From a virus: a stretch of DNA of 62,904 bases. The DNA lies in the IMG/VR virus record IMGVR_UViG_3300046536_000196, positions 1-62,904 of that record; one strand, given 5' to 3'. The notes beneath the pieces are model-generated. The model did no database searches and had not been told where the DNA came from. It saw nothing but the letters and a program-made list of their open reading frames with translations. Below are positions 1 through 62,904 of the stretch, in pieces; positions within the stretch are counted from its first letter, which is position 1, and each line of letters starts with the position of its first letter. The position numbers were made by a program, and so were the translations under genes.

Positions 1-713
1 TCGAAGCTCGCCAGATACTCTTGGCGGAACGTGCGCGGGTCCATCTTCCGGCGCGCAGCCTCAATTTCTTCCGCCGGGACGTTGCCGCCATCAACCGACG
101 TGTACAGCCAGCTTTTATGGTCAGGCTCCCGCCCGCCCTGCCCATCGAGATAGGAGTCGTAGCAGTGGTTGAAACCCTTCGGCGTCCCGATCCGGAGCGC
201 GTGACCGCCAATCCTTTGCTCGCCGTCGATCGTGAACTTGCACGTCGAGAGCATCGGGCGGAGCACTTCTTCCCACGCTTCGTAGGGGCAGTCCGCCCAC
301 TCATCGACCAGCGCGAAGAACAGTCCAGAGCCGCGCAGGTTGTCGTAGGCGTCCAGGCCCACGATGCGGATTACGTGGCCCGCCTTCGTAGTGATCGAGC
401 ACTCGGTCTCATTCGGCTTACTAGCCCTCCAGCTTGGCGGAATCGCCTGCTTGAGCCGGCGCCAGAACACACGCTTGGCCTGCTTGAACGTCGGCGCGCA
501 GTACCAAATCTCGTCCTCGACGCTTACGTTCCATTGGGCAGCGAGCCTCGCCGCGCGCCGGATCTCGGCCTTGCCGAGGAACGTCTTGCCGAAGCGCCGG
601 CCACACACCGCATCCCGAAAGCGCGCTTTCTTCTGCCAGCCCCACACGTAGATGTTCGCCTGCTTCGGCGTAAGCGCAACCGGACCTTCAGAGAATCGGG
701 CGCTCTGGGACAT
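1..713 (-). CDS. terL: Terminase large subunit, N-terminal part (continues at 62904)
   Basis: Motor of DNA packaging. The ATG at 713-711 opens a minus-strand frame that leaves the window at base 1 and continues in the copy ending at 62180. The joined protein is 436 aa. Visible here are a Walker A-like GRRFGKT (residues 38-44), the Walker B LVDE (135-138), and a TSVDGGNVPAEEI stretch leading to the nuclease domain. The start overlaps the end of the small subunit by 26 bp, the usual coupled terS-terL arrangement. The split is caused by where the circle was opened, not by mutation. The family call is firm; the exact subfamily was not determined. Confidence 0.95.
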   Translation of the reverse strand, partial: MSQSARFSEGPVALTPKQANIYVWGWQKKARFRDAVCGRRFGKTFLGKAEIRRAARLAAQWNVSVEDEIWYCAPTFKQAKRVFWRRLKQAIPPSWRASKPNETECSITTKAGHVIRIVGLDAYDNLRGSGLFFALVDEWADCPYEAWEEVLRPMLSTCKFTIDGEQRIGGHALRIGTPKGFNHCYDSYLDGQGGREPDHKSWLYTSVDGGNVPAEEIEAARRKMDPRTFRQEYLASF

Positions 714-1164
714 CTTCGTCTGGACTCAGTTTGTATTCCGGCGTGCTTGGCATGCCTGGAGCGTCAGCGCCTGGCGCTTTCGGCGCATCAAGGCGGCGAT
801 TCACATACATGTCGCCAACCTCTTTGGCTGCCTGCTCGATCACCGCCACAGCTAGGGCGATGTTGCGCATGTTCTCGGCCTGCTGCGCCATCCTAGCGAG
901 CGCACGTAGTCGATAGGCGCGGCTTGCGATCGGAATGGCCGCCGTATCCTCGCGGAATTTGGCGCGCGTGTCGTAGAAGATCGTCTTCCACTTGGCACTG
1001 AGCTGCCGGCCAACGTACTTTTCGGGGTCGTAGGTTGCGATCTGCTGGCGAGGCACATCGAGGCCAAATTCATCCTTTACCGCCAGGGAAACCTGCGTCG
1101 GCGTGTCAAAACAGGCCAGCGCTTGGACGATGAACTGCTTCACCTCGTCGTTGAGTGCTGCCAT
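688..1164 (-). CDS. terS: Terminase small subunit (DUF2280-like)
   Basis: 158 aa. It recognises the packaging site and loads the large subunit. The N-terminus (residues 1-45, EVKQFIVQALACFDTPTQV) reads as a helix-turn-helix of the DUF2280 phage family, followed by a helical oligomerisation region (about 75-115, rich in Arg/Ala) and a Pro-rich tail. It lies immediately upstream of terL with a 26-bp overlap. The gap of 29 bp to the metallopeptidase gene upstream suggests one transcript. A pac or cos site is often inside or next to this gene; none is obvious by eye. Confidence 0.85.
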   Translation of the reverse strand: MAALNDEVKQFIVQALACFDTPTQVSLAVKDEFGLDVPRQQIATYDPEKYVGRQLSAKWKTIFYDTRAKFREDTAAIPIASRAYRLRALARMAQQAENMRNIALAVAVIEQAAKEVGDMYVNRRLDAPKAPGADAPGMPSTPEYKLSPDEDVPERPIL

Positions 1165-1193
1165 AGTTGCCTTCCGGTAAAGGGCGGGTCAGC

Positions 1194-1829
1194 CTATGCA
1201 GCCTTGAGCAAACAGGTTCCGCAAGCCCTCGCGATGTTCAGTTTTGCCACTTCGGGCGCTCCCTTGGCAGCGTCAATCAAGCGCTGCACGTCCTTCGATG
1301 CGCCGTAGCGCCGCACCACGCCGACGAACTCTTCGACATCGTGGCCGCGCATTGTCAGCTTGGGTAGCCCATCCTTGGTGAACGTTGGCGCGCCGAATTC
1401 ATCCTTCGCGTGCCCTATGTGGTACATCTCATGTTCGACCAGGGCGCAGAACTCGGCGTCCGAGCATCGGCGGCTGTGATCGGCATCCAGCGTGATCACG
1501 AAGTCAGGAACCGCCCCGAACCAGTCGCGCATCTGCTGCTCTTGCCGCCCCTTCTGCCAGGGTCCAGCGCGGAAGGTCACTTCCTCGCACTGGCCGAGCA
1601 CTGTGCGCCCCTGCTTGGCGAATCCACCCGAGGCCCACAAGAATTCGAAGTTGGCATGCTCGAGGTGCGCATGGTCTTCGTTGCGAAGCTGCCCGCCTTC
1701 AGCGAGGAACATCGCGTGCGCCCATGCTCGAACATCCGGCGCCGGCATGAAGCTCAAGTACGGCGATTCGAACAGCTCATCTGGCGGCGCAGGGCGAAGC
1801 GGGCCATCGGTCACTCTCGCTTTTGCCAT
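1194..1829 (-). CDS. Putative phage zinc metallopeptidase
   Basis: 211 aa, minus strand, directly upstream of terS. It carries the gluzincin motif HEMYHIGH (residues 133-140), with an upstream acidic segment (FVITLDADHSR) and a downstream HDVEEF that could supply the third ligand. This matches the putative phage metallopeptidase family often found beside terminase genes in proteobacterial phages. Substrate unknown; candidates are capsid or scaffold processing and host proteins. No signal peptide is seen, so it is probably cytoplasmic. Confidence 0.75.
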   Translation of the reverse strand: MAKARVTDGPLRPAPPDELFESPYLSFMPAPDVRAWAHAMFLAEGGQLRNEDHAHLEHANFEFLWASGGFAKQGRTVLGQCEEVTFRAGPWQKGRQEQQMRDWFGAVPDFVITLDADHSRRCSDAEFCALVEHEMYHIGHAKDEFGAPTFTKDGLPKLTMRGHDVEEFVGVVRRYGASKDVQRLIDAAKGAPEVAKLNIARACGTCLLKAA

Positions 1830-2053
1830 ACAGCCCTTTGCTTATCCGAATATTCTTCGGCGGCATCTCGTCAAAGCGCGTGATTTCCCGCACCTGGTCT
1901 TGGCATCATCGTGAAACCGCCGAATAAACTGTCACCGCCCGCTCCAAGCGGGACCGCGATGTTCTGCGGAGGAGCCTCTTGGCCTTGATTCGTCGATGAC
2001 TGCGCCCGCTACATACTGCGCCGCCGCTGGAGCGCGCTGGCGGTCTGCGCGTG

Positions 2054-2281
2054 TTAGCTGCCGACGGGACGAAGCGGGTTTGCTTCCAATTCGTCCGCGA
2101 GGGCCGCCATCTCCGCTTCCGTGAGGTAGCGCTTCACCGTGACTGTGATCGCCTGCCCGGGGCCGGATGCAGACAACGAGAAGGCCGTCACCATCTCGTC
2201 CTTGATCCCCATTGCCAGCATGAGGCGCTTGATGTCGGGGCTGTGCGATGTTGCGATCTTGGTTGTTTTATGGAAGCTCAT
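2054..2281 (-). CDS. Hypothetical small protein
   Basis: 75 aa, ATG at 2281. No family recognised. The C-terminal half (YLTEAEMAALADELEANP) looks like a short acidic helix, as in small phage head/tail accessory proteins. It starts 2 bp after the stop of the 2283-3275 gene, so it is translationally coupled. Between it and the metallopeptidase gene lie 224 bases (1830-2053) with no convincing gene. Confidence 0.6.
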   Translation of the reverse strand: MSFHKTTKIATSHSPDIKRLMLAMGIKDEMVTAFSLSASGPGQAITVTVKRYLTEAEMAALADELEANPLRPVGS

Positions 2282-2282
2282 G

Positions 2283-3275
2283 TCAATGATCCTGCCTACT
2301 GAAATACACCGTCCGGTGAATGACCTCTGTACTCGCCAGCGTCATCACCAACTCGCACGAGTTCGTCGCGCCATCAGTCAGGTCCAGCCCGCCAATCAGC
2401 AGGATCGCCTTGCCGCCCTGGATCGCTGGCACAGACAGCGCAGTCACGCCGGTCGCGTTTGGCGTTTGCACCGATGCGATCGTGGTGTTGCCGCTCAGTG
2501 CCAGATCGGCGCTGACGTCCAGCGCGAAGAACCTGCGGTCATCCGGGTCCTTGCCGAACACGTGCGACCTGTCATCCAGTGCGGTGAGCAGGACCGTGCC
2601 GTCGATGATCTCGCCATTCGCGCACGTCACGCGGAAGGTGAACTGACCGCCAGCCGGGTCGAGCGCGCCGATCTTCGCTACCATCAGCGAGCCCTGAAGC
2701 GCCGGGCCTTCCAGTATCGAGAGGTTTGTGCTTGCGTTGACGATCTCAACAGAAGTCGCCGTGGTCGCACCATCAGCCAGCGGCTTCGTAAAGTCTCCGA
2801 CGATGTAGACCTGGTCGTTGATGCCCTTCGTGAGCTTGACCGGGCCGGTGTCGGTGAATACGGCGACACGCGGGTGGCCGACAAAGTAAGCGGTGCGCGA
2901 TGCGGGAACGGCGATGTTGCTCGTACCGGTCTGCGCGTTGCCCGGCGTGACCGTTGCCGCCCCGGTGCCGCTCGTGTTGGCTTGCGTGCTGCTTGCGGCA
3001 GTCTCGTTGACCGTGACCGGAACGTAAGTCGCCGGCGTGACGGTCGCGGCGGCGGTCGAACTGGTGTTGGCCTGGGTGCTGTTGGCGGCCGTCTCGTTCA
3101 CGGCTTTCGGGCCGCCGGCGCCCGGCGTGACAGTCGCGGCGCCGGTGCTGCTCGCGTTGGCCTGAATAGTCGTGGTTCCGGCCATGGCCTCGACGACGCC
3201 GGCCGGCATTGTTGGTGCCGCCAGCACGATAGCCGCGCCAATGGCGGCGGCCCCGATTGGACGTAGGCCGAGCAT
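2283..3275 (-). CDS. Putative virion/tail-fibre protein with threonine-rich repeats
   Basis: 330 aa. The N-terminus is hydrophobic and Ala-rich (residues 5-35). Residues about 33-115 hold three imperfect copies of a Thr/Ser/Ala repeat of the form VNETAASSTQANTSGTG-AATVTP. The remaining 210 residues are beta-rich with no recognised domain (HVFGKDPDDRRFFALDVSADL). The same repeat occurs once in the next protein upstream, the tailspike, so both may be virion proteins sharing a linker module. The start overlaps the tailspike stop. Alternatives are a decoration protein or a second fibre. Confidence 0.65.
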   Translation of the reverse strand: MLGLRPIGAAAIGAAIVLAAPTMPAGVVEAMAGTTTIQANASSTGAATVTPGAGGPKAVNETAANSTQANTSSTAAATVTPATYVPVTVNETAASSTQANTSGTGAATVTPGNAQTGTSNIAVPASRTAYFVGHPRVAVFTDTGPVKLTKGINDQVYIVGDFTKPLADGATTATSVEIVNASTNLSILEGPALQGSLMVAKIGALDPAGGQFTFRVTCANGEIIDGTVLLTALDDRSHVFGKDPDDRRFFALDVSADLALSGNTTIASVQTPNATGVTALSVPAIQGGKAILLIGGLDLTDGATNSCELVMTLASTEVIHRTVYFSRQDH

Positions 3276-5404
3276 CAGTTCGCCCCGTCACCGAGGAAAA
3301 TCTTGTAATGCGCGCCGCCGGTGTCGTTCGTGACGAACGAGCCGGGGGTGGACGATCCCTGCACTACAATGCGCGCGTGGCTGATACCGATTTTCCGGCT
3401 GCCGCTCTGGTAGTTGAAGTCGGATTGATGCGAGAAGTTCGTGCCCGTATTGTGCTCGGTGTCGTACAGCGTGACCTGCAGCGCGTGGTCACCCTGCATC
3501 ACGAACGAGTTTTGCGTCCATTCGGCCAGGTAGTGGTGGATGCTCGACGCGTGGTTCGCGCCCTTCAGCACCACGCCGTTGACGTTGCCGACACTCTGGA
3601 GCTTCCGAATGTCGGTGTGCTCGTTCATAACCACGGCGGTGTTGTAGCCGCTCACCAGGACGAAACCGATCTGCAGCAGCGCGTGGTTGTCGATCGGCGG
3701 CGTAATGATGCCGCAGCTGCCGGTCGTCGGCATGACCATGTCCTGCAGCCCGCGCGACACGTCGATGCGCACCTGGTCGATCAACGGCAACTGAGAGGCG
3801 AACTGGAAATTAAACGCGCTCATCGAATTGGCCGCGCCGCTCTGGTTCGCGCGCGTGCGGACGCACAGATTCGTGAAACTGGCGTTCAGGTAGCTCCACA
3901 GGCCGTAAGCCGCATCACCGGGGTTGCCTTGCTCGAAACCGAACACGGCCGGATTGTTGTTAGCGCCCTGGATGGTCGACTCGAAAATCACGCCGTTCAT
4001 CGTCGGCGGAACGTTCCACAGCCCCTGCTGCTCGGCGTTGGGCATGCCGCGGCCGATGAACCGAACGGACCGCCCCGGGTTGGACGCGCCGGTCTGCGGG
4101 AAATAGATTTGGCAGTTGCCCGAGCCGACCAGCGGCCCGCTGATCTGATAGCGGCCGACGTCGCAAACAATGTCGCTGATGCCGGAATTGATCGCTTCGA
4201 GGATGGCTGTCTGGACGGCGGTAGTGGAATCCTTGGCGAAGGTCTTGTCGGCGCCGAACTTGCGCAGGTCGAGTTGACTTTCCACGACGAACACGTTAAA
4301 GAGCGACGCCGGGATATCGACGTAAATCGTCACCGGCCCCGAGAACGTAACCGGATCGCCATTGTTCGAGCTGTTGAGCACCACGTCGCGCGTGAGCGTG
4401 TTGGCGTTCGTGTAGGTGGCGGTGCCGCCCTCGACGTTGCCGTGCGTGTCCTTGGCGACGTAGGGAATCAGCGATTCGCCCACGGTGTAGCCGGACTGCG
4501 AGAAATTCGCATAGCCGACGTTGGTCGAGTTCGACAGGATGAAAGACGCCGTGCCTACTGCAGCAGCCGAGTCCATCACGTTGTCGCGGAAATTGTAGAT
4601 CGAGCGCCCGGCCTTTTTCATGCCGAACGCGATGGTCGGGGCGGGCGCGTTGCCGGCCGGCGTGACCGTTGCCGCCCCGGTGCCGCTCGTGTTGGCTTGC
4701 GTGTTGCTTGCGGCGGTCTCGTTCACGGTTGCGCCGCCGCCGGTGCCTGCCGGGCCCGAGTAGGTCGAATCGTACTTGAACGCCACGCCGGTGAACGCCA
4801 CTGTTGCGGCGGTCGTCCACGATGCAACCGGCGTGGCGTTTGAAATCGTCGCCTTGGTGGTCTGCACCACGTAGTTGAGCGCCGAGCCGTAATGGTCGCT
4901 CGAGCCCATATTGACGAAATCAACCGCCGATAAACCGCCCTGCACCTGGAAATTCGATACGGTCGGATTGAACGCCATGCCTGACAGGACCAGGCTGTTG
5001 TCGTTCGACGGCGTGAGCGAAGCTGCGCCAATGCCGATCTGCGTAGCGTTGCCGCCCGCGCCGTACGTAACGGTCGGGGTGTCGAGCGGATCCGACGCGG
5101 TCAGCACGCCGACGAACGCGCCGACGTCAAACGACGGGAATGCGCCGGTGCCGGAAACGGTGAACGTGTGGCCGGTGCCGACGATTGGGTTCCACGCGTA
5201 GAAAAGCTGATTGACGACCGGGTTACTCGCCTGCGCGGTCAGCGGGCGCCAGGTGTTACCCTTGCTGTCCGCGACGGTGACCGCCACGCCCTGCTGATAG
5301 GCGACGTTCAAGACCAGCAACGATGCGCCGGTCGTGTCGATGCCGGCCGAGGTCGCGCCATCCTTGCCCGAGCCGAATGTGTGCCGCAGCAGCGAAATTG
5401 TCAT
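3275..5404 (-). CDS. Tailspike/tail fibre with pectate-lyase-like beta-helix
   Basis: 709 aa. Residues 1-215 form a beta-rich head (TISLLRHTFGSGKDGATSAG). A Thr-rich linker with the VNETAASNTQANTSGTG repeat follows at about 225-250. Residues about 370-700 start with LDLRKFGADKTFAKDSTTAVQ and continue as a right-handed beta-helix typical of pectate-lyase-fold tailspikes. Such proteins bind, and often degrade, surface polysaccharide, so this is probably the host-range determinant. Catalytic residues cannot be assigned by eye. It lies at the start of the late operon, far from the tail module, an unusual place for a spike. Confidence 0.75.
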   Translation of the reverse strand: MTISLLRHTFGSGKDGATSAGIDTTGASLLVLNVAYQQGVAVTVADSKGNTWRPLTAQASNPVVNQLFYAWNPIVGTGHTFTVSGTGAFPSFDVGAFVGVLTASDPLDTPTVTYGAGGNATQIGIGAASLTPSNDNSLVLSGMAFNPTVSNFQVQGGLSAVDFVNMGSSDHYGSALNYVVQTTKATISNATPVASWTTAATVAFTGVAFKYDSTYSGPAGTGGGATVNETAASNTQANTSGTGAATVTPAGNAPAPTIAFGMKKAGRSIYNFRDNVMDSAAAVGTASFILSNSTNVGYANFSQSGYTVGESLIPYVAKDTHGNVEGGTATYTNANTLTRDVVLNSSNNGDPVTFSGPVTIYVDIPASLFNVFVVESQLDLRKFGADKTFAKDSTTAVQTAILEAINSGISDIVCDVGRYQISGPLVGSGNCQIYFPQTGASNPGRSVRFIGRGMPNAEQQGLWNVPPTMNGVIFESTIQGANNNPAVFGFEQGNPGDAAYGLWSYLNASFTNLCVRTRANQSGAANSMSAFNFQFASQLPLIDQVRIDVSRGLQDMVMPTTGSCGIITPPIDNHALLQIGFVLVSGYNTAVVMNEHTDIRKLQSVGNVNGVVLKGANHASSIHHYLAEWTQNSFVMQGDHALQVTLYDTEHNTGTNFSHQSDFNYQSGSRKIGISHARIVVQGSSTPGSFVTNDTGGAHYKIFLGDGAN

Positions 5405-5440
5405 TGTTCTTTCCCGACTGGTAGTCGACCGCCTGCGGCG

Positions 5441-5839
5441 TTAGGTCGGCTGATTGCTGGTGTAGACGAGCGCCGGAAAAGTGATCGTGTCGCCCACTGC
5501 GTTTGCAGATTCGCCGGTTTCGTCCAGCATGCACAGCACGCGCGCGGAGCCGTCCGTGAGCGCGAACTCGTGGTCCTGACCATTACCTGCAGCCAGCGCG
5601 GCGCCGGTTGCGGTCGCGGTCTTGCCGGCGGCCAGAGTGATCGTGCGCGAACCGTTTGCGCCGTTACCGATCGTGAAGTCGGCCGAGGTCAAGGTCACGC
5701 TTGCGACAGCGTTGCCGGTCACGGTGGCATAGCTGTCGCCCGACGTGTAGTTCTTCACCAGCAGCAGGCGGACGGCGTTGTTCTTGATGGCCAGCAGGCC
5801 GCCGTCGAGAACGTCGGGGTGTGCGTATTTGGTACCCAT
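5441..5839 (-). CDS. Hypothetical virion-type protein
   Basis: 132 aa from the ATG at 5839 (MGTKYAHPD), preceded by an AAAGG-type ribosome site; an in-frame start at 5863 is possible. Beta-rich with a repetitive Thr/Ala/Gly centre (TITLAAGKTATATGAALAAG) and no recognised domain. Its position just upstream of the tailspike and its composition suggest a structural protein, perhaps a capsid decoration or fibre-attachment protein. Confidence 0.6.
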   Translation of the reverse strand: MGTKYAHPDVLDGGLLAIKNNAVRLLLVKNYTSGDSYATVTGNAVASVTLTSADFTIGNGANGSRTITLAAGKTATATGAALAAGNGQDHEFALTDGSARVLCMLDETGESANAVGDTITFPALVYTSNQPT

Positions 5840-5849
5840 GTCGTGCCTT

Positions 5850-6017
5850 TCAATGTTCAGCAAGCCGCCTGGCGATAAACGCCAGCAGCTCGTCGTCGCT
5901 CAGTGCGACTATTTGGTCAGGGAAGATCGCCACACGCCCATCTACGGTGACGATGTCAGCGCCGCTTTCCACCTCGGCGCGCACGTTGGCGATCAAGGTG
6001 GCATCGGCGGGGCTCAT
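5850..6017 (-). CDS. Hypothetical small protein (55 aa)
   Basis: ATG at 6017, TGA at 5852-5850. It encodes 55 residues starting MSPADATLIANVRAEV and ending AFIARRLAEH. Acidic, with a predicted C-terminal helix (DDELLAFIARRL). It lies 3 bp after the next gene upstream and overlaps the 5' flank of the following gene, as in compact phage operons. No family recognised. Confidence 0.55.
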   Translation of the reverse strand: MSPADATLIANVRAEVESGADIVTVDGRVAIFPDQIVALSDDELLAFIARRLAEH

Positions 6018-6019
6018 GG

Positions 6020-6163
6020 CTACTCAGCGCGCCAGTTGCGGTGCATGCGCCGGATGCTGCGGCGGCGGTCGATGATCGACAGGGCGATGGCGAGCAGGCC
6101 TGGTGCGGCGAGGCAGACCACCACGTATGCGGCCAGCGGCGGGAGGTGCTCGCACCGATTCAT
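6020..6163 (-). CDS. Small single-span membrane protein (47 aa)
   Basis: ATG at 6163, TAG at 6022-6020. Residues 9-30 (PLAAYVVVCLAAPGLLAIAL) form one membrane span, followed by a very basic tail (IDRRRSIRRMHRNWR), giving an N-out/C-in topology. The start overlaps the stop of the 99-aa gene upstream. Function unknown. Confidence 0.5.
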   Translation of the reverse strand: MNRCEHLPPLAAYVVVCLAAPGLLAIALSIIDRRRSIRRMHRNWRAE

Positions 6164-6459
6164 CGCGTCGTCCAGATGTCGAAGATGTCGCCGCGCGGGC
6201 GGTAGTCCGGCGCTTTGCTGCGGAAGATGCTGCGCAGGATGCCGGGCGAGTGGTCCGGGACGCTGCTTGCCAGCTCCACGAACGAAGTGCCGGCGATGCC
6301 ATAGCCTTTGGCGCGGAGGATCGCTTGCGCCCGCTCGCTCTCAGCCAGGCGCTCAGCGTACTGGTTCAGCCGGTGCAAGTCGGCGACCTTCGTCTCGCGC
6401 CACTTCTCACCGAAAGCCGCGCGCATCAACTCGATGCGGTAGATGTCGGCGGTGCTCAT
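6160..6459 (-). CDS. Hypothetical protein (99 aa)
   Basis: Starts at ATG 6459 (MSTADIYRIELMRAAF); an upstream in-frame extension runs through the tRNA terminator and is not coding. Helical N-terminal two thirds, with a C-terminal basic/aromatic end (YRPRGDIFDIWTTR). It overlaps the neighbouring small genes by 4 bp on both sides, so it belongs to the same operon. No family recognised. Confidence 0.55.
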   Translation of the reverse strand: MSTADIYRIELMRAAFGEKWRETKVADLHRLNQYAERLAESERAQAILRAKGYGIAGTSFVELASSVPDHSPGILRSIFRSKAPDYRPRGDIFDIWTTR

Positions 6460-6551
6460 GCTGCGGCCTGATGCGCGATGCGATTCTGTTCGAGCTGGAT
6501 GAGCATGAGCACCCAGCGGCGCTCGGCTTCGTGGGTCAGCTGCATGTGCAT
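6456..6551 (-). CDS. Hypothetical small protein (31 aa)
   Basis: ATG at 6551 or 6545 (MHMQLTHEAERRW), preceded by GAGGTG at a good distance, and ending in a 4-bp overlap with the next gene. It is the first small frame after the tRNA terminator. It would form one amphipathic helix. Kept because of the ribosome site and the coupled stop/start; function unknown. Confidence 0.4.
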   Translation of the reverse strand: MHMQLTHEAERRWVLMLIQLEQNRIAHQAAA

Positions 6552-6564
6552 CGCGCACCTCAAA

Positions 6565-6599
6565 TAAAAAACCGCCCGGCGCATTGCTGTGGAGGGCGG
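6565..6599 (-). terminator. Intrinsic terminator after tRNA-Tyr
   Basis: On the minus strand, CCGCCC (6599-6594) and GGGCGG (6577-6572) form a stem with a 16-nt loop, followed by TTTTTTTATTT. It sits between the tRNA-Tyr and the first small late-region gene, so read-through or antitermination is needed for downstream expression from upstream promoters. Confidence 0.75.
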
Positions 6600-6636
6600 C
6601 GAAGACCAAGAGAGACGGCTTGGTGGAGACTGGTTG

Positions 6637-6725
6637 TGGGTGAGGAAGGAATTGAACCTCCACCGCTTCGTGAGCACTACGGATTTACAGTCCGCGCCGA
6701 CCTAACCAATATTCGGCTCTCACCC
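6637..6725 (-). tRNA. tRNA-Tyr (GUA)
   Basis: On the minus strand the acceptor arms GGGTGAG (6725-6719) and CTCACCC (6644-6638) pair. The anticodon arm reads GGACT-GTA-AATCC, giving anticodon GTA (Tyr). A long variable arm (TAGTGCTCACGAAGCGG region) fits a class II tRNA, and the T-arm GGAGGTTCAATTCC is canonical. CCA is not encoded (discriminator A, then CAA). It probably supplements host Tyr decoding; it is followed by a strong terminator. Confidence 0.9.
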
Positions 6726-6861
6726 ATGAACTACAGCCCGATGCTTTCGCAGAGCGGGAACTCGCTGTGGTGGCCGGTGCTGGCGTTCCGGCATGTCGGT
6801 TGGCTGCTTATCCCGAAGTTACGCAGCGCCGTGCGCATCAGCTAATGCGCGATCACCACAT

Positions 6862-6944
6862 CACAGGGGGCTGGATTTGAACCAGCGCGTTCGAGCATCA
6901 GGGCACGACCCGTCGCTCTCTCTGCCAGGCTGAGTTACCCCTGT
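6862..6944 (-). tRNA. tRNA-like element, isotype unclear
   Basis: On the minus strand ACAGGGG (6944-6938) pairs with CCCCTGT (6869-6863). The T-arm GCTGG-TTCAAAT-CCAGC is perfect and the D-arm region TAACTCAGCCTGGCAGAGAG is canonical. The anticodon arm does not fold cleanly as 5 bp with a 7-nt loop; the best fit is GGG-TCGTG-CCC inside GAGC...GCTC. The acceptor pairing continues another 7 bp into the flanks (CCACATC/GATGTGG), making a 14-bp helix. Either a degenerate tRNA or a tRNA-mimic. Confidence 0.5.
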
Positions 6945-6945
6945 G

Positions 6946-7221
6946 ATGTGGTCTCTCTATCGCGAGAGTGGCGGCTGCTTACAGCGTGCAGCGTCGAAAG
7001 CGCGCAGGGCATGCGCTCGACTGTTCTGGCCGATGCCAGTTCGTATTCGCGTATTCGTGTGGCGCCGTCTTCTGAGGCTATCCGGGCAGGCACTCCGGAA
7101 CTCATCGGGCAACTGTGATCCTGTGCGCGTCGCGCTTCTATGAGATGACCACGTTAGGTCGAGTTACGCGCCGCCGATGCCTTCTTTCATGACGCCTCCG
7201 TAGGTTCGTTGGTCGGAAATG
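6946..7221. other. Intergenic stretch without a clear gene
   Basis: About 275 bases between the tRNA-like element and a terminator. Short frames on both strands lack ribosome sites, and the longest ones run into the tRNA. This is the natural place for a late promoter or qut-like antitermination site acting on the minus strand, but no convincing -35/-10 pair was found by eye. Confidence 0.4.
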
Positions 7222-7251
7222 AAAAAGCCCGCTCAGTCGCGGGCTTTACTT
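7222..7251 (-). terminator. Intrinsic terminator, bidirectional, after the antiterminator candidate
   Basis: AGCCCGC (7226-7232) and GCGGGCT (7239-7245) form a 7-bp stem with a 6-nt loop. The minus-strand transcript ends GGGCTTTTTCATTT, and the plus strand also has TTTACTTTTC. It lies right after the stop of the 7287-7715 gene and closes the leftward early operon before the tRNAs and late genes. Confidence 0.8.
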
Positions 7252-7286
7252 TTCTCTAGGCGTGCAAATACACGCATGCCGTCAGT

Positions 7287-7715
7287 TTACGCAAAATACA
7301 GCCGAGTTGCAACATTTCCACGCAGTTTTTTTTCGAGCTCGTCTCGCGCTTCCGCCAGCACGGTCTCGTAATCGGCATTCGTGAACCTCCACACCGTCGC
7401 GATACGCTGGCTTTTGCAGATCGCCCAGCGATGCTGCGTGCTCAGGCTGTCGACCATCGCGTTGACCGCTTCCCCCATCCTCAGGTCCGCAATGTATTGC
7501 GCCTCACCGACCGTTGCATCCGAAGGCGCATCGCCAATGAGCTTCATGCCGCAGGAGCTCAGCTTAAGGTCCGGGACGCGCATGAAATCGACCCAGCACG
7601 CCATCAGCAGCGCGTACGGATCAGGCTTGTCGAAAGCCGGGCGCGCGACCTCTTCGCGACGAACTCGGCGCAGACCAGGCGAAGCAAAAATGCGGGGCGA
7701 TGCGATGGCGTTCAT
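7287..7715 (-). CDS. Late antiterminator/late regulator candidate (Q-like, DUF1133-type)
   Basis: 142 aa, last gene of the leftward early operon. The C-terminal half (AVNAMVDSLSTQHRWAICKSQ, then ATVWRFTNADYETVLAEARDELEKKL) resembles DUF1133/antitermination-like proteins that precede the late genes in lambdoid phages of proteobacteria. Position supports this: it is followed by a terminator, tRNAs and the whole late operon, which contains many intrinsic terminators. If correct it modifies RNA polymerase to read through them. The family call rests on pattern memory; a HMM search would settle it. Confidence 0.55.
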   Translation of the reverse strand: MNAIASPRIFASPGLRRVRREEVARPAFDKPDPYALLMACWVDFMRVPDLKLSSCGMKLIGDAPSDATVGEAQYIADLRMGEAVNAMVDSLSTQHRWAICKSQRIATVWRFTNADYETVLAEARDELEKKLRGNVATRLYFA

Positions 7716-7854
7716 TGGGCTGCTCCAAAACAGGACCGTGCTAGCCTACCATATTTACACAAGAAAGTTCTGAAAATAAACTGTTTTTCAGAAATTTATT
7801 CTGCATGAACAACGGTTTGTAGACCGTCGCAATCGCCGGGGTGGCGGGCGCGGG

Positions 7855-8352
7855 TCATGCCGCCTCTCGCCTGCGAATGAGCCACGCAATTACAAGCGCC
7901 CAGGCCACGCCACCAGCGACCTTCGCCAGCAGCTGCGCGAGTACGATTGATGGCAGCGCCGATCCGAAAGCGAGCAAGGGAAAAGCAAGCGAGTCCACGG
8001 CAGCGCCGGCAACGTTTGATCCGTTGACGCGTACCGCCCACGACCGCCCGTGCAACCAGTGGTAACCCAACGCATCAGCGAGCGACGCCAAGCTAAACGC
8101 GATGACTGATGCTGCCGCGATTCGGCCGCTTGCCGGGTTCAGCGCATACGACAGCAAGCCGGCAGCCGAGATCAGCCCGAGCATGCGCGGCCAAAGGTTC
8201 CAGCCGGTCCACAGGTCATGCAGGCGGTCGCGCAGCGTTAGGTCTAGCCCGATCAGCAGGAATGCGATGACAGGCATCGCCACAGGCCCGAGTGACGCGA
8301 CCAACAGATTGGCGGCGACCAGCGCACCGAGGTAAATTACGACGTAGATCAT
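7855..8352 (-). CDS. VUT/YhhQ-type transporter (7-deazaguanine precursor uptake)
   Basis: 165 aa with four to five membrane spans. The signature SNVAGAAVDSLAFPLLAFG (about 108-126) and an early RDRLHDLW match the VUT family, whose bacterial member YhhQ imports queuosine precursors such as preQ0/preQ1 across the inner membrane. It overlaps the stop of the upstream dpdA-like gene by 4 bp, which ties the two functions. No preQ0 synthesis genes (folE, queD, queE, queC) are in the genome, so imported or host-made precursor would feed the transglycosylase. It is about half to two thirds the size of E. coli YhhQ but keeps the key motif. Confidence 0.8.
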   Translation of the reverse strand: MIYVVIYLGALVAANLLVASLGPVAMPVIAFLLIGLDLTLRDRLHDLWTGWNLWPRMLGLISAAGLLSYALNPASGRIAAASVIAFSLASLADALGYHWLHGRSWAVRVNGSNVAGAAVDSLAFPLLAFGSALPSIVLAQLLAKVAGGVAWALVIAWLIRRREAA

Positions 8353-9098
8353 GCTGCCTCCTCAAAAAGTGATTGTTGCGCGGGCTTGTGAGCCAATCGC
8401 GTCGCGATGTTGTCGGTATAGCGCGCTGCCTCACGCCAGTCGTTGGCATTGCGACCTTCGCGGCGCGCGGCGAAACTCCAGGCCATGCTGTCGGCCGTAT
8501 GAAGTAGCGCAGTAATGTGTGGCGAGGAGAGCGCGGTCGCCTTGAGTCCGAAACCATGCAGCCGTAAATCGGGCCGCGCGTCCTTGATCGCCTGAAGCAC
8601 GCGCATGATTGCTGCCGGATCACCATTGCGCTTACAGACCGATCCGACGCCGACCCACATGCCCTCCTTCAGTCGGTCGCCGTACATTTCGAGGTGGCGC
8701 ACGTAATCACTTGGCGCGTAACCCTGGAGCACGGGCAGGATGTAGACGCCGCCGGTGTCGCACTGCACAAGAGCGTCATAGCGTTCCACGGTCAAGCGCT
8801 GATGTTCGGGGATCGTCAGCCCGGTGATCTTGAGCATATGGGCCTCGCACATGTAGTCCTGGGCTACAGCTGCGAGCAAGTTGCCATTGGTGGACCAGCG
8901 CTTGATCTCAGCGGCGTATTCTTCGACGCCCTCGGTGTAACCACCATGCCTCAAAATTTGGGTAAAGGCTGCGCTGTCCATGATCCACTCATGGACCGGG
9001 AAGCCAGACTTTCTGCCACGCAGGCGATTGCGACTGACGAAGGCGCGCGGCACTCGATCGGCATCACATGGCTGATGCATTCCTGTGAAAAAGTCCAA
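8349..9098 (-). CDS. dpdA: DpdA-like 7-deazaguanine DNA transglycosylase
   Basis: 249 aa from a TTG at 9098, chosen because GGGGG lies 6-7 bases upstream and the domain begins at once (LDFFTGMHQP); an ATG at 9080 is an alternative. Conserved blocks include WIMDSAAFTQ with a candidate catalytic Asp, AVAQDYMCE, GGVYILPVLQGY and WVGVGSVCKRNG, the pattern of phage DpdA / TGT-like enzymes. These swap guanine in DNA for a 7-deazaguanine base (dPreQ0 or derivative), which protects phage DNA from restriction. It is coupled to the VUT transporter. The exact base made cannot be told from sequence. Confidence 0.8.
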   Translation of the reverse strand: MDFFTGMHQPCDADRVPRAFVSRNRLRGRKSGFPVHEWIMDSAAFTQILRHGGYTEGVEEYAAEIKRWSTNGNLLAAVAQDYMCEAHMLKITGLTIPEHQRLTVERYDALVQCDTGGVYILPVLQGYAPSDYVRHLEMYGDRLKEGMWVGVGSVCKRNGDPAAIMRVLQAIKDARPDLRLHGFGLKATALSSPHITALLHTADSMAWSFAARREGRNANDWREAARYTDNIATRLAHKPAQQSLFEEAA

Positions 9099-9100
9099 AG

Positions 9101-9520
9101 TCAAACCCCCAGCGCCGCAAACGGACTCGCGGCCCGGCGCGGCGGAACTGGCTGGCCCTTCCTCCGATGCCACTCGGCGCGGTACTTTTCGCAGCGCTTG
9201 GCATGGCGCGCCGGGTCAGCCAAGATGCGTGCAAATACCTCGTCAGGCGTCAGTCGCTTGGGCTTCTTCTTGTTCGGCGCATGCCCGGCGCGGAACACCG
9301 GGATCTTACGGAACGTCGCCTCGTCCTCGACCCAGGCGCAGATGTGGATGCGCCGCGGCGACTGCCTGACCATGTGCCACAGGTAGCGGCTGACGGTCTG
9401 CTTGTGGACGTGGAGCTTGGCGGCGACCTCGGTCCAGATCATGTCTTCGACCTCCAGCAATTCGACGATGCGGTCCATTTTCACCAGGGCGGGACGCTGG
9501 GTATAGGTGTTTCTGGTCAT
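9101..9520 (-). CDS. Helix-turn-helix DNA-binding protein
   Basis: 139 aa. Residues 15-50 (MDRIVELLEVEDMIWTEVAAKLHVHKQTVSRYLWHM, read in two parts) form a recognisable HTH of the resolvase/MarR-like kind. The rest is basic and rich in Lys/Arg (NKKKPKRLT, HAKRCEKYRAEWHRRKGQP), suggesting DNA binding. It sits between rusA and dpdA in the leftward operon; its target is unknown. The stop is 3 bp before the dpdA start. Confidence 0.65.
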   Translation of the reverse strand: MTRNTYTQRPALVKMDRIVELLEVEDMIWTEVAAKLHVHKQTVSRYLWHMVRQSPRRIHICAWVEDEATFRKIPVFRAGHAPNKKKPKRLTPDEVFARILADPARHAKRCEKYRAEWHRRKGQPVPPRRAASPFAALGV

Positions 9521-9954
9521 CAGGCAGCCTCCCCGCCCGTTTCCATGACCCTGACAACCGCGCCCGGCGTTTCGCTATACCGCTTCTCCAGCATGATCCG
9601 CACGACCTGCGCATCGTCGCGCCAGACGATCCCATTACAGCCGTCCTTGACGCCCTTGAGCACATTGTCAGCGTCGGGCTTCTTGGTAGCGGCGATCGCG
9701 CCCGCTGCGGCCCGCTCGCGGCGCTTCCTCGACCAACTGGCCGGAATCTGCATGTTCAGCGTGACGGACAGGGCGACAGGCGCTGCGGTCGGCTCCGTGC
9801 CGCACATCGCAAGCGTCGCCGCCATCTTGACAAGGTTTTCGTAGCTCGCGGTTTTGGCTGGCGTGTAGGCGACGACATGCGCGCCGCGCCGCGCGAACTT
9901 CGGACGCCCCTTCGCCACGGGCTGGCCGGGAATGGTGAATGCGATCTCCATCAC
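9520..9954 (-). CDS. rusA: RusA-like Holliday junction resolvase
   Basis: 144 aa. It opens with the RusA fold start (EIAFTIPGQPVAKGRPKF) and carries the acidic cluster KPDADN (D94, D96) plus WRDD (D113, D114), which bind the catalytic metal. Usual length is about 120 aa. It cuts four-way junctions during recombination and replication and works with NinB, NinG, RecT and the exonuclease encoded elsewhere in this genome. Start and stop overlap both neighbours by 1-4 bp. Confidence 0.9.
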   Translation of the reverse strand: MMEIAFTIPGQPVAKGRPKFARRGAHVVAYTPAKTASYENLVKMAATLAMCGTEPTAAPVALSVTLNMQIPASWSRKRRERAAAGAIAATKKPDADNVLKGVKDGCNGIVWRDDAQVVRIMLEKRYSETPGAVVRVMETGGEAA

Positions 9955-10271
9955 TTCCCCTCCAGCTTCGCAATCACCCCATCCCCAATCGCGCGCATGA
10001 TCGCCTCGTCGCCCTCACCCCGGTCGCTCATCAGGTCAAAGCCCCGCGTTGCGCCTACAACGAGCCGGTGCGACCATATCTCCAGCAGGTGCACATGCTC
10101 GACCAACAACGGTCCGCAGTCGAGCCAGTTGCCGGTCCAGTTGGGTACAAGCGCCTCGCCACGGCATTGCGGGTGGTCGGCTGGCGGCGTGCCGAGCAGA
10201 GCGCCGCCGACGTCGTGGATGGCGGTCCAGCTGAGCGCTGTGGCTAAGCGGCGGTTGGCGTCGAGATTCAT
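9951..10271 (-). CDS. Hypothetical protein (106 aa)
   Basis: ATG at 10271 (MNLDANRRLATALSWTAIHD). No recognised domain. Trp- and Cys-containing central region (PNWTGNWLDCGPLLVEHVHLLEIW) and a C-terminal helix. Overlaps rusA by 4 bp and the upstream gene by 4 bp, so it is co-translated in the leftward operon. Many replication-module phage genomes carry a gene of this size at this place. Confidence 0.6.
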   Translation of the reverse strand: MNLDANRRLATALSWTAIHDVGGALLGTPPADHPQCRGEALVPNWTGNWLDCGPLLVEHVHLLEIWSHRLVVGATRGFDLMSDRGEGDEAIMRAIGDGVIAKLEGK

Positions 10272-10609
10272 GGAAGCGTATCCTCAAAGGTTTCGTGCTG
10301 TTCGCCGACGAGCCGCAGCTTGCCGACGTTCTCGCAGCTCAGCATGCTCAGGCGCAGGCCGATGTTGTTGCCGGGTCCAAGCTGGTTCGCCAACCAACCA
10401 ACGCAGTGCGCATCCTCGGTTTCATGGCAGGCCATCACGTTTAGTGGAGCGCCAAGCGCCGGCAGCGCGCCGGGGTCAGCAATCGTGCTGGCGAGCCCTC
10501 GGTGCTTCGTCTCGCAGTAGCCATTGGGGATGTCGTACGGATCGACATCCTTGCGCCACGGGCATTTGGCGCACTGCGCCGTGCGCTTGAGCTTCCACTT
10601 TTCGCTCAT
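10268..10609 (-). CDS. Cys-rich hypothetical protein (DUF6283-like)
   Basis: 113 aa. The N-terminal CAKCPWRK plus later C/H residues (GYCETKH, VMACHETEDAHCVGWL) suggest a metal-binding site, as in the DUF6283 group of phage and actinobacterial proteins. Function unknown. It overlaps both neighbours by 4 bp in the leftward operon. Confidence 0.6.
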   Translation of the reverse strand: MSEKWKLKRTAQCAKCPWRKDVDPYDIPNGYCETKHRGLASTIADPGALPALGAPLNVMACHETEDAHCVGWLANQLGPGNNIGLRLSMLSCENVGKLRLVGEQHETFEDTLP

Positions 10610-11424
10610 GGCTTAGCCGTCCCGCGCAGGTAGCCAATGAGCGGTGCGAACTTGGGCGCCAGTTCCTCGGCTTTAAAGCTGCCGCCGCTGTCGATTTCCT
10701 TCTGGATGGCGCGCACCAAGTCGGCCGGCGTATTGCCTTCGATCTGTTTGGCCGTCACCTTGCGCTTGCCCTGCAGGCGCGCGGCTTGCTGCGCCTCTTT
10801 CAGCGCCGGGCCCGCGTCCTCGCCCTTGTCCTTGACTACCTTGACCGCCGTGGTCTTGGAGACTTCGCCGTCCCGCACCATCTGCTGAACGTCGTGGTTC
10901 GCGCCGGCCAGGACGAGCGCTTGCTCGACGGTCGACACCGAGCACTGCATGCCTTCGGCGATCTGCTTGGCGCTCTGGCCAAAGCCCGAATGCGCGCGGC
11001 GGCAGATTTCCGCGAACTGCAGCGGCTTCATCTTCTTGCTCTTGTTGCTGGTGGCGATGCGGTACAGCCGGTCCAAGTCGTTGCCGACGAACTGGCGAAC
11101 CGGGATCAGCCTGCGGCCCTTGTCGTCCGACGCAAAGTGCCCCGCCTCGATGGCGCGACCGATCTGCTTGTGCCGGCGGTGGCCGTCCACGATCCAGACG
11201 CCGCCCTCAGCGCGCGGGCGCACCTCCAGTTGCGGAAGGGCCAGCACGCCGTTCTTGACGATGTACGCGAACAGCTCCTCGTCGTCGGCCTCGTCCTCGT
11301 CGTTGCGGCCTGGCGGATTGAAGTCAGGCTCGATGTGGATGTTACGGTAGTCGATCTTCTCAGCGTCGGCGCGCACCAATTCGCCGTCGATGCGCATCTG
11401 CTTGAATGATTTGGCGGTAGTCAC
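10606..11424 (-). CDS. ParB-like nuclease-domain protein, copy 1
   Basis: 272 aa from a GTG at 11424 with AAGGAAG seven bases upstream; the open frame continues upstream but only as a shadow of the MazG-like gene. Residues about 40-105 hold the ParB N-terminal box (PPGRN..., LPQLEVRP, VDGHRRHKQIGRA). A HTH follows (QSAKQIAEGMQCSVSTVEQAL, 151-171), then a basic tail. Members bind DNA and some hydrolyse CTP. In phages such proteins occur in replication or modification modules; a plasmid-type partition role is unlikely because there is no ParA partner. Confidence 0.75.
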   Translation of the reverse strand: MTTAKSFKQMRIDGELVRADAEKIDYRNIHIEPDFNPPGRNDEDEADDEELFAYIVKNGVLALPQLEVRPRAEGGVWIVDGHRRHKQIGRAIEAGHFASDDKGRRLIPVRQFVGNDLDRLYRIATSNKSKKMKPLQFAEICRRAHSGFGQSAKQIAEGMQCSVSTVEQALVLAGANHDVQQMVRDGEVSKTTAVKVVKDKGEDAGPALKEAQQAARLQGKRKVTAKQIEGNTPADLVRAIQKEIDSGGSFKAEELAPKFAPLIGYLRGTAKP

Positions 11425-11480
11425 GAGGTCTCTTCCTTGTTGTCGTTGTCGTAGCCGCCCGGGATGGCCGGGCGGGGTGG

Positions 11481-11876
11481 TCAGTACGCTTTGCCGCCAG
11501 CGGCAGCACGGTTCTCCGGCTTGTGGTCGGCGCGCTGGGCGTTGTAGGCCAGCTTCTCGGCGATCGCGCCCGCAAGATCGAGTCCGTAGCCGCCTGCCAG
11601 ATCGAAGATGCGAATGGCTGCGTCGGCCAACTCGACCTCGCGCATCGAGCGATGCGGCAGCTTGTCGTCCATCAGGTTCTTGCGGTCGCCTTCCATCGCC
11701 TCGCTGATCTCCGAATGGATCAGGCACAGCTTGTTCGAGAAGTGCAGCGGGTTCGCCTTGCTTGTGTTCGGGTCGAAATCGTTCCACCAACCGGCGTCGC
11801 GCGCCGCACCGTGGCATACCATCGTCAACACCTCGGCGGCGTTCTGCGCGTGGCGGTGGTCATTTCTCAGCTCCAT
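11481..11876 (-). CDS. MazG-like nucleotide pyrophosphohydrolase
   Basis: 131 aa. The helical pattern with LIHSEISEAMEGDRK (metal-binding E-x-x-E-x) followed by REVELADAAIRIFDLAGGYGLDL matches the MazG-like/all-alpha NTP-PPase group (EExxE then ExxD). It would hydrolyse (d)NTPs or ppGpp-like alarmones during infection. It lies 56 bp upstream of the parB-like gene on the same strand. Substrate not predictable. Confidence 0.75.
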   Translation of the reverse strand: MELRNDHRHAQNAAEVLTMVCHGAARDAGWWNDFDPNTSKANPLHFSNKLCLIHSEISEAMEGDRKNLMDDKLPHRSMREVELADAAIRIFDLAGGYGLDLAGAIAEKLAYNAQRADHKPENRAAAGGKAY

Positions 11877-11909
11877 GTGTTCTCCGTGTTGTTGTACCGC
11901 GGTTGATGG

Positions 11910-12158
11910 TCAAACTTCTATTGCTATCCGCCCCAGCTGCGCCCCATCCGGCAGCCGATACCAGGCGAACAGCGTCTCGACCGGGATCTCGGTCTTGCGC
12001 TGGATGTGGTCAAGCGTCTCGATGCGCATGCCGCTGGTCTTGCCTTTGCTGAGCCGGAAGATCGTCGCCGGATCGAGACCGAGCAGGATCGAGGCATGGC
12101 GGTAGTTGCGGGCTTTCGTGTGCTGCATCACGCCGTCTAGTAGGTGTTTAGCGGTCAT
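11910..12158 (-). CDS. Small HTH DNA-binding protein
   Basis: 82 aa from ATG 12158 (MTAKHLLDGVMQHTKARNYR), with GGAG upstream; the longer frame is not needed. Residues 20-60 (ASILLGLDPATIFRLSKGKTSG, then METLDHIQRKTEIPVETL in the same region) read as a lambda-repressor-like/XRE HTH. Possibly a middle regulator of the leftward operon. It overlaps the upstream gene by 4 bp. Confidence 0.6.
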   Translation of the reverse strand: MTAKHLLDGVMQHTKARNYRHASILLGLDPATIFRLSKGKTSGMRIETLDHIQRKTEIPVETLFAWYRLPDGAQLGRIAIEV

Positions 12159-12385
12159 GCGGGGGCTCCGGTGGGTTGGGTGGGTTCGTGTTGCGTTCTG
12201 CGCTTCGCTTCGTCGTAGCAATCGATCAAAATCTTGTGCCAGTCGTCCCGCGCGCTCCAATACGAGATGCGGCAGTGCTTCACATCGCCCTGGTCGAACT
12301 CGCCCATCTGCGCCAGTTCAGCCAACCGCTTCTCGATCTTCTGCGGCAGCGGCTTCAGTTTCTCGGTCACGTTTCTTTCGGCCAT
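12155..12385 (-). CDS. Hypothetical protein (76 aa)
   Basis: ATG at 12385 (MAERNVTEKLKPLPQKIEKR). Highly charged, mostly helical; includes SYWSARDDWHKILIDCYDEAKRR. No family recognised. It overlaps the HTH gene by 4 bp. Between it and the next upstream gene is a hairpin-bearing gap of about 70 bp. Confidence 0.55.
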   Translation of the reverse strand: MAERNVTEKLKPLPQKIEKRLAELAQMGEFDQGDVKHCRISYWSARDDWHKILIDCYDEAKRRTQHEPTQPTGAPA

Positions 12386-12458
12386 AGTTGTCTTTTTGAG
12401 GGGTTGGTTGGACCCCTCACCCTGCGGTGGTGTTAGGGGTTTTTGGCCCCGAGCAAGA

Positions 12459-12755
12459 TCAGCAAAAACTACTATCGAACGTGGTGCATTCGCGGCTGGT
12501 CAATTCCGCTACGGTGCACCCGAACCGCCCCCTCGCCCTTTCGATTGGCGCACTCTGGTGAATGCGCCTGTCAAACGAGCCAAGACTTCCAACTCTGTAC
12601 CGCTGTTCGCTCTGGCCTGTGCTCTCAAGCCTCGGCAAGGCCCCCTCGCGCCTTGTTCTTGCTGTGCCCTGGTATTCGACGGTGCGGTCGGTCTTTTCGC
12701 GGTGTGGGCCGATTTCCAAGCCCTTGCACGTTTTTTGAGGTGTCGTCCGCTCCAC
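12459..12755 (-). CDS. Doubtful frame downstream of the primase
   Basis: 98 codons from a GTG at 12755, beginning 9 bp after the primase stop. The product is unusually rich in Arg/Thr/Ser and has no recognisable fold (VERTTPQKTCKGLEIGPHRE). The 380-bp gap between the primase and the 76-aa gene holds no better frame. It may be a real, fast-evolving protein or untranslated leader; kept with low confidence. Confidence 0.25.
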   Translation of the reverse strand: MERTTPQKTCKGLEIGPHREKTDRTVEYQGTARTRREGALPRLESTGQSEQRYRVGSLGSFDRRIHQSAPIERARGRFGCTVAELTSRECTTFDSSFC

Positions 12756-12764
12756 CCTGGTGCG

Positions 12765-13721
12765 CTACTTCGCTCGAAGCAATCGCGCCTCTCGCATTAC
12801 TTTCAGCTTCACATCGGCGAACGCGGCGGCCTGGATCTGGATCGGCGTGCGTTTGCGGCTGAAGCTGAATTGCTGGCCGTTGTAGGCGAGCTCCATCTGT
12901 TCCATCACGTAGTCGTTCCAGTCGGTCCCAGCGCACGTCGGGAAGGCGACGCCCACGCCCAGCACTTCGGCGGCGGCGCGCGCAGCGTCCAGGCCCGGAT
13001 TGCGGCCGATACGCTTCTCGGTCTCGTGGTCGTTGTCGGCGCACACCACGCCCATGCCGAAACGCTCCATACGCTCGGCGACGACGGTCAGGTTCGCGGC
13101 GTTGAAAGCGACGACGACGCGGCAGTTCGGGATTGCCTGGAAGATCGTCAGGCCAGTCGCGAAGCCCTCGACGAGAGCCGTTATCACGGCGCCCTGGCGC
13201 TCGATGGCGTAGTAGGCGCATTTGGTCGTCGCGCCAAAGTGGAATTTCTTCTCCCCTTCCGGTGAGATGCGCTGCAGGCTGAGAATCTTGCCGTTGTAAA
13301 GCATCGGGATCACGAGCCAGCCGTGAGCGTCGACACGCAGGCCGATGCAACCGCCGACGCCTAACCCCTTGTTGGTCAGGTATGGATGGTCGTCACGGAT
13401 CGGCGTGCAGGCGGCGTAGTAAGCGCGAGCACCCATCGTCGCCTCGATCAGCGCGGCGCGGCGCTCGGCCTGGCGGCGGGCGATCAGGGCGCGGTCGATC
13501 GGCGCGGCCTGCGCGGCGGAATCGTTCGCTCGCCACATGATCGGCTCGGCGTGGACGGCGTAGTCCTGCAGCCAGCCCACCTGGCCGTCGTCGGCGAGCT
13601 TGATGCTGCCGTTTTTCTTGCGCGGGTGGTTGACGGTCTTGCAGCGCACCCAGCGGCCTGGCGTGAAGTGGTCCGGAACGATGATGCCGTTCGCCTGAGC
13701 GAATTGGAGGAAGTCGCTCAT
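12765..13721 (-). CDS. TOPRIM-domain DNA primase
   Basis: 318 aa. N-terminal region 1-120 has a DNA-binding/CHC2-like part without a clear zinc ribbon (FTPGRWVRCKTVNHPRKKNG). The TOPRIM domain spans about 178-270: Glu in VEGFATGLTIF (E185) and the acidic pair CADNDHE (D229, D231). It would make RNA primers for phage replication. It overlaps the helicase gene by 4 bp, so primase and helicase are likely partners. No DNA polymerase is encoded, so host polymerase is used. Confidence 0.85.
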   Translation of the reverse strand: MSDFLQFAQANGIIVPDHFTPGRWVRCKTVNHPRKKNGSIKLADDGQVGWLQDYAVHAEPIMWRANDSAAQAAPIDRALIARRQAERRAALIEATMGARAYYAACTPIRDDHPYLTNKGLGVGGCIGLRVDAHGWLVIPMLYNGKILSLQRISPEGEKKFHFGATTKCAYYAIERQGAVITALVEGFATGLTIFQAIPNCRVVVAFNAANLTVVAERMERFGMGVVCADNDHETEKRIGRNPGLDAARAAAEVLGVGVAFPTCAGTDWNDYVMEQMELAYNGQQFSFSRKRTPIQIQAAAFADVKLKVMREARLLRAK

Positions 13722-15211
13722 GCCCGTTTGGCCTTTGCAAAAGCGATGGCGCGCGAACGGACCCAGTTCAGGACGGCCGGCGATGCTTCCATGGGCGGAA
13801 CGTCGCGGTCATCCGGCCATTCGCCGAACTTCTCCTTGAACTTGTTCGCAGCCCATCCCGGCTTGTATCCGCGCGTCTCGGCGATGTGGCGCAGTTGCGC
13901 ATGAAAGGCGCGCTTCTCTTCCGGCGATGGTCCCGCTTTCTTTTTTCCCGTCAGTTCGCTCAGGGTGCCATCGCGGTGCTCGACAGTGCTTGCTTTCTTG
14001 TAGGTATGGCCACAGGATGGGCAATCCGGCATCGGCTTGTGGACATGCGCGCAGTTCGGGCACTTGACCGGCTCGCGCTCTTTCGCCTTGGGCTTCTTGG
14101 CTTCCTTCTTGGCGCCATCGTCCAGCTCCGTGACGCCGACTTCGAGGAAGTCGTGCATCTTGTCCCAGAAGCGGACGCAGTTGCCGCTGTGGTCGAGCAC
14201 GATGCACTCGGTCTTACCCGGGTGGATGCGCAGGCCGCGCCCAAGGATCTGGATGTGCTCGGCCAGACTGTTCTTGAGCGGGCGAGCCATAATGATCACC
14301 TCGACGTCGGAAACGTCAAAGCCCTTGCTCAAGGCGCTGACACTGATCAGGCCACGGATCGAGCTATCCGGCTTGCGGAACTCTTCTACCAGGGCGGTGC
14401 GCGCATCGTTACCGGTGCGATAGGTGTACATCTCGCACAGCACGCCAGCCGCAGCAAACTGGCGCTGCATTTCTTCGCAATGGGCGACGTTGCAGCCGAA
14501 GGCGATGAACTTCTTGCCCTGGCCGTGGCGCAGGTACTCTTCGACGCAATCGCCGATGATCGGCATCGAGCGATCGGCGGCTTCCGTATCAGTCCATTCG
14601 CCAGCTACGGTTTTCGCGCCGGTCATATCCGGTTCGCTGGCGGCGAAGATGCGGAACGGAACGAGGTACGGCGTGCGCGACCCGTCGTTCATCATCGGAC
14701 CCTGGATCAGTTCATTCGTCGTGATGACGGTCACGATGCCGTCGTAGAGATTGCCGAGCCCCTTCGTCATCGGCGTGGCAGTCAGCCCGATCACGATGGT
14801 GTCGCGGCCCTTGATGCGCTCGGCAACGGTTCGCTGTATGGCATGGCACTCGTCAACGATGATCAGGTCCGCTTCGGGCCAGCCGCGCCGGTCCAGGGTC
14901 TGCGCGCTCGCCACCTGGATGCGCTCCCACGGCTTGCAGCGCCAGTGATCGCCCTGCATGACGCCGTGCGGGATGCCGTACAGGTCGAACGTCGCGCTTG
15001 TCTGGTCGATCAGGGCGATCCGGTCGGCGACGAACACGGCGCGCTTGCCGGGCTTGGCATGGCACTCGGCCATCAAGTGCGATGCGACCACGGTCTTACC
15101 GCCGCCAGTAGGAATGGACAGAATCATGTTGCGCACGCCTTGGCGGATCAGGTTGCGCAAGCCGTCGATGCTTTCGAGTTGGTACGGGCGCAGTTCGAGG
15201 AGCTTGCTCAT
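13718..15211 (-). CDS. DEAD/DEAH-box superfamily 2 helicase
   Basis: 497 aa. Motif Q-like RPYQLESID (8-16), Walker A PTGGGKT (34-40), motif II DECH (120-123), motif III LTATP (about 139), motif VI QILGRGLR (about 338-346). A two-CxxC zinc ribbon (CPNC...CPSC) follows near residue 405. Resembles the phage replicative helicases of the SSL2/Res-domain group that accompany a TOPRIM primase. It probably unwinds DNA at the replication fork. Overlaps neighbours by 4 bp on each side. Confidence 0.9.
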   Translation of the reverse strand: MSKLLELRPYQLESIDGLRNLIRQGVRNMILSIPTGGGKTVVASHLMAECHAKPGKRAVFVADRIALIDQTSATFDLYGIPHGVMQGDHWRCKPWERIQVASAQTLDRRGWPEADLIIVDECHAIQRTVAERIKGRDTIVIGLTATPMTKGLGNLYDGIVTVITTNELIQGPMMNDGSRTPYLVPFRIFAASEPDMTGAKTVAGEWTDTEAADRSMPIIGDCVEEYLRHGQGKKFIAFGCNVAHCEEMQRQFAAAGVLCEMYTYRTGNDARTALVEEFRKPDSSIRGLISVSALSKGFDVSDVEVIIMARPLKNSLAEHIQILGRGLRIHPGKTECIVLDHSGNCVRFWDKMHDFLEVGVTELDDGAKKEAKKPKAKEREPVKCPNCAHVHKPMPDCPSCGHTYKKASTVEHRDGTLSELTGKKKAGPSPEEKRAFHAQLRHIAETRGYKPGWAANKFKEKFGEWPDDRDVPPMEASPAVLNWVRSRAIAFAKAKRA

Positions 15212-16152
15212 GCCGTCCTCCGCGCGCTCAAGGCCGGGAGAATTTCGGCATTGGAGATCACGCCCAGGGCCTTGCGGATCTTCGCCAGCAGTTCGTTGGC
15301 GTACCGCGCCTGACCCTGCGCCTCATTCGCGGTGCGCACCAGTTGTGCATTGCGGCCTGAGAGCTGGTCGAACTTTAGCGACCAGTCGGCGACTTCTTTT
15401 GCGAGGTCCGCGCCATTGGAGAGCGTATCCACCACTTGCGACAGACGGCGGATTTCCTTGTCGGCGGCGACGAGCTCGGCAGCGAGATCGGGCGCATCGT
15501 CATCAGCCTCGGCAGTAGCGAGTTGGGGCGGCGCGACTGGAGACGGCGCCGCAATAACAGCCGACGTCGATTCATTGACGGGATGCGGTGCTGGATGCGC
15601 AGGCGGAACCGGTGCGACATCCTGTTTTGGAGCCGCAGTGGAATCGGATTCCACTTTGTTAAATTTAGACGCTACACTAAGTTCACGATTTTCCTGCTGC
15701 CGGGCCGATGCGACTGGCGAGCGGACTGCCGCTACGAATGGATGGCTCACGTTGCACTGGCGCGCGATCTCGCGGTCACTCCAGGTCGACCATTCCGGGT
15801 CGCTCAGCATCGTCATTACCGCGCGGCGCTTATCCTCGTTCGTGCGGCGTAGGCCGTGCGAGGCGTTCGCTCCGACCGAAAAGAGAACAGCATCACGCTG
15901 CGTACCGGTGCGGATCTCGGCGGCGATTTCGATAGCGCCGGCTTGGCGGTGCGCGTGGTAACGGTGGAAGCCATCGGCGAGCCAGAAGTTCACGCCGTCA
16001 AAGAACATCACGACCGGCGGTAGATCGGTGCCCTGGCGGATCGTCTCAGCGTATTCGGCGATGGTCGACTGGTTAAGTTCGACGCGAGATTGCGTGCCGC
16101 CATTGATGCGGACGCTATCGAGTGGGACGTTATCAATTTCGTTCATCGTCAT
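15208..16152 (-). CDS. ParB-like nuclease-domain protein, copy 2
   Basis: 314 aa from ATG 16152; ATG 16146 fits the GGAAAG ribosome site better, and a TTG at 16161 is also in frame. Residues 5-90 are a ParB/Srx-type domain (SVRINGGTQSRVE, LADGFHRYHAHRQAG). A HTH follows at about 120-145 (SDREIARQCNVSHPFVAAV), then a Pro/Ala-rich linker and a C-terminal coiled coil (230-300). Distinct from copy 1 in length and sequence. Likely DNA-binding; its place next to the helicase suggests a replication role. Confidence 0.75.
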   Translation of the reverse strand: MTMNEIDNVPLDSVRINGGTQSRVELNQSTIAEYAETIRQGTDLPPVVMFFDGVNFWLADGFHRYHAHRQAGAIEIAAEIRTGTQRDAVLFSVGANASHGLRRTNEDKRRAVMTMLSDPEWSTWSDREIARQCNVSHPFVAAVRSPVASARQQENRELSVASKFNKVESDSTAAPKQDVAPVPPAHPAPHPVNESTSAVIAAPSPVAPPQLATAEADDDAPDLAAELVAADKEIRRLSQVVDTLSNGADLAKEVADWSLKFDQLSGRNAQLVRTANEAQGQARYANELLAKIRKALGVISNAEILPALSARRTA

Positions 16153-16256
16153 GCTTTCCAAAGGTTGAATCGCGCAAACACGCGCGCTGCGGTAGTTGCG
16201 CTAATCAGGTCGCGGCAGTACATCTGGATGACGATGCGCTTGAGGATGGTCTTCAT
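16149..16256 (-). CDS. Hypothetical small protein (35 aa)
   Basis: ATG at 16256 (MKTILKRIVIQMYCRDLIS) to TGA at 16149, with 4-bp overlaps on both sides. One helix, basic start. Its coupled stop/start with both neighbours is the main support. Function unknown. Confidence 0.45.
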   Translation of the reverse strand: MKTILKRIVIQMYCRDLISATTAARVFARFNLWKA

Positions 16257-16741
16257 GCCGCCTCCCTGCGGATCTCGCGCATCACGCTCGTGCTGTTGAT
16301 GCGATGCCGCACGCGATGCTTGACCGTATCGGCTGCACGGTCGATGTCGATCGAGCGGCTGTTTTCGAGTTGGGCATCGTGGCAATCCAGGGCGGCATTC
16401 ACCGCTTGCAGTTCAGGCCCGGTGAACACGAAGCGGTCGCCGTTCAGCACGGCGCGCTTGCCGACAGCCAGCAGGGCATCGCGCGCTGTGATGGTGATCT
16501 CGCGGAACTCGTCGCCGATGCCCATTTCGCACATGACGTTGGCGATGTTGATCGCGCCGACGATCCGGTTCCACTGCTCGCGGCTGCCCCGGCCTTGCGC
16601 CATTTCGGCCATCGCCATGTGGTTCTGGACCTGGACGCGGCGCAGGTGGTCGCGGTGGGTGTCGCTCATGCCGCCGAAGATGGATAGCGGGTTGGTGGTG
16701 ACGCCCTTGGGCGTGTATTTTTTGTTTCGGCGGGATTTCAT
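16253..16741 (-). CDS. Hypothetical early protein (162 aa)
   Basis: Starts MKSRRNKKYTPKGV at 16741. A central helical region (VQVQNHMAMAEMAQGRG, IGAINIANVMCEMGIGDE with small differences) ends in a charged tail. Similar proteins are common next to ninG in Burkholderiales phages, but no function is known. Overlaps ninG and the 35-aa gene by 4 bp. Confidence 0.6.
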   Translation of the reverse strand: MKSRRNKKYTPKGVTTNPLSIFGGMSDTHRDHLRRVQVQNHMAMAEMAQGRGSREQWNRIVGAINIANVMCEMGIGDEFREITITARDALLAVGKRAVLNGDRFVFTGPELQAVNAALDCHDAQLENSRSIDIDRAADTVKHRVRHRINSTSVMREIRREAA

Positions 16742-17265
16742 GCTGCTTCCTTCAATGCTTTTGCCTTGGCCGTGTACTCGACCTTGATCCGCTTCGCGTC
16801 CTCGACGGTGAACTTCGCAGGCGGGTGCTCACGCTCCAGAAACTCGACGCGCTCCAAGCCGATGCGCGCGATCAGGCGAACCCGGTACGCAGCAGCATTG
16901 CCAGCCAAGTCGCGATTGCAGTGAATGCACTGACCATGTGCGTTGTCCTCGTGGAATCGCAGGGCCGGCTGCGCGCCTACCGAGCGATAGTGGCCGGCAT
17001 CGACCGCGATCGGGTTCGGGTCGTCGCAGCTGGCGCACGGCTTGCCGACGTCGCGGGCTCGAATGAACGCGTTGAACGCGGCCTGCGCATCTGCGAGGTA
17101 GTCGGCGCGCGTCTTGCGGCGCTTCGATTCCCGCCCACGCGGGAACGCCTTGGCCTGTACCGCTGCTACGCGCAGCAGGCCGGCGCTGGATGATTTGAGG
17201 CTGGAGCGCTTCAGTGGCGTTTTGCGCTGCAGCGGTTGGCCCGGTTTGAGCAACGATGAGCGCAT
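16738..17265 (-). CDS. ninG: NinG/Rap-like recombination protein
   Basis: 175 aa. The C-terminal two thirds match NinG: DYLADAQAAFNAFIRARD, then CASC, DAGHYRSVGAQPALRFHEDN and CIHCNRDL, i.e. a zinc-bound HNH-like fold. In lambda, Rap/NinG is a structure-specific nuclease that promotes RecBCD-dependent recombination. It belongs to the leftward operon while NinB is in the rightward operon. Length is close to lambda NinG (204 aa). Confidence 0.9.
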   Translation of the reverse strand: MRSSLLKPGQPLQRKTPLKRSSLKSSSAGLLRVAAVQAKAFPRGRESKRRKTRADYLADAQAAFNAFIRARDVGKPCASCDDPNPIAVDAGHYRSVGAQPALRFHEDNAHGQCIHCNRDLAGNAAAYRVRLIARIGLERVEFLEREHPPAKFTVEDAKRIKVEYTAKAKALKEAA

Positions 17266-17667
17266 TTACTCCCCTCCCGCCGTCTTGATCGAATACCCAT
17301 CCGCCTTCACCGACCAGTCCGGCACATCGGCGCGCGACCCGCGACGGTTCGGGATGTGCTTCTTGCTCAGCGATCCGGTGCGCCAGTCGGCGTGATAGCG
17401 TGCGGGCGTGATCTGGCCGATGTAGGGCTCTTTGGGTGCCGGAGCCACGAAATGGGCGCGTGTCGCGTCAGTGACGTCGATGCCGGCATCGGTTTCAATC
17501 AGCCAGCCTGCTTCGAAGGCGGCGCGCAGTTTCGTCATCCTCGCCCAGCTCGCGCCGAAATCGACTTCGGTGAACAGGCGGGTAGCGGTACGCGGGCCGT
17601 TGGCGATGATGTGCACGGCGGCGTGGTAGATCGCGCTTTGGCGAGTGGGGAAGCGGGTCGCGCTCAT
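17266..17667 (-). CDS. Hypothetical protein (133 aa)
   Basis: Start ATG 17667 (MSATRFPTRQSAIYHAAVHI); longer frames upstream overlap the previous gene. Residues 10-60 look like a winged-helix-type module (ATRLFTEVDFGASWARMTKLRAAFEAGWL). The C-terminal part is rich in Lys/Arg. It abuts ninG and overlaps the upstream gene by 4 bp. Confidence 0.55.
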   Translation of the reverse strand: MSATRFPTRQSAIYHAAVHIIANGPRTATRLFTEVDFGASWARMTKLRAAFEAGWLIETDAGIDVTDATRAHFVAPAPKEPYIGQITPARYHADWRTGSLSKKHIPNRRGSRADVPDWSVKADGYSIKTAGGE

Positions 17668-18098
17668 GCTCGTTGCTCCGTCTGGGCTTGACCAAAGAAC
17701 GCCACCGGCAACGCCATCGGATCGCGAGCTGGCGCGCACCGACTTACGCGCACCGAAAAATGCTCGTCGTCAGCCAGGATGTGGAAATGCCGCGACGGGT
17801 CACGCGTAGCGATGCTCAGCGCCGTCCTGGGTGCGCGCATCGGACGTGCGGCCAGCGCGTCGAGGCTTGCCATGAAGGCGCGTGTTTTGTTGGCGTTCGC
17901 GGTCCAGCGGTGGAACTGCTCGGCGCCGACGAAGGTCAGGCTGGTCAGGCCATTGAGGTCAGCGACGTACTTGCGCGCGCCGGATGGACCCATGCCAAGC
18001 AGGCCGGCGATCTGGTCGCGCGTCATCGGAGCGGCTTGCAGGGCGGCGATCAGGGTGCGCAGCTTGGCGATGCGCTCGGGGGTGGGGTGGCGGGTCAT
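17664..18098 (-). CDS. HTH-type hypothetical protein (144 aa)
   Basis: Residues 10-50 (RIAKLRTLIAALQAAPMTRDQIAGLLGMGPSG, given in part) form a MarR/ArsR-like helix-turn-helix start. The C-terminal part has a HFHILADDEHFSV segment of unknown role. Possibly a regulator of early transcription. It overlaps the genes on both sides by 4 bp. Confidence 0.55.
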   Translation of the reverse strand: MTRHPTPERIAKLRTLIAALQAAPMTRDQIAGLLGMGPSGARKYVADLNGLTSLTFVGAEQFHRWTANANKTRAFMASLDALAARPMRAPRTALSIATRDPSRHFHILADDEHFSVRVSRCAPARDPMALPVAFFGQAQTEQRA

Positions 18099-18400
18099 TT
18101 GAGCGCCCCCGGCATGTCTCGGGCCTGGAGCATCGCGATAGCAGCCGTCTTTGCAAATGCGATCTGCTCGGGCGTTTTGGATAGCCAGATCGTGCGGGCC
18201 GATTCGATTGCCGCTTCGGCTGTGTCGCCATGTGCGAATGCAAATCCAGTGCCGACGTGCGTGGCGGTCCAGTCGCCGAGGTTTTCATCGGCTGGAAGCG
18301 CAGGATGCACTGCAAATTGCTCGTCGCTGCCCTCGATGCTAAACATCTCGCCGTGCACCGTATGGTCTTGGGTGGCGCCTGCGATCGTGATGAGCGTCAT
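18095..18400 (-). CDS. Hypothetical protein (101 aa)
   Basis: Start ATG 18400 (MTLITIAGATQDHTVHGEMF), chosen because it overlaps the stop of the 57-aa gene by 4 bp. Beta-rich first half, helical second half (TAEAAIESARTIWLSKTPEQI). No family recognised. Confidence 0.5.
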   Translation of the reverse strand: MTLITIAGATQDHTVHGEMFSIEGSDEQFAVHPALPADENLGDWTATHVGTGFAFAHGDTAEAAIESARTIWLSKTPEQIAFAKTAAIAMLQARDMPGALK

Positions 18401-18570
18401 GATTTCACCCCGCCCGCAGCACGCGCCGCGCCCACATCGCCCGCACGCGCCTGAGCCTGCGCCCGCGCTACCGTGACGCCGGTCAGCGCCCGCGTCGAGT
18501 GCTCCATACGCAACTTGAGCGCGTCTTGTTTGCCAGCGCGCGACACCGGCCATTGATTTGCTGTTATCAT
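18397..18570 (-). CDS. Hypothetical small protein (57 aa)
   Basis: ATG at 18570 (MITANQWPVSRAGKQDALKL) to a TGA that overlaps the next start. Helical and Ala/Arg-rich, with no recognised domain. The 4-bp overlap and the GACGACGA-ATG context support it. Confidence 0.45.
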   Translation of the reverse strand: MITANQWPVSRAGKQDALKLRMEHSTRALTGVTVARAQAQARAGDVGAARAAGGVKS

Positions 18571-18598
18571 TTCGTCGTCCCTTGTTGTACGTTTCAGG

Positions 18599-18626
18599 AA
18601 GCCCGCCTAGTCCGCGGGCTTTTTTA
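18599..18626 (+). terminator. Hairpin with T-run on the plus strand, inside the leftward operon
   Basis: AGCCCGC and GCGGGCT flank a 7-nt loop and are followed by TTTTTTA on the plus strand. On the minus strand, the direction of the operon, the stem has no T-run after it. It could stop antisense transcription coming from the left, or act only as an RNA hairpin between two small genes. Confidence 0.5.
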
Positions 18627-18719
18627 TTTCTGCTGCTCCAACAGCTTTCGGTACTGCTCCCAACTCATTACGTGGCCGGGTTCGATGGGGAGTGGCTGGT
18701 CTTCTTGTTGCTGGGTCAT
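18624..18719 (-). CDS. Hypothetical small protein (31 aa)
   Basis: ATG at 18719 (MTQQQEDQPLPIEPGHVMSW) to TAA at 18624-18626; the start overlaps the stop of the 114-aa gene by 4 bp. Gln/Glu-rich. The stop lies at the foot of the hairpin described at 18599-18626. Supported only by coupling. Confidence 0.4.
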   Translation of the reverse strand: MTQQQEDQPLPIEPGHVMSWEQYRKLLEQQK

Positions 18720-19060
18720 GCGCCGTCCCTCGGAGGTTTCATGCCCTTGACGTTGCCGAGGTGGCCGTTGGCCAGTTCAAGCGCACGGCGAGCTCTGTCA
18801 ACGCAGCTCTGCGCCTTCGCCATCAGGTAGGCGTGAGCGTCGGCCCAGGTGTCGTGGTACTGCTTCCAGTCGCTCATCTTTGCTTCGCGGCACTCGGTCC
18901 TGCCGTGGCTACCCAAAAAGAAAACGCTCGCATTGGTTTCGCGCAGTACCTCAACCACATCGATCCTGTTCGCGTTGTAGTCGGTCCTGAACTTGACCAG
19001 CATCGGAGCTGCCGCTTTGGGCGCCGCCGGTTTCTTCGCCGCTTTCACTGCTTGATTCAT
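18716..19060 (-). CDS. Hypothetical early protein (114 aa)
   Basis: Start ATG 19060 (MNQAVKAAKKPAAPKAAAPM) preceded by GGAAATGAG. A Lys/Ala/Pro-rich N-terminus leads into a compact region with REAKMSDWKQYHDTWADAHAYL. Possibly nucleic-acid binding through the basic N-terminus; no family recognised. Confidence 0.55.
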   Translation of the reverse strand: MNQAVKAAKKPAAPKAAAPMLVKFRTDYNANRIDVVEVLRETNASVFFLGSHGRTECREAKMSDWKQYHDTWADAHAYLMAKAQSCVDRARRALELANGHLGNVKGMKPPRDGA

Positions 19061-19183
19061 CTCATTTCCTTTTTTGACGCGCGCCAGAGTCACGGACTGG
19101 CGCCGGGCTATCGTGGTATCGGTGAGGAGTGGTCTGCGCGCCCCTCTTGTTTGTGACGGCATCCCCTGCCGCCCGGGTGGTGC

Positions 19184-19381
19184 TTACATCGACTGGTGGG
19201 CCAGCTCCGCAGCCTGGGCGAGCTCGACCCGGCGCGTGTGCCAGCCGAACTCCCAATCCTTCGCGGCGCGTGAACCAGGCGGCATGCCGTGGTCGTTCAC
19301 ACCGAGACCGTCGTCAAAGCTCTCTGCGCCGAACTGCCGCATGATCTCGGGCGTGATGGCGGGAATGGCGTGGGCGGTCAT
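19184..19381 (-). CDS. Hypothetical protein (65 aa)
   Basis: ATG at 19381 (MTAHAIPAITPEIMRQFGAE), overlapping the cro-like stop by 4 bp. Contains HTRRVELAQAAELAHQ near the end. Second gene of the leftward operon. No family recognised; its position suggests an early regulator or host-takeover protein. Confidence 0.5.
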   Translation of the reverse strand: MTAHAIPAITPEIMRQFGAESFDDGLGVNDHGMPPGSRAAKDWEFGWHTRRVELAQAAELAHQSM

Positions 19382-19641
19382 TGGGGAGCCTCCGGCGCGG
19401 GCGTGCTGGCGGCTTTGCGGCGGCGCGTTAGCTCAGGCCAGATTTGCTGCCACTCATCTGGGAACAGTTCCTGGCGAGTAACCTGACCAGCTGTAGCGCG
19501 CTCAATCGCGGCGCCGTACTTAGTCGGAATGGGTCGGTCACCATTGAGCCAACGGCTGATGTCAGGCGCATGCACGCCAATGGCTTTCGCCAGTGCTGCG
19601 TGGCGACCGCGTTGCTGAGAAAGGTAGTCAGAGAGGTTCAT
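19378..19641 (-). CDS. Cro/YdaS-like repressor
   Basis: 87 aa from ATG 19641 (MNLSDYLSQQRGRHAALAKA). The HTH is HAALAKAIGVHAPDISRWLNG (residues 13-33), typical of the YdaS/Cro group, with a Pro-rich tail. It is the first gene leftward. The -10 TAATAT ends 8 bp before this ATG, so the message would start at or within a base or two of the start codon; an ATG at 19650 lies inside the -10 and is unlikely. By analogy it blocks the repressor gene and commits to lytic growth. Confidence 0.8.
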   Translation of the reverse strand: MNLSDYLSQQRGRHAALAKAIGVHAPDISRWLNGDRPIPTKYGAAIERATAGQVTRQELFPDEWQQIWPELTRRRKAASTPAPEAPQ

Positions 19642-19648
19642 GTCCTCC

Positions 19649-19677
19649 ATATTAGCCCAGGGCTAATGGAAACACAA
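19649..19677 (-). promoter_or_regulatory. Leftward early promoter over an operator
   Basis: On the minus strand TTGTGT (19677-19672), a 17-bp spacer and TAATAT (19654-19649). The operator ATTAGCCCAGGGCTAAT (19651-19667) occupies the spacer and the -10, so repressor binding would block polymerase directly. Confidence 0.7.
19651..19667. promoter_or_regulatory. Operator site 1 (perfect 17-bp palindrome)
   Basis: ATTAGCCC-A-GGGCTAAT is a perfect inverted repeat. Related sites occur at 19685, 21071 and 21105. It is the reference sequence for the operator family and sits in the leftward promoter. Confidence 0.8.
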
Positions 19678-19684
19678 CCACGAT

Positions 19685-19701
19685 CTTAGCCAATGGCGAA
19701 T
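19685..19701. promoter_or_regulatory. Operator site 2
   Basis: CTTAGCCAATGGCGAAT, matching the palindrome in both half-site cores (TTAGCC and GGC-AA). The centre is 34 bp from site 1. A further half site GGCTAAT lies at 19711-19717, inside the repressor promoter spacer, a likely autoregulation site. Confidence 0.65.
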
Positions 19702-19729
19702 TCAACGTTTGGCTAATGTCACGTTTAAT
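19701..19729 (+). promoter_or_regulatory. Repressor maintenance promoter
   Basis: TTCAAC (19701-19706), 17-bp spacer, TTTAAT (19724-19729). The repressor ATG at 19736 lies 7 bp after the -10, so the message would begin at the start codon, as for lambda cI from PRM. The weak -35 and the adjacent operators suggest activation or repression by bound repressor. Confidence 0.55.
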
Positions 19730-19735
19730 AGCCGA

Positions 19736-20158
19736 ATGAACAAAATTGAAGACGTGCGCCGACAAAACTTGGCGCGACTAAGGGATGAGATTGGGTCGGT
19801 AGGCGAACTTGCTGAGCGAATCAGCAAGAGCCCATCCCAGGTCAGCCAATGGTTGAACGGGTCGCTTCACTCATCGAGCGGCAAACCAAGGACGATCAGC
19901 AGCGGATCCTGCCGAGAGATCGAGAAGGCTTTCAAGAAGCCAGAGGGCTGGATGGATGCCGAGCATCGCGACCTGGCTGTCGTTCAGACTGGCGAGGCCG
20001 CAGCCTTGCGCAAGATGCTCAGCGATACATCAGCCGAGGTCCGGCTACTTTCTGTGTACCGGATTGCGAGCGCCGAGCAGCGGGAATTGATAGACGGTGC
20101 AGTCCGTCTCGTCATCGAGCAGATGGACTTGGGCGGCTTGCTTAGCAGCCGAAAGTAG
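19736..20158 (+). CDS. CI-like repressor (XRE family)
   Basis: 140 aa from ATG 19736 (MNKIEDVRRQNLARLRDEIG); a TTG upstream is unlikely. The HTH covers about 22-45 (VGELAERISKSPSQVSQWLNG). There is no LexA-type peptidase domain: after residue 75 only a helical tail (LRKMLSDTSAEVRLLSVYRI) remains. Such short repressors cannot be self-cleaved by RecA, so induction needs another route. It faces the cro-like gene across operators and should hold both early operons silent in the lysogen. Confidence 0.85.
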   Translation: MNKIEDVRRQNLARLRDEIGSVGELAERISKSPSQVSQWLNGSLHSSSGKPRTISSGSCREIEKAFKKPEGWMDAEHRDLAVVQTGEAAALRKMLSDTSAEVRLLSVYRIASAEQRELIDGAVRLVIEQMDLGGLLSSRK

Positions 20159-20302
20159 GTTGCAATTTTCCTGTCGCGGGAAGCTGCGTAAGAGCTGGCG
20201 AGCCATGCCAAAGAAGTAGTCACGGCCCGTATCGCTCATGCCATCAAAGGCATCAAGAATTTCAGCCTTACGGTCGTCCCCTGGTACCTCATGTTGTTCC
20301 AC
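20045..20302 (-). CDS. Small LexA-box-controlled gene, antisense to the repressor 3' end
   Basis: 85 aa from a GTG at 20302 with AGGAGGAG just upstream, a strong ribosome site. Residues 15-42 (ILDAFDGMSDTGRDYFFGMA) resemble small proteins often encoded beside CI genes in Burkholderiales prophages. The last 114 bp overlap the repressor gene end on the opposite strand. A near-consensus LexA box lies 100 bp upstream. It may be an SOS-induced anti-repressor, by protein or antisense action; this is inference. Confidence 0.5.
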   Translation of the reverse strand: MEQHEVPGDDRKAEILDAFDGMSDTGRDYFFGMARQLLRSFPRQENCNLLSAAKQAAQVHLLDDETDCTVYQFPLLGARNPVHRK

Positions 20303-20668
20303 TGCTCCTCCTGCTGGGAGTATTCCTGTTGTTGTGTTTGGCCGCCAGCGGTGCGCTGAGGTACTGCAGGGCTCCGAGCTCGGCTTTATATGCTTCCGAA
20401 ATACTGTACACCCATACAGTGGTTTGCGCTAGATCAAAACCATGTTTGCGTTACCATGTTGAAAATAACTATATGCCTATTGGATATTGAAAAATACGCG
20501 AAAAATCACGCACCGGCCGGCCTTTTGTAACGAAATATTGCTGCTTAGGTTTTTGTAACGATTCTGCTAGGGAAGACGGACCTTTGAACTGGTTGCATGT
20601 AACAAAATCTAGGTGTTGTTTTTTTGTGGCATCAACCTTGAAGCCACTTGTATCTCAATGATTTCCTG
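20303..20668. other. AT-rich regulatory gap
   Basis: About 365 bases with no gene. It holds the LexA box, the leader of the minus-strand 85-aa gene and the untranslated region before the ribbon-helix-helix gene. The segment 20440-20640 is much more AT-rich than the rest of the genome, with several T-runs (for example GTTGTTTTTTTGTGG). Probably a divergent promoter region. Confidence 0.5.
20402..20421. promoter_or_regulatory. LexA (SOS) box
   Basis: TACTGTACACCCATACAGTG fits the LexA consensus TACTGTATATATATACAGTA, with both CTGT/ACAG half-sites intact and 8 bp between them. It lies between two divergent genes. On the minus strand a TATAAA follows about 14-18 bp downstream, so the box could repress the leftward gene at 20302. 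Confidence 0.75.
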
Positions 20669-20917
20669 ATGCGCAACAATCGCGCGATGGAAAGAAAGCC
20701 TAGGCCCAAGCCCAAGAACCCAGCGACGACAGTACGATTGCCTGCGCCTCTGCATCAGGAGGTTAAAGATGCGGCCGACAGGGCGGACCATTCCATGAAC
20801 GATGAGATCATCTTACGGCTGCGCCTTCACCCGGTGGAAAGCCGCCTGGAGCGCATCGAACAGGAGGCCGCCGAGCTGCGCCGCATGGTGCAACAGCTGA
20901 TCGATAGATCGAGCTGA
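20669..20917 (+). CDS. Arc-like ribbon-helix-helix DNA-binding protein
   Basis: 82 aa from ATG 20669 (20687 also possible; no strong ribosome site). A basic Pro-rich start (RKPRPKPKNP) is followed by the Arc motif ATTVRLPAPLHQEVKDAADR-ADHSMNDEIILRL and a C-terminal coiled coil (LERIEQEAAELRRMVQQLI). Arc proteins repress by binding as dimers of dimers. It lies between the LexA box and the rightward promoter and may regulate either; a terminator follows it. Confidence 0.75.
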   Translation: MRNNRAMERKPRPKPKNPATTVRLPAPLHQEVKDAADRADHSMNDEIILRLRLHPVESRLERIEQEAAELRRMVQQLIDRSS

Positions 20918-20972
20918 AAGGACCAGAGACGCGACCCTGAGCACCAGCGAGAAAGACCATCAACCCGACAGC

Positions 20973-20996
20973 AGCCCGCCGCGAGCGGGCTTTTTT
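20973..20996 (+). terminator. Intrinsic terminator after the Arc-like gene
   Basis: AGCCCGC (20973-20979), loop CGCGA, GCGGGC and TTTTTT. It separates the Arc-like gene from the rightward operon promoter downstream. Confidence 0.85.
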
Positions 20997-21070
20997 GCGC
21001 CCATAGATAGCGAACTGACATAGAGGCTTGGCACTAACACAACGCCTAAGGCGCCGTCGCGTCTGCAAAT

Positions 21071-21087
21071 ATTAGCCTTTGGCGAAA
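21071..21087. promoter_or_regulatory. Operator site 3
   Basis: ATTAGCCTTTGGCGAAA, with the same half-site core as at 19651. It lies 34 bp from site 4, the same centre spacing as between sites 1 and 2, which suggests cooperative binding. Confidence 0.65.
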
Positions 21088-21094
21088 ATTTCGC

Positions 21095-21123
21095 TTGCAC
21101 GTGTATTAGCCTTGGGCTAAGAT
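21095..21123 (+). promoter_or_regulatory. Rightward early promoter
   Basis: TTGCAC (21095-21100), 17-bp spacer, TAAGAT (21118-21123), a good sigma70 promoter. Operator site 4 fills the spacer and overlaps the -10. It drives the plus-strand operon from 21176 to about 34.1 kb. Confidence 0.75.
21105..21121. promoter_or_regulatory. Operator site 4
   Basis: ATTAGCCTTGGGCTAAG, nearly the perfect palindrome, placed over the rightward promoter spacer and -10. Confidence 0.7.
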
Positions 21124-21175
21124 ATATCACATCGCAAGCGAACTCAGCCCGAGCCGCAGCGAACCGGAGAACAAG

Positions 21176-21433
21176 ATGGCACTCACCAAAGACATGCACA
21201 CGATCAAGATCGGTCACGGCGCCTACAGCGGCGCTAATGCCCTGAAGTTCGCCGCCAGCAAAGCAGCCGCTGTCCGTGAGCTGCGGGCTCGCGGCCTTAC
21301 CCGCGACAACGCACGCGCCGTCATCAACCGCATCACCGGGCGCGCCAATGGCTACGAGATCGCCGAAGGCAAGCGCGGGCTGGTCGAAGTGCATGCCATG
21401 AATACTGAAGCCGCGTGGACGGGCTATTGCTAA
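21176..21433 (+). CDS. Hypothetical early protein (85 aa)
   Basis: First gene of the rightward operon, about 50 bp after the promoter, with CGGAGAACAAG before the ATG. Basic, helical (AASKAAAVRELRARGLTRDNAR). No recognised family. Position matches that of antitermination or early takeover proteins in other temperate phages, but no such motif is visible. Confidence 0.65.
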   Translation: MALTKDMHTIKIGHGAYSGANALKFAASKAAAVRELRARGLTRDNARAVINRITGRANGYEIAEGKRGLVEVHAMNTEAAWTGYC

Positions 21434-21448
21434 TCGCGGCCTGATCCG

Positions 21449-21568
21449 ATGCTGATCCAAATTACCGCCTGCCATTGCCTCTACTGGCTCCCGCCAGTGC
21501 CGTATGCCGACGGCGACCACGGGGCGGCAGGCATTACCGAGCGACCCGCCCAAATGGAATACGGCTAG
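21449..21568 (+). CDS. Possible small protein (39 aa)
   Basis: ATG 21449 to TAG 21568 (MLIQITACHCLYWLPPVPYA). No clear ribosome site; the frame may be spurious. The segment otherwise holds no gene until 21677. Confidence 0.25.
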   Translation: MLIQITACHCLYWLPPVPYADGDHGAAGITERPAQMEYG

Positions 21569-21620
21569 TTCATGCGCTTGACGGGCGGCATTCCGGCAAG
21601 CGCGAAACAGGATCATTAAA

Positions 21621-21641
21621 AGCCCCACTCGATGGGGCTTT
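21621..21641 (+). terminator. Weak terminator or attenuator hairpin
   Basis: AGCCCCA and TGGGGCT flank a 5-nt loop, followed only by TTT. Located early in the rightward operon, so it could attenuate transcription before the main gene block. Confidence 0.5.
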
Positions 21642-21676
21642 GGCAGTGAGAGATAGCCAATCCACCCGGAGCCGCC

Positions 21677-21835
21677 ATGACGCAGACCACGAAGCCGGAT
21701 AAGCAACTTGTCAGGGATGTGTTGAAGCAGCAGCGGGAGGAGCGAACCCCGCCGCCGAGCCTGGAAGAGATTCGGCGAAAGCTTGGCTGGAACCTGATCG
21801 AAGCAGAACGTGAACAACTGGCCCGGCAGGGCTGA
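21677..21835 (+). CDS. Hypothetical small protein (52 aa)
   Basis: ATG 21677 with GGAG upstream; MTQTTKPDKQLVRDVLKQQR then PSLEEIRRKLGWNLIEAERE. Fully helical, charged. It ends 12 bp before the next gene. No known family. Confidence 0.5.
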   Translation: MTQTTKPDKQLVRDVLKQQREERTPPPSLEEIRRKLGWNLIEAEREQLARQG

Positions 21836-21847
21836 TAGGAGAAGAAG

Positions 21848-22441
21848 ATGAGCAACGCAGACAAACGCAGCCCCCATACCGATGCACTGGACACGCTCGG
21901 CAGCATCATCGACGACAAGCAGGCGCGCGATGCGATCCACTTGGCCGTCGAGCCGGTCGTCGCCGCTGAGCACCTGATGCCCGGCCAAGATGTTGGCTTT
22001 GTCGAGGGCGGCGTCGGTCGCTCGCCGTCGCCAGTCGGCATCGTTGATCCGTTCCTGAAGGCTCCGGTTCTCAAGGGCGAGCGCTTCTGGCTGGTCGTCT
22101 ATCCGCGCCAGATCACGTCGCTGCGCCATGTGTGGACGCATCCGGCGTTTTCGGAGGCCGAAGTATCTGCATCGGCACTTAGCAGCGAGCCGGAAGCGGT
22201 GTCGCGCCGGTGGATCGAGGCATTTGCAGCAAGCATCCCGCTCGATTGTGAAACGCTGCTGTCTGGTGCTGACGACTATGTGGCGGACCAGAAGCGCGGT
22301 GGTCATGGCGAGTACCTCTGCTTCGGCGGTCTGCTCGAAGGCGAGTCTGTGCCTGACGAGTTCTGGCCGCATTACGAGATCGTGCGCGGCGTGAAGGTCG
22401 AAGAAGACCATCGCGGCTCATTCTTCTCCTGCTCGTGCTGA
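21848..22441 (+). CDS. Hypothetical early protein (197 aa)
   Basis: Starts MSNADKRSPHTDALDTLGSI with AGGAGAAGA upstream. Central segment VLKGERFWLVVYPRQITSLRHVW and a Cys-ending tail (GSFFSCSC). Similar conserved proteins occur in Ralstonia/Burkholderia phages in the same place, but I know no function. The long frame opposite it is only a shadow. Confidence 0.65.
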   Translation: MSNADKRSPHTDALDTLGSIIDDKQARDAIHLAVEPVVAAEHLMPGQDVGFVEGGVGRSPSPVGIVDPFLKAPVLKGERFWLVVYPRQITSLRHVWTHPAFSEAEVSASALSSEPEAVSRRWIEAFAASIPLDCETLLSGADDYVADQKRGGHGEYLCFGGLLEGESVPDEFWPHYEIVRGVKVEEDHRGSFFSCSC

Positions 22442-22455
22442 TCGGAGGCCCGACC

Positions 22456-22581
22456 ATGAACACCCGCCACAAAGCCGACCGGCCCCTCGCCCGCACCGAC
22501 TACATCGTCGGCGCCCCGATCGTCATCGGATTCATCAGCGCCGCGCTGATCCTGGTCGCCGGATTTGGAGGTTTCCGATGA
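22456..22581 (+). CDS. Small membrane protein (41 aa)
   Basis: MNTRHKADRPLARTDYIVGA, then a membrane span GAPIVIGFISAALILVAGF and a short end. The stop overlaps the next start by 4 bp. Function unknown; possibly a superinfection or host-membrane modifier. Confidence 0.5.
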   Translation: MNTRHKADRPLARTDYIVGAPIVIGFISAALILVAGFGGFR

Positions 22582-22832
22582 AATCGAGCGCCGCCAACAA
22601 AGCGCCCGATCTGGTCGAGCAGCTGTTCAAAGCCGCCTTCGATACCGCGCGCGATCCGCGCAGCGCCGAGTACAAGGAGGGTGTGCGCGCCGCCCTGAAC
22701 TATCGCGTCAACGGCAAGCACATCCATCACCCGTACCCGGCGACATCGGCGCAATCCGATGCATTCCATGCCGGCACCGCAGAAGGCCACGCGATCTGGC
22801 GCGCGCATCAAGAAAAGCAGGGAAAGGACTGA
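22578..22832 (+). CDS. Hypothetical protein (84 aa)
   Basis: MKSSAANKAPDLVEQLFKAA, helical, ending in a region rich in His and Gly (NGKHIHHPYP, HAGTAEGHAIWRAH). Repeats of such H-x-G-x-E patterns suggest the domain type seen in many phage small proteins, without known function. Overlaps the small membrane gene. Confidence 0.55.
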   Translation: MKSSAANKAPDLVEQLFKAAFDTARDPRSAEYKEGVRAALNYRVNGKHIHHPYPATSAQSDAFHAGTAEGHAIWRAHQEKQGKD

Positions 22833-22833
22833 C

Positions 22834-23196
22834 ATGGACCGCCACCAAATCACCGCCGAGGACCGCGCCGAGCAGCTGGCCAAGCTTGTCACCGCGCGCA
22901 CCGACGCCATCGAGGCCGACATCCTCCTTGGCCGCAAGCCGGTCATCGACAACGTGATCGACCGCCTCGAAGGCGTCGAATGCGAGCGCGAAGAGGCTGC
23001 AGCCCTGATCAAAGCCGCCATCATCGGACGCTCCTGGCTGGTTGGCGTGCGCATTGCGGCAGCCGTGCAGTACGCGATCTACGCCGTTGCGCTGCCGCTG
23101 GCCGAGGGCGATGTCGCGGACATGGAGCGCAGCCGTGCCGAGTCGCGCGACGAGAACCGGATTGCGATGGCTGAGGCTGATCGCGCAGCAGCTTAA
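22834..23196 (+). CDS. Hypothetical protein (120 aa)
   Basis: Start ATG 22834 (MDRHQITAEDRAEQLAKLVT) one base after the previous stop. Helical throughout, with a hydrophobic stretch at about 68-90 (SWLVGVRIAAAVQYAIYAVALP) that could be a membrane span or buried helix. No family. Confidence 0.55.
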   Translation: MDRHQITAEDRAEQLAKLVTARTDAIEADILLGRKPVIDNVIDRLEGVECEREEAAALIKAAIIGRSWLVGVRIAAAVQYAIYAVALPLAEGDVADMERSRAESRDENRIAMAEADRAAA

Positions 23197-23220
23197 CGAT
23201 AACCACAACTGGAGAACACC

Positions 23221-23547
23221 ATGAAAGCAACCGCCACCCTGAAAGCCTACCTCAGCCCGTACAGCCGCATCGCGCCGGGTCAACTCGCCACTGAGGGCGC
23301 CGTGAGCCAGATGATTTTCTCTGACGGCACCGGCGAGTACCTGCAGCGCGAAGGCTATACCCATATCGGCACCGCCGTGATCGAAGTCGACGTGTTCGAC
23401 CAGAAGGAAATCGTCGCGAACAAGGTCGACGCGCTGCGCGAAGAAATCAAGGCCACGCGCGCCAAGGCGACTGCGAGGTGCACCGAGATCGAAGGCCAGA
23501 TTCAAAGTCTGCTCGCCATCGAATTCACGCCGGCCACCGCCGAATAA
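23221..23547 (+). CDS. Hypothetical protein (108 aa)
   Basis: MKATATLKAYLSPYSRIAPG: beta-rich first half, then a coiled coil (LREEIKATRAKATARCTEIE). CTGGAGAACACC precedes the ATG. Related small proteins are common in proteobacterial phages; no function known. Confidence 0.6.
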   Translation: MKATATLKAYLSPYSRIAPGQLATEGAVSQMIFSDGTGEYLQREGYTHIGTAVIEVDVFDQKEIVANKVDALREEIKATRAKATARCTEIEGQIQSLLAIEFTPATAE

Positions 23548-23589
23548 CAACAACCGCCGGCAGTGCCGGCCTGAACAAGGGAGCAAGGG

Positions 23590-23853
23590 ATGAACTGCAA
23601 CTGCCTGAACGAAATCGAAGCCAAGCTGACCGAGCATGTCGCAAAGCAGGGCGTGGTCAATCCGCGCGTGAGCCCTGAATTCTTGGGCATCAACTTTGGC
23701 GATGGCGGTTCCACGATCATCAATCTCGTCTACACCGTGCGGGGCGACAACAAGCCCTATAACACGCAGAAGGGCAAGCCGCTCAACATGGTTGCTTCGT
23801 TCTGCCCGTTTTGCGGCAAGTCGGCCAAGAAGGCCGTAGCGGAGGCTGCATGA
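23590..23853 (+). CDS. Hypothetical protein with Cys pairs (87 aa)
   Basis: MNCNCLNEIEAKLTEHVAKQ with an early CNC, then a C-terminal CPFCGKSAKK, suggesting a zinc site made from both ends. The middle is beta-rich. The stop overlaps the next start by 4 bp. Function unknown. Confidence 0.55.
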   Translation: MNCNCLNEIEAKLTEHVAKQGVVNPRVSPEFLGINFGDGGSTIINLVYTVRGDNKPYNTQKGKPLNMVASFCPFCGKSAKKAVAEAA

Positions 23854-24020
23854 CCACCACCCACCTCACCCACCGCCAGGAGCCCGCCGAGCACTGCGAC
23901 TTCATCGGCTGCCTGCTGCTGACCGGCATCGAGTACACGGACGCCCGCCCCTACATCGGCTTCGTCGGCGCGATCGTGACTGGCCTGATCTTCGCTGTCA
24001 TCAAATGGAGGTTCATGTGA
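23850..24020 (+). CDS. Small membrane protein (56 aa)
   Basis: MTTTHLTHRQEPAEHCDFIG; one clear span near the C-terminus (YIGFVGAIVTGLIFAVIKW). Overlaps the previous and next genes. Function unknown. Confidence 0.5.
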   Translation: MTTTHLTHRQEPAEHCDFIGCLLLTGIEYTDARPYIGFVGAIVTGLIFAVIKWRFM

Positions 24021-24115
24021 GCGAACACCACCTCCGCGCCATCAAGGCCCGCATCATCGCCTGCGCGCTTCCGGCCCTGATCCTCGCCGCAGTCATCGTA
24101 GCGAGCAAGCCATGA
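24017..24115 (+). CDS. Small membrane protein (32 aa)
   Basis: GTG start at 24017 with GGAGG five bases upstream; MSEHHLRAIKARIIACALPA then a hydrophobic run (LILAAVIVASKP). Overlaps the neighbours by 4 bp on each side. Confidence 0.45.
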   Translation: MSEHHLRAIKARIIACALPALILAAVIVASKP

Positions 24116-24219
24116 TCCGATTCTTGCGCCACCAATTCAAGTACGGCTGCCGGATCGGTTTGGGCAAGCGCGAGGCAGCCAAGCGCGCGGTGCATTTCTA
24201 TCTGCGCGGCTTCAATTAA
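24112..24219 (+). CDS. Hypothetical small basic protein (35 aa)
   Basis: MIRFLRHQFKYGCRIGLGKR, basic and aromatic, coupled to the upstream gene by a 4-bp overlap. It ends 20 bp before the coiled-coil gene. Confidence 0.45.
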   Translation: MIRFLRHQFKYGCRIGLGKREAAKRAVHFYLRGFN

Positions 24220-24239
24220 TCACAACAAGGAGAGACGAA

Positions 24240-25340
24240 ATGGAAGTCCTGACCACAGTAGAAAGCGCCGTCGCCGAGTACCGTCCTTTTTACGCCCAGC
24301 TTGTCGAGTTGGAGCAGAAGAACACCGCGCTGGCATTCGACTACGAGTCGCCGAAGGGAAACAAGGAAGCGCGCAGCCACGTGTACGCCCTACGTCAGAC
24401 CAAGGGCGCTCTAGAGCGCACCCGCAAGGAGGCGAAGGAAGAATCGCTGCGCATCGGTCGTGCCATCGACGCCGAGGCAAAAGAGATCAACGCGCGCATC
24501 GAAGCCATGATCACGGTTCACCAGTCGGCACTCGACGCTATCGAGCAGCGTGAGAAAGACCGCGTGGCAGCGCTGACCACTCGCCTGCACGAACTGGCAA
24601 TGACCGGCGCTGCCGCCATAACGACAGTCGACATTGCGTCCGCCATTGCAGGCCTGGAGCCGGTCGTGATCGGCGACGACTGGCAGGAATACAAGACGAA
24701 GGCGCTGGAGGCAAAGGACGGCGCTCTGCGCACATTGCGCGCCCGTCACGCTGAGCGCGTCGAGCACGAGGCGCGCGAGGCTGAATTGGCGCTCCTTCGC
24801 GCTGAGGCTGAAGCTCGTGCGCAGAAAGAACGCGAGGAAGCAATCGCCCGCGCCGCCGTCGAGAAGGCTCAGGCAGAAGCAGCACGCAAAGCTGAGGAGG
24901 GGCGCGCCGCTGCCGCTCGCGCCATCGCTGAGGCAGAGGCTCGCGCCAAGGCCGAGCGTGAAGCTGCCGAACGCCGCGAGCTGGAATTGAAACTGGCGGC
25001 AGAAGCCGCCGAACGCCGCCGCGTCGAGGCAGAGCAACGCGCGGAACAGGAGCGCATCGACGCCGCCGCGCGTGCAGAGCGCGAGCGCAAGGAAGCCGCG
25101 GAGCGCGCCATTCGTGACGCCGCCGAAGCGGTCAAACGCGAGCAAGAACGGGTTGCTGCCGCCGCCGCGCTGGAGGCTGCAGAACAAGCCAAGCGCGAAG
25201 CAAACAAGGCGCACAAGGCTCGCATCAACCGCGCCGCCCTTGCTGCCCTGGTCGAAGGCGGGCTGTCGGAGGAATGCGCCAAGCAGTGCGTGACCCTGAT
25301 CGCGTCCGGCAAGGTTCCGGCGGTGTCGATCGCCTACTAA
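24240..25340 (+). CDS. Long coiled-coil protein of the recombination cluster
   Basis: 366 aa with AAGGAGAGACGAA before the ATG. Residues 40-110 form a helical base. About 170-330 are an uninterrupted Ala/Glu/Arg/Lys coiled coil (AEARAKAEREAAERRELELK), and the end has a small conserved cap (LVEGGLSEECAKQCVTLIAS). Proteins of this kind lie upstream of recT in several phages and may organise recombination proteins or DNA ends; function unproven. TolA-like similarity is compositional only. Confidence 0.65.
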   Translation: MEVLTTVESAVAEYRPFYAQLVELEQKNTALAFDYESPKGNKEARSHVYALRQTKGALERTRKEAKEESLRIGRAIDAEAKEINARIEAMITVHQSALDAIEQREKDRVAALTTRLHELAMTGAAAITTVDIASAIAGLEPVVIGDDWQEYKTKALEAKDGALRTLRARHAERVEHEAREAELALLRAEAEARAQKEREEAIARAAVEKAQAEAARKAEEGRAAAARAIAEAEARAKAEREAAERRELELKLAAEAAERRRVEAEQRAEQERIDAAARAERERKEAAERAIRDAAEAVKREQERVAAAAALEAAEQAKREANKAHKARINRAALAALVEGGLSEECAKQCVTLIASGKVPAVSIAY

Positions 25341-25352
25341 TCGGAGCGACCA

Positions 25353-25517
25353 GTGAAACGCAAATACCGTGAAGCGATGCGCGCCGCGGCTCGTGAGCGG
25401 GACGAGCGGCCCGACGACGAAGCCCTTGAGACGCGCAACTGGTTCGACAAATGGGCGACGACGCCTACCCGGCAGCAGCACGAAGAATCGAACAATAACC
25501 AACGGAGCCAAGAATGA
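25353..25517 (+). CDS. Hypothetical small protein (54 aa)
   Basis: GTG start at 25353 (MKRKYREAMRAAARERDERP) with CGGAG upstream; highly charged. The stop overlaps the recT ATG by 4 bp, so it may set recT translation through coupling. Confidence 0.45.
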   Translation: MKRKYREAMRAAARERDERPDDEALETRNWFDKWATTPTRQQHEESNNNQRSQE

Positions 25518-26518
25518 GTAATGCACTCGCCATCGTAACCGGCGCAATTCAAGAGGCACGCGACGACTTCTCGCGCGTCCTGGTCGATCGCAGCATCAGC
25601 TTCGAGCGCGAGTCTGGCTTCGCGATCCAGCAGCTGCAGAAGAATGAGTTCACGCTCAAGGTAGCGATGCAGAACCGCCAGTCGGTGATCAACGCAGTGA
25701 CGAACATTGCCGCCATCGGCATCAGCCTGAACCCGGCGCGCAAACAAGCGTACCTCATCCCACGCAAGGTCAACGGGCAGATGGAAATTTGCCTGGACCT
25801 GAGCTACATCGGCCTTCTCGACCTGGCTGTAGCCTCCGGGTCGATCCTGTGGGGGCAAGCCGAGATCGTACGCGAGAACGACGGCTTCACGCTCAACGGC
25901 TTCGACAAGGCGCCGACGCATGTCTTCAATCCGTTCGGCAAAGAACGTGGCCCAATCGTCGGCGCATACGTGGTGGTCAAGACGGACAGTGGCGACTACC
26001 TGACGACCGCGATGTCGATCGACGATGTGCGCAGCATCCGCGATCGCTCCGAGGCATGGAAGGCTTACCTGCAGAAGAAGGTCAGCACTTGCCCATGGCT
26101 GACCGACGAGGGCGAGATGATCAAGAAGACCGTCATCAAGCGCGCATACAAGCTGTGGCCGAAGACCGAGCGCTTGGACGAGGCAATGAACCACCTGAAC
26201 CAGTCGAACGGCGAAGGCCTGGCGCAAGATCGTCCGGACGATTGGGTTGATGTGACGCCGATGATCGCCGCGGCACTGCGCACCAAGACCGATGCCGAGG
26301 CGCTGGCCTACTGGAAAGCGAACAATGCGGCACTGGCCAAGCAGCCGGCAGATCACGCAAGGCTGAAAGAGGAGATCGCGCGGCACCGCGACGCCCTGCG
26401 CCATGCCGCCGAGGAGGCTCGCACTGTCGATGTGGAGGCAACGCCTGTGGTGGATGCTGCGCCGGCCATGAGCGCCGAAGACGCCGACTACGAACGCACC
26501 GCAGGAGCCGCAGCATGA
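25514..26518 (+). CDS. recT: RecT-family single-strand annealing protein
   Basis: 334 aa. The RecT core runs from about 15 to 215: FSRVLVDRSISFERESGFA, IGISLNPARKQAYLIPRKV, ICLDLSYIGLLDLA and MIKKTVIKRAYKLWPK. It binds single strands left by the exonuclease and anneals them, giving RecA-independent recombination and concatemer formation. The C-terminal 110 residues are charged and variable. It is followed directly by the exonuclease gene with a 4-bp overlap, the usual two-component pair. Confidence 0.92.
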   Translation: MSNALAIVTGAIQEARDDFSRVLVDRSISFERESGFAIQQLQKNEFTLKVAMQNRQSVINAVTNIAAIGISLNPARKQAYLIPRKVNGQMEICLDLSYIGLLDLAVASGSILWGQAEIVRENDGFTLNGFDKAPTHVFNPFGKERGPIVGAYVVVKTDSGDYLTTAMSIDDVRSIRDRSEAWKAYLQKKVSTCPWLTDEGEMIKKTVIKRAYKLWPKTERLDEAMNHLNQSNGEGLAQDRPDDWVDVTPMIAAALRTKTDAEALAYWKANNAALAKQPADHARLKEEIARHRDALRHAAEEARTVDVEATPVVDAAPAMSAEDADYERTAGAAA

Positions 26519-27192
26519 AATTCATCGAATGCCCCCAAGGCACCCCGGAATGGCACGCCGCTAGGGCTGGAAAAATCACCGCCTCGTGCTTCGCCGACGC
26601 CATCAGCGTCTGCCAAAAGAAGTCTGGCGCGCGTAATCCGGGCGATCCGACGGCGGTAGCCGAACGCTACGCCGCCGACCTGGCGATCGAGCGCATCAGC
26701 GGCCAGCCGCACGGCGAGCCGCCGAAGGCCTGGGTGTTGGAGCGCGGTCACCAGATGGAAGCCGCCGCGCGCATGCACTACGAGGCGCGCACCGGCTCAT
26801 TCGTGACCGAGGCTGGCATCTGCTTGACCGACGATGGCGTGTTCGGTTACTCGACCGATGGTCTGGTCGACGATGACGGCCTAATAGAAATTAAGGCGCC
26901 GATCGACAGCAGCAAGATTCTGGCGATGTGGGAAACCGGCGACACGTCCGAGTATGACCACCAGATGCAGGGCGGTATGTGGCTCACTGGTCGCAAGTGG
27001 TGTGATTTCATCATGTACGTCCCGGCCTTGGCCAGCGTGAGCAAAGACCTGTTCGTGAAGCGCATCTTGCGCGACGAGGTGTTTATTGACGCCATGGTCG
27101 AGCGCTTGGCGAAATTCGATCAACTGGTGGAATCGAACGTCGCGATCCTGCGTCGCACCACCGATCCGATCTACTTCGGCGAGGCCGCGTAA
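26515..27192 (+). CDS. YqaJ/lambda Exo-type exonuclease
   Basis: 225 aa. Conserved YqaJ motifs: GTPEWHAARAGKITAS (start), ERGHQMEAAARMHYE, FGYSTDGLVDDDGLIEIKAP (catalytic D...E-x-K), and a Gln-containing QMQGGMWLTGRKWCDF. It degrades the 5' strand of duplex ends to make 3' tails for RecT. It overlaps recT and abuts ninB. Length matches lambda Exo (226 aa). Confidence 0.92.
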   Translation: MKFIECPQGTPEWHAARAGKITASCFADAISVCQKKSGARNPGDPTAVAERYAADLAIERISGQPHGEPPKAWVLERGHQMEAAARMHYEARTGSFVTEAGICLTDDGVFGYSTDGLVDDDGLIEIKAPIDSSKILAMWETGDTSEYDHQMQGGMWLTGRKWCDFIMYVPALASVSKDLFVKRILRDEVFIDAMVERLAKFDQLVESNVAILRRTTDPIYFGEAA

Positions 27193-27584
27193 TGGCCTAC
27201 ATCCTGATCGGCACCATCACCGCAACAAATCGCCGTCACCTGGCCGAGAAGGTGGCGAACTTGCCCGAAGGCCTCGGCATCAAGGTCGGCCCGCCGACGC
27301 GCTCGCTGGAGCAGAACGCCAAGTTGCACGCGATGTTCGGCGAGCTCGAGAAGAAGGCGAAGTACCTCGGCCGTCGCCTGACGCTGAACCAGTGGAAGAC
27401 GCTGATGATCAGCGGTCACGCGGTTGCTACTGGGCTGGCGGCAGAAGTCATTCCTGGCATCGAGGGCGAATGGGTCAACATCCGCGAATCGTCGGCGCAA
27501 ATGACCGTAGCGCGCATGACCAGCCTGATCGAGTACATCCATGCGTGGGCAGCCCTGAACAACGTGCAGTTCAAACAAGACTGA
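27192..27584 (+). CDS. ninB: NinB-like recombination mediator
   Basis: 130 aa; the NinB/Orf pattern LEQNAKLHAMFGELEKKA then WKTLMISGHAVAT and RESSAQMTVARMTSLIEYIH is clear. In lambda, Orf binds SSB-coated single strands and replaces RecFOR. It starts at the last base of the exonuclease gene, completing a recT-exo-ninB recombination set. Confidence 0.9.
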   Translation: MAYILIGTITATNRRHLAEKVANLPEGLGIKVGPPTRSLEQNAKLHAMFGELEKKAKYLGRRLTLNQWKTLMISGHAVATGLAAEVIPGIEGEWVNIRESSAQMTVARMTSLIEYIHAWAALNNVQFKQD

Positions 27585-27593
27585 GAGATCGCC

Positions 27594-29114
27594 ATGACCA
27601 CCCAAATCGCAGCAACCGAACAAGCCCAATCCCTGAGCGACGCCATCACGCGCGATGCAGCGCAGCTTCTCCAGATGTACGGAACCGGCGCCGTGCAACT
27701 GCCAATCAAGGGTACTGATCAGTACGTCATCGCCGGCACGCTGGATGCGATTGCGCGGGCAGTGCCGGTGACCGCCGCAGAGCATCCAGCCGGCGAACTG
27801 ACGGATGAGCAGATTTTCGATCTCGTGGCGCAATATCGCAGCCCTGGCGGGAGCCGCGCCGATTTGCCGCGCTTCACGGCCAAGGACGCGCTTCACTTCG
27901 CCCGCGCCATCGAGCGCGCTGCGATTGTCGCCCACCTCGCGGGTCAGTCCCAGGCAACCAGGGCAGTGCCGGAAGAAATCGCCGGCGTGAACATCGCGCG
28001 TCTCCTGCGCAACCTGGAGGAAACCAGCTACAACGAAGGCTCGGTCGATCTGGCGTGCCGCCTCTCCGACTGCCAAGCGGTAATCAAGCACCTGCTCGCC
28101 GCTCCTACTGCGCAGGAAGCCAGCCAGGATGTAGTATGGGCTGAGCCGGTCGCGTGGATGCAAGACGACGGCAAGCTCTGCACCACTGCTGAGTCGAAGA
28201 AGCACATGGAAACCTGCGGGTTCGGTCATTGGGCGCAGATCGCAGCGCGTTACACGATCCCGCTCTACGCCGCTCCAGCCACCGCTACCACCACCCAAGC
28301 CACCCCCGATGCCTCCCGTGCCGCCCTGATGCTCGACCGCCTGCACGCTGCGCTGGAACCGTACCTCGTGGACAGCTTCGAAGATGCACTCGCCAAAGTC
28401 CGCGACCTGGTGCGCGCTGATGTCGAGCGCCGCAGCGCGCAGCAGAACCTGTTGCGTTGGGCGCTGCGCGAACTGCTTGGCGCGCTGCCCGAGCGCCGCG
28501 ACTGGTTTAACCCCGATGCTGAGAGGGTGCTGCGTGCTGTTGCTGAGGCTGGCCCAGTTCCTGCGCAGGAAGTCACCCAGCAGGCAGCGAAGGCCGAGAC
28601 AGCCGAACAGTCACCTTCTGCCAAAGTCATCATCACCGATGGCAACGGCACGGCAACGATCATGCTGGCACCGGGCGCAGAGTTGAAGGTCGGCGCGAAC
28701 CTTTACCTCGCCCCTACTACCAGCACCGTGAGCGCGCCTACTGGAAGGCAGTACATTCCGGCCAACTTCACGACGCACCGCGCCGCGTGGCGTGAGGCGC
28801 TGACCTTCGTCCGCGATGCGTCGATGGGTGACGGAGCAGCTTACTGGCAGCACGAGTTGAATGCATACGATCGGGCATTCGCTCGCTTGCTAGATAACCC
28901 GGAGCCAGTCAAGGCCGAGGGCACCGTGAGCGCGCCGGAAGAAGTGCGCGAGCAGTGGCCCGCTGAGCCAACGCCGGAAATGCAGCAGGCAGGCGCGAGC
29001 GCGATCCGATTCGATACCACTGTGCTCAACAAGCTGTGGACGGCCAACGCGGTCTATCGCGCCATCCGCGAAGTCGCTCTGCGCACTACCTCCGGTAAGG
29101 GAGAGGCAGCATGA
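27594..29114 (+). CDS. Multi-module hypothetical protein (506 aa)
   Basis: MTTQIAATEQAQSLSDAITR. Several small phage modules appear joined by Ala/Thr/Pro linkers: a segment GELTDEQIFDLVAQYRSPGG, a VAWMQDDGKLCTTAESKKHM block found in many phage ead/Ea-type proteins, FTTHRAAWREALTFVRDASM, and TPEMQQAGASAIRFDTTVLN near the end. No enzymatic motif is visible. It probably belongs to the variable accessory region of the rightward operon. Confidence 0.6.
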   Translation: MTTQIAATEQAQSLSDAITRDAAQLLQMYGTGAVQLPIKGTDQYVIAGTLDAIARAVPVTAAEHPAGELTDEQIFDLVAQYRSPGGSRADLPRFTAKDALHFARAIERAAIVAHLAGQSQATRAVPEEIAGVNIARLLRNLEETSYNEGSVDLACRLSDCQAVIKHLLAAPTAQEASQDVVWAEPVAWMQDDGKLCTTAESKKHMETCGFGHWAQIAARYTIPLYAAPATATTTQATPDASRAALMLDRLHAALEPYLVDSFEDALAKVRDLVRADVERRSAQQNLLRWALRELLGALPERRDWFNPDAERVLRAVAEAGPVPAQEVTQQAAKAETAEQSPSAKVIITDGNGTATIMLAPGAELKVGANLYLAPTTSTVSAPTGRQYIPANFTTHRAAWREALTFVRDASMGDGAAYWQHELNAYDRAFARLLDNPEPVKAEGTVSAPEEVREQWPAEPTPEMQQAGASAIRFDTTVLNKLWTANAVYRAIREVALRTTSGKGEAA

Positions 29115-29356
29115 ACTGCGACATCCTATTCGACAACGATGGAAGCCCACCGTACGACAAAAATGGGTGCCACATGCCCAGGAATCACGGTGGCCAGCCG
29201 CACGAATTCATCGCTACCGATGGCGTGACCTACCAGTGGGAAACCGACCTTTCCTGCGACTGCGAACACTGCATGAAATGCGAGGGCGACTACTGCACGA
29301 TTTACTGGCCTGTCGCCACCCACACCGCAGCTCAAGCTGCTACCACCAAGGATTGA
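29111..29356 (+). CDS. Cys-rich hypothetical protein (81 aa)
   Basis: MNCDILFDNDGSPPYDKNGC. Includes a DCEHCMKCEGDYC cluster that could bind zinc. Overlaps the upstream gene by 4 bp and ends 3 bp before the HNH gene. Function unknown. Confidence 0.55.
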   Translation: MNCDILFDNDGSPPYDKNGCHMPRNHGGQPHEFIATDGVTYQWETDLSCDCEHCMKCEGDYCTIYWPVATHTAAQAATTKD

Positions 29357-29359
29357 GCG

Positions 29360-29788
29360 ATGCCGATCAAACCTGAAAACCGAAGCCGCTACCCTGCAAA
29401 CTGGAGCGAGATCCGCGCCGCAATTCTTGAGCGCGCCGGCCATTGCTGCGAACAATGCAAGGTGGCGAATGGTAAGCGCATCGCACGCGGTGCTGGCCCA
29501 TTCGCCGGAACGTACCAAGCAGACACCGCCGAGGTGTTTGACGCCGAAACCGGCGAGTACATCGCGTCGGTCCGAATGAGCGAGTACCAGGTCAAAAACA
29601 TGGTCACGATTGTGCTGACCATCGCGCACCTCGACCACCAGCCCGAGAACTGCGATCCGGCCAACCTGCGCGCGCTGTGCCAGATGCACCACCTACGGCA
29701 CGACGCCGCGCACCACGCTGAGAGCGCCCGCGAGACGCGCCGCGCCCGCCTGAACAATCTTGAACTTTTTGCCGAAGGATCGAAATGA
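29360..29788 (+). CDS. HNH endonuclease
   Basis: 142 aa. WSEIRAAILERAGHCCEQC sets the first zinc-binding Cys pair, VLTIAHLDHQPENCDPANL gives the H-N core, and LCQMHHLRHDA supplies the final His. Typical of phage HNH proteins; could be a homing endonuclease or a DNA-processing enzyme of the early operon. It lies in frame order with neighbours and does not split a gene. Confidence 0.8.
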   Translation: MPIKPENRSRYPANWSEIRAAILERAGHCCEQCKVANGKRIARGAGPFAGTYQADTAEVFDAETGEYIASVRMSEYQVKNMVTIVLTIAHLDHQPENCDPANLRALCQMHHLRHDAAHHAESARETRRARLNNLELFAEGSK

Positions 29789-30732
29789 CCACCCCCACCA
29801 CACAGCGCGAGGCGGACGAGCGCAAACTACTTGGCTTCGACATTGACGATCTGTCGGCAATTGCCGATGGGCTGGAAGCAGGGTATGAAAAATCAATTGA
29901 TGTCGGCGGTAGCCCGCTGGATGGTAACGGGCCTAATCTTATTGCATCCACGACAGCGGTTGCCGCACGGTTCATTCGCGCAGCAATCGACCAGAGCACC
30001 CAGCAAGCCGCGCCTATTCCTCTTGGGATTTCCGCTTATGCGGACGAGAACGGTCAGACCAAGGGAAGCTACCAGCAAGCTGCGTCCGAAGCACCTACCG
30101 CAGCTACCGACCAGCCGAGCGTCGACGGCCTGTCTCCGACATACGAATGGCTTGGACATGCCACCAAGAGCGGCATTGCCGAAGTCGAGCACGCAGCACG
30201 CACGATGATGGCCTACTACCAGGGCGCGGAATTTCCGGACCAGCCGAGCGCCGGACAGTGGACTGTTGAAAAGCAGGATGACATGGGGATCGTCTGCGAT
30301 GCAGCAGGAAAGCGCATCACCAGCACGTACTACTCAGACGCCAAACGGTTCGTGGATGCGCACAATGCATCCCTCACCCCTACCGCACCCATCGATATCT
30401 CGGTTCAGGAGGCTGCGCGGCAGGCACTTGCCGAAATGGAGCGCCTACCTGCTGACGAGTTGCAATCGCTTCTCGACCACCACAAGGGCGGCTTGCGCCT
30501 CGAATTACCAGACCCTGCGATCACCCCTACCGCACCCCAAGCAGCACCGATAACGGATGCTCAGGTTGAGACGTTCTGGAATACGTACAACGACAAATCA
30601 CAGTTCAGCAGCATGATTGACGCCACAAAGAAGGCGCTTGGCGCAGTTCTTTCCAGCGCACCCCAAGCGGCCACCACGGCAAGCGCCGCTGCATTCCAGG
30701 ATGCACCCGATGAGTTTGGAGATAAAGCATGA
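29785..30732 (+). CDS. Hypothetical modular protein (315 aa)
   Basis: MTTPTTQREADERKLLGFDI. Contains EWLGHATKSGIAEVEHAART and a sequence MGIVCDAAGKRITSTYYSDA, with Pro/Thr linkers of the form TPTAPIDIS and TPTAPQAAP. Related in style to the 506-aa protein upstream, pointing to shuffled phage modules. No activity predicted. Confidence 0.55.
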   Translation: MTTPTTQREADERKLLGFDIDDLSAIADGLEAGYEKSIDVGGSPLDGNGPNLIASTTAVAARFIRAAIDQSTQQAAPIPLGISAYADENGQTKGSYQQAASEAPTAATDQPSVDGLSPTYEWLGHATKSGIAEVEHAARTMMAYYQGAEFPDQPSAGQWTVEKQDDMGIVCDAAGKRITSTYYSDAKRFVDAHNASLTPTAPIDISVQEAARQALAEMERLPADELQSLLDHHKGGLRLELPDPAITPTAPQAAPITDAQVETFWNTYNDKSQFSSMIDATKKALGAVLSSAPQAATTASAAAFQDAPDEFGDKA

Positions 30733-31238
30733 CGACCCATATCGACATTGAGGAGCTGCGCGAGCGATTCCGGTACGAGCCAGACACTGGCGACTTCTAT
30801 CTTCGCTATTCGGTAAAAAAGTCATTCGACACGAGCAAGAAGGTAGGCTGCCTGCATAAGGCAAGCGGCTATATCTATCTCTGGCATAAGCGACAGACGA
30901 TTTCGGCGCACCGCTTGGCCTGGGCGCTCACGTATGGCGAGTGGCCGAAGCTGATTGATCACATTGACCAAAACAAGGCCAACAACTGTATTGAGAACTT
31001 GCGCATCGCCAAGCCATGGGAGAACGGTATCAACCAACCGGCGAGAAATAAGCTTGGCGTCAAGGGCGTTAGGGCAATTGGCCAGCGCTTTCAAGCGCAA
31101 ATCAAATTCAGGAAGAAAGATATTCGGATTGGCATGTTCGACACGCTAGATGAAGCGGCGCATGCCTATAACAAACGTGCCATCGAGTTATTTGGTGAGT
31201 TCGCAGTTCTCAATCCAGTAGGACAAGCTAAGCCATGA
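30729..31238 (+). CDS. HNH-AP2 homing endonuclease-like protein
   Basis: 169 aa. The N-terminal HNH part has AHRLAWALTYGEWPKLIDHI and DQNKANNCIENLR. The C-terminal part carries an AP2-like DNA-binding domain (GVKGVRAIGQRFQAQIKFRK, then TLDEAAHAYNKRAIELFGEF). Together they are typical of free-standing homing endonucleases in phages. Overlaps neighbours by 4 bp, so it sits in a coupled operon and does not have the 87-bp leader that the two other homing genes share. Confidence 0.85.
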   Translation: MTTHIDIEELRERFRYEPDTGDFYLRYSVKKSFDTSKKVGCLHKASGYIYLWHKRQTISAHRLAWALTYGEWPKLIDHIDQNKANNCIENLRIAKPWENGINQPARNKLGVKGVRAIGQRFQAQIKFRKKDIRIGMFDTLDEAAHAYNKRAIELFGEFAVLNPVGQAKP

Positions 31239-31795
31239 AAAACGAAAATGACAAACAAGCTGCCCAGCCCGCACTGCCTGCCGAGCCTAGCGATCAGGAA
31301 ATCTACGCCACGCTCGGCCAGCATGGCGCACTGCCGCCTAAAGACGGCTCGCCCGAGTGCATCATCAAGGGCCGCGAGTTGGTGCTGATCCAGGCCATCC
31401 GAGCAATTCTGTCGAAAATCTATGCCGCCAACCGCCTACGCGATGTACGAGGCTTGGCGCTGGAATGCATCAAGTCTATCGACGCCGCCCCTGGTGCTGC
31501 GCAAACCCAGCCGATCAGCGACGTCGTCCAGGTGCGCCAGTTGCCCGAACTGAACGAGGACCTGCGCGACATCCTGGGCCGGCCGAACTTCACTTGCGGC
31601 GCGCTCGCCTCGCTGCTACGCACAGCCGGCCAGGATATCGCATACAAGGCCGAGGATGAACAGGCGGCCGTGATCTACTTCCTGCTGGGCTTCTACCTGC
31701 AGCATGGCCAGAAGTGGATCGAAGCGGTCGATGCCGAAATCAAGCGCCTGGCGGCCACCCATCCCACCGATAAAGGACAGAGCAGCCATGAGTAA
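31235..31795 (+). CDS. Hypothetical protein (186 aa)
   Basis: MKNENDKQAAQPALPAEPSD. Contains ETYATLGQH-like and EDLRDILGRPNFTCGALASL segments also seen in ead-type phage proteins, and a helical end (GFYLQHGQKWIEAVDAEIKR). No activity known. Overlaps the next start by 8 bp. Confidence 0.55.
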   Translation: MKNENDKQAAQPALPAEPSDQEIYATLGQHGALPPKDGSPECIIKGRELVLIQAIRAILSKIYAANRLRDVRGLALECIKSIDAAPGAAQTQPISDVVQVRQLPELNEDLRDILGRPNFTCGALASLLRTAGQDIAYKAEDEQAAVIYFLLGFYLQHGQKWIEAVDAEIKRLAATHPTDKGQSSHE

Positions 31796-32582
31796 CGATA
31801 AACAAGCAGGGGCGGAAGTGCTGCCAAGGTATGCGGAAGCGGTTGCGGTCGTGAAGGAACAGCAGCGCGCATCAGTGTCTCTGGTGCAACGCCGACTACG
31901 GATTTCATGGAATGCCGCTCGCGATCTGATCGAGCTGATGCTTGATCGCGGCGACGTACCGCTCGATTGGGCACCGCCCGTGTATCAGTTGGCCGCCCGC
32001 CGCGCTGCTCCAGTAGCGGAAGGTGTCGCCCTGCCGCCTCTGGATGCGGAAGGCTTGCCGGAATTACCGAAGGCTAAGTGTCTGCTGCCAGGAGTCTATG
32101 CCTACACCGCCGAGCAGGTACGCCAGGCCCAGCGCGAAGCCTATGTGGCTGGCGCGCAGGCCGCCTCAAAATCCTCTGAAACCCGCATGGATACTGGCTT
32201 TCACGGTGGCGCGCATATCCAAACTCAGCCGCAACAGGCCGCCCTGCCGCCAAAGCAGAGCATCGGTGACGATTACGAATTTCAGGAGTTAGCCGGCGAG
32301 GTCTATAACGCCGGTGGCTGGAACGAGAGCATGGAAAAATCGATGAACGCTCTCATCGCCCATATCGACGGTCGCACTGCTGGAACAGCGCCTGCGGGCT
32401 GGGCCGTAACAAAGAGCGAAGATACGTTCCTTGGCACTGCAATTCGCGTCAGTAACCCAGATGTAGGCTTTGCGACATTGCGCCCCGATGGCCGCGATCC
32501 GTCCGAGTCGGTCTTGTTCTGCTACTTCGACAAGATCGCTGCCGCCCCTTCACCTCTGCCTCCAAAGGAGGAAGCCAAATGA
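31788..32582 (+). CDS. Protein with N-terminal FtsK-gamma-like winged helix
   Basis: 264 aa from ATG 31788; the longer frame is a shadow. Residues 13-57 (LPRYAEAVAVVKEQQRASVS, then LVQRRLRISWNAARDLIELM) match the FtsK gamma domain, the part of the host DNA translocase that reads KOPS sequences and contacts XerD. No motor domain is present. The rest is Pro/Ala-rich with a SETRMDTGFHGG segment and a C-terminal domain ending CYFDKIAAAP. It may bind KOPS-like sites or compete with host FtsK. Confidence 0.6.
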   Translation: MSNDKQAGAEVLPRYAEAVAVVKEQQRASVSLVQRRLRISWNAARDLIELMLDRGDVPLDWAPPVYQLAARRAAPVAEGVALPPLDAEGLPELPKAKCLLPGVYAYTAEQVRQAQREAYVAGAQAASKSSETRMDTGFHGGAHIQTQPQQAALPPKQSIGDDYEFQELAGEVYNAGGWNESMEKSMNALIAHIDGRTAGTAPAGWAVTKSEDTFLGTAIRVSNPDVGFATLRPDGRDPSESVLFCYFDKIAAAPSPLPPKEEAK

Positions 32583-32932
32583 GTTACTGCCGATTCAGCA
32601 GCGATAACTGGTCGTGCGATGTGTATTGCTACGACGGCGGGAGCGGCTTTGTTACTCATGTTGCCGGAAACCGCATACTAGGTGAGATACCGAAATGCCC
32701 GCGACTGAGCAAGGGGAACATGGCTGAATACATGGCGGCACATCGCGCTCAGATGGCCTTTCTTGACACGTGCGAGCGCGCCCCGATTGGACTGCCGCAC
32801 GATGGCGAGTCGTTCAGCGATGACGATGCGGAATCATGCGCCGACCGCCTGGAATCGCTTCGCTCGCTCGGCTACAACGTCCCGCAATACGCCATCGACA
32901 CGCTGCGGCAAGAACAAAACGAGGATGCATAA
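32579..32932 (+). CDS. Hypothetical protein (117 aa)
   Basis: MSYCRFSSDNWSCDVYCYDG. A conserved phage protein type: early Cys/Trp/Tyr cluster, GFVTHVAGNRI, then CERAPIGLPHDGESFSDDDA and CADRLESLRSLGYNVP. Common in phages of Proteobacteria; function unknown. Stop ATAA abuts the next ATG. Confidence 0.65.
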   Translation: MSYCRFSSDNWSCDVYCYDGGSGFVTHVAGNRILGEIPKCPRLSKGNMAEYMAAHRAQMAFLDTCERAPIGLPHDGESFSDDDAESCADRLESLRSLGYNVPQYAIDTLRQEQNEDA

Positions 32933-33448
32933 ATGGACACCGCACAAACCGAAAAGCTGAAGGCGCTGGCACTGGCGCCGGCCGAGCGCGTTGAAGCGTG
33001 CATTGCCGATGTGATGGCACGCTTCCCAACGGACAGCAAGGACTACTACGTCGAAGTGCATCAGCACCTCGCGCCACTCGCCCGGCAACTGGAGCGCCAG
33101 AACGACGCCCTGATTGCTGAAGTCGAGCGCCTGCGGGCTGAGTTGGCTGCCGGTGCCGCGCGCCAGGGCGGAAATACGAGCGGAAACCCTGGGCCAGAAA
33201 CGGACGTTAAAACGGCTGAAACCCGCATGGTTTCTGGCTCCGAGGGTGGGCCACAAGTTGCGGCTCCCGCAGCAGGAACAGAGAAGGATGCAGATCGGCT
33301 GCTGGCGGCCATCGTGCGTAGTGATGTGGGGATAGCTACCCGTCACAAGCTGGAAGACGGCCAAGGCACTGCAACCGAAGACGGCAAGAACTGGCTCGCT
33401 GCAATCGAGTTTGTAGCGGCTGCTCACACCAAAGCCGGGGATGCATGA
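32933..33448 (+). CDS. Hypothetical protein (171 aa)
   Basis: MDTAQTEKLKALALAPAERV, a helical first half with a coiled coil (RQNDALIAEVERLRAELAAG), then a Gly-rich linker with AETRMVSGSEGG, similar to SETRMDTGFHGG in the 264-aa protein upstream, and a helical end. No known function. Confidence 0.55.
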   Translation: MDTAQTEKLKALALAPAERVEACIADVMARFPTDSKDYYVEVHQHLAPLARQLERQNDALIAEVERLRAELAAGAARQGGNTSGNPGPETDVKTAETRMVSGSEGGPQVAAPAAGTEKDADRLLAAIVRSDVGIATRHKLEDGQGTATEDGKNWLAAIEFVAAAHTKAGDA

Positions 33449-33690
33449 TGGCGAACGCAGAACTTCCCGAAGGCTGGACGCGCGAGGAACTGGCGGGCGA
33501 CTGCGTGTGCTTTGCGCGCCTTGGTGGCGGCTTCGTGACGGTGGATTTCAAAGAGCGGATCTTCGCGCTCGGCCACAGCAGACCGCGCAAGCCCGCGACG
33601 ACTTTCGTGTACGTCGGCACCCGGTGGCGCCAACGCCTTATCCGCGATGCGATCGAGTACCTGGAACAGACTTTGAAGGAGACGGCATGA
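33445..33690 (+). CDS. Hypothetical protein (81 aa)
   Basis: MMANAELPEGWTREELAGDC. Beta-rich with CVCFARLGGGFVTVDFKERI, then TFVYVGTRWRQRLIRDAIEY. Overlaps both neighbours by 4 bp. No function known. Confidence 0.55.
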   Translation: MMANAELPEGWTREELAGDCVCFARLGGGFVTVDFKERIFALGHSRPRKPATTFVYVGTRWRQRLIRDAIEYLEQTLKETA

Positions 33691-33866
33691 TCGAACGACA
33701 GCAAGAGCGCCGCAGCTTGCCCACGCCAGGCGACCGCCGAAAGCAGAACGAGGATCCGGCGCAATTGGACTGGTCAGACGCCGTACCGGGAGCGATCCGG
33801 CCAGGCGTAGGCGAGGAAAAGCCGCCGGTGGAGCGCAGGCGGTATCTGGATGGTGGGTGTGAGTGA
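33687..33866 (+). CDS. Hypothetical small protein (59 aa)
   Basis: MIERQQERRSLPTPGDRRKQ, charged and probably unstructured (PVERRRYLDGG). The stop is 11 bp before the excisionase start. Supported by a 4-bp coupling to the upstream gene. Confidence 0.45.
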   Translation: MIERQQERRSLPTPGDRRKQNEDPAQLDWSDAVPGAIRPGVGEEKPPVERRRYLDGGCE

Positions 33867-33876
33867 GGAGATGGTG

Positions 33877-34095
33877 ATGAGTGAAACGAAATTCTTGCGG
33901 CTGCCGGCCGTTATCGAGCGCGTAGGCAAGTCGCGCACCGCGATCTATCGTGACATCCAGGCCGGCGCGTTCCCGGCGCCGATCCGCATCGGGGCGCGTG
34001 CCGTGGCATGGGACTCGGCAGAAATCGCCGCATGGCAGCAGAGGATAATCGCTGCCTCGACCTCGGGTGCCGGACCTTCGAAGGGTGGCGCGTAG
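33877..34095 (+). CDS. AlpA/Xis-like excisionase or regulator
   Basis: 72 aa from ATG 33877, with GAGGAG six bases before; in-frame ATGs at 33850 and 33871 are less likely. Residues 3-50 match AlpA/MerR-like winged helices: ETKFLRLPAVIERVGKSRTA and IYRDIQAGAFPAPIRIG, ending AVAWDSAEIAAWQQ. It lies right next to attP and the integrase, so it likely directs excision, perhaps by binding arm repeats that start 3 bp before its stop. Confidence 0.8.
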   Translation: MSETKFLRLPAVIERVGKSRTAIYRDIQAGAFPAPIRIGARAVAWDSAEIAAWQQRIIAASTSGAGPSKGGA

Positions 34096-34142
34096 GGGTA
34101 AATTGTGGGGGTAAAAACTGTAGGGGTAAATGTAGGGGTAAA
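34092..34142 (+). repeat. Left arm-type repeats of attP
   Basis: Four direct repeats of GTAGGGGTAAA at 34092-34102, 34105-34115 (GTGGGGGTAAA), 34120-34130 and 34132-34142. Two further exact copies lie on the other side of the core. These look like binding sites for the amino-terminal domain of the integrase or for the excisionase. Confidence 0.75.
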
Positions 34143-34149
34143 GCTGGCG

Positions 34150-34181
34150 GAAATGAAAAAGGCCAGCTTGTAGGCTGGCCT
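34150..34181 (-). terminator. Terminator placed after the tRNA 3' end in attP
   Basis: AGGCCAGC and GCTGGCCT form an 8-bp stem with a TTGTA loop. On the minus strand the stem is followed by TTTTTCATTT. It lies 17 bp beyond the CCA end of the tRNA-Pro fragment, so after integration it would end the rebuilt host tRNA transcript. Confidence 0.75.
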
Positions 34182-34197
34182 AACTCTTTGATTCTAT

Positions 34198-34246
<49 letters not shown>

Positions 34247-34372
34247 ATTCTGTTGCGTTCCAGAACGTTCCGCAACGTCCCATAAGGATTGAAATTCTCA
34301 GAAAATTCAGTCACTTATCTTTCGTCATTGTCCCACAGCATTCCAAGCTGTACCATACGAGCCAACGAATCT

Positions 34373-34395
34373 GTAGGGGTAAATGTAGGGGTAAA
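34373..34395 (+). repeat. Right arm-type repeats of attP
   Basis: Two direct copies of GTAGGGGTAAA at 34373-34383 and 34385-34395, between the core and the integrase start, in the same orientation as the four copies on the left arm. Confidence 0.75.
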
Positions 34396-34425
34396 AATTC
34401 CTGAGCCCCGACCCCTTGCATCCAA

Positions 34426-35856
34426 ATGGCTAAACTGACACAGCGAACACTTGAGGCGATCCGACCGGATCAGACCGGGACAACCATACGCGACGAGGGC
34501 GGGCTGTTTGGTCGCGTGCGCGCCAAGGCAGACGGCGCCGTAACCGTGTCATTCTACTACCGCTACCGTTTCGATGGGAAACTGAAAGATTTCTCTTGCG
34601 GCACGTGGCCTGGTGACAGCCTCTCGGCGATCCGGTCCGCGCGAGACGGAGCCCGATCAAAAGTCGCGGACGGCATCGACCCTGCCGCTGACAAGAAGGT
34701 GGCGCGGCATGAACAGAAAGAATCGGTAGCAGCCAAGCTGGCCGAGATCGAGGCCGCTCGCACTAAGGCACTCACCGTCAACGACCTGTACGACGCATGG
34801 ATAGTGAATGGGGTGCGCAGGAAAGACGGAAACGCCGAACTCAAGCGCCTATTCACCACCCATGTCCTGCCAGCGGTTGGGCGCGTGGCGGTAAGAGCGC
34901 TGACTGAAGATGATGTGCGCGATGCCCTGCGAAGTCTGGTTGAGCGTGGAATTGACCGGACAGCCGTCGTGGTCTACAGAAGCCTCAGGCAGACGTTCGC
35001 TTGGGCGCAGCTGCGGCAGCCGTGGCGCGCACTCATGGTCAACGGGAATCCTCTCGACCTGATCGAGATTGAAAAGGTCGTGTCGCCAGACTATGACATG
35101 GATAACCAGAGCACCAGAGTGCTTTCACCCGAGGAGATTGCTGAGCTGCGCGACCTATTGCAGCGGGCCGAGGATGATTTTGCAAACGCAACCAATAAGC
35201 GGCGCGCGCGCAGGCCGCTGGAGAAAGCCACGCAGCGAGCAATCTGGATCATGCTGTCAACGCTGTGCCGCGTGGGCGAGTTGAGCATGGCGCGATGGAA
35301 GGACGTCGATTTGGCGACCGGCGAATGGTTTATTCCGAAGGCCAACACTAAAGGCAGTTTGGCCGACTTCCAGATTTACCTATCCCCTTTCGCGCTCGTG
35401 CAATTCCAGGCACTGCACGCAATTACTGGCCATTCGGATTGGTGTTTTCCTTCGAATGAAGGTGAGAGCCATATCGATACAAAATCAATCACAAAGCAGA
35501 TTGGCGATCGGCAGGCGAGATTCAAAAAGGCGAAGGATGGCGGCCCGAGAAAGGCAATGAAAAACCGGAGGAATGACGATACGCTCGTTTTGGCCGGCGG
35601 GAAAAATGGACGCTGGACGCCACACGATCTGCGCCGGACTGGCGCGACGATGATGCAGGCGCTTGGCGTGCCACTTGACACTATCGACCGTTGCCAGAAT
35701 CACGTGCTTGGCGGGAGCAAGGTGCGGCGCCACTACCTGCACCACGACTACGCAGATGAGAAGCGCGAAGCGTGGCGCCTATTAGGGGCGCGACTGTCGG
35801 AGATATTGCAGCCGGACGATCAGGGTAATGTCGTGCCGCTGAAGCGATCAGCTTGA
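34426..35856 (+). CDS. int: Tyrosine integrase (DUF4102/P4-type)
   Basis: 476 aa. N-terminal DUF4102 arm-binding part (MAKLTQRTLEAIRPDQTGTT, 1-95), a SAM-like core (115-205), and the catalytic domain with R282 (LCRVGEL), H400-R403 (HDLRR), H426 and the nucleophile Y437 (RRHYLHH). The domain is complete, so the enzyme should be active. It lies about 180 bp from the tRNA-Pro core and next to the arm repeats. Residues 235-265 carry an extra Arg-rich insertion. Transcription is rightward, possibly with early genes. Confidence 0.95.
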   Translation: MAKLTQRTLEAIRPDQTGTTIRDEGGLFGRVRAKADGAVTVSFYYRYRFDGKLKDFSCGTWPGDSLSAIRSARDGARSKVADGIDPAADKKVARHEQKESVAAKLAEIEAARTKALTVNDLYDAWIVNGVRRKDGNAELKRLFTTHVLPAVGRVAVRALTEDDVRDALRSLVERGIDRTAVVVYRSLRQTFAWAQLRQPWRALMVNGNPLDLIEIEKVVSPDYDMDNQSTRVLSPEEIAELRDLLQRAEDDFANATNKRRARRPLEKATQRAIWIMLSTLCRVGELSMARWKDVDLATGEWFIPKANTKGSLADFQIYLSPFALVQFQALHAITGHSDWCFPSNEGESHIDTKSITKQIGDRQARFKKAKDGGPRKAMKNRRNDDTLVLAGGKNGRWTPHDLRRTGATMMQALGVPLDTIDRCQNHVLGGSKVRRHYLHHDYADEKREAWRLLGARLSEILQPDDQGNVVPLKRSA

Positions 35857-35919
35857 CCCGTCCTAAGTTGCCATAAACCCAACTCGGCCACAATGCCTCA
35901 TCGACAACATGAGGCGAGC

Positions 35920-36453
35920 ATGATCCACAGGCGCTACCACATCAGGGGCGGAGCAAAGACCACGGCAGGCGGTACCGTACGGGCATCGATCGGCTGGTAT
36001 AAGCTGGACGGCATTCCGCTTGCGTGCGAGGGTGATCCGGTGGACTGCTCGGCTTGCGGTACGACGGGCACAATCCAGTGCGTGATGCCGCGCATACCTG
36101 ACAAGCTCGATGGCCGCGAGATCGCGCTGAGCGATGACCTGTGCATCTGCCAGTGCAACCCGGCGCCGAAGTTGATCGCGGATCAGACCATCAAGCTCCA
36201 GCTGATCATGACCGCCGACGAACCGGCAGAGGATCCCGAACAGCCCGAGCGGCCCGCGAGCATCTACGACGAGCGCCCACGACTGGTCGCGCCACTGGTC
36301 GCGGGATTGCCCTACCACATCGAAACGCCGGATGGTCGCGTATTCTCGGGTCGCACTGGTGACGATGGGTTGCTTCCGCGCGTCATCACCGAGGGAGAGG
36401 CCGAGTACGCGGTATTCTGGGGCGACGAGGCGCTCAGCAGGGCTACGGCATGA
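35920..36453 (+). CDS. PAAR-domain protein
   Basis: 177 aa from ATG 35920 with GAGGCGAGC just before. Residues 1-85 form a PAAR tip: HIRGGAKTTAGGTVRASIGW, LACEGDPVDCSACGTTGTIQ, with Cys/His metal ligands and a central cavity-like repeat. The C-terminal part has YHIETPDGRVFSGRTGDDGL, typical of PAAR proteins carrying an extension. PAAR tips cap VgrG spikes of T6SS or phage tails. The phage has no contractile tail genes, so it more likely serves the host's T6SS in the lysogen. The start overlaps nothing; the end overlaps the amidase gene. Confidence 0.8.
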   Translation: MIHRRYHIRGGAKTTAGGTVRASIGWYKLDGIPLACEGDPVDCSACGTTGTIQCVMPRIPDKLDGREIALSDDLCICQCNPAPKLIADQTIKLQLIMTADEPAEDPEQPERPASIYDERPRLVAPLVAGLPYHIETPDGRVFSGRTGDDGLLPRVITEGEAEYAVFWGDEALSRATA

Positions 36454-37067
36454 CGCGGGCGCTGACGCAGCAGGCGCGGGTACGCACCAATACGACCAAG
36501 GATTCGGTGTGCAGCGTCCAGGTCGAGGTTGTTACGTTCGCCAAGCTCTGGGCATCCTACCCGGGCGGGCATCCCTATGTTGATGCCAATGGCAAGACGC
36601 CTGCGGGCTACGAAAACCAGTGCGCGATCAATTTGAGTGCGGCCATCCACGGCGCCGGCGTCGAGATGAAGTCGTTCAAGGGTGCGACCGTCACGCTGCC
36701 GAACGGACGCAAGGCTGCGACATCCGCAAGCCAATTGGCCGATTGGCTGAAACTGCAGCCGTTCTGCGGCCTGCCCCAGCGGCCAGAGGACGTAGCGGGA
36801 TCGGACTGGCAAGGCAAGATCCGAGGGCGTACCGGCATCGTCTTTTTCAGCCATTACTGGTGGCGCAACGCCGCAGAGAAGGCGGCTGATAGACCGACAG
36901 GCGATCACATCGACCTGTGGAATGGCTCGCGGATAACGGGCGTTGGCGTGCACTTTTTCTCGGCATGGGGCCGGCGTTTTGGCTTCCCTGCTATTGGCGC
37001 TGGCACAGATTGGGGCTATTCCGATGTCGGGCGGTCAAAGGTGATCCAGTTTTGGGAGGTCAAGTGA
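36450..37067 (+). CDS. Tae4-family peptidoglycan amidase (T6SS-type effector)
   Basis: 205 aa. The catalytic Cys is in YENQCAINLSAAIHGAG (C58), and His/Asp in GDHIDLWNG (H153, D155), the NlpC/P60-like Tae4 signature. Tae4 enzymes cut the peptide cross-links of Gram-negative peptidoglycan after T6SS delivery. The gene overlaps the PAAR gene by 4 bp, a direct effector-carrier pairing, and the downstream gene encodes a membrane protein. A role as a phage lysin is possible but the genome already has a holin-endolysin pair. Confidence 0.85.
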   Translation: MTRALTQQARVRTNTTKDSVCSVQVEVVTFAKLWASYPGGHPYVDANGKTPAGYENQCAINLSAAIHGAGVEMKSFKGATVTLPNGRKAATSASQLADWLKLQPFCGLPQRPEDVAGSDWQGKIRGRTGIVFFSHYWWRNAAEKAADRPTGDHIDLWNGSRITGVGVHFFSAWGRRFGFPAIGAGTDWGYSDVGRSKVIQFWEVK

Positions 37068-37363
37068 AGCGGCTTGCTGCTGGAGTGGCCGGCGTGCTCT
37101 ACGGGCTGATCCTGATGTGGCTCTGTCTCTATGCGACCAGCCACATTGAGCGGTCAGGCGGAGTTGCGCACGGGTGCCTTGACTCCGACGATTGCACGGT
37201 GCTGGATGGCCTTGCAATGACCCTGATCGTTTTCGGTCCAGCCGTCGTTTTCGCCACTATGAACGCCGTCGCCTGGTCGCGGTGGTCGATCCGCACATGG
37301 GCGGCGCGGTCTGGCTTGGCCACGCTCGTGATCATCACGCTGTACGGCGCGCTTGCGCTATGA
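37064..37363 (+). CDS. Small membrane protein, candidate immunity protein
   Basis: 99 aa from GTG 37064, with GGGAGG seven bases upstream; overlaps the amidase stop by 4 bp. Three hydrophobic spans: about 6-26 (GVAGVLYGLILMWLCLYA), 48-68 (LDGLAMTLIVFGPAVVF) and 80-98. A loop with two Cys (CLDSDDC) could lie in the periplasm. Tai4 immunity proteins are soluble periplasmic, so this would be a different type. Alternatively a holin-like exporter for the amidase. Confidence 0.5.
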   Translation: MKRLAAGVAGVLYGLILMWLCLYATSHIERSGGVAHGCLDSDDCTVLDGLAMTLIVFGPAVVFATMNAVAWSRWSIRTWAARSGLATLVIITLYGALAL

Positions 37364-37557
37364 CGCCACGTACCGACACCATCACCGCCTGCCGGGTCGA
37401 TCTCACGCTGATGCTGCTGCCGGCAATCGGTTGGTGGGAGGCTGCCTGGACGCTCGCGGCGAACGATGTGCCGCTTGAGGTAGCGGCGCGGGTGCTGGCG
37501 TTGCCGATGGAGAGGCGGGCTACGTTGCTGCCGGAATTTTCAGCAGGATCGGCTTAG
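37360..37557 (+). CDS. Hypothetical protein (65 aa)
   Basis: MTPRTDTITACRVDLTLMLL, with a hydrophobic centre LMLLPAIGWWEAAWTLAAND and a helical end (RVLALPMERRATLLPEF). Fourth gene of the plus-strand cargo, coupled by a 4-bp overlap. Ends convergently with the late operon (4-bp overlap). Function unknown; may be part of the immunity function. Confidence 0.5.
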   Translation: MTPRTDTITACRVDLTLMLLPAIGWWEAAWTLAANDVPLEVAARVLALPMERRATLLPEFSAGSA

Positions 37558-37751
37558 CGCTCAGCCAGATTCCACCCATCGACCGCCGCCTGCATCATCT
37601 GCTCTCTCGTGGCTGGCGGGCAGTACAGCAGCGTTGCGCCGTGGTGGCCGCATGTGCATTCCAGGCGCAGGATCTGGATGCCGCGCTTCGCGGACTCGGC
37701 GAAGCTTGGCGCGGAGCCGCATTTGCAGGGGCGGATGATGGGCGTGCTCAT
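37554..37751 (-). CDS. Lar-like zinc-ribbon protein (65 aa)
   Basis: MSTPIIRPCKCGSAPSFAES with CKCGS and ECTCGHHGA pairs, and a typical end EQMMQAAVDGWNLAER. Matches the Lar family (restriction alleviation protein-like) common in phages. The role may be to reduce host type I restriction; this fits the DNA modification module of this genome. Last gene of the late operon. Confidence 0.65.
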   Translation of the reverse strand: MSTPIIRPCKCGSAPSFAESAKRGIQILRLECTCGHHGATLLYCPPATREQMMQAAVDGWNLAER

Positions 37752-38932
37752 GCTGCTGCAAGCATTTCAGGCGTGACCGTGTTGCGGCAGACTTGGCCAT
37801 AGTCGGCATGGTAGGTTATCGCCGTGCACTGCCGCTCGCTCATCCAGCCGCCGCGCGCCGCGTAGGCATCCCGCGCCGCAAGGGTCGAGTGCTGAACAAC
37901 CGTCATCCCCGAATGCTCCTTCTCTTCCACGTGGTGACGATGCCCTACGTGCGCATATCGCCTCGTCGTGCCGCCCCATACTTTCGGGAACTGCGATGCG
38001 AACAGCAGCGGAAGCCCGTCGTTCTTCTTCAGGTGGCCATGGTGCCAAGCCAGCATCGTCTGCCCATGCTCGTAGACGTAGTACGGCAGCTCGGAGTCGA
38101 TCACTTCGACACGAGGCTCATTCTCGTACAGAGCTTTGAACATCGCACGCAGCCAGACGCTTGACGCCAGGTCGTGATTTCCCTCGGCCATCAGCACGAC
38201 CACTTTCTCATGCCGCTGTAGCGCAAAGCCGATCACCCGGCGCAGAATCCGGATCGCCGTCTGTACCACCTTGGCGAACCGTCCGTCTTGGCTCAGAACG
38301 TGGCCCGAGGTAGGTGTTCTACCCTCGATTAGGCCCATGCCATCCGAATGCAAGAAGTCACCGAGTTGCGCGACGATGCCAATGCGCGCCGCCGGACTTG
38401 CCATCACCATGTGCTCGAAGCAGCCGACCAGCGTGCGCTCGGCGATTGCCAAGTCCCAGTCCCCAAGCGCGTCCAGGTTCTCGCGGTGCCAGCACAAGGC
38501 CCCCACGTGCGCATCGGTTAAGGTAAAGACATTCGCGAGCTTGGCATTCGTCAGGGCCGGCGCCTTGACCGGTCGCGCGCGTGGAAGATCTTCGGCCATT
38601 GCCGCCGCTGCCGCGCGCATCATTTCAGCTTGCCTCTCCTGGTCCGGACTTTGCCGCTCCCACGTGCGCTCGACCTCGCCGCCTGGGCCACGCTGAACCG
38701 TGACTTTGCCCATGCTGAAACCGGGCGCCGTTCCGCTTTCAAAGTGACCTGGGGCATAGCCCTGACGCGCCGCCGCCTTTTCGAGACGCTCCATAGCGCC
38801 GTCGATTGTGCTCTTCCCCACCTTCAGCGCACGAGCCGCCGCGCGCTTGCTGCCGTGCTCAATGATGGCGTCGAAATAGACGGCTTGCTGGGTAGTGGCG
38901 TACTCGCGCAGCTTCGGGTCGATGATGGTCAT
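37748..38932 (-). CDS. HTH plus metallophosphoesterase protein
   Basis: 394 aa. Residues 15-60 (AVYFDAIIEHGSKRAAARAL and KVGKSTIDGAMERLEKAA, given in part) form a DNA-binding HTH. The rest is a calcineurin-like phosphoesterase: FTLTDAHVGALCW (D-x-H), AQLGDFLHSDGM (GD), LMAEGNHDLASSVWL (GNHD), AWHHGHLKKN and YAHVGHRHHVEE (H-x-H). Common in P22-like and other phages near DUF1353 genes; may act on nucleotides or nucleic acids. Role in infection unknown. Confidence 0.8.
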   Translation of the reverse strand: MTIIDPKLREYATTQQAVYFDAIIEHGSKRAAARALKVGKSTIDGAMERLEKAAARQGYAPGHFESGTAPGFSMGKVTVQRGPGGEVERTWERQSPDQERQAEMMRAAAAAMAEDLPRARPVKAPALTNAKLANVFTLTDAHVGALCWHRENLDALGDWDLAIAERTLVGCFEHMVMASPAARIGIVAQLGDFLHSDGMGLIEGRTPTSGHVLSQDGRFAKVVQTAIRILRRVIGFALQRHEKVVVLMAEGNHDLASSVWLRAMFKALYENEPRVEVIDSELPYYVYEHGQTMLAWHHGHLKKNDGLPLLFASQFPKVWGGTTRRYAHVGHRHHVEEKEHSGMTVVQHSTLAARDAYAARGGWMSERQCTAITYHADYGQVCRNTVTPEMLAAA

Positions 38933-39327
38933 GCAGTCTCCAGTTGGACCTCGTGCGCAGGCTCAGGGCTCCAGTGCGATCCGCCGCCGATGCGTACGGC
39001 CAAGTAGAATTCCTCGGCTTCGCACTCGTTGACGCCATCGAGAATCAGCATCTCGCGCAGCACTTCGTCCGCCTGCTCGCGACTCACCTCCTGCGACGTA
39101 TAAAGCCAATCATGGATCGTCCCCGACATGCGCGCCCGGTTGCCGAGAATGGCGTAGGCCAGCGGTAGGCGCGGCACGCTGCAAAAGTCAGTTCGAAAAC
39201 CGGCCGGTGCCGTGATCGTTCGCCCAAGCAGATCAGACTGGAACGAAAGCGGGGCCAGCAACTCCCACAGCCCGGCGCGGTCGTCGATGATCAATTCGGC
39301 GCGCAGCTTCCCGATGAAGGCGCTCAT
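38929..39327 (-). CDS. DUF1353 protein
   Basis: 132 aa; FRTDFCSVPRLPLAYAILGN then RMSGTIHDWLYTSQEVSREQ matches DUF1353, phage proteins found in tail/lysis regions (similar to gp-like genes of P2/Mu relatives). A distant metal site H-D may be present. Function unknown. It overlaps neighbours by 4 bp. Confidence 0.8.
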   Translation of the reverse strand: MSAFIGKLRAELIIDDRAGLWELLAPLSFQSDLLGRTITAPAGFRTDFCSVPRLPLAYAILGNRARMSGTIHDWLYTSQEVSREQADEVLREMLILDGVNECEAEEFYLAVRIGGGSHWSPEPAHEVQLETA

Positions 39328-39599
39328 GCCTTCGCCGCCGCGTCAGCTGCGTTCATCGCCTGCCACGCGCTATGCGTCGACTGGATGCCCTGCCCGATCG
39401 ATGCAAACAGCGCCGCCAATTGCTCAGGCGGCAGCAGGCCTGCTTGCTGCGCGGCGGTCGCCTTCTGCAGCAGATCGACGGCCAGCGGTGCCAGCGCGAC
39501 GACAGCCGCCACTTTTGGGTCAGTCGCGGCTAGCGCCGGCAGGACTGCGGCGGCGGTTTGCAGCGCAGTTGCGCCGATGGTCTGTGCGGTCGTGTTCAT
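39324..39599 (-). CDS. Hypothetical Ala-rich protein of the lysis region (91 aa)
   Basis: Start ATG 39599 (MNTTAQTIGATALQTAAAVL). Residues 5-50 are Ala/Val/Leu-rich (AAVVALAPLAVDLLQKATAA), perhaps membrane-associated, then a helical end. Lies in the lysis cassette; may be an accessory structural or lysis protein. Confidence 0.5.
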   Translation of the reverse strand: MNTTAQTIGATALQTAAAVLPALAATDPKVAAVVALAPLAVDLLQKATAAQQAGLLPPEQLAALFASIGQGIQSTHSAWQAMNAADAAAKA

Positions 39600-40120
39600 T
39601 TCGTCTCCTGGTGGACGGCTTCGAGGATCGCCAGCGTGGTCACTGCGGCGGTCACTTGCTGCGCTGCTTGCGTCGGATCGGCCGGCAGCGGGCCCGTACA
39701 CAGCGGCGTCACCGTGTTGTCCAGCAGCGTGATCTGGTCGATCTGCGATGGGCTCAGCTTCCCTGCCCTGCGCATCTCCAGCGCTACCGAGAAGCCCGCG
39801 CCCCATGCCGCGCATGCCTGCGTGTAGCTGACTTGGGTCGCCTGCGGTGTCGGCTGGGTTGTGGGCGTCATGCAGCCGGTCAGCGTCAGGGCTGTGAGCC
39901 CGAGCATCGCTAGGAAGCCCGGCAGCGCGTTTCCCGATTGCTTGTCGGTTGGCGCCGTTGGCGCGTCGTCGCGGTCGCCCAGGTGGTAGATGCCGAGGCC
40001 GACCAGCGCCGCATAGATCAGGTCGAGCAGGCGGTCGTCATTCGGCACCTGAAACACGGTCAGTGCAACGAGAGAGCCAAACAGCACGAGGCCTATCAAC
40101 AGTTTGATATAGGTGTTCAC
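39596..40120 (-). CDS. Membrane protein with an internal lipobox (174 aa)
   Basis: MNTYIKLLIGLVLFGSLVAL: first span about 5-23, a second hydrophobic part about 34-47, then residues 68-84 (PGFLAMLGLTALTLTGC) read exactly like a lipoprotein signal with lipobox LTGC. After it comes a mature-looking lipoprotein (MTPTTQPTPQATQVSYTQAC). The two halves look fused, or a second product may start at an internal ATG near residue 72. Possibly linked to lysis (holin plus outer-membrane lipoprotein). Confidence 0.55.
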   Translation of the reverse strand: MNTYIKLLIGLVLFGSLVALTVFQVPNDDRLLDLIYAALVGLGIYHLGDRDDAPTAPTDKQSGNALPGFLAMLGLTALTLTGCMTPTTQPTPQATQVSYTQACAAWGAGFSVALEMRRAGKLSPSQIDQITLLDNTVTPLCTGPLPADPTQAAQQVTAAVTTLAILEAVHQETK

Positions 40121-40188
40121 GTTTCTTCCTTCAGGTAGTGGATAAAGCGAGGGTGCGCCGTGACCTGCGGCGCAAAGGCGCTAGCCGA

Positions 40189-40659
40189 TCAACGACCTTG
40201 GCCGACGTATTTGTGGTATGCCGAAATCCAGTTGCCCGAGACTGCTGCTTGAGCCTCGGCCAGGGTAAGCCTCCCCGAGCACACTGCGCGGCGCAGGAAA
40301 TTCTCCAGCCGGTCCTTCGCGTGCGCGCCGTAGGGGCCATCCCACGGCTGCGGCCAGAGGTTGCGCGGGTCGGTCGGGTGGCCGCCGATCTCGAGCGAGA
40401 TCAGGTGATCCTCTTCGAACGCACGCGGTGCCTGCGGGCTCGCGTAGGTACCTGCCGCCAGCTGGCCGGCTTTCAGCTTGTTCGTGTAGCTGGCCGGCGG
40501 GCGGATGGTCTTGGTCCAGCCCGGCACGCAGATGGTGGTCTTAATGTTGGCTTGGGTGACAGTGGGATTGGTCGCGCCGGGCGTGGCGATCGCATCGGGC
40601 AGCTCCCGGGCGAAGGCTGGCACGGCGGCGAGGATGAGCAGGGCGAGGACGGTCTTCAT
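40189..40659 (-). CDS. Secreted HNH-like nuclease-domain protein
   Basis: 156 aa with a signal peptide MKTVLALLILAAVPAFARE. The mature part has RAFEEDHLISLEIGGHPTDP and RNLWPQPWDGPYGAHAKDRL, i.e. an E-D-H / N-L-W-P core known from secreted HNH-like proteins. It would act in the periplasm: DNA degradation during lysis, or blocking other phage DNA, are both possible. Lies between the endolysin and the lipoprotein gene. The activity is untested. Confidence 0.65.
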   Translation of the reverse strand: MKTVLALLILAAVPAFARELPDAIATPGATNPTVTQANIKTTICVPGWTKTIRPPASYTNKLKAGQLAAGTYASPQAPRAFEEDHLISLEIGGHPTDPRNLWPQPWDGPYGAHAKDRLENFLRRAVCSGRLTLAEAQAAVSGNWISAYHKYVGQGR

Positions 40660-41111
40660 GCGTGCACCTGATCGTAGAACGCTAGGTTTCGCGCCCGCAT
40701 GATGTCGAGCAGCTTCTGAGCGTAGTCAGGATCTGTCGCGTAGCCAGCCGCAGCAACAGCGCGCGCCCAGCCTGCGCCGGTCGTCTCCTTGCGGCAGGCG
40801 GCATAGCGCGGGTTATCGAGCAGGAAGCGTGCGTGATCGACCATGCTGCCCAGCCAGCTCGAGTACCTGCGGAACTTCGCGGTGATGGCGATGCTCTGGC
40901 CGTGCACGACTTCATGCGTCGGTACGTCGACGGTCGCACCAGTCCAACCTGCATCGGCCTTGATGCCGAACAGGTTGCTGCCCGGTGCGCGCGACCCCCA
41001 GGACGATTCGAGCGCGGCCTGAGCAAGCGTAAGCGATGCCGGAACGCCGGTGCGGCGCTGGCAGTCCTGTGCGGCGCCGGCCAGCATGCCGAGAAAGGCG
41101 GCGGGCGTCAC
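40656..41111 (-). CDS. Endolysin (glucosaminidase, FlgJ-like)
   Basis: 151 aa from GTG 41111 overlapping the holin stop; the longer frame upstream is a shadow. VPASLTLAQAALESSWGSRA carries the catalytic Glu, then SNLFGIKADAGWTG, as in GH73/FlgJ glucosaminidases. It cleaves the glycan backbone of peptidoglycan at lysis. No signal peptide, so it relies on the holin just upstream. Confidence 0.85.
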   Translation of the reverse strand: MTPAAFLGMLAGAAQDCQRRTGVPASLTLAQAALESSWGSRAPGSNLFGIKADAGWTGATVDVPTHEVVHGQSIAITAKFRRYSSWLGSMVDHARFLLDNPRYAACRKETTGAGWARAVAAAGYATDPDYAQKLLDIMRARNLAFYDQVHA

Positions 41112-41323
41112 GATATTTCCCCTTCCGACTCCGGCATCACGCGCCCGGTACGCCACTCCTTCCACATGTGCCAGCACTTGTGAATGATCATCAGGATCGT
41201 GTAGACCAGGGCGGCGATCTGGACCAGCTCGGGCAAGGTGATGCCCATGATCGGGGCGATGCCAACGGCAGCCGGCGGCGAGAGTTTTGCGGCCATCGCG
41301 GCTGCGGATTCGGTGGCTTGCAT
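41108..41323 (-). CDS. Holin candidate
   Basis: 71 aa from ATG 41323 with AAAGGA upstream. One to two hydrophobic segments: AAVGIAPIMGITLPELVQIA and ALVYTILMIIHKCW, then a charged end (KEWRTGRVMPESEGE), a usual holin profile. It is followed at once by the endolysin with GTGA overlap. A terminator lies just upstream, so lysis genes may be read only with antitermination. Confidence 0.75.
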   Translation of the reverse strand: MQATESAAAMAAKLSPPAAVGIAPIMGITLPELVQIAALVYTILMIIHKCWHMWKEWRTGRVMPESEGEIS

Positions 41324-41342
41324 GGGGTCCTTTCGGGCAAAG

Positions 41343-41364
41343 AAAAAGCCGCTCAATGGCGGCT
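41343..41364 (-). terminator. Intrinsic terminator before the lysis genes
   Basis: On the minus strand AGCCGC (41364-41359), loop CATTGA, GCGGCT and TTTTTCTTT. It separates the tail-fibre genes from holin and endolysin. Confidence 0.8.
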
Positions 41365-41388
41365 CTGGAGTGGGACTGGAAGGACTGG

Positions 41389-41850
41389 TCATGTCGGCCA
41401 TGTCATCGTCGGAAGCATCGCCAGCAGTTCTGGAATGGTCGGCTGCGGGATCGTGCCTGCCGTGACTTGGTCGAGCACCTGATATGCCTTGAGCCAGACC
41501 GCATCGCGCCATGCAAGGCAGGCATCGGCTTCAGCCTTGAACGTGGCATTTGTCGATGCCGCGTAAGAGCACGCAGAGATGATGCCGAGGTAGCGGCGCT
41601 CGCCCACCTTCGCGTCGAGCATCGATTGGATGGCGTCGACGTATTGGCCCTCGGTCGGCATTGGGGCGGGCGCGGGCGGGATCAGTTCGACGCCATCGCG
41701 CGCCGCGTTGGCGCGGTAGTTGACCCAGGCGGCCCGCGTGGCATCGTCGACCGCGATCATGCGGGCGGTGTGATCCTCGGGCGGTACTTGCAGGTAGCAG
41801 CCGTCCAGCGCGCCATCGGGTTGGTAGGTCACATAGCCGATTGCTTCCAT
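41389..41850 (-). CDS. Tail-fibre assembly-type protein
   Basis: 153 aa. MEAIGYVTYQPDGALDGCYL and the central PPAPAPMPTEGQYVDAIQSM followed by YLGIISACSYAASTNATFKA resemble tail-fibre assembly chaperone-like proteins of Burkholderiales phages. It is coupled to the fibre gene (start overlaps its stop). The function, folding or attachment of the fibre, is inferred. Confidence 0.65.
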   Translation of the reverse strand: MEAIGYVTYQPDGALDGCYLQVPPEDHTARMIAVDDATRAAWVNYRANAARDGVELIPPAPAPMPTEGQYVDAIQSMLDAKVGERRYLGIISACSYAASTNATFKAEADACLAWRDAVWLKAYQVLDQVTAGTIPQPTIPELLAMLPTMTWPT

Positions 41851-42845
41851 TACGCCACCTTCTCAACGAAAAGCTCCGTGTACACCTCGGCTTGACCGCT
41901 GGAGGATGCGAAACCGAGTCCTGGGCTGGAGGTCGCGAATGTGTAGTGGCGAACCTCAAGAACTTTGCTTGCTGCCAGGACGATCTCACAGTTAATCGCA
42001 CCTGATCGCGAGGATGCGCTGGTCGAGCCGGCTCCGCCCGAATAGTCCGAAGTGCCCGCGAGAAGAACCGCCCCATCTGTGACGTTGTACAACCATGCCT
42101 TATGAGCGCCTGCGCAATAAGCCGGCGCGGTGAAGCTGATTCGATATGTGCCTGCCGGGAGAGTCACCTGATTGCTGGATAGGCTTGCTCCGGTGATCGT
42201 ATTGCGCTTGATGGTGTTCAAGGTCCGCTGAACAGTCGCGCCGGCGACGGAATCGCCCGCCGCCGAGCCGGATACTTTCTCATCACGCACCCACAGCACT
42301 TGCGTGAGCGTACCGGGGTCGCCCTTGTCGCCGGCGCGCGTGAAATGCAGCACGACGCCATCGCCTGCTGCGAACGGCGAGGCGCTGCTTCCGCCTGTAT
42401 TCACCAGCGTCAGCTTGCGGTAGCCCGTCGCTGTAGTGCGGGCTGTGACACTGAACGTGAGGAACTTCGTCGGATCGCCCATCTTCACGAGACGGATCGA
42501 GCCCTTTACGGGGTTGGTCGAGGCATCGAATGTATCGATGATGCTGGTGTAATCGATGCCGTCCGAGCCGAGCAGGTCCAGGTAAATCGTGGTTGCCGCA
42601 TTCTGCGTCGCGGAGTTGAAGCGCAGCAGGCCGGCGGTCGGGTCGCCGTCGGCGGTCGACGACAGGTCGACCACGTAGGGGATCGAGTAGGCGCCGCCGG
42701 CAGCCAGCGTGTTCAGCGACGAGACTAGGGCGAGCATCTGGCTGACGAAGGTGATGAGCCAGGTGATGAAGGCGTCGACACGGCTGGAAAAGGTCGTGCT
42801 GTCACCCCTCTGCGGCGCGGCGGGTGGCGGTGTAAGAAGTGCCAT
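41850..42845 (-). CDS. Tail fibre/tip protein (331 aa)
   Basis: MALLTPPPAAPQRGDSTTFS. An N-terminal helix anchor (RVDAFITWLITFVSQMLALV), a central beta region, then a short collagen-like or GDKGDPG segment at 172-180 and a beta-rich C-terminus that may form a receptor-binding head. Lies downstream of the 305-aa tail gene. Probably the distal tail fibre. Confidence 0.7.
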   Translation of the reverse strand: MALLTPPPAAPQRGDSTTFSSRVDAFITWLITFVSQMLALVSSLNTLAAGGAYSIPYVVDLSSTADGDPTAGLLRFNSATQNAATTIYLDLLGSDGIDYTSIIDTFDASTNPVKGSIRLVKMGDPTKFLTFSVTARTTATGYRKLTLVNTGGSSASPFAAGDGVVLHFTRAGDKGDPGTLTQVLWVRDEKVSGSAAGDSVAGATVQRTLNTIKRNTITGASLSSNQVTLPAGTYRISFTAPAYCAGAHKAWLYNVTDGAVLLAGTSDYSGGAGSTSASSRSGAINCEIVLAASKVLEVRHYTFATSSPGLGFASSSGQAEVYTELFVEKVA

Positions 42846-43762
42846 CAGATGAGTCCTTGAACGGTAAGAGAAAGTTGGCAGTAATCGGGTTGGTCGTACG
42901 AAAGCTCAGCGCTGCCTAAACCGAAGCAGCGCAGCCCTCCGTACTCCGGTAAATCGACGCCAATCCATACAGCCGGCACATCAAGCAGATCGCGAATCGT
43001 CTGGAGCACGTCGTTTGCTTCGGACAGGGCTATCCACGATGTCGCGGTCATGTCGGTGGCGCGCTTACGGCGGACGATCTTGGTGTTACCGAAGTCGTCG
43101 GTCTTGATGTAGCTGTACGTCTTCGGCTTCGCCTTCGCGCCGTATTGCGTGGCGCCGAGCGGCTTGACAGTACCGATTGCCACCATGCCGCACTTCACCG
43201 CGCCCGTTCCGTTGGAAATGGAGTAGGTAACTTCGGCAAGACCGTAGGGATCAATGCCGCTTACCAGCAGATCGGTCAGCGGCTTGAATGGGTCGAAGAA
43301 GTAGTTGTAGTAATCGGCCGGCTTACTGCTCTCAAGCGTGTACGTCTGGTTGAAAATCACGTTCCCGCCGGGCGCATCCTTGACCGTGATGGTAGTCGTT
43401 GTCGCGCTGAGCCCAGCAAGGTAGAAGTCAGTGAAAACACCGGGCCTCAGCGTGACCGTCAGCGGCGATGCTGAAGTGGTTTGTGTGCTCGCCTCGTTGT
43501 CGAACATGGCCCACTGATTCGTCGGGCCGTAGTCGAGCCAGTACGCGGGCGTGCCGAACTGATTGTTCGGGTCAGTCGGGTCATGCCCCACGTTACCGTC
43601 CATGAGGCTTTGGTAGACGCGATGCGTGACAGGGCTGATACAGAATGCGTTCAGCGCATAGGTCGTGCCACTGGCCCATGCGGGGTAGTCATTCTCTGCC
43701 ACCGTGCTACTGGTGAGCATCGCCGTGGTGATCGCGATAGGCGCAAGAACACTGAGCGTCAT
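42845..43762 (-). CDS. Tail-tip associated protein (305 aa)
   Basis: MTLSVLAPIAITTAMLTSST then ASGTTYALNAFCISPVTHRV and NQWAMFDNEASTQTTSASPL. A conserved phage tail protein type following the tape measure, with a carbohydrate-binding-like start. Start/stop overlaps with the tape measure and fibre genes show one transcript. Exact role (distal tail or hub) unclear. Confidence 0.65.
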   Translation of the reverse strand: MTLSVLAPIAITTAMLTSSTVAENDYPAWASGTTYALNAFCISPVTHRVYQSLMDGNVGHDPTDPNNQFGTPAYWLDYGPTNQWAMFDNEASTQTTSASPLTVTLRPGVFTDFYLAGLSATTTTITVKDAPGGNVIFNQTYTLESSKPADYYNYFFDPFKPLTDLLVSGIDPYGLAEVTYSISNGTGAVKCGMVAIGTVKPLGATQYGAKAKPKTYSYIKTDDFGNTKIVRRKRATDMTATSWIALSEANDVLQTIRDLLDVPAVWIGVDLPEYGGLRCFGLGSAELSYDQPDYCQLSLTVQGLI

Positions 43763-46700
43763 TGCGCGATCTCCACGAGCAGTGGACCGCCGCCGGCGGT
43801 TGCGGTTTCGAACATGTCTTTGTGATCCCCCGTATTTTTAGCGATTTTGTCGAGCGCCGTCTGCTGCTTAGCCACCGTCTCGCGCAGCGCTTTGATTTCT
43901 GCCGCCAGCGCATCGTTGTTGCTCGATGGGCTGGACAGCCTTGCCATCAGCGCGCGGTTGTCAGCCGCCGGGATGATCCGCTCGCCCTCATGCACGAGCG
44001 CAGGCATCGTCTCGGGCACAAAGTTCGTACCGATCGCGAACGGGTGCAGTTTCTTGTACTCGCCGCTATCCTTGAGTGACGATGCGATGTCAGCCATCGA
44101 TGCGCCCGAGTTGAGGAAGAATTGCAGTCCAGCCGCATCTGCCGGACGCCCGAGCAGGCTTTGGTACATGCCCTGAATCGTAGCTTCCGGCGACATCGCA
44201 ATCGACTGCGTAATCGTCCCGAGCGGCACACCCGATGCGGCCTGCTGCTGCCAGTACGCGAGACCAGCGGCATCCGGCGCGCGGCCCAGCGACTGGTGGT
44301 ACTGGTCGCTGATGGCGGACGTTGCGGCTACTACCGGATTGGCTTTCGCTGCTGTGATCGCGGTCTGGAACCCGGCCAGTGCCTGCGCGATGCTCAAGCC
44401 CGTCGTGTCGATGCCCTTCAGCAGATCGACCTGCTTCTTCGCCGCGTCGAGCATGGCATTCAGCGAATCGAGCTGCTTCTGGTCGACCGACAGCGAGCTA
44501 TCGGCGAGGTCGCCAAGTTGCGACAGGTCGTTTTTGGTCGTGTACAGATCCTTCAGATAGTCGGCTTGCGTGGCGAACTTGGTCGAGGCATCCTGCGACA
44601 CCACCGACAGCGCGTCCTTCAGCGAGTCAGCGGTCGGCAGCGGCCCGCCGGCCTTGGCGACCGCCAGCGCCGCCTTGATCTGCGCTTGCGCCGCCATCCG
44701 GTCGGTCAGGTCCGTGCTCGCCGCTTTCATGCCGGAGAGAGTCGACTTGATGGCGTCCGACAGAGCCTTCTCCGCGTTGATGCGCGCGGTCAGGGCATCA
44801 GTCGTTGGCTTCATCGTGTTTTGCAGCACGGTGAAGGCGTTGTCGACGTCGCCCATGAGTCCAGAAGCCACATCTTTTGCGGCCTGCATCGCGTCCTTTG
44901 CGGCCTGTACCGCGTCTTTCTCGGCTTGCAGCGCCGACACCCGGTCGTACAGCGCCAGGTTGCTCGCGTCGATCGTGGCGCGTTCCTTGTCGTGCAGTTG
45001 CGCCGAGGACATCGTGAGCGCATCGAGCTTGTCCTGCAGGCTCTTGCGCTCGTCGGCGATCTCCTGCTCGGACTTCGTCGTGTCCACGATGGCCGCATGC
45101 GTCGCTGCAAACGCGCTTTCCAGATTCATCAGCGAGGCGTACGTCTGCTGGCCAGACGTCGTGGTCAGGTCCAGGCATGCCACGACGCTTGCGAACTGCT
45201 CGCGGGTCTGCACCCAGCCGAGGTTCATCGCACCCAACTGCTGCGACACGTACGCTGCCACCGGCGCCAGTTGTTGCCCCTTGGTCAGGAAGTTCTGCGC
45301 AAAGTCTGCCGTCTTCGACTGGAGATTGTCGATGCCGCCCATGAGGCTGATCAGGCCCTCGCGCGCGCCGACCGACTCGATGCCGACCGCACCGAACGTC
45401 TTGCCGATCGACTGCAGCGATGCATCGAGCTTGGCGTAGTCCGATGCGACCCGTACCAGCGTTTGCAAGTAGCCCTCGCCGACCTTTTCGAACGGCTCCA
45501 GCCCGCCGACGACCCACTGCGCCATCTGGTCGCCGAGTTTCGAGAACACGGCTTCCAGGGCCTTCTGCTGGTCGTCGCCAGACAGGCCCTTGAGAGACAC
45601 GTTGCCGATGTCCACAACGAAGCTGTTCAGCTTGGCGGTGAAGTCGTCGCCGCACGCGCCCAGCAAAGTGCTCGCCTGAGTGATCGAGTCCGCCAGGGAC
45701 TTGATGACCGCGCCAAACTGTCGGTTGGCCTCGTCTCCGAGCGGAGTCGTCTGGACGCTGGTCTTGTCCTTACCGAACCAGCCGCCGCTCGTCGTGATGT
45801 CGGCGTAGGACTTCGCGCTCACGCCATTCGACAGCACCGAGCCAAGAGAGGTGGCGTCCATCGTAAAACCCGAGTCCGAGACGGATTGCTTGCCGCCCAT
45901 GATCGAGGTGAAGATGTTTTGGAACACCGGGATCTTGCTGGCGATGTAGCCGACTACTGCGCCCACCGCAGTGCCAATCGGACCGAAGTAGGAGCCCACT
46001 TCAGCGCCCGTCATGGTCATGTCTGCCGCGCCGAGGTTTGTGGTGCCGTAGCCATGAGCAAGGTTGCCAACTTGAGGATTGCTGATGTTCGTGTTCTGCA
46101 CGATCTGGGATGCGAAGCTCCCGATGTTCGTCTGGATCGCCTGCAGCGACGTGAGCATGCCCGACAGGTAGTTAATCTGCGTGCTCGAGTTCGCTGCGGT
46201 GAGCTCGATGGATTTGCTGATCGAGTCAGACTTGGCATTGCCGTCGCCGAGGATCGTGCCGGTGCCTTGTGCTGCCTGACGCTGTGCCGCAGACGGGGCA
46301 GAACCGCCACCGCCAGTCAGCGCCACGCCCAAGCCGGTCACGATTGCCGCCATAGCGGCCATGCGCGCAAAGGCGGAGTACGGGTCGCCCTCGCCCTGCG
46401 TCAGGACCGCGTTGACGCCCTTGACCAGGCTGAGGCCGACTTCAGCGGCGCGCAGGACTTCGGATGCGGCGGCCATCGCCTTATAGCCGGAGGAGCCTTG
46501 CTGGAAGAAGCCCTCGGCAGCTTGGGCCATGTCGCCGTAGCTTTTCAGCTGCGCCTGGGCGCCTTGGAGCTGAGCGCGATTGATTGCCTCCAGCTTTTCA
46601 GGGTTATCGTCCGACAGTTTTTTAGCCGCGGCGAGATCCTTCTGCGCGCGGAGCTGGCCAGACATCCCTTCGGCGTAGGCTTTGAACATTTCGCCAATGG

Positions 46701-49257
46701 CCTTGCCGCCGGTGCCGAAGGCATTGCTCAGGCTATCCGCGATGCTTGCGCCGGCGCGCTGCCAGTCTTGAATTGCCTGGTCGGCTGCTTTTTTATGGAA
46801 CTCAGCGGCTTCTTGCGCTTGAAGTGCGGCGGCAATCTTCTGGTGCAGCCCAAGTTCCTTTTCGAGATCAGCCAGCATCGCAACTGCCGCATCATGATCA
46901 GCCTGAGTGTGTTGCTCCGTGATCGGGGCCGCGACTTGCTCCTTCATATTTGCGACTGCTTGTGCATACAGCGCTGCGGTCTCGCCCTCGATGGCGGATT
47001 TCGATCTTTGGCGGGCGCCGGCTGTGTCCTCGATAACCTTCAACTGCTTTTGCAGTTCAGTGGTGTATCTGTCCGTCGCTGCGCTCGATGCATCCGTTAT
47101 GGCTTTGGCGGTTGCCAGTTGCCCGACCTGGTCGTCAGTTTGGGTATTAGCCATGGCAGCAAGAAACTTCTTGTGCTCCTCGACCAGTGAGTCGTACTTT
47201 GCCTTGGCTGCAGCTACTTCCTGCGGATTTTTAGCGGCTTTGGCGGCCGCATCCATCAGCGCCGATTCCTTGGCGAAGGTCGCCGCTTCGGCCGCGATAT
47301 ACTCGGCTCGTGCGACCGCGCGGCCGGCGTAATAGTCATCATCCGACAGCGCGAACTTGGAGTGATACGTCGACAGCATCTTTTCGCGCTCGTCGTAGAT
47401 AGCCTTCTCGCCATCCAACTGGGTCTTTGCGAGCGTCAGCGCATCTTGCAGCCTCTGGGAACGGTCATCCTGGCCTTTTTCAGGCGCGGGTGTATGCGCC
47501 TTCGTTAGCGCTGCCATGTGCGCGTTGACGGCATCCTGACTTAGCAGTGGGCTATCCGGGTTGGCGGCCGCGATCTTGGCCAGGTCCTGACCATACTCCC
47601 GGATTGCGACCTGCAGCTCTGTCAAGCCTTTTTTCTCCAGACGCGCGTCGTCCTGCATAACACGCGAGGCGGCATGCTCAGCCTCGGATTGAGCAAGTAC
47701 CGCCTTGCCTTGTGCGATCGCATCGGCGTCCGCCTTGTTCTTGACGATGACGGCCGCCGTCAGATCCTTGACGATAGCCAGGCGTTCCGACTCCTGGACT
47801 GCGGTCAGCGCGGACGGATCGCGTCCCTGTTCCTGGTTTCGGAATGCAGTTGCTGCATCGAAGGACTTGAGCTGAGCGACGTACTTGTCGACCTCGCTAC
47901 CCGGCGTTGCCTTCGCTCCCCAACTACCGATCGCATCAACCGCGCCGCCAATTGCTTCCTTAACGGCATTCCAGCCGCGCGACACGTAGCCAAGGTTGTG
48001 CGCCATTTCCTCGGCGCGATCCTTCGTCACCCTTGCCAGCGTTTCCGTCGCCAAGGCGGAGGCGCCCTTCTGATCGCCCTCTTTTTCGAGGGCGCGGATT
48101 TGTTCATAAACCGATTCCGTTAGGAAGTGATACGTGTCGTCGAGCTTGAGCGCCGCACGCGAAATGGCCTCGGTCGAGCGCATGCTGTTGCCGCTCGTCT
48201 GGATTGCCAGGGACTCAAATTCCTTGATCGTTGCGCCAATCGACTTGCCTGCGGCGTGCTCCATGGCGACTGCTGCCTCGGAGATCAGCCCAATCTGTTC
48301 ACTGGTGAACTTGCCTGAGCCAGCGAGTTCAGTGACGGCCTTCTTTGCCTCCCCAATGCCGCCGCCCGCCTCTACAGCGGAATGTGCAAGCGCATTCAGG
48401 TTATCGCTGGTCGTGCCGGCATAGTTGCCGGTCATGATCAGTGCGTCATTCATCGCCTTCTGCTCGTGGGCGCCCTTGATCATCGCGGCAGCTGTCCCGA
48501 TAACTGCCGCACCAACAGCGAGAATTGTCACGCCAGCGGCGCTGAACAGCAGGCTGGCAGCGCCGGTCTGCTCGCCCAGCACCATCATCGACCCGCCGAA
48601 CTTCTGGAAATTACCCTGGCTCATTTCGTGCGCCAACACGATCAGTTCGCGGCGCGCGCCCATCGAAGACAGCGAGAAGCCGTCCATGTGCCCGCTCGCG
48701 CCTCTCGCACCGGACCCGGTTTCTTCCAGCTTTTTGATCAGGGGCGCGGCAGCATCGGAGATCCCGAGCTGAGCGGCGCGATACGCCTGCAACTGTGTCG
48801 TGCTCATCCCGAGCGTGGCGACCTGATCTTGCAAGCTCTTCAAGAAGCGATCTGCAGCCTTGGCTGCCTGATCCTCTGCCGCCGCAGCGTCGCGCGCGGC
48901 CTTCTCGTCGCGCTGCATGGCGTCGATCTTTGCGCCAAGTGCTGCTGCCGCCCGCTGCGTGGCAGTGGACATGCCGGCTGCGGCTGCGTTATACCGTTCA
49001 ATTTCGGCTCGGTTTGCGCCGAACAAGCTGACTTCGCGCTGCAGATTCGCAAGAAATTTGGCGCTTGCATCGTCTGCGGTTTTGGTAGCCTCCCCGCTGG
49101 CGCGCATGATCTTGACCGTATCGTTCATCGAGCCATTCATCTGCTCGACTTTCTGTTCAACTCTTGCGCTGGTCTCGGCCAGCGCATCGAGCGCACGCGT
49201 ACCCTCGACCACGGGGCGGCTGTCCAATTCGATGCCGATACTTGCGAAATCCGTCAT
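43759..49257 (-). CDS. Tape measure protein
   Basis: 1832 aa, the longest gene, mostly helical. It begins MTDFASIGIELDSRPVVEGT, contains a hydrophobic segment at about 235-262 (LLFSAAGVTILAVGAAVIGT) and long coiled coils (700-830 and 1380-1480). The C-terminus has a DUF4214-like pair (GLAYWQQQAASGVPLGTITQ and GMYQSLLGRPADAAGLQFFL) ending in the tape-measure signature PALVHEGERIIPAADNRALM. By length the tail should be near 270-280 nm (0.15 nm per residue), a siphovirus tail. The 1022-codon frame opposite is a shadow. Confidence 0.93.
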   Translation of the reverse strand: MTDFASIGIELDSRPVVEGTRALDALAETSARVEQKVEQMNGSMNDTVKIMRASGEATKTADDASAKFLANLQREVSLFGANRAEIERYNAAAAGMSTATQRAAAALGAKIDAMQRDEKAARDAAAAEDQAAKAADRFLKSLQDQVATLGMSTTQLQAYRAAQLGISDAAAPLIKKLEETGSGARGASGHMDGFSLSSMGARRELIVLAHEMSQGNFQKFGGSMMVLGEQTGAASLLFSAAGVTILAVGAAVIGTAAAMIKGAHEQKAMNDALIMTGNYAGTTSDNLNALAHSAVEAGGGIGEAKKAVTELAGSGKFTSEQIGLISEAAVAMEHAAGKSIGATIKEFESLAIQTSGNSMRSTEAISRAALKLDDTYHFLTESVYEQIRALEKEGDQKGASALATETLARVTKDRAEEMAHNLGYVSRGWNAVKEAIGGAVDAIGSWGAKATPGSEVDKYVAQLKSFDAATAFRNQEQGRDPSALTAVQESERLAIVKDLTAAVIVKNKADADAIAQGKAVLAQSEAEHAASRVMQDDARLEKKGLTELQVAIREYGQDLAKIAAANPDSPLLSQDAVNAHMAALTKAHTPAPEKGQDDRSQRLQDALTLAKTQLDGEKAIYDEREKMLSTYHSKFALSDDDYYAGRAVARAEYIAAEAATFAKESALMDAAAKAAKNPQEVAAAKAKYDSLVEEHKKFLAAMANTQTDDQVGQLATAKAITDASSAATDRYTTELQKQLKVIEDTAGARQRSKSAIEGETAALYAQAVANMKEQVAAPITEQHTQADHDAAVAMLADLEKELGLHQKIAAALQAQEAAEFHKKAADQAIQDWQRAGASIADSLSNAFGTGGKAIGEMFKAYAEGMSGQLRAQKDLAAAKKLSDDNPEKLEAINRAQLQGAQAQLKSYGDMAQAAEGFFQQGSSGYKAMAAASEVLRAAEVGLSLVKGVNAVLTQGEGDPYSAFARMAAMAAIVTGLGVALTGGGGSAPSAAQRQAAQGTGTILGDGNAKSDSISKSIELTAANSSTQINYLSGMLTSLQAIQTNIGSFASQIVQNTNISNPQVGNLAHGYGTTNLGAADMTMTGAEVGSYFGPIGTAVGAVVGYIASKIPVFQNIFTSIMGGKQSVSDSGFTMDATSLGSVLSNGVSAKSYADITTSGGWFGKDKTSVQTTPLGDEANRQFGAVIKSLADSITQASTLLGACGDDFTAKLNSFVVDIGNVSLKGLSGDDQQKALEAVFSKLGDQMAQWVVGGLEPFEKVGEGYLQTLVRVASDYAKLDASLQSIGKTFGAVGIESVGAREGLISLMGGIDNLQSKTADFAQNFLTKGQQLAPVAAYVSQQLGAMNLGWVQTREQFASVVACLDLTTTSGQQTYASLMNLESAFAATHAAIVDTTKSEQEIADERKSLQDKLDALTMSSAQLHDKERATIDASNLALYDRVSALQAEKDAVQAAKDAMQAAKDVASGLMGDVDNAFTVLQNTMKPTTDALTARINAEKALSDAIKSTLSGMKAASTDLTDRMAAQAQIKAALAVAKAGGPLPTADSLKDALSVVSQDASTKFATQADYLKDLYTTKNDLSQLGDLADSSLSVDQKQLDSLNAMLDAAKKQVDLLKGIDTTGLSIAQALAGFQTAITAAKANPVVAATSAISDQYHQSLGRAPDAAGLAYWQQQAASGVPLGTITQSIAMSPEATIQGMYQSLLGRPADAAGLQFFLNSGASMADIASSLKDSGEYKKLHPFAIGTNFVPETMPALVHEGERIIPAADNRALMARLSSPSSNNDALAAEIKALRETVAKQQTALDKIAKNTGDHKDMFETATAGGGPLLVEIAQ

Positions 49258-49269
49258 GGTTCGCCCAAT

Positions 49270-49295
49270 AAAAAGGGCCCGCCGAAGCGAGCCCT
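49270..49295 (-). terminator. Tandem terminator, proximal to the tape measure
   Basis: Minus strand: AGGGCTCGC, TTCG loop, GCGGGCCCT, then TTTTTATT. It lies 13 bp upstream of the tape measure start, just after a second one. Confidence 0.8.
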
Positions 49296-49301
49296 GGAAA
49301 T

Positions 49302-49322
49302 AAAAATCCCGCCGAAGCGGGA
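49302..49322 (-). terminator. Tandem terminator, distal
   Basis: Minus strand: TCCCGC, TTCG loop, GCGGGA, then TTTTTATTT. With its neighbour it forms a double terminator after the secreted 136-aa gene. Confidence 0.8.
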
Positions 49323-49344
49323 CTGTGATGATCTGTTGCTATTG

Positions 49345-49755
49345 CTATTTGGCTACGTCGATTTCACTGTACAGCACATCCTTAACGCATCGGCTCTGCC
49401 AGTTCGACTCAACGAAGGAAGTATCATCCTCCTCGATACCGGACTGGTCTGCCGCGACAATGAAGCGCCGGAAGCCCACGTAGCCGCCCATCTTGTTCTT
49501 CGCGTTGATTTCGCCGCAGACCGCACGCCCCTTAGGCGATAGGATCACATTTCGGAACCGCGCCGATTCTGGATCGTTCAATGCCTCACGGATGGCGTTG
49601 GTCCCCACTTCGATCTTCTTGGCCTTCTCCGCCTCCGCACGCTGCTCATCAGTTTGCTGCGGCATGGGCTGAGGCTTGGCGACATGCTGAACTTTTGGTG
49701 CCGCAAGCGCTGAGCTTGCCGCAAGCAGGCCCAGCAAAATAATCCGCTTCATCAT
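49345..49755 (-). CDS. Secreted protein inserted in the tail module (136 aa)
   Basis: MMKRIILLGLLAASSALAAP is a clear signal peptide. The mature part has REALNDPESARFRNVILSPK and CGEINAKNKMGGYVGFRRFI, a pattern found in periplasmic proteins of Proteobacteria. It sits between the tail chaperone and the tape measure and is bounded by two terminators, so it looks like a moron with its own transcription, possibly expressed from the prophage. Function unknown. Confidence 0.6.
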   Translation of the reverse strand: MMKRIILLGLLAASSALAAPKVQHVAKPQPMPQQTDEQRAEAEKAKKIEVGTNAIREALNDPESARFRNVILSPKGRAVCGEINAKNKMGGYVGFRRFIVAADQSGIEEDDTSFVESNWQSRCVKDVLYSEIDVAK

Positions 49756-49816
49756 CCTCTCCTTTTTATTGGAAAGGAAATACTACCTCAAGGAAACCAG
49801 AACCGGATGATTTTGC

Positions 49817-50625
49817 TTAATCCTCCGGGGCTGCTTCCTCCGTTTTGCTGTGGTGCAGCACGAACATGCTATCGAGCCGCATGATCACGTCCAGCTCGTA
49901 CGGATTGAGCCGGATACCCTCCAACTGCTGCCAGGTCACGATTTCATCGGATAGCCCGCTGACTCCGAAACCGTTGTTCCTGCGCATCCTATTCATGCGC
50001 TGAAACCACGACCAGATGTGGCTCAGCTCGTACGGGAACGGCAGCGGGACCAGTTGCTCAGGTGTTACGCCGCTGGTCCGCTCAATGACTTCCAGGTGCT
50101 CGCGCAGGGTGCAGCCGTCACCCTGCAGCTCAGACAGCTCTAGTTGCTGTCGGGCGTAGTCGCAGAGTTGGTCGGCAAGGCCGGCAAAAAATTGTTGTCC
50201 TCGGCCATTGCGCCCAGGATCTTTTCGACCCAGGTCTGCTTCTGCTTCAGGATGACCGGGACCATCGCGGCATCGAACGGGCGCGGAACCTGGTTGCCGT
50301 CTGCGTCCTTCTTCGTCCAGCCAAACCAGTCGACCACGACGGCAGCGGCGCGCGCGACGTTCTGGCCGTCCACGATGTCGATGACCTTGGCGGCGCCGTC
50401 GTCGGTCTTCACGTCGATGGCCTTGTTACGCTTGGCCGCCGCTTTCTGGTTCTCGATGCGCACGGCGCGCTCGGCGGCGCGGGCCTGGTCGCTGTTGCGG
50501 CTGACGATGCGGAAGCCGGAGACCGGGTTGCCGTCCTCGTCGGAGATTACGGCGACATCGAAGGTGATTGGCTTGTCGGCGTCAGCCAGAATTGCGTCGA
50601 GATCGTATGCGTTCGTTTGGGTCAT
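49817..50625 (-). CDS. Tail assembly chaperone, long form made by -1 frameshift
   Basis: The short product starts at 50625 (or 50640) and ends at 50140. Near its end the heptamer T-TTT-TTG lies at 50191-50185 in the right phase. Slipping back by one base opens a second frame to TAA at 49817-49819, adding about 122 residues (GLADQLCDYARQQLELSELQ..., SHIWSWFQRMNRMRRNNGFG, WQQLEGIRLNPYELDVIMRL). This second part has the usual gpT-like pattern. Long and short forms help wrap the tape measure before tail polymerisation, as in lambda gpG/gpGT. Confidence 0.85.
50140..50625 (-). CDS. Tail assembly chaperone, short form (zero frame)
   Basis: 161 aa from ATG 50625 (MTQTNAYDLDAILADADKPI); a longer start at 50640 (MKGNT) has no advantage. 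Structured mixed alpha/beta with VVDWFGWTKKDADGNQVPRP, then the slippery site and the end PALPTNSATTPDSN. It lies upstream of the tape measure, the conserved place of the lambda G gene. Confidence 0.8.
   Translation of the reverse strand: MTQTNAYDLDAILADADKPITFDVAVISDEDGNPVSGFRIVSRNSDQARAAERAVRIENQKAAAKRNKAIDVKTDDGAAKVIDIVDGQNVARAAAVVVDWFGWTKKDADGNQVPRPFDAAMVPVILKQKQTWVEKILGAMAEDNNFLPALPTNSATTPDSN
50185..50191 (-). other. -1 ribosomal frameshift site
   Basis: On the minus strand T TTT TTG in the zero frame (codons AAT TTT TTG). A slip to the -1 frame re-pairs TTT and TTT, and the next frame is open for about 122 codons. No strong downstream pseudoknot was assessed. Confidence 0.8.
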
Positions 50626-50730
50626 GGTATTGCCTTTCATTCGCGGGATAAAAAGATGCCGGTGCCCGCCGCCGCTTCCCGCGAAGGAAGACGGCGGCCG
50701 GTCCGTGCTCGGTGCTGGCTTACGCCAAAT

Positions 50731-50756
50731 AAAAAAGCCACCGGGTTAGGGTGGCT
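50731..50756 (-). terminator. Intrinsic terminator after the HNH homing gene
   Basis: Minus strand: AGCCACC, short loop, GGTGGCT, then TTTTTTATTT. It separates the homing gene at 50778 from the tail chaperone. Confidence 0.8.
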
Positions 50757-50777
50757 TCGTTTTGAAATGCAGTTTTG

Positions 50778-51566
50778 CTAGGTGACGTGTACCCAGGCTG
50801 TGCGCTTGATTACACGACTTATTAGGCCCTCGCTTACGCCGTATTCTTCGGACAGTGCGCGTATTGACTTGGCGCTTGATCGAATGCGCTGGACCTTTTC
50901 GTCATCCAGCTTTGCAAGGGGGTGAGCCGTGCCTTTTACCCGGTTCCCATTGTCGATCCGCCCATTTGAGTAGGCCGCCTGCGTCAGGTCTAGGTGCCTC
51001 CACTCTTCGTTCCTGTGTATCAGGCTAACTTGACTCTGCGATATTCCATAGTCTTGCGCAATCACCCACTGCGGGCGCTTATCAAGACGTATTGCGGCGA
51101 CTTGCGCCTCCGTGAGCTTCGTGCTTGAAAAGTCCGAGCCTTTCGATTGCCTATTCTTGCTCAGTTTGTCCAGCATGTTGTCCGCGTTGGTCCCGATGAA
51201 CAAGTGGTCTGGATTGATGCATGCAGGGGTATCACAACGATGGCACACATGCATGCCGTCAGGTATTGCTCCATGAGCGACTGCGTAAGCCAATCGGTGC
51301 GCCAAGAATACCTTCCCGTCCACTCCAAGCCTGCCATATCCAGACTTGTTCGTACTTGCGGTCCACAGCCAGCATCCCGTGGCGGCATCTACTTTGGAGA
51401 AGTGTTCCAGACGCTGACTTAGGGTCATGTGTCCGGTGTATAGACTTTCCGAAAAAGACCCCGATTTTCGCGCCTGCTCGTAATGCGTACTGCACAATCC
51501 GCGCGCTTGGACCTTCTTGCCGCAGATGGAGCATTCCTTCGGGTATGGTATTCTTGCATCAGCCAT
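50778..51566 (-). CDS. HNH homing endonuclease-like protein
   Basis: 262 aa. The N-terminus has two Cys pairs (CSICGKKVQARGLCSTH). HNH core: GRLGVDGKVFLAHRLAYAVA, GMHVCHRCDTPACINPDHLF. The C-terminus carries repeated helix-turn-helix units (LDKRPQWVIAQDYGISQSQV, SIRALSEEYGVSEGLISRVI), as in phage homing endonucleases. It starts MADA and is preceded by an 87-bp leader identical to the one before the GIY-YIG gene at 59506. It sits between tail tube and tail chaperone genes. Confidence 0.85.
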   Translation of the reverse strand: MADARIPYPKECSICGKKVQARGLCSTHYEQARKSGSFSESLYTGHMTLSQRLEHFSKVDAATGCWLWTASTNKSGYGRLGVDGKVFLAHRLAYAVAHGAIPDGMHVCHRCDTPACINPDHLFIGTNADNMLDKLSKNRQSKGSDFSSTKLTEAQVAAIRLDKRPQWVIAQDYGISQSQVSLIHRNEEWRHLDLTQAAYSNGRIDNGNRVKGTAHPLAKLDDEKVQRIRSSAKSIRALSEEYGVSEGLISRVIKRTAWVHVT

Positions 51567-51645
51567 GATGACCTCTCAGACAGGTTGTTTGGTTAGAGCT
51601 CGCTTCGTGTTGGTAGCACTTAGCGGGCTCGTCTATTTTACGCCT
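51559..51645 (-). repeat. 87-bp leader repeat, copy A
   Basis: Identical over 87 bp to 59499-59585. On the minus strand it begins 5 bp after the tail tube stop region and runs into the first codons of the HNH gene. It holds a hairpin GAGC...GCTC (51630-51596) with inner helices GC/GC and GUG/CAC, and a second small stem in which ACCU pairs with AGGU next to the GAGAGG ribosome site. It may control translation of the homing gene. Confidence 0.85.
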
Positions 51646-51650
51646 ATTGA

Positions 51651-52868
51651 TCAGGCCGCACTATCTTGGATAGACACAATCGTCATATCTGATGCCAGCG
51701 CCGGGCCGCCGGCCGCATTCAGCTGCGCCGTGAAGGGGTACGTACGCATGATCGCCTTCTCGCCGTCGTCGGGCGCGTCATCCGTCAGCTTGATGGCCGA
51801 CAGGTTGATGGCGACGAAGCCGGCGCCGTTGGTCGTATCCGCAGCCATCACGGCAACCAGCGAGGTAACGGTCTCGTTGTCGTACAGCGCACCGATGGTC
51901 GTGCTGTCGAACAGCGCCGAGAACGTGCCGGTCACTTCGATGCGACCACGCGACATGTCCGGGTTAAAGTTCGTTCCGACGACGGGGCCGATAGCAGTAA
52001 GGTTGCCCTTGATGGTCATCGAGATACTGGTGACACCCATCTGCTCGACGCCGTTGACCAGCACTGCACCACGGACTGCGGTCAGGACCGGGGTAGCGGT
52101 GGCCGGCGTCGGCGAAGTAAGCACTTGCGTGTTGCCACGTGTGCGCACGCCCAGGCCTTGTGACGCAAGCTTGATGGTGGCGTTGCCGCTCGCCGGCAGG
52201 CCGATGTCGCACTGGCCGATGCGCAGGTCGGGGAACACTTCGCTCTTCTGGATGTCGCCATACCACTCTTCGACCGTGAACAGGGTATCAGTGTGACCGG
52301 TCAGCGGCGCCATGGTCTTTTTGCCGAGGACCGTCATGGTGGCAGTGGCAATCGGACCTTCCGCCACCAGCGCCGAACTGTTGATGGTCAGAACGGTCGC
52401 GACGGTCGCTGTCAGCGACGTGACGAGCAGGTTGTTGTTGAGGTTCGCGGCATTGAACGCGCCAGCAGTCAGCCCAACCACGTCGCCCTGTTTCACGCCG
52501 TCGGTCAGGTACGACCCGGTTGCGCGGGTGACAGTGTAGGTCGGGCCGGTTCCTGCGATGGTCAACGATGCCGCAGTGGTGACGGCGCCGGCAGTGAACA
52601 CCTTGCGCAGCAGGCTGGCGAGTGGGGCTGCGTACGTGCCAGGCGACAGCAGGCCATCGAAGTCCCAGGAGGTCGATGCGGTGCCCAGGTTGACGCCGGT
52701 CGACTGCTGGTGCTGGACGATCTCATCGTTCGTGTAGGTCGCACGCGATTTCTTGCCGATCGAGGTCTTGCGGCGCAGGACCTGCCCGCCTGCGCCAGTG
52801 GCGGGAATACCAAGGCCGGTTTGGGCCTTCAGTACGGTAATTTTCTGTATGCCTTGTGCGACGGTCAT
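51651..52868 (-). CDS. Major tail tube protein
   Basis: 405 aa. MTVAQGIQKITVLKAQTGLG then GKKSRATYTNDEIVQHQQST and TVEEWYGDIQKSEVFPDLRI match phage tail tube proteins of this type. A central Ig-like or insert region (TVTRATGSYLTDGVKQGDVV) explains the long size. Polymerises on the tape measure. The stop is followed at once by the homing gene leader. Confidence 0.8.
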   Translation of the reverse strand: MTVAQGIQKITVLKAQTGLGIPATGAGGQVLRRKTSIGKKSRATYTNDEIVQHQQSTGVNLGTASTSWDFDGLLSPGTYAAPLASLLRKVFTAGAVTTAASLTIAGTGPTYTVTRATGSYLTDGVKQGDVVGLTAGAFNAANLNNNLLVTSLTATVATVLTINSSALVAEGPIATATMTVLGKKTMAPLTGHTDTLFTVEEWYGDIQKSEVFPDLRIGQCDIGLPASGNATIKLASQGLGVRTRGNTQVLTSPTPATATPVLTAVRGAVLVNGVEQMGVTSISMTIKGNLTAIGPVVGTNFNPDMSRGRIEVTGTFSALFDSTTIGALYDNETVTSLVAVMAADTTNGAGFVAINLSAIKLTDDAPDDGEKAIMRTYPFTAQLNAAGGPALASDMTIVSIQDSAA

Positions 52869-52888
52869 GTGATGAGCCTTTCAAAATG

Positions 52889-52912
52889 AAAAAGGCCCGC
52901 CGCAGCGAGCCC
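52889..52912 (-). terminator. Intrinsic terminator before the tail tube gene
   Basis: Minus strand: GGGCTCGCTGCGGCGGGCC stem-loop followed by TTTTTCATTTT. A second small CCGC-TTCG-GCGG hairpin lies just upstream (52920-52931). It lies between the 135-aa gene and the tail tube. Confidence 0.7.
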
Positions 52913-52942
52913 GGTAATACCGCCGAAGCGGATCAAATAAAG

Positions 52943-53350
52943 TTAGTTGAAGATGTCGGCGCGCCACGGCGCCCTGATGACAACCTTCCAGCGGTCGCCG
53001 TCAACCACGCCATTCGGAATGGCCGGCGTCTTGTCGATCTGGACGGTGATGCCGCCATCGGTGAAACTAGCGCCGCGCCTGAATACGTCGCGGATCGATG
53101 CCGCGCGCTCAGCCGCATCCGCAGTGCCTGCGCCGGTCGGGTATTGCAGGCTGATCTGCAGGACGCCGAGCTCCTGGTAGAAGCCGTCGCCCATCGTCGG
53201 ATTGGCTGGCGTGGCGAACATGACGAACACTTCCTGATACGGCACGCCTGCGATGGGCGAATACGCCTCGTTCTCGTGCACGATGTCGATGGCAGGCGCG
53301 ATTGCGGCCAGCGCGCTTTCCAGCGCGTTGCGGATGTTTGCCTGGCTCAT
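52943..53350 (-). CDS. Tail terminator protein (DUF4128-like)
   Basis: 135 aa. SQANIRNALESALAAIAPAI then PYQEVFVMFATPANPTMGDG and ELGVLQISLQYPTGAGTADA match DUF4128/tail terminator proteins. It caps the tail at the head end and stops tube growth. It overlaps the gp10-like gene by 4 bp and is separated from the tube gene by a terminator. Confidence 0.75.
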   Translation of the reverse strand: MSQANIRNALESALAAIAPAIDIVHENEAYSPIAGVPYQEVFVMFATPANPTMGDGFYQELGVLQISLQYPTGAGTADAAERAASIRDVFRRGASFTDGGITVQIDKTPAIPNGVVDGDRWKVVIRAPWRADIFN

Positions 53351-53856
53351 AATGGGTATGCCTCGAATCCTGCGTTCATGTCGCCTCCGCCGGCCTTGAC
53401 GCCGTTGACGGCGTTCTCAACGATGTTGTTCCACTCGACTACGGTCACGGCGACAAGGCCGATCGGCGCCTGACGAGACCAGCCCTCCTCGATGCGCTTC
53501 GCGTAGGGCATTGGGTTGTACAGGTAGTAGACCTTGCCGGCTTTGGCCGCAGCAACGATAGACGCGTGCGCGGCCAACGTCGCCGAGCCGTCCTTGTCGA
53601 TCACGCCGTCGATGCCGCCATGCGTACGGTTGAAACCGCCCTCGGTCGGCGCATACTCGGCCATTTGCCATGCCCCGCGAAACGCGCCCCCGGTGTAGCC
53701 CTTCGGCGGCGGATGCTTCCAGTACGACGCATCGCCGACGGGCGAGCGCTGCACAAGCCGGCTATCCAGCGTCATCAGCGCATAGCGGACAATCTTATCT
53801 GCGTCACCCTTCGTCTTTTCGATCCATGCGTTGATCTGCGCTGAGAACGTAGCCAT
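53347..53856 (-). CDS. HK97 gp10-like head-tail joining protein
   Basis: 169 aa. VRYALMTLDSRLVQRSPVGD, then GAFRGAWQMAEYAPTEGGF and YYLYNPMPYAKRIEEGWSRQ, APIGLVAVTVVEWNNIVENA are the HK97 gp10 pattern. Probably a tail completion or neck protein. Overlaps neighbours by 1-4 bp. Confidence 0.8.
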   Translation of the reverse strand: MATFSAQINAWIEKTKGDADKIVRYALMTLDSRLVQRSPVGDASYWKHPPPKGYTGGAFRGAWQMAEYAPTEGGFNRTHGGIDGVIDKDGSATLAAHASIVAAAKAGKVYYLYNPMPYAKRIEEGWSRQAPIGLVAVTVVEWNNIVENAVNGVKAGGGDMNAGFEAYPL

Positions 53857-54233
53857 CAGATGCGCACCACCAGCGTGTACATGACCACAATCCCGGCCGG
53901 CGATGTGCGGTCGGTAAATTTGACTGTGTAGGCCTGCGGGCCGACGTTGACCACATCGCCAACGCTGGGTTGCGTCAGGGGTGCGCCATCATCCGCGTAG
54001 GCGGACAGCAGCAGCTTGCGGTCGCCGGCCTGCACGAGCGTCCAGGAAGCCGTGCCAATGCCATAGTCGCGCGACGTCAGGTCAGTCTCGATGCCCCAGG
54101 CGCGCTCCGTGCTGGTCGTACTTGTGACGCGGCCGGCGACGTATGGCCCCTTGATCGTGCGCGTGATCGTGATGAGTTGGCCCTTGGACCGGAACTGCGC
54201 GTCGGCTGCGAGGGCTTTTTGAGCATAGTTCAC
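53856..54233 (-). CDS. Head-tail adaptor/neck protein (125 aa)
   Basis: MNYAQKALAADAQFRSKGQL. Beta-rich with ITRTIKGPYVAGRVTSTTST, AGDRKLLLSAYADDGAPLTQ and AGIVVMYTLVVRI, the typical shape of head closure proteins. Position between gp10-like and connector genes agrees. No firm family name. Confidence 0.65.
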   Translation of the reverse strand: MNYAQKALAADAQFRSKGQLITITRTIKGPYVAGRVTSTTSTERAWGIETDLTSRDYGIGTASWTLVQAGDRKLLLSAYADDGAPLTQPSVGDVVNVGPQAYTVKFTDRTSPAGIVVMYTLVVRI

Positions 54234-54454
54234 AGCGGATAGTCCTCACGAGCGAGTCGCGGCCCGATAGAGCACGCCTGCCGGTGGTTGTCAGGCCAAT
54301 GCTCGGGTATTCTCAGCCAGATGTTCGCTTGGCAAATATCGATCGCCCAGCGCTCCCATCGACCGCCATGAAGCCGGCGATACCATGGATACTGGCCGAA
54401 CCAGCCGTAGGCAAAGCTCGACTCAATTACTGCTCTTGCGATCTTTTTTAGCAT
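54230..54454 (-). CDS. Hypothetical protein (74 aa)
   Basis: MLKKIARAVIESSFAYGWFG; Trp/Arg-rich (YRRLHGGRWERWAIDICQAN). Overlaps both neighbours. Unknown; may be a small head-completion or accessory protein. Confidence 0.5.
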   Translation of the reverse strand: MLKKIARAVIESSFAYGWFGQYPWYRRLHGGRWERWAIDICQANIWLRIPEHWPDNHRQACSIGPRLAREDYPL

Positions 54455-54882
54455 TCAAGCTCCAGGGTATCGATGCCGTTGCCACAGTAGACGTCGAAAA
54501 CGCAAGCCACCTCGACAGCGCGGCGGGCATCGCAGCCCAGGTGCATTGCAGCCATCGCATAATCCCGGCCTGAGCCGCGCGCGAAGAACAGAGACTCGAC
54601 ACGCTCAGGGAACGGGTTGTTCGACGCGTACATGAAGATTTTCCGATCGGCCGTAATCATCAACGCACCGGCGCCATCGTCATCATCTCGACGCGGATAG
54701 GTATCAGGATTGCGAGCACCGTAGAACCAGTTCAGCAACTCAGAAGCGTGCGCGCCGCCACCAGAGAAGGCTACTAGGCCATCGGGCAGGCGGTGGATTT
54801 TCGTCACCGTCGACGCCATGCCCCCGCCGGTAGCTCGCTTATCCGCCGCCAGCGTCTTCCCGTCCCACGCGATGACCGTCAT
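54448..54882 (-). CDS. Proteasome-like (Ntn-hydrolase) phage protein
   Basis: 144 aa. MTVIAWDGKTLAADKRATGG has the beta-subunit start: Thr2 as possible nucleophile after Met removal, D and K in LAADKRAT, then SGGGAHASELLNWFYGARNP and GRDYAMAAMHLGCDARRAVE. Such 20S-like proteins are known in several phages near head-tail genes; a role in cleaving scaffold or capsid is proposed, not proven. Overlaps the connector gene by 4 bp. Confidence 0.75.
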   Translation of the reverse strand: MTVIAWDGKTLAADKRATGGGMASTVTKIHRLPDGLVAFSGGGAHASELLNWFYGARNPDTYPRRDDDDGAGALMITADRKIFMYASNNPFPERVESLFFARGSGRDYAMAAMHLGCDARRAVEVACVFDVYCGNGIDTLELEC

Positions 54883-55397
54883 GCGCGCACCATCCGCATC
54901 CCCGTGCCACCAGCCTGCAGCAGAGGCTTGAGCAGCAGGTCAATCGCCCGATAGCGCACATACTCCGGCGCGCCGCTTGCGTACACCGTCTTGATTGGCC
55001 CGATCGTTTCCTCGGCCACGGTGCGCTGCAGGTCCGGGGCGAGTTCGCCGGCAGCCGCACGCAGCGCCATCTCGGCGGTCGCGTTGATGACCTGTTGCGG
55101 GACGGTGTTGTACGGCACGTAGTAGTCAAAGGCGCCAATCCCAATGTCGTCAAGCTTGACGTTGATGCGTGGCCAGTCGAGCGCTTGCGTCAGGCTGGCG
55201 CGCGAGCCTTTCCACTTGGACCGGTACATCTGCGCCATGTAGTCAGTCGCGCGCACGAGCGCCTGCTCCTTTTCGGTGAGCGTCAGGAGTGCCCACTGAG
55301 CGTTGCCGCGGCTCGCATGGTATGCGTCCGCCTGCTCGACTGACGTCAGCGATTGGGCGCCAGGAACGACCGATCCATCTTCAACGATCAGGCTCAT
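54879..55397 (-). CDS. Head-tail connector (DnaT-like family)
   Basis: 172 aa. SLTSVEQADAYHASRGNAQW then VRATDYMAQMYRSKWKGSRA, SLTQALDWPRINVKLDDIGI match the phage DnaT-like ssDNA-binding/connector family that follows coat genes. Most likely adaptor (gp15-like). Overlaps the 57-aa gene by 4 bp. Confidence 0.75.
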   Translation of the reverse strand: MSLIVEDGSVVPGAQSLTSVEQADAYHASRGNAQWALLTLTEKEQALVRATDYMAQMYRSKWKGSRASLTQALDWPRINVKLDDIGIGAFDYYVPYNTVPQQVINATAEMALRAAAGELAPDLQRTVAEETIGPIKTVYASGAPEYVRYRAIDLLLKPLLQAGGTGMRMVRA

Positions 55398-55567
55398 TGT
55401 TTGCTCTCGGAATTACGGCGAGCCGGATCGGCCAGCGGGCGAACTGGCAACATGCCAGCCAGTGGGTACTGGCGCGGCGCCGCTTCGCCGGCTTCCATAT
55501 CCGAGCTTGTTGCGGTTTTGGCTTGCGACGCCAGATGCGCAGCTACCAGTTTCGATGCGTCGATCAT
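55394..55567 (-). CDS. Hypothetical small protein (57 aa)
   Basis: ATG 55567 (MIDASKLVAAHLASQAKTAT) to a TGA overlapping the connector start; Pro/Ala/Arg-rich end (PLAGMLPVRPLADPARRNSE). Too short for a domain call. Supported by coupling. Confidence 0.5.
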   Translation of the reverse strand: MIDASKLVAAHLASQAKTATSSDMEAGEAAPRQYPLAGMLPVRPLADPARRNSESKQ

Positions 55568-55579
55568 GGCGTCTCTCGG

Positions 55580-55807
55580 TTACTGCGGGTTTTGATCCAG
55601 CAGCGCTTGCAGATCGGCCTTCTTGGCGTCGGCGTCGAATGCGATGCCTCGTGCAGTCAGGGCTTCGCGCAGAGCGGCGATGCCGAGCGCCTTAGCTGGC
55701 TCAGGGTCGAATCGCTCATGCAGATCCGGGTCGAAATTGGCGGCGTCGATGATGACGAAGGGACCCTGCGAGGCTTCGTCGGTCGATTTGATGCGAATGG
55801 TGTCCAT
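55580..55807 (-). CDS. HeH/LEM-like small protein (75 aa)
   Basis: MDTIRIKSTDEASQGPFVII, then a helix-extended-loop-helix motif (ALREALTARGIAFDADAKKA). Such HeH segments occur in small head proteins between coat and connector genes and may bind DNA or protein. It follows the coat gene after a terminator. Confidence 0.6.
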   Translation of the reverse strand: MDTIRIKSTDEASQGPFVIIDAANFDPDLHERFDPEPAKALGIAALREALTARGIAFDADAKKADLQALLDQNPQ

Positions 55808-55826
55808 GCTTGCTCTCGTGTCAGGT

Positions 55827-55856
55827 AAAAAAGCCGACCACCCGAGGGCGGCCGGC
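55827..55856 (-). terminator. Intrinsic terminator after the coat gene
   Basis: Minus strand: GCCGGCCGCC / GGTGGTCGGC hairpin followed by TTTTTTACC. It lies 10 bp beyond the coat stop and lowers expression of the genes downstream unless read through. Confidence 0.75.
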
Positions 55857-55865
55857 GATTGAGTG

Positions 55866-57038
55866 TTAGCCGCCGATCAGCAGGCCGCACAGGTGCGGGT
55901 TCGGCATTGCCACGCCCCACGCCAAGTTGACCTCGTAGCGCACCTGGCGCTTCTGCTTGTACACGGCGAACTCGTAGGTGATGCCCGACACCGGATCGGT
56001 CACCAGCATCACGTCGTCGGCGTCGTCGCCACCATCCGGCATCGCCGGAGCGCGGGTCGCCAGCTGGATACCAGCGCGCTGGAAGAACATGTTGCGGGTG
56101 GTCGCGCCCACGACGGTGATCGCGGTGGCCGATGCCGGAATGGCTTGCATCAGGCCCGGGGCCGCCAGGGTGATGTTGCCGCCACCTGCGACACTGGCGT
56201 TGCCGACCTCGACCACGTACTGGTTCACGGCGTCGCCGGCCAGCTTGATGATCTCGCCAGCGACGATCGTGCCGGTACCGGCCGCAGCCAAGGTGATGAC
56301 GGTCGCGCCCTTGGCATAGCCGGCGTTGTTGGTAGTCGCGCCTGCGGCAGTACCAGCGGCGACATTCTGCTTCACGGCGCCGGAGGTGTGGATATCCCAG
56401 CCCTCGACTTGGGTCAGGCGGCCGTAGCGCAGCAGGTCATCGTTGCCGGCTTCGTTGACCTTGAACAGACCCGACTGCTTGCCGCGGATGTTGGCAATTG
56501 CGCCAGTGCCGAGCACCATGTGCATGTCCGACTGCGGAGCGCCGTTGTCATCCAGGATCTTGCGCGGCTGGGCGAAGTCGTCCAGGTTGCCGGCGGTGCC
56601 GAAGGGCATAGTGCCCACGGTGCCCCAAGCGCGCGAAGCATGCAGGTGCAGGCCGGCCAGGTCGGCTTCGACTTCGTTCGACAGCGTGCGCAGGGCTTGT
56701 GCGATGCGCTGCTCGTTGATGTTGCCCAGCGTGCCGGCGTTCTGCAGGCCGCGGGTTTCCTCGCCCGTGATGCCGAACGGGACCGAGCGCGCTTTCGAGA
56801 TCGTCATCTGCACATTGCCGACGGTCTGGTTCGGGGTGTCGGCAGCGTACGGCGCCGGGGTCAAGTCTTCGGCCTGCATCGCGCCGACGACCGGCGACAT
56901 GATGACCTGGTTGAGTGCTGCGCGCTCGGCGGACGAGTCGCGCGAAACTGCGGGGATGAAGCCGATACGCTCGCGTGCGACGACATTCATCGCGTTGTAG
57001 ATGTTCGGGATGAGGGAAGTGAGAGTCAGGACGCCCAT
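55866..57038 (-). CDS. Major capsid protein (P22 coat-like)
   Basis: 390 aa. MGVLTLTSLIPNIYNAMNVV then ARERIGFIPAVSRDSSAERA, NQTVGNVQMTISKARSVPFG and EEIRGL-like segments match the P22 coat protein group (HK97 fold with an extra domain). Length fits (P22 coat 430 aa). Residues 215-330 are Ala/Gly/Thr-rich and may be the insertion domain. It is the most expressed gene, flanked by terminators on both sides. Confidence 0.88.
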   Translation of the reverse strand: MGVLTLTSLIPNIYNAMNVVARERIGFIPAVSRDSSAERAALNQVIMSPVVGAMQAEDLTPAPYAADTPNQTVGNVQMTISKARSVPFGITGEETRGLQNAGTLGNINEQRIAQALRTLSNEVEADLAGLHLHASRAWGTVGTMPFGTAGNLDDFAQPRKILDDNGAPQSDMHMVLGTGAIANIRGKQSGLFKVNEAGNDDLLRYGRLTQVEGWDIHTSGAVKQNVAAGTAAGATTNNAGYAKGATVITLAAAGTGTIVAGEIIKLAGDAVNQYVVEVGNASVAGGGNITLAAPGLMQAIPASATAITVVGATTRNMFFQRAGIQLATRAPAMPDGGDDADDVMLVTDPVSGITYEFAVYKQKRQVRYEVNLAWGVAMPNPHLCGLLIGG

Positions 57039-57056
57039 TTGAAACCTTTCAGGAAT

Positions 57057-57083
57057 AAAAAAGGCCCGCGCATAGCGAGCCGG
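57057..57083 (-). terminator. Intrinsic terminator between scaffold and coat genes
   Basis: Minus strand: GGCTCGC-TAT-GCGCGGGCC followed by TTTTTTATTCC. The gap 57039-57203 has no gene; a coat promoter could lie here but none is clear. Confidence 0.65.
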
Positions 57084-57203
57084 TCAGGATGATTTGAGTT
57101 TTCAGAACAACAGGCTATCCAGCCCAAAGCACCCTGCGCGACATCCATCGGCAAGGCATCAAAATGGCCCGCTGTGACGGGCCGGCGATTCGTTGATGAG
57201 CGC

Positions 57204-57998
57204 TCAGTCGGTGACGACCGCGCCGCCCTTGATTGCTTCTGCTTGTGCTTGCGGCGCCATCGCGAAGAACTGCGAGCGCGGGATTTCTTTGCCGCCCGCA
57301 GCGCCACGGCCGCCGCCCGAGGCGCCGCCGCCCGATGCGCCCGAGCCCTTGAGGATCGAGTCCTTGTGTGGGTACTGGTTCACCATGACCTGCAGCGCTT
57401 CTTCGAAGTCCGCATGGTTGCCATGGTTGGTCGCCGAGAAGATCGGGTTGCCGGCCTGGTCGAGCGGGACCAGCTTTCCGGATTCGACCTTGAAGCGGTC
57501 GCCGAAGAACTTCTGCGCCATGTCAGCCGGGATCGCGAGCTTGTCGGCGATGAACTTCGAACTGGCAAACGAGCCGCCGATGATGTGATTGTTCAGGTCT
57601 TGCGTGAGCTTGGCGTTCTGCTCGGACAGTGCCTTTTCCTTCTCCTGCGCGGCGCGGGTCGCGGCGGCCACGGCCTCCTGCGCGGACTTGGCGGCGGCGT
57701 CCTTGATCTCCTGGACCTTGCCAGCGGTGATCAGGTCGCCATCCTTGATGTTCTTGGCCAGCTCGAGCGCCTTGCGCGCGGCCTCGCCGTCCTCGATGCC
57801 CTCGAAGCCTTTCAGCTTGGCCTCTGCGGCCTCCTTGGCCTCGCGATGGGACTTACTCTCGCCGTTGAGGCGCGAGATGGTGGCGATCGTGTTGTCGGCG
57901 TCGAAGGCGGCTTCGCGGCCATCGGCATACACGAAGATCGGGAGCTTCTTGTCGGCATCGATCACGATGTTGCCGTTGCTGTCAGTTTTAAAAGGCAT
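57204..57998 (-). CDS. Scaffold protein
   Basis: 264 aa, directly upstream of the coat gene. MPFKTDSNGNIVIDADKKLP, then a long charged coiled coil (about 45-135: RLNGESKSHREAKEAAEAKL, AKSAQEAVAAATRAAQEKEK), then FASSKFIADKLAIPADMAQK, a Gly-rich linker (SGASGGGASGGGRGAAGG) and a basic end. This matches phage scaffold/DUF-type proteins that fill the prohead. No protease domain is visible. Confidence 0.8.
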   Translation of the reverse strand: MPFKTDSNGNIVIDADKKLPIFVYADGREAAFDADNTIATISRLNGESKSHREAKEAAEAKLKGFEGIEDGEAARKALELAKNIKDGDLITAGKVQEIKDAAAKSAQEAVAAATRAAQEKEKALSEQNAKLTQDLNNHIIGGSFASSKFIADKLAIPADMAQKFFGDRFKVESGKLVPLDQAGNPIFSATNHGNHADFEEALQVMVNQYPHKDSILKGSGASGGGASGGGRGAAGGKEIPRSQFFAMAPQAQAEAIKGGAVVTD

Positions 57999-58078
57999 GG
58001 TTCATCTTCCCGGCCATCCGGCCAATAGCTGAGCATTCCTGCTCGTTGCGCCCTAGTCCATCCGGCATTCGGGCAAAG

Positions 58079-58101
58079 AAAAAGCCACCGCATAGGTGGC
58101 C
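58079..58101 (-). terminator. Intrinsic terminator before the scaffold gene, 1
   Basis: Minus strand: GCCACC-TATGC-GGTGGC followed by TTTTTCTTTG. Second of two hairpins between the 68-aa gene and the scaffold gene. Confidence 0.75.
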
Positions 58102-58107
58102 AGAAAT

Positions 58108-58133
58108 ACGAAAGGCCCGCCGAAGCGAGCCTT
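58108..58133 (-). terminator. Intrinsic terminator before the scaffold gene, 2
   Basis: Minus strand: AAGGCTCGC, TTCG loop, GCGGGCCTT, then TCGTATTTC. Weaker T-run than its neighbour. Confidence 0.6.
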
Positions 58134-58233
58134 AAGGTCCAGTTATTTATCCACGCTGTCCGCCGTGTATGCCCTTGTTTGCACCACTACTCTGGCGCAC
58201 ATCGGGCCGCACTCTTCGCCCTCTATAGAAGGC

Positions 58234-58440
58234 CTATATATCAGGTTTGCTGCTCTTGATCACAAAGTGCGCCGGTACTTCGCCTTGCGCTACCAACTGG
58301 ACGTCCGTAACCGCCTGCCCATCAGGCAACTTGATCTGCGCGCCGCCCATGCCCAGCGCCTTGATGCGCGTCAGCTTGGCCGCGAGGTCATCGACGGTCA
58401 GCGGTGGGTCGGTCAGCAGGTCTTTCGGATTGAAGGTCAT
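58234..58440 (-). CDS. Hypothetical protein (68 aa)
   Basis: Start ATG 58440 (MTFNPKDLLTDPPLTVDDLA). A short protein with a central PPLTVDDLAAKLTRIKALGM and an end DVQLVAQGEVPAHFVIKSSK. Typical of small genes between head morphogenesis and scaffold genes; function unknown. Confidence 0.6.
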   Translation of the reverse strand: MTFNPKDLLTDPPLTVDDLAAKLTRIKALGMGGAQIKLPDGQAVTDVQLVAQGEVPAHFVIKSSKPDI

Positions 58441-58483
58441 CCGTCGAGTGTACCCTACTGCGTGTACTTGGCCTTCAAATCGC

Positions 58484-59506
58484 TCAACTTGAGGGAGCGG
58501 GCACCTCAGCGTTACTAGCCTTCGCCAACAAGGCTCTTGCAACTCGCTTTTTTGCCGCTGCCGACATCCGAGCCCTCTGCTCAGCGGTCCGCTTCTGGCC
58601 GATTCTCTTCGCCGTGGCGCGCTCCACTGCTTCACGCGGCATCACCCTGCCAATCCGAGGATCAACGTACCCAGGTTGCGCGATAGCTGCTGCATGAGCG
58701 GCTGATATCTTCCGCTTGGTCTCTTCGCTAATGGTCTTGCCAGTGTTTATCGCCGACAGCAGGGCTTTTGTCGTGTCTGGAGTTACGTAACCTTTGCGCG
58801 CACGTGATATTTTTTCCGCACGAGCGCTCCAATCTGAGCGGATTGGCTTGATCCTCCCTGCCTTCACCCATCTTAAATATGTGCTAGAGCCTATCCCTGC
58901 TAGACGGCAAATTTCAAGCAGCGGCAGGGACTCGTCCCTTACCGATTCGAACCTCTTGATCCGCTCGAGAGTTTGCTCCTCGCGCCTAGCGGCGACAGCT
59001 AGGGCAGCGGCAGTTTTTGGAGCGCCAGCCCTAGCCTTTGCTTTTTCCGAGATTCTCTCCCGTGTTTCATCGGAGCAGATTCGCCCCATGAGGGAAGCTG
59101 ATCTCTTTGCATTTTGCTCTGGTGTTGACCCCCTTCCAAGGCGCGCATTTCGCATCTTTAGACGGGACTCTGGTGAGGTTTTTACACCGAGCCTACTGCC
59201 GGCTTTGGCACATATGTTGAGCCCGCTCGGTCCGCACGCGCCAAGCGAATCTATCCAATGTTGTTCGCGTTGCAGCAGTAAGGATTTTTCTGGAACTAGT
59301 TCGACAATCTCTAGCGCAAATGCAGCTTCGCCATATTTGCTCCACGACCTCTGTAATTTCTGCGAGTGATGCTCACCCTTCCGCAGCTCTCGCAAGTGAT
59401 TTTCCCATCTCTTCTTCAGATTGACGGCGCTGCCAACGTATATCTTGCCGTTGACCGTATTTCGAATTTGATAGATGCCGGATTGCGCTAGAATAGCGTC
59501 AGCCAT
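58484..59506 (-). CDS. GIY-YIG homing endonuclease-like protein
   Basis: 340 aa. GIY-YIG domain at 8-95: SGIYQIRNTVNGKIYVGSAV (GIY...YVG), RWENHLRELRKGEHHS (Arg/His) and a Glu in LEIVELVPEKSLLLQ-REQHW. After it come several NUMOD3-type DNA-binding modules (SPESRLKMRNARLGRGSTPE, SEETKRKISAAHAAAIAQPG). It starts MADA and has the same 87-bp leader as the HNH gene at 51566. It sits right after the minor head protein gene. Confidence 0.88.
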   Translation of the reverse strand: MADAILAQSGIYQIRNTVNGKIYVGSAVNLKKRWENHLRELRKGEHHSQKLQRSWSKYGEAAFALEIVELVPEKSLLLQREQHWIDSLGACGPSGLNICAKAGSRLGVKTSPESRLKMRNARLGRGSTPEQNAKRSASLMGRICSDETRERISEKAKARAGAPKTAAALAVAARREEQTLERIKRFESVRDESLPLLEICRLAGIGSSTYLRWVKAGRIKPIRSDWSARAEKISRARKGYVTPDTTKALLSAINTGKTISEETKRKISAAHAAAIAQPGYVDPRIGRVMPREAVERATAKRIGQKRTAEQRARMSAAAKKRVARALLAKASNAEVPAPSS

Positions 59507-59585
59507 GATGACCTCTCAGACAGGTTGTTTGGTTAGAGCTCGCTTCGTGTTGGTAGCACTTAGCGGGCTCGTCTATTTTACGCCT
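59499..59585 (-). repeat. 87-bp leader repeat, copy B
   Basis: Perfect copy of 51559-51645. On the minus strand it begins immediately after the minor head gene stop (TGA then GGCGTAAAATAGACG). It contains the same hairpin (59570-59536) and ribosome site. The two endonucleases behind it are unrelated (HNH and GIY-YIG), so the leader itself appears to be a shared or mobile part. Confidence 0.85.
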
Positions 59586-60772
59586 CAGTTCGTGTATTTC
59601 GCTCTCAAATCCGAAAGTTTTAGCGGCCTGCCGGACATATCGACTAAGTCCCTTGGGGTTAATGCTCCGCGCCTGAACAGCTCCGCGCGCCCCGGGCCGA
59701 GCACTTCGTTCTGATAGTCCTCGCCCTTCATCTTCAGGTAGTCTGCAAACGTCGTCTTGGCACTGATCGGGCCGTTTGACGATGCGCGCATACCCGGATC
59801 AGGCTCGTCCATGTCGATGCCCATCTCGCGCAGCGTCTTCATCAGCGCGATTTCGCTCGAGCGACAGTTGAAGTGCCTCGGAACGCCGCCGTTGTACGGC
59901 AGATCGTTGCCGTTGATCGGGTTGTAATCGTGATCCCAGCAGGCTCCGCTGTAGGCGATGCAGGTCAGGCTGGTATGGCCGTCTAACGTCGATACCTGCA
60001 TGATGCCGTTAGTGATGTCACGATTCATCTCGAAGGTCTTGCGCCGCGCCGCTGCTGCCACCGTGGCCGTACTGGTCTGCACGATCGCCGCGGCGTTCTT
60101 CCTCGCCAGCGGCATGATGCCTGGTGGCCCGACTCCATCAGCAGGCGCCTTCGCTGTCACCTCCTGCCCGACGATGCGCTTGATGATCTGCGCGTTTGTC
60201 TCGCCCTGCGCCGCGCCGATGCGGATCTCGTTGGCGAGCTTGAACTGCGTGTTCTGCGCCTGCCGAAGCCACCAATTCTTTGCCGGTGAGCCCTGGATCA
60301 GCGCATCACTCGCCAGCTTATTCAGGTAGTTCTCGCTCGGCAGTTGCGCGCCCAAGCGGATTTCGATGGACGTCTGCACAGCTTCAGCGCTCGCCTCCGC
60401 GCGCAGTTCGGCGATTGCGGCCTTGAGTTCTGACTGCGCGGGCAGTTCAGCATCGGGTCTTAAATCGACCACTTTGGCCAGCGCATCCTGCACACCCAGC
60501 GCTTCGACTTGTGCCACCTCGCCAAGGTCAAGCTCCGCTTGCGCCTTGCCGTAGTACTTAGCGATCAGTTCGTTCGACTCGCGCAGCAGCGCGTTCTTAC
60601 CGGCCTTGCCGAGCATCGACAGTTCCGGAGCATTCGCCAACAGGCTCACGATATCGCGCTGCATCAGCACCAGGGCCGCCATCACGCGCGCCTTTGCCTC
60701 GGCTTCGGCGCGGAGCATGTCGACGTGCTGAGCGAGCAGCAGCTCCATCAGGAACTGTTCAAGGGCGCTCAT
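59585..60772 (-). CDS. Minor head protein (SPP1 gp7/MuF-like)
   Basis: 395 aa. Helical N-terminus (MSALEQFLMELLLAQHVDML), a central ANEIRIGAAQGETNAQIIKR, and the gp7 signature near residues 265-320 (TSLTCIAYSGACWDHDYNPI with VPRHFNCRSSEIALM). It is packaged into the head with the portal and aids ejection. The stop is used as insertion point for the GIY-YIG cassette. Overlaps the portal stop by 4 bp. Confidence 0.85.
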   Translation of the reverse strand: MSALEQFLMELLLAQHVDMLRAEAEAKARVMAALVLMQRDIVSLLANAPELSMLGKAGKNALLRESNELIAKYYGKAQAELDLGEVAQVEALGVQDALAKVVDLRPDAELPAQSELKAAIAELRAEASAEAVQTSIEIRLGAQLPSENYLNKLASDALIQGSPAKNWWLRQAQNTQFKLANEIRIGAAQGETNAQIIKRIVGQEVTAKAPADGVGPPGIMPLARKNAAAIVQTSTATVAAAARRKTFEMNRDITNGIMQVSTLDGHTSLTCIAYSGACWDHDYNPINGNDLPYNGGVPRHFNCRSSEIALMKTLREMGIDMDEPDPGMRASSNGPISAKTTFADYLKMKGEDYQNEVLGPGRAELFRRGALTPRDLVDMSGRPLKLSDLRAKYTN

Positions 60773-62169
60773 GCTGTAGCGGGCATCGGCACGCTGAACT
60801 CAGGCGGCTCAAGCTCAATCTGCGCCTGAATGTCTGCCCAGACGCGATCCGGCGACACAATGCCATACCTGCGCATTTCATCGAACGCCGCCTCTTTAGA
60901 CAGCATGCGCGCGTTCACAAGCTGCACCAGCGCGGTCACGAACGGGCCAGCCGTCTGCAGGATCGCATCCGACGAGAAATCATCGAAGATGTCGATGCTG
61001 CCGACGTAGGTCAGCTTCATCCAGTCGTGCATGATCATCAGCGCTTGGTCGAGCGTGTCCTCCAGACCCTCGACCATCATCGAGAGCTGACACTTCTGCT
61101 CACTGTCCTCGATGGCGTTCTGTGTCGCGGTCGTCGCAACCTGCGTCTCAGCCAGCAGCTCGGCGCCCATCGCGCGCATCTGGTTTTCGAGGTCCTGAAT
61201 CGACAGCCTGCCAGCCTCGATGGCCGCGCCGCTATGCTCGACATACTTCATGTCGCCGCCAGGCGGGAGTTCGGTAGCTGTTTTCGTTCCGATGACAATC
61301 GTATCGCCCTCATTCACGCCGATGACCGCAAGCAGCGGCACGCGAGCGACGTGCAAAACATTCGTTTGGTCAGAGCTGGACTGCCAATGAGCGATATTCA
61401 AATCAGCGAGGTCCGTCAGCGGCGGAACCGCGGTCATGAAGCCAGTGCGCTTCGTGTAGAACGTCACCAGAGGCACGTACTGGAGCGACATCTTGCCCTC
61501 GGCGTGCAGGATCCACTCCTTCTTGTCGTTCTGGCGATAGGTCGACCAGCGGCCCGGCTCAATCACGCGCACCTGATCGATTTTGGTCACGCCGAAAGCC
61601 CCGTCATCCTCTTCTACGCACTCCATGAGACGCAGCATGGTCAGCACTTCGGCGCCCGCGCCGGTCTTGGCGCTTTTCCAGCCCAGCACCTGCTTGGGCG
61701 TGATATGCACGAGGTAGGGCCGGATTCCCGCCTTCATCTCGTCAGCCTTGGTCGGATACAGCAGCTTGCCGTCCTTGTCGGTGGTCGGCGGGCACTCGAC
61801 GAGGATGTGCGTCAGGCCGTATTTCAGGCCCGCGGTGAACACGTTGTGCGCGAACACGTTGAGGTTGTTGCCGCATTGATCGACATCCTGTAGCCACTGC
61901 TCCTGCTCGGGTGCGATGTCTTTGCATGTCACTGGCTCGGCGAACGGCTTGGCGGCCATGTTCTCGACCGTGCGGCCCAGGCCATTGAACAGCGTCGACG
62001 TCTTGATGCGGTAGTCGTAGCTCTCGCTGTCCTCGCGCGGGAACTTCGGCAGGTACTTCTCGCGCGCGGCACGCATGGGTTCGGTCCCGCCACACAGGGT
62101 GTCGATTTTGCTCCACCCAGGCGCCATCGCGTCGACCGCGGGTGACGTATCGTTGACCTTGGTTGCCAT
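60769..62169 (-). CDS. Portal protein (DUF4055)
   Basis: 466 aa. EKYLPKFPREDSESYDYRIK, RTVENMAAKPFAEPVTCKDI, VHITPKQVLGWKSAKTGAGA and PPLTDLADLNIAHWQSSSDQ are DUF4055 portal motifs. Forms the dodecamer through which DNA is packaged and to which the tail joins. Lies 10 bp after terL, the standard terL-portal-gp7 order. Confidence 0.88.
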   Translation of the reverse strand: MATKVNDTSPAVDAMAPGWSKIDTLCGGTEPMRAAREKYLPKFPREDSESYDYRIKTSTLFNGLGRTVENMAAKPFAEPVTCKDIAPEQEQWLQDVDQCGNNLNVFAHNVFTAGLKYGLTHILVECPPTTDKDGKLLYPTKADEMKAGIRPYLVHITPKQVLGWKSAKTGAGAEVLTMLRLMECVEEDDGAFGVTKIDQVRVIEPGRWSTYRQNDKKEWILHAEGKMSLQYVPLVTFYTKRTGFMTAVPPLTDLADLNIAHWQSSSDQTNVLHVARVPLLAVIGVNEGDTIVIGTKTATELPPGGDMKYVEHSGAAIEAGRLSIQDLENQMRAMGAELLAETQVATTATQNAIEDSEQKCQLSMMVEGLEDTLDQALMIMHDWMKLTYVGSIDIFDDFSSDAILQTAGPFVTALVQLVNARMLSKEAAFDEMRRYGIVSPDRVWADIQAQIELEPPEFSVPMPATA

Positions 62170-62179
62170 GTGTTTCCTG

Positions 62180-62904
62180 TTAAATGTTCAGCGTGCGCAC
62201 GCCTGCTGTGCGCTTCACGATCGGCCAGCGCTTGACGATGAAGTAGCCGCCCGCATCGTTGGCATGGTCGAAGCCGCCCTTTTTGTCCGGCTCGCCCTTG
62301 TCGTCGTACACCTGGCGCTCAAGGCACAACGTGTATTTCTGACACTTATTCGTGTTGACTAGGAATCGGCGCTCGTCGTACGTGTTGCACAGCATCGCGT
62401 TGACACTGTTGATGCGGTCCTTCACGCCCGGATTCGCGCTGTCCACGACGACCGTAAAGTCCGCCTTACGCAGCAGCGACAAGTCGGACTCGCTCGCATT
62501 GCTACTCTTTCGGTTCTGCCCTGAGGCATCCGGATAAACCGATACGGTGTGGCTGGCGAACTTCGCCTTGATCTTCTCGATCATTGCCGGCGTATCAAAC
62601 ACCTCCGTGAATTCATCCACTGCACGCGGAAGATCGTCGCGGATCACGAAGACCACTGCGGCCATCTTGCCCACGTTGAAGTCCATGCCGATGTGGAGCG
62701 CATCGCCCTTGCGCACAATGTCGTCAGTGTGATTCCGCCGACGATCAAAGCAGTAATAGATGACGCCCTGGTAGTTCTCGAAGCTCGCCAGATACTCTTG
62801 GCGGAACGTGCGCGGGTCCATCTTCCGGCGCGCAGCCTCAATTTCTTCCGCCGGGACGTTGCCGCCATCAACCGACGTGTACAGCCAGCTTTTATGGTCA
62901 GGCT
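62180..62904 (-). CDS. terL: Terminase large subunit, C-terminal nuclease part (start at 713)
   Basis: Continuation of the terL frame that starts at 713. It holds the RNase H-like nuclease with Asp in LHIGMDFNVGK (D270 of the joined protein), SVYPDASG (D321) and FDHANDAGGYF (D408/D412). Bases 62778-62904 are the duplicated end of the contig, so codons 182-223 appear twice in the window. It ends with the stop at 62180, followed by the portal gene. Confidence 0.95.
   Translation of the reverse strand, partial: PDHKSWLYTSVDGGNVPAEEIEAARRKMDPRTFRQEYLASFENYQGVIYYCFDRRRNHTDDIVRKGDALHIGMDFNVGKMAAVVFVIRDDLPRAVDEFTEVFDTPAMIEKIKAKFASHTVSVYPDASGQNRKSSNASESDLSLLRKADFTVVVDSANPGVKDRINSVNAMLCNTYDERRFLVNTNKCQKYTLCLERQVYDDKGEPDKKGGFDHANDAGGYFIVKRWPIVKRTAGVRTLNI
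62778..62904. repeat. Terminal direct repeat (contig ends overlap)
   Basis: 127 bp identical to bases 1-127. It lies inside terL and joins the frame perfectly, so it is best explained as assembly overlap of a circular or circularly permuted genome; 127 is a common assembler k-mer length. It is not likely a true short terminal repeat, because terL continues through it. Confidence 0.9.

Follow-up and report, generated by a model that had tools for sequence, protein, structure and literature searches.

The gene pair and its genomic context

The window, i.e. the whole 62.9-kb viral record that was analysed, carries a pair of overlapping genes on its minus strand. The first, dpdA (8349-9098), starts with TTG and encodes a predicted DNA 7-deazaguanine transglycosylase of the DpdA family (249 AA), as judged by PF23859, the fold and invariant residues. 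The second (7855-8352) starts with ATG and encodes a VUT/COG1738-like membrane protein with six predicted helices (165 AA; PF02592, PHROG 4899), which is a candidate 7-deazaguanine importer. The two genes share the four bases ATGA (8349-8352, minus strand), which hold the stop codon of dpdA and the start codon of the VUT gene; the 3' end of dpdA reads GCA GCA TGA and its stop is spanned by the VUT ATG. This 4-bp overlap had been described, with no strand given, in an earlier sequence-only reading of the window and was confirmed at the stated coordinates. It is read as translational coupling. A Shine-Dalgarno-like site, GAGGAGG (8357-8363, minus strand), is located 4 nt 5' of the VUT ATG and was graded as a strong ribosome site. 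The TTG start of dpdA is supported by its homologues, which begin at the same residue (first residues MDF/MRFFTG).

A helix-turn-helix-like gene for 139 AA (9101-9520, minus strand) lies upstream in the same direction, followed by a gene for a RusA-like Holliday junction resolvase (9520-9954, minus strand; PF05866, E 4.7e-37), which belongs to the conserved early region flanking the cassette. Because the stop codon of the helix-turn-helix-like gene is only 2 nt before the dpdA start, the pair appears to be part of a single early operon with rusA, ninG, primase and helicase genes. Two ParB-like proteins are encoded in the same early region (10606-11817 and 15208-16161, minus strand). The next gene downstream of the pair (7287-7715, minus strand; 142 AA) has no assigned function and a distant homologue in the related phage L294.

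A 127-bp direct repeat is found at both ends of the record (1-127 and an identical copy at 62778-62904), and the record is therefore probably a complete phage genome. It also encodes a P22-type coat protein and a terminase domain. The phage had been called temperate before, which agrees with a tyrosine integrase gene at 34426-35856 (plus strand; PF00589, E 1.4e-14; PF13356, E 8.7e-14). Near this gene, the minus strand of 34200-34260 resembles a tRNA 3' end (GGAGGTTCGAATCCTC...CCGACCA) and is bordered by TGTAGGGGTAAA repeats; this is a likely attP core. Elsewhere, two 90-bp copies of 99% identity (51556-51645 and 59496-59585) each adjoin a structural gene (51651-52868 and 59585-60772, respectively) and are possibly a duplicated control region. 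A Lar-like gene, which the sequence-only reading had combined with the pair to a compact anti-restriction set, could not be substantiated: the single CPFCG protein, encoded at 23590-23853, has no more than a zinc-ribbon match below the threshold, and the proposed set is likewise unsupported.

No match to dpdA or VUT was obtained in 25 coat-protein relatives (up to 100% identical; some of these records are short fragments). In the related phage L293, whose RusA is 71% identical, the cassette is absent; there, a slot of comparable length between rusA and the next conserved segment, downstream of rusA, is occupied by an ORF resembling HNH endonucleases and by further ORFs. Since close relatives are devoid of the pair, it is regarded as accessory cargo. 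The third-position GC content of dpdA (0.69) and VUT (0.73) is lower than that of the flanking early genes (0.81-0.86), which, together with the slot in L293, fits swappable cargo. The host is probably a member of the Burkholderiaceae, because relatives of the capsid protein (at most 58% identical) occur in Burkholderiaceae genomes and Paraburkholderia genomes carry a DpdA of 72-75% identity.

Sequence and modelled structure of the two proteins

Both family assignments of the sequence-only reading were upheld by HMM searches. The product of 8349-9098 matched Pfam DpdA (PF23859) with an E-value of 4.1e-40 and 138 bits (cut-off 27), and PHROG 1279 with an E-value of 6e-64. An AlphaFold (AF2) model, calculated from 34 aligned sequences, reached a mean pLDDT of 93.3. 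Among solved structures, the model came closest to 7ui4, a DNA preQ0 insertase DpdA from bacteria (VIA-align Z 19.2 and rmsd 3.3 over 227 aligned residues; Foldseek E 1.5e-6), and archaeal and bacterial tRNA-guanine transglycosylases followed at a short distance (Z 17.5-19.1). VIA-align rows with a Z difference below 1 were counted as tied, hence the fold alone cannot separate a DNA from a tRNA substrate. A profile search of solved structures by sequence returned no DpdA relative, whereas the fold comparison found one. The likeness to this bacterial dpd-island enzyme, whose reference activity is preQ0 insertion into DNA, lies in the fold; in contrast to the window protein, it has 413 residues, shares 14% identity and acts in an island with partner genes. 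None of these partners (dpdB/dpdC, dpdD-K) was detected among those neighbour ORFs of the window that were scanned, and a PADLOC defence-system search with the two proteins of the pair gave no match.

Six positions are invariant in the alignment of 34 DpdA relatives (D41, S42, D81, Q125, H181 and D203). They are expected to lie in the active site, and were matched to named residues of the tRNA enzymes by motif order. The CxCxxC zinc motif is absent from the 249 AA. When the DpdA clade of the window was compared to the DpdA of phage 9g and its relatives using hhalign, a probability of 99.5% and an E-value of 2.9e-23 were obtained. The motifs DSAAF, LHGFG and ADS of the window protein are paired with DSGAF, VHGFG and CDS of 9g, and H181 corresponds to the conserved His196 (VHGFG) in the profile alignment; most relatives have DSGAF, the window protein has DSAAF. 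According to Hutinet 2019, the DpdA of 9g, with its conserved His196, has been shown experimentally to insert preQ0 in DNA (PMC6884629). The assignment of the predicted dpdA product to the DpdA family is solid.

The VUT protein matched Pfam PF02592 with an E-value of 1.1e-13 (52.3 bits, cut-off 27.2) and PHROG 4899, a family listed without function, with an E-value of 4.1e-35. With 25.4 bits, it stays below the cut-off of 50.95 for the NCBI equivalog TIGR00697 (queuosine precursor transporter), and its putative substrate is therefore proposed from the neighbouring gene, not from its own sequence. In this family (VUT/QPTR), specificity differs, being preQ0/preQ1 in E. coli and queuine in Chlamydia (PMC11130926). 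The AF2 model (pLDDT 94.5) consists of six helices, all hydrophobic. Foldseek found no significant match for this model, and a sequence profile search among solved structures found no transporter relative. Using the second structure aligner, S components of ECF transporters were the best hits with Z up to 10.9, a value which helical bundles can reach by chance. Judged from profile matches and the predicted structure, the protein is a short relative of YhhQ with six helices, not a textbook YhhQ.

Precursor genes and distribution of the pair

Genes for precursor synthesis (folE, queD, queE, queC) had been reported missing, and the searches agree with this. The family models of QueC and QueD gave no match in the whole 62.9-kb record, phage 9g being positive in the same search, and phmmer with the FolE, QueD, QueE and QueC proteins of 9g found nothing in the window. 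The phage therewith differs from 9g-type phages, which have complete preQ0/archaeosine synthesis. Both QueC and QueD are absent in 20 of the 22 records searched, window included; the exceptions are the 9g control and L097. The latter record (G436) contains a VUT gene, the tentative third DpdA type described below and FolE-, QueE-, QueD- and QueC-like matches, i.e., a transporter together with synthesis. All four Paraburkholderia genomes carrying a close dpdA encode QueC, and the TIGR00697 transporter had no match in these four. We infer that a Paraburkholderia-like host would produce preQ0 to some extent and may be devoid of the usual importer.

For the survey of neighbouring genes, relatives of VUT rather than of DpdA were used as query. 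In 2.9 million viral contigs, 434 places matched, of which the best 80 were read; together with GenBank phages found with the same protein as query, they form 45 VUT clusters at 90% identity. As the query alignment consisted of VUT proteins whose DpdA neighbours had been recognised beforehand, and reading was confined to the 80 best of the 434 places, more distant VUT proteins are represented too sparsely. Within this set, a DpdA-like neighbour is present in 44 of the 45 phage VUT clusters. The remaining one, L052, has a close match among the VUT genes of Burkholderiaceae genomes. Among the 44 clusters (from the best 80 of 434 loci and GenBank), the partner is of the PEAT2/AB3P2/Lg3 type in 40, of the window clade in two and of a third type in two, and the DpdA gene comes first in 30 and the VUT gene in 14. 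Tested members of the PEAT2/AB3P2/T1-like (Lg3) subfamily have no Pfam match, and about 18 of its 40 clusters show a weak but significant phmmer match to 9g DpdA. The third type ('dpdC' of L054 and L097) is only tentatively DpdA-like (hhalign 90%, 56 columns). Further pairs with a window-clade dpdA are those of the window itself, L017 and phiLM21. The paired phages include unrelated ones, i.e. T1-like and Obolenskvirus phages.

As a control, the same VUT profile was used on bacteria and gave strong matches in 398 Burkholderiaceae genomes; DpdA adjoins VUT in one of the 20 loci read (L269, with a window-clade dpdA). Thus, this VUT subfamily is tied to DpdA nearly always in phages, and not always overall. 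The difference between 44 of 45 phage clusters and 1 of 20 Burkholderiaceae loci supports a functional link, and gives strong comparative support to the earlier suggestion that the transporter supplies the transglycosylase. In the reverse direction, a VUT neighbour is found for 13 of 104 window-clade DpdA ORFs (redundant loci included; about 7 VUT clusters), hence a window-clade dpdA usually works, or persists, without VUT. The label 'window-clade dpdA first' changes four times on the VUT tree, at least two of the changes being forced by well-supported branches; therefore, VUT has probably been paired with the window DpdA clade on more than one occasion.

Some further observations were made in the survey. 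The Pfam-less DpdA-like subfamily that is the main partner of phage VUT is exemplified by L187 (8291-9118), L186 (4019-4846), L184 (6290-7111) and L026 (2710-3459), and is annotated as 'hypothetical' in T1-like (Drexlerviridae) phages. A scan with a T1-like VUT alignment gave one locus, on the contig of L031. At L270-L288, Burkholderiaceae genomes have short VUT genes of the phage-like kind that no DpdA gene adjoins; the one of L285 is flanked by housekeeping-type genes.

Neither phages with dpdA only nor phage homologues of YhhQ are new, as both are known from reports of 2018-2019, and the uniqueness implied by the sequence-only reading does not hold. In Hutinet 2019 (PMC6884629), 76 of 182 viruses related to 7-deazaguanine (~40%) have DpdA and no synthesis genes, and the window resembles group 3 of that work (DpdA present, FolE/QueD/QueE/QueC absent, a YhhQ homologue in some phages). 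Uptake of an exogenous precursor is already proposed there. The sections of that paper used here give no chemistry for a phage with dpdA and VUT, and YhhQ homologues are said there to have 'no correlation' to any of the groups, whereas 44 of the 45 clusters examined here (best 80 of 434 loci and GenBank) adjoin DpdA. Pantoea phage Vid5 was the first phage reported with a putative preQ0/preQ1 transporter, in 2018, together with a salvage hypothesis; unlike in the window, this transporter is part of a larger que cluster and most similar to a bacterial VUT protein of Erwinia (PMC6266253). Pectobacterium phage PEAT2 (gp18-gp19, NC_044940) has overlapping adjacent genes annotated as VUT and queuine tRNA-ribosyltransferase, with a VUT 47-48% identical to that of the window, and is also without QueC/QueD. 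In PEAT2, however, the order is reversed and the transglycosylase belongs to another subfamily, with 20% identity and without a match to Pfam DpdA. Sinorhizobium phage phiLM21 (gp25-gp26, NC_029046) shows the same order and similarly tight spacing (1-bp overlap), its DpdA is of the window clade (56-60% identical) and the adjoining gene is Pfam Vut_1; this VUT, however, is annotated as 'hypothetical' and only 35% identical, and the host is alphaproteobacterial. The near-constant adjacency across DpdA classes looks new, though recent literature may already describe it.

Proposed salvage-fed DNA modification and its alternatives

With a probability of about 0.68, we consider the pair to be a salvage-fed 7-deazaguanine DNA modification cassette, which would sit in the early operon as exchangeable cargo of a temperate phage. 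In the proposed mechanism, the VUT protein would transport a 7-deazaguanine base, such as preQ0, preQ1 or a closely related compound, over the inner membrane and would thereby supplement the supply which the host makes for queuosine. DpdA would then exchange guanines in DNA for that base by transglycosylation, a reaction proposed from family and fold. DNA modified in this way would be cut less well by restriction enzymes, in line with other phages, for which Hutinet 2019 describes 7-deazaguanines as a shield against restriction (PMC6884629). The phage would need no synthesis genes, because the base would come from the host or the environment. The same source describes two phages with dpdA only: the DNA of Orion, whose host cannot make preQ0, is unmodified and that of phage 7-11 contains traces only (PMC6884629). 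This suggests that precursor supply limits the reaction; a transporter would solve the supply. The results for these two phages nevertheless count against the cassette, as do the score of the VUT protein below the TIGR00697 cut-off, the VUT neighbour of just 13 of 104 window-clade DpdA ORFs, and DSAAF in place of the usual DSGAF.

Four other explanations were weighed. The same cassette may handle another base: VUT would import, for instance, queuine or a 7-deazaguanine in its amido or carboxy form, a 'singleton' DpdA would insert it, and the DNA would contain a base different from dPreQ0/dPreQ1. The varying specificity of VUT/QPTR proteins mentioned above and the distance of the window VUT from the TIGR00697 model are in favour, as is a possible divergence of singleton DpdAs, which Hutinet 2019 leaves open (PMC6884629); yet no specific residue or neighbour gene suggests such a base and no modifying enzyme lies beside the pair, so we regard this as unlikely. 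It is very improbable that the transglycosylase acts on tRNA and forms, with VUT and a tRNA-Tyr, a phage queuosine system tuning translation. Such a tRNA with the queuosine-type anticodon GUA is indeed encoded 1.1 kb from the pair (6636-6725, minus strand), and the DpdA fold is common to tRNA-guanine transglycosylases. The best structural match, though, is the DNA enzyme (with Z barely above the tRNA enzymes), the CxCxxC zinc motif is missing, Pfam DpdA was matched and the tRNA-enzyme family was not, and a tRNA-Tyr is also found in the related L294/G407 (14233-14324), a record in which neither dpdA nor VUT was matched.

Lysogenic conversion, in which VUT would aid the host in salvaging queuosine precursors and dpdA would be adjacent through a shared cargo slot, would suit a temperate phage and the related short VUT genes without dpdA in Burkholderiaceae genomes. 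A shared slot would not, however, yield a pairing in 44 of 45 clusters (best 80 of 434 loci and GenBank) of unrelated phages, and QueC genes are already present in the four Paraburkholderia genomes examined, so that this explanation is scarcely to be credited. Least credible of all is a decaying, idle cassette which, lacking synthesis genes, leaves the DNA unmodified as in Orion, or nearly so as in 7-11. Both frames are open, the catalytic positions are invariant among 34 relatives, and the strong ribosome site and the coupling are retained; moreover, Paraburkholderia genomes encode QueC, in contrast to the Orion host, which is described as unable to make preQ0 (PMC6884629).

Beyond the window, salvage-fed DNA modification might be a widespread phage strategy, in which a short VUT (PHROG 4899) is combined, in unrelated phages, with two or more DpdA classes that have diverged from each other, one of them devoid of a Pfam match, partners having been exchanged and the order flipped; the odds for this broader reading are judged to be even. 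If it is true, virion DNA chemistry would depend on 7-deazaguanine bases from the host or its neighbours. The modification of DpdA-only viruses was left open in 2019, and the near-constant pairing of DpdA and transporter offers a clean test: paired phages are predicted to be modified when the precursor is available, and otherwise not. A function would also be provided for an unnamed phage protein family (PHROG 4899). With such a salvage-fed cassette, a phage may mask its DNA against the defences of bacteria although it does not make the modified base itself, and, if this is true, phage restriction resistance would be linked to nutrients that the microbial community shares.

Follow-up and report, generated by a model that had tools for sequence, protein, structure and literature searches.

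The window analysed here is the whole of IMG/VR virus record IMGVR_UViG_3300046536_000196, a stretch of 62,904 nucleotides. It carries two homing-type endonuclease genes with the domains expected of free-standing homing cassettes, HNH_3 in one and GIY-YIG with NUMOD3 in the other (Table 1). As the original prediction had stated, both genes start within a perfect 87-bp repeat. The two copies are 100% identical over 87 bp and 99% over 90 bp, and identity collapses beyond them to 17% over the upstream 60 nt and 27% over the downstream 60 nt. A repeat of this kind is far beyond chance, and neither a DNA search nor a model search found a third copy in the whole record. The HNH-side copy begins 5 nt past the TGA of a Phage_tube_2 (tail-tube) gene, and the first base of the GIY-YIG-side copy is the last base of the preceding gene's TGA. 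The gene before the GIY-YIG-side copy has a weak Phage_Mu_F match of 21.8 bits against a cut-off of 29.6. Both cassettes are also present in IMGVR_UViG_3300046535_000089 (L001, L003), a record that is not independent of the window. Elsewhere in the record, the ends are formed by a 127-bp direct repeat (1-127 and 62778-62904), so that a complete phage genome of ~62.8 kb, either circular or terminally redundant, is probable. It also holds a tRNA-Tyr gene at 6636-6725 (ARAGORN), a borderline Rfam tRNA match at 34201-34272 without ARAGORN support, and four imperfect 73-nt repeats at 2942-3194 and 4657-4729, which are 62-95% alike and three of which are spaced 90 nt.

Table 1. Features of the two repeat copies and their nuclease genes (positions in the window; R1 is the covariance model described in the text)
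Feature	Position	Strand	Basis
Repeat copy 1: HNH mRNA leader with SD and initial codons	51559..51645	-	sequence comparison
Repeat copy 2: GIY-YIG mRNA leader with SD and initial codons	59499..59585	-	sequence comparison
HNH homing-type endonuclease, 262 aa (HNH_3, zf-His_Me_endon)	50778..51566	-	HNH_3 E 4.4e-12
GIY-YIG homing-type endonuclease, 340 aa (GIY-YIG, NUMOD3)	58484..59506	-	E 5.9e-15
Predicted antisense RNA, HNH-side copy	51561..51639	+	R1 73.2 bits, E 5.9e-14 (window sequence in R1 training set); fold z -3.4
Predicted antisense RNA, GIY-YIG-side copy	59501..59579	+	R1 73.2 bits, E 5.9e-14 (window sequence in R1 training set); repeat identical
Predicted 5' hairpin of the antisense RNA, facing SD and start codon	51561..51594	+	fold, SD-hairpin test
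Predicted terminator hairpin and U-rich tail of the antisense RNA	51596..51639	+	fold, RNAalifold, covariation, tail statistics
Possible antisense promoter, HNH copy: extended -10 TGgTATTCT	51546..51554	+	read from sequence
Possible antisense -10 TAGAAT (5/6), GIY-YIG copy	59489..59494	+	read from sequence
Possible sense -10 TAAAAT, HNH gene	51635..51640	-	same bases as antisense U-tail
Possible sense -10, GIY-YIG gene, equivalent site	59575-59580	-	same position as HNH-side TAAAAT

Outside the window, the repeat matches a phage-like plasmid of Pusillimonas sp. T7-7 (NC_015459.1; L014, L126). This plasmid holds two elements with different loops, GTGCTACCAACAC in front of an HNH-like gene and GGACGGCAATCC in front of a gene for a GIY-YIG protein (31.4 bits). 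The former gene, at L014, lies between head-tail genes, is annotated as hypothetical, and appears HNH-like by eye without a Pfam match. The 3' part of the repeat further matches plasmids of Aeromonas, Erwinia, and Pantoea (L015-L018), in which the element precedes small genes or unannotated frames with R1 scores of 22-32 bits. The matches of the Pusillimonas copy include SymE-annotated genes, and this copy weakly matches 29 phage records, two of which (E 0.7 and E 9) were later scored by R1. A blastn search of the repeat against 50,697 phage records returned one match only (E 8), and that of another viral element gave two weak matches in named phages. Seven of the 11 stretches from a first pattern search (L006-L010, L012, and L013) look like chance matches. 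The pattern of the loop plus CTAACC occurs in 104 stretches of viral contigs (107 matches, 93 distinct, in the pooled loci) and in at least 119 stretches of bacterial genomes, and the second-loop pattern in 56 stretches of viral contigs. The bacterial occurrences include Proteobacteria, Cyanobacteria, Actinobacteria, and Chloroflexi, some of them metagenome bins. Among 120 Burkholderiales genomes, one of which had been picked for having the pattern, R1 matches eight at E <= 1e-4; the Burkholderiales elements (L306, L308-L319) display many different loops, and several precede genes that are SymE-like by eye. In the 103-kb contig IMGVR_UViG_643692018_000001 (L030, L077), a block of at least 2.2 kb containing the element is present twice in nearly identical form, and the gene after the element in L030 carries NUMOD4.

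For the element statistics, 47 duplicates and two elements near contig ends were removed, leaving 235 elements, which were deduplicated by sequence without tree weighting, and kinship inflates the counts derived from them. Two elements from plasmid records are excluded from the group counts. The start-codon statistics cover 202 elements, after removal of 33 of the 235 that have no called start and some of which are probably chance matches.

The stems of these elements reveal which strand carries the selected fold. Among mismatches flanked by Watson-Crick pairs in the deduplicated, pattern-selected elements, C·A on the leader strand outnumbers G·U on that strand by 180 to 12. The ratio is similar in each group, at 54:3, 96:6, and 30:3 for 83 viral loop-A, 103 genome loop-A, and 47 viral loop-B elements, and a count on 79 elements gave 51 C·A and 3 G·U. 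Since a C·A on the leader strand is a G·U on the opposite strand, this asymmetry means that selection keeps the fold of the antisense RNA. The folding energy is likewise lower on the antisense strand in 163 of 166 elements, with a mean difference of -12.1 kcal/mol. In the window, none of 200 shuffles folds as well as the antisense RNA (z -3.4), whereas 40 of 200 do so for the leader strand (z -0.85). The conserved fold thus belongs to the strand opposite the leader, so that the RNA is most likely a cis-antisense RNA rather than a leader switch. The control RNA put forward in the original prediction is therefore upheld as structured and probably regulatory, but it would lie on the other strand. 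The strand tests also disfavour a riboswitch or other leader-strand RNA, and no Rfam family reaches its cut-off in the repeat or in 12 loci with relatives.

The most serious competing explanation is that the leader itself is a functional 5' UTR hairpin, which hides the ribosome site and times translation in the manner of T4 I-TevI, segB, and Aeh1 mobE, with no antisense RNA involved. The leader can indeed fold with the AGGU of the SD paired; a hairpin with the previously proposed UAA/GAA loop and an ACCU/AGGU stem over the SD can form. Passages of PMC2988022 establish ribosome-site hairpins for T-even homing genes and describe translation of T4-type genes (I-TevI, segB, mobE) as held down by them. 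Those hairpins, as described there, act in cis within the mRNA, whereas the structure selected here lies on the antisense strand. With a leader fold that hardly beats shuffles, a G·U asymmetry directed against the leader strand, and a -10-like box at a fixed opposite-strand site in one third of the elements (see below), we regard this explanation as unlikely. The UAA/GAA internal loop was also considered as the key motif and rejected, since inspection by eye shows it in the window and in only a few relatives, whereas most of the relatives listed lack it.

The antisense fold was further assessed by covariation. RNAalifold on 43 antisense sequences, including SymR, yielded 17 pairs, eight of them with double changes, and the covariance model R1 was built from these 43 sequences, among which SymR and the window are included. 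When the search was carried beyond the window to 80 of the 119 genome loci, R1 gave 78 matches at E <= 0.01 in 76 loci, none of them from the training set, and named phages were matched as well. The four loci without an R1 match are L190, L221, L247, and L249. In the alignment of the 78 copies, which was fitted to R1 and so favours its structure, 98.6% of cells pair compared with 79.4% in shuffles, and double-change cells number 261 compared with 87.3. The covariation score is 0.512, against 0.142 for shuffled and at most 0.147 for slid versions. Pairs with a double change (7) are no more numerous than in shuffles (7.1), and further pair types (34 vs 32.3) hardly more so. Because the sets were chosen by the exact loop and CTAACC, those bases are conserved by construction; the covariation and G·U counts rest on positions outside them. 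The conserved antisense-strand fold, a 5' hairpin followed by a UUGG-loop terminator hairpin, is that of a SymR-type layout.

In the window, the R1 matches on both copies span the SD and the ATG, a feature of the sequence with a geometry like that of the annotated symR. The predicted terminator hairpin proper extends over 51596-51630, with the tip GUGUUGGUAGCAC at 51607-51619. Its UUGG is a U-turn (YUNR) loop, typical of antisense RNAs. The candidate antisense -10 of the HNH copy matches the hexamer at 4/6 positions, lies 6 nt before the predicted start at 51561, and has an offset of 12 from the start codon. The TAGAAT of the GIY-YIG copy lies 6 nt before the predicted start at 59501, also at offset 12, as do the -10 boxes of relatives; upstream of it, TTGATA is found at 59468-59473 with a spacer of 15. 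A consensus scan that demanded an unbroken stem and 16-18 nt spacing detected no promoter or terminator at either copy on either strand.

These signals recur among the relatives. An antisense -10 of at least 5/6 is located at offset 12 or 13 in the gene in 70 of 202 elements and is absent there in the other 132, and any other offset is used by at most five. Within offsets 8-16, such boxes are present in 21/76, 37/83, and 17/41 elements by group, compared with 3.2, 3.3, and 1.4 in shuffles. The box overlaps nuclease codons, such as A-I-L of MADAIL, and its reading as codons probably explains part of the shared protein start. The shared MADA start probably represents the pairing partner of CUAACC together with the antisense promoter region. 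Past the terminator hairpin, 60% of 233 elements have at least five A in 8 nt of the leader strand, compared with 19% in an upstream control and 43% when the same stretch is shuffled. At -21 to -19 from the loop, the same 233 elements give 37 leader-strand -10 matches, with no more than four at other positions; as this is the U-tail site, the same bases may double as a sense promoter. A hairpin flanking the SD with at least five Watson-Crick pairs occurs in 84 of 166 elements (8.4 in shuffles), and one with at least seven pairs, antisense G·U allowed, in 72 of the 166 (8.2 in shuffles). Under lax rules, the elements (155 of 166) are hardly separated from shuffles (137).

The proteins encoded behind the element were classified by Pfam, with elements lacking a called start or with products shorter than 35 aa omitted (72/83, 41/47, and 75/103 kept). 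Among the 72 viral loop-A proteins, HNH_3 was found in ten, HNH in eight, and GIY-YIG in three at E <= 0.001, one of the last being the window phage's own. Approximately 21 of the 72 therefore possess a homing-type nuclease, a figure based on per-protein tables in which no protein falls into two of the three families and outside which one HNH_3 protein stands; one further protein has NUMOD4 only. KilA-N, Phage_pRha, Phage_integrase, and SymE_toxin are represented by one protein each. The 41 viral loop-B proteins gave five HNH_3, five HNH, and four GIY-YIG domain matches, which may overlap, and the 75 proteins from bacterial loci include nine SymE, two HNH, two HNH_5, and one HNH_3. A leader and gene piece from a viral contig (L034) matches 122 of 5426 E. 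coli genomes, none over more than 80% of its length, and eight of the 12 among the matches listed are annotated as host cell division inhibitor Icd-like protein. Since Icd-like genes carry the element, the C4 antisense RNA of P1/P7 was considered; Rfam did not find it in 12 loci with relatives. The expectation that the element precedes homing endonucleases of different families is thus borne out by HNH and GIY-YIG carriers elsewhere, but the tie to homing genes is not exclusive. Its presence before homing, SymE, Icd-like, KilA-N, Rha, and integrase genes indicates an element common to many kinds of mobile or toxic genes.

This distribution also bears on the possibility that the repeat has no regulatory meaning and simply reflects a recent conversion or duplication event in this phage. 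In favour of such an event, the two copies match at 100% although the element varies among relatives elsewhere, and their identity ends abruptly on both sides. Conversion may account for the identity of the two copies, but not for the function of the element. The same architecture and covariation before HNH, GIY-YIG, and other genes in many contigs make it very improbable that conversion is the whole explanation.

Cultured phages also carry the element before homing genes. In Synechococcus phage Yong-M3-232, it precedes an HNH gene (R1 54.9 bits; Pfam HNH 45.3 bits), and in Gordonia phage ODay, it precedes a gene annotated as GIY-YIG (R1 37.4 bits), whose Pfam GIY-YIG score of 21.9 bits is just below the cut-off of 22.6; both elements are outside the training set. 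In Sulfitobacter phage phiGT1, the element (R1 53.3 bits) stands before an HNH_3 gene. Ten homologues of the window nucleases from named phages were inspected, taken from the best rows of the 429 and 1652 records matching the two nucleases. No R1 element was found at nine of them, phiGT1 being the sole carrier; most homing genes sampled are without the element. The start that the element implies conflicts with the annotated HNH starts in phiGT1 (L329:1168-1734) and Yong-M3-232 (L302:1386-2204), which are probably misannotated.

The phiGT1 element and its HNH_3 gene together form a 669-bp segment, at about L329:1067-1735 to within a base or so, located between two neighbouring genes, after the stop of the first and before the start of the second. 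In pCB2047-C, which is ~73% identical to phiGT1 over the flanks, the junction is uninterrupted and the segment is missing. The simplest reading is that the brake and the nuclease were inserted into phiGT1 as one cassette, with loss from pCB2047-C as the alternative. To this extent, the suggested mobility of the element gains support from one phage pair, in which it shares a presence/absence segment with the HNH gene. The phiGT1 element is found on the 5' side of the additional segment, and each repeat copy in the window marks the left edge of its cassette, as would a DNA element that spreads homing cassettes as a recombination or recognition site, its palindromic stem serving as a protein site. 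However, such a site would need neither a G·U preference on one strand nor a promoter box at a constant distance into the gene behind it, and the element precedes SymE genes as well; we give this possibility as little weight as conversion.

The antisense reading finds its closest counterpart in SymR/symE of E. coli (RF01809). According to passages of PMC1891008, symR encodes a 77-nt RNA from a promoter within the symE ORF, and changing CATTCT to CACTCC destroys its -10, with loss of the RNA. The same passages, by Kawano and colleagues, report that SymR represses symE in trans too and that its level is ~10-fold that of symE mRNA (PMC1891008). As predicted for the window, the SymR antisense RNA starts at the start codon of its target; symR is annotated opposite the first symE codons, with the box at offset 13. 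The symR promoter, within the ORF, has a TAGAAT box that reads CATTCTA on the coding strand, like the candidate box of the GIY-YIG copy. The 5' hairpins start with AGUCAU/AGCCAU (AGUCAU in SymR), and both second hairpins carry a GUGUUGG tip, the full tip being GUGUUGGCGCAC in SymR. The gap from the box to the RNA start is 7 nt in symR and 6 nt in the window. R1 scores SymR, a member of its training set, at 48.8 bits. The two differ in their stems and in their targets, SymE there and a homing-type endonuclease here.

Rfam gives weak matches on both strands: the antisense side matches PtaRNA1 and SymR, and the leader side matches Plasmid_R1162. RF01809 has no match in the window at E <= 0.001 (family cut-off 61 bits) and scores 28.9 bits on the Pusillimonas copy at L014, below that cut-off. 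PtaRNA1 (RF01811) scores 19.6 bits on the antisense strand of the window, below its cut-off of 47 bits. With R1, two true PtaRNA1 loci reach no more than 10-12 bits (E 0.35 and 0.7), at the matching place, and one of them, L332, has ACCUCUCAGACAGGU of the 5' hairpin in common with the window; the loop and the target of PtaRNA1 are different. The leader-strand consensus of R1162/RSF1010 (RF00043; 17.5 bits against a cut-off of 55 bits) resembles the window in its hairpin, CUAACCA, SD hairpin, and AUGGCU. The target of the R1162 antisense RNA is a plasmid replication gene. Neither the repeat nor the 12 loci with relatives contain an Rfam family at its cut-off, and as the cut-offs of SymR, PtaRNA1, and R1162 are missed, the element is not assigned to those families.

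A further phage antisense RNA, CfrI, is not known to be a short start-codon antisense unit carried by a homing gene. PMC5931967 links this RNA of cyanophage S-PM2 to a homing endonuclease gene and describes it as a 3' antisense RNA from the psbA region. By title and abstract, the PMC literature yielded no SymR-type antisense RNA tied to homing endonucleases; PMC12707154 contains the words SymR and HNH endonuclease, and phage small RNAs are the topic of PMC12197685. The original prediction knew of no description of such a system; since SymR/symE has this architecture, and PtaRNA1 and the R1162 antisense target have a similar one, it is not wholly new. The element would rather represent SymR-type antisense control placed on homing genes, a known layout in a new target setting.

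Taken together, it is highly likely that each repeat is a compact SymR-type sense/antisense control unit carried by homing-endonuclease cassettes. The sequences themselves provide the repeat, its two-strand architecture, the strand of the fold, the covariation, the spread among relatives, and the joint presence or absence in one phage pair; transcription, repression, cross-silencing, and purpose would follow by analogy, with the SymR/symE findings of PMC1891008 as the basis of the proposed mechanism. A promoter within the first nuclease codons would give rise to a ~79-nt antisense RNA on the + strand, which would cross the start codon and the ribosome site and end at the terminator hairpin just downstream of the nuclease -10. 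This RNA may contact the leader through its UUGG-loop hairpin and through the 5' hairpin facing the ribosome site. It would then pair fully with the leader, thereby blocking translation. Since the antisense gene resides on the same DNA, the nuclease would be kept low in proportion to copy number, with a burst only when the cassette is new in the cell. As the two copies in the window do not differ, the antisense RNA of one nuclease gene should silence the other as well.

A broader proposal, to which we assign about even chances, is that the element forms one branch of a large and mostly uncatalogued superfamily of portable antisense-RNA safety catches, which in several phyla stand in front of homing nucleases, SymE-type toxins, plasmid genes, and prophage regulators. 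The loop would serve as the address, such that identical catches, like those in the window, couple genes in one genome, and different loops, like those on the Pusillimonas plasmid, separate them. Selfish nucleases that acquire such a catch would be silent where established and active where new.

Phage homing endonucleases are known to be kept in check by the choice of promoter, by autorepression, and by hairpins that form in their mRNA. If the antisense control proposed here is true, some phages would add an antisense RNA in the style of toxin-antitoxin systems within the same homing cassette, which would explain the tolerance of unrelated nucleases in one phage. It would also line up SymR with PtaRNA1 and the R1162 antisense RNA, and the covariance model would find such brakes, along with likely homing-gene start codons, in phage genomes.
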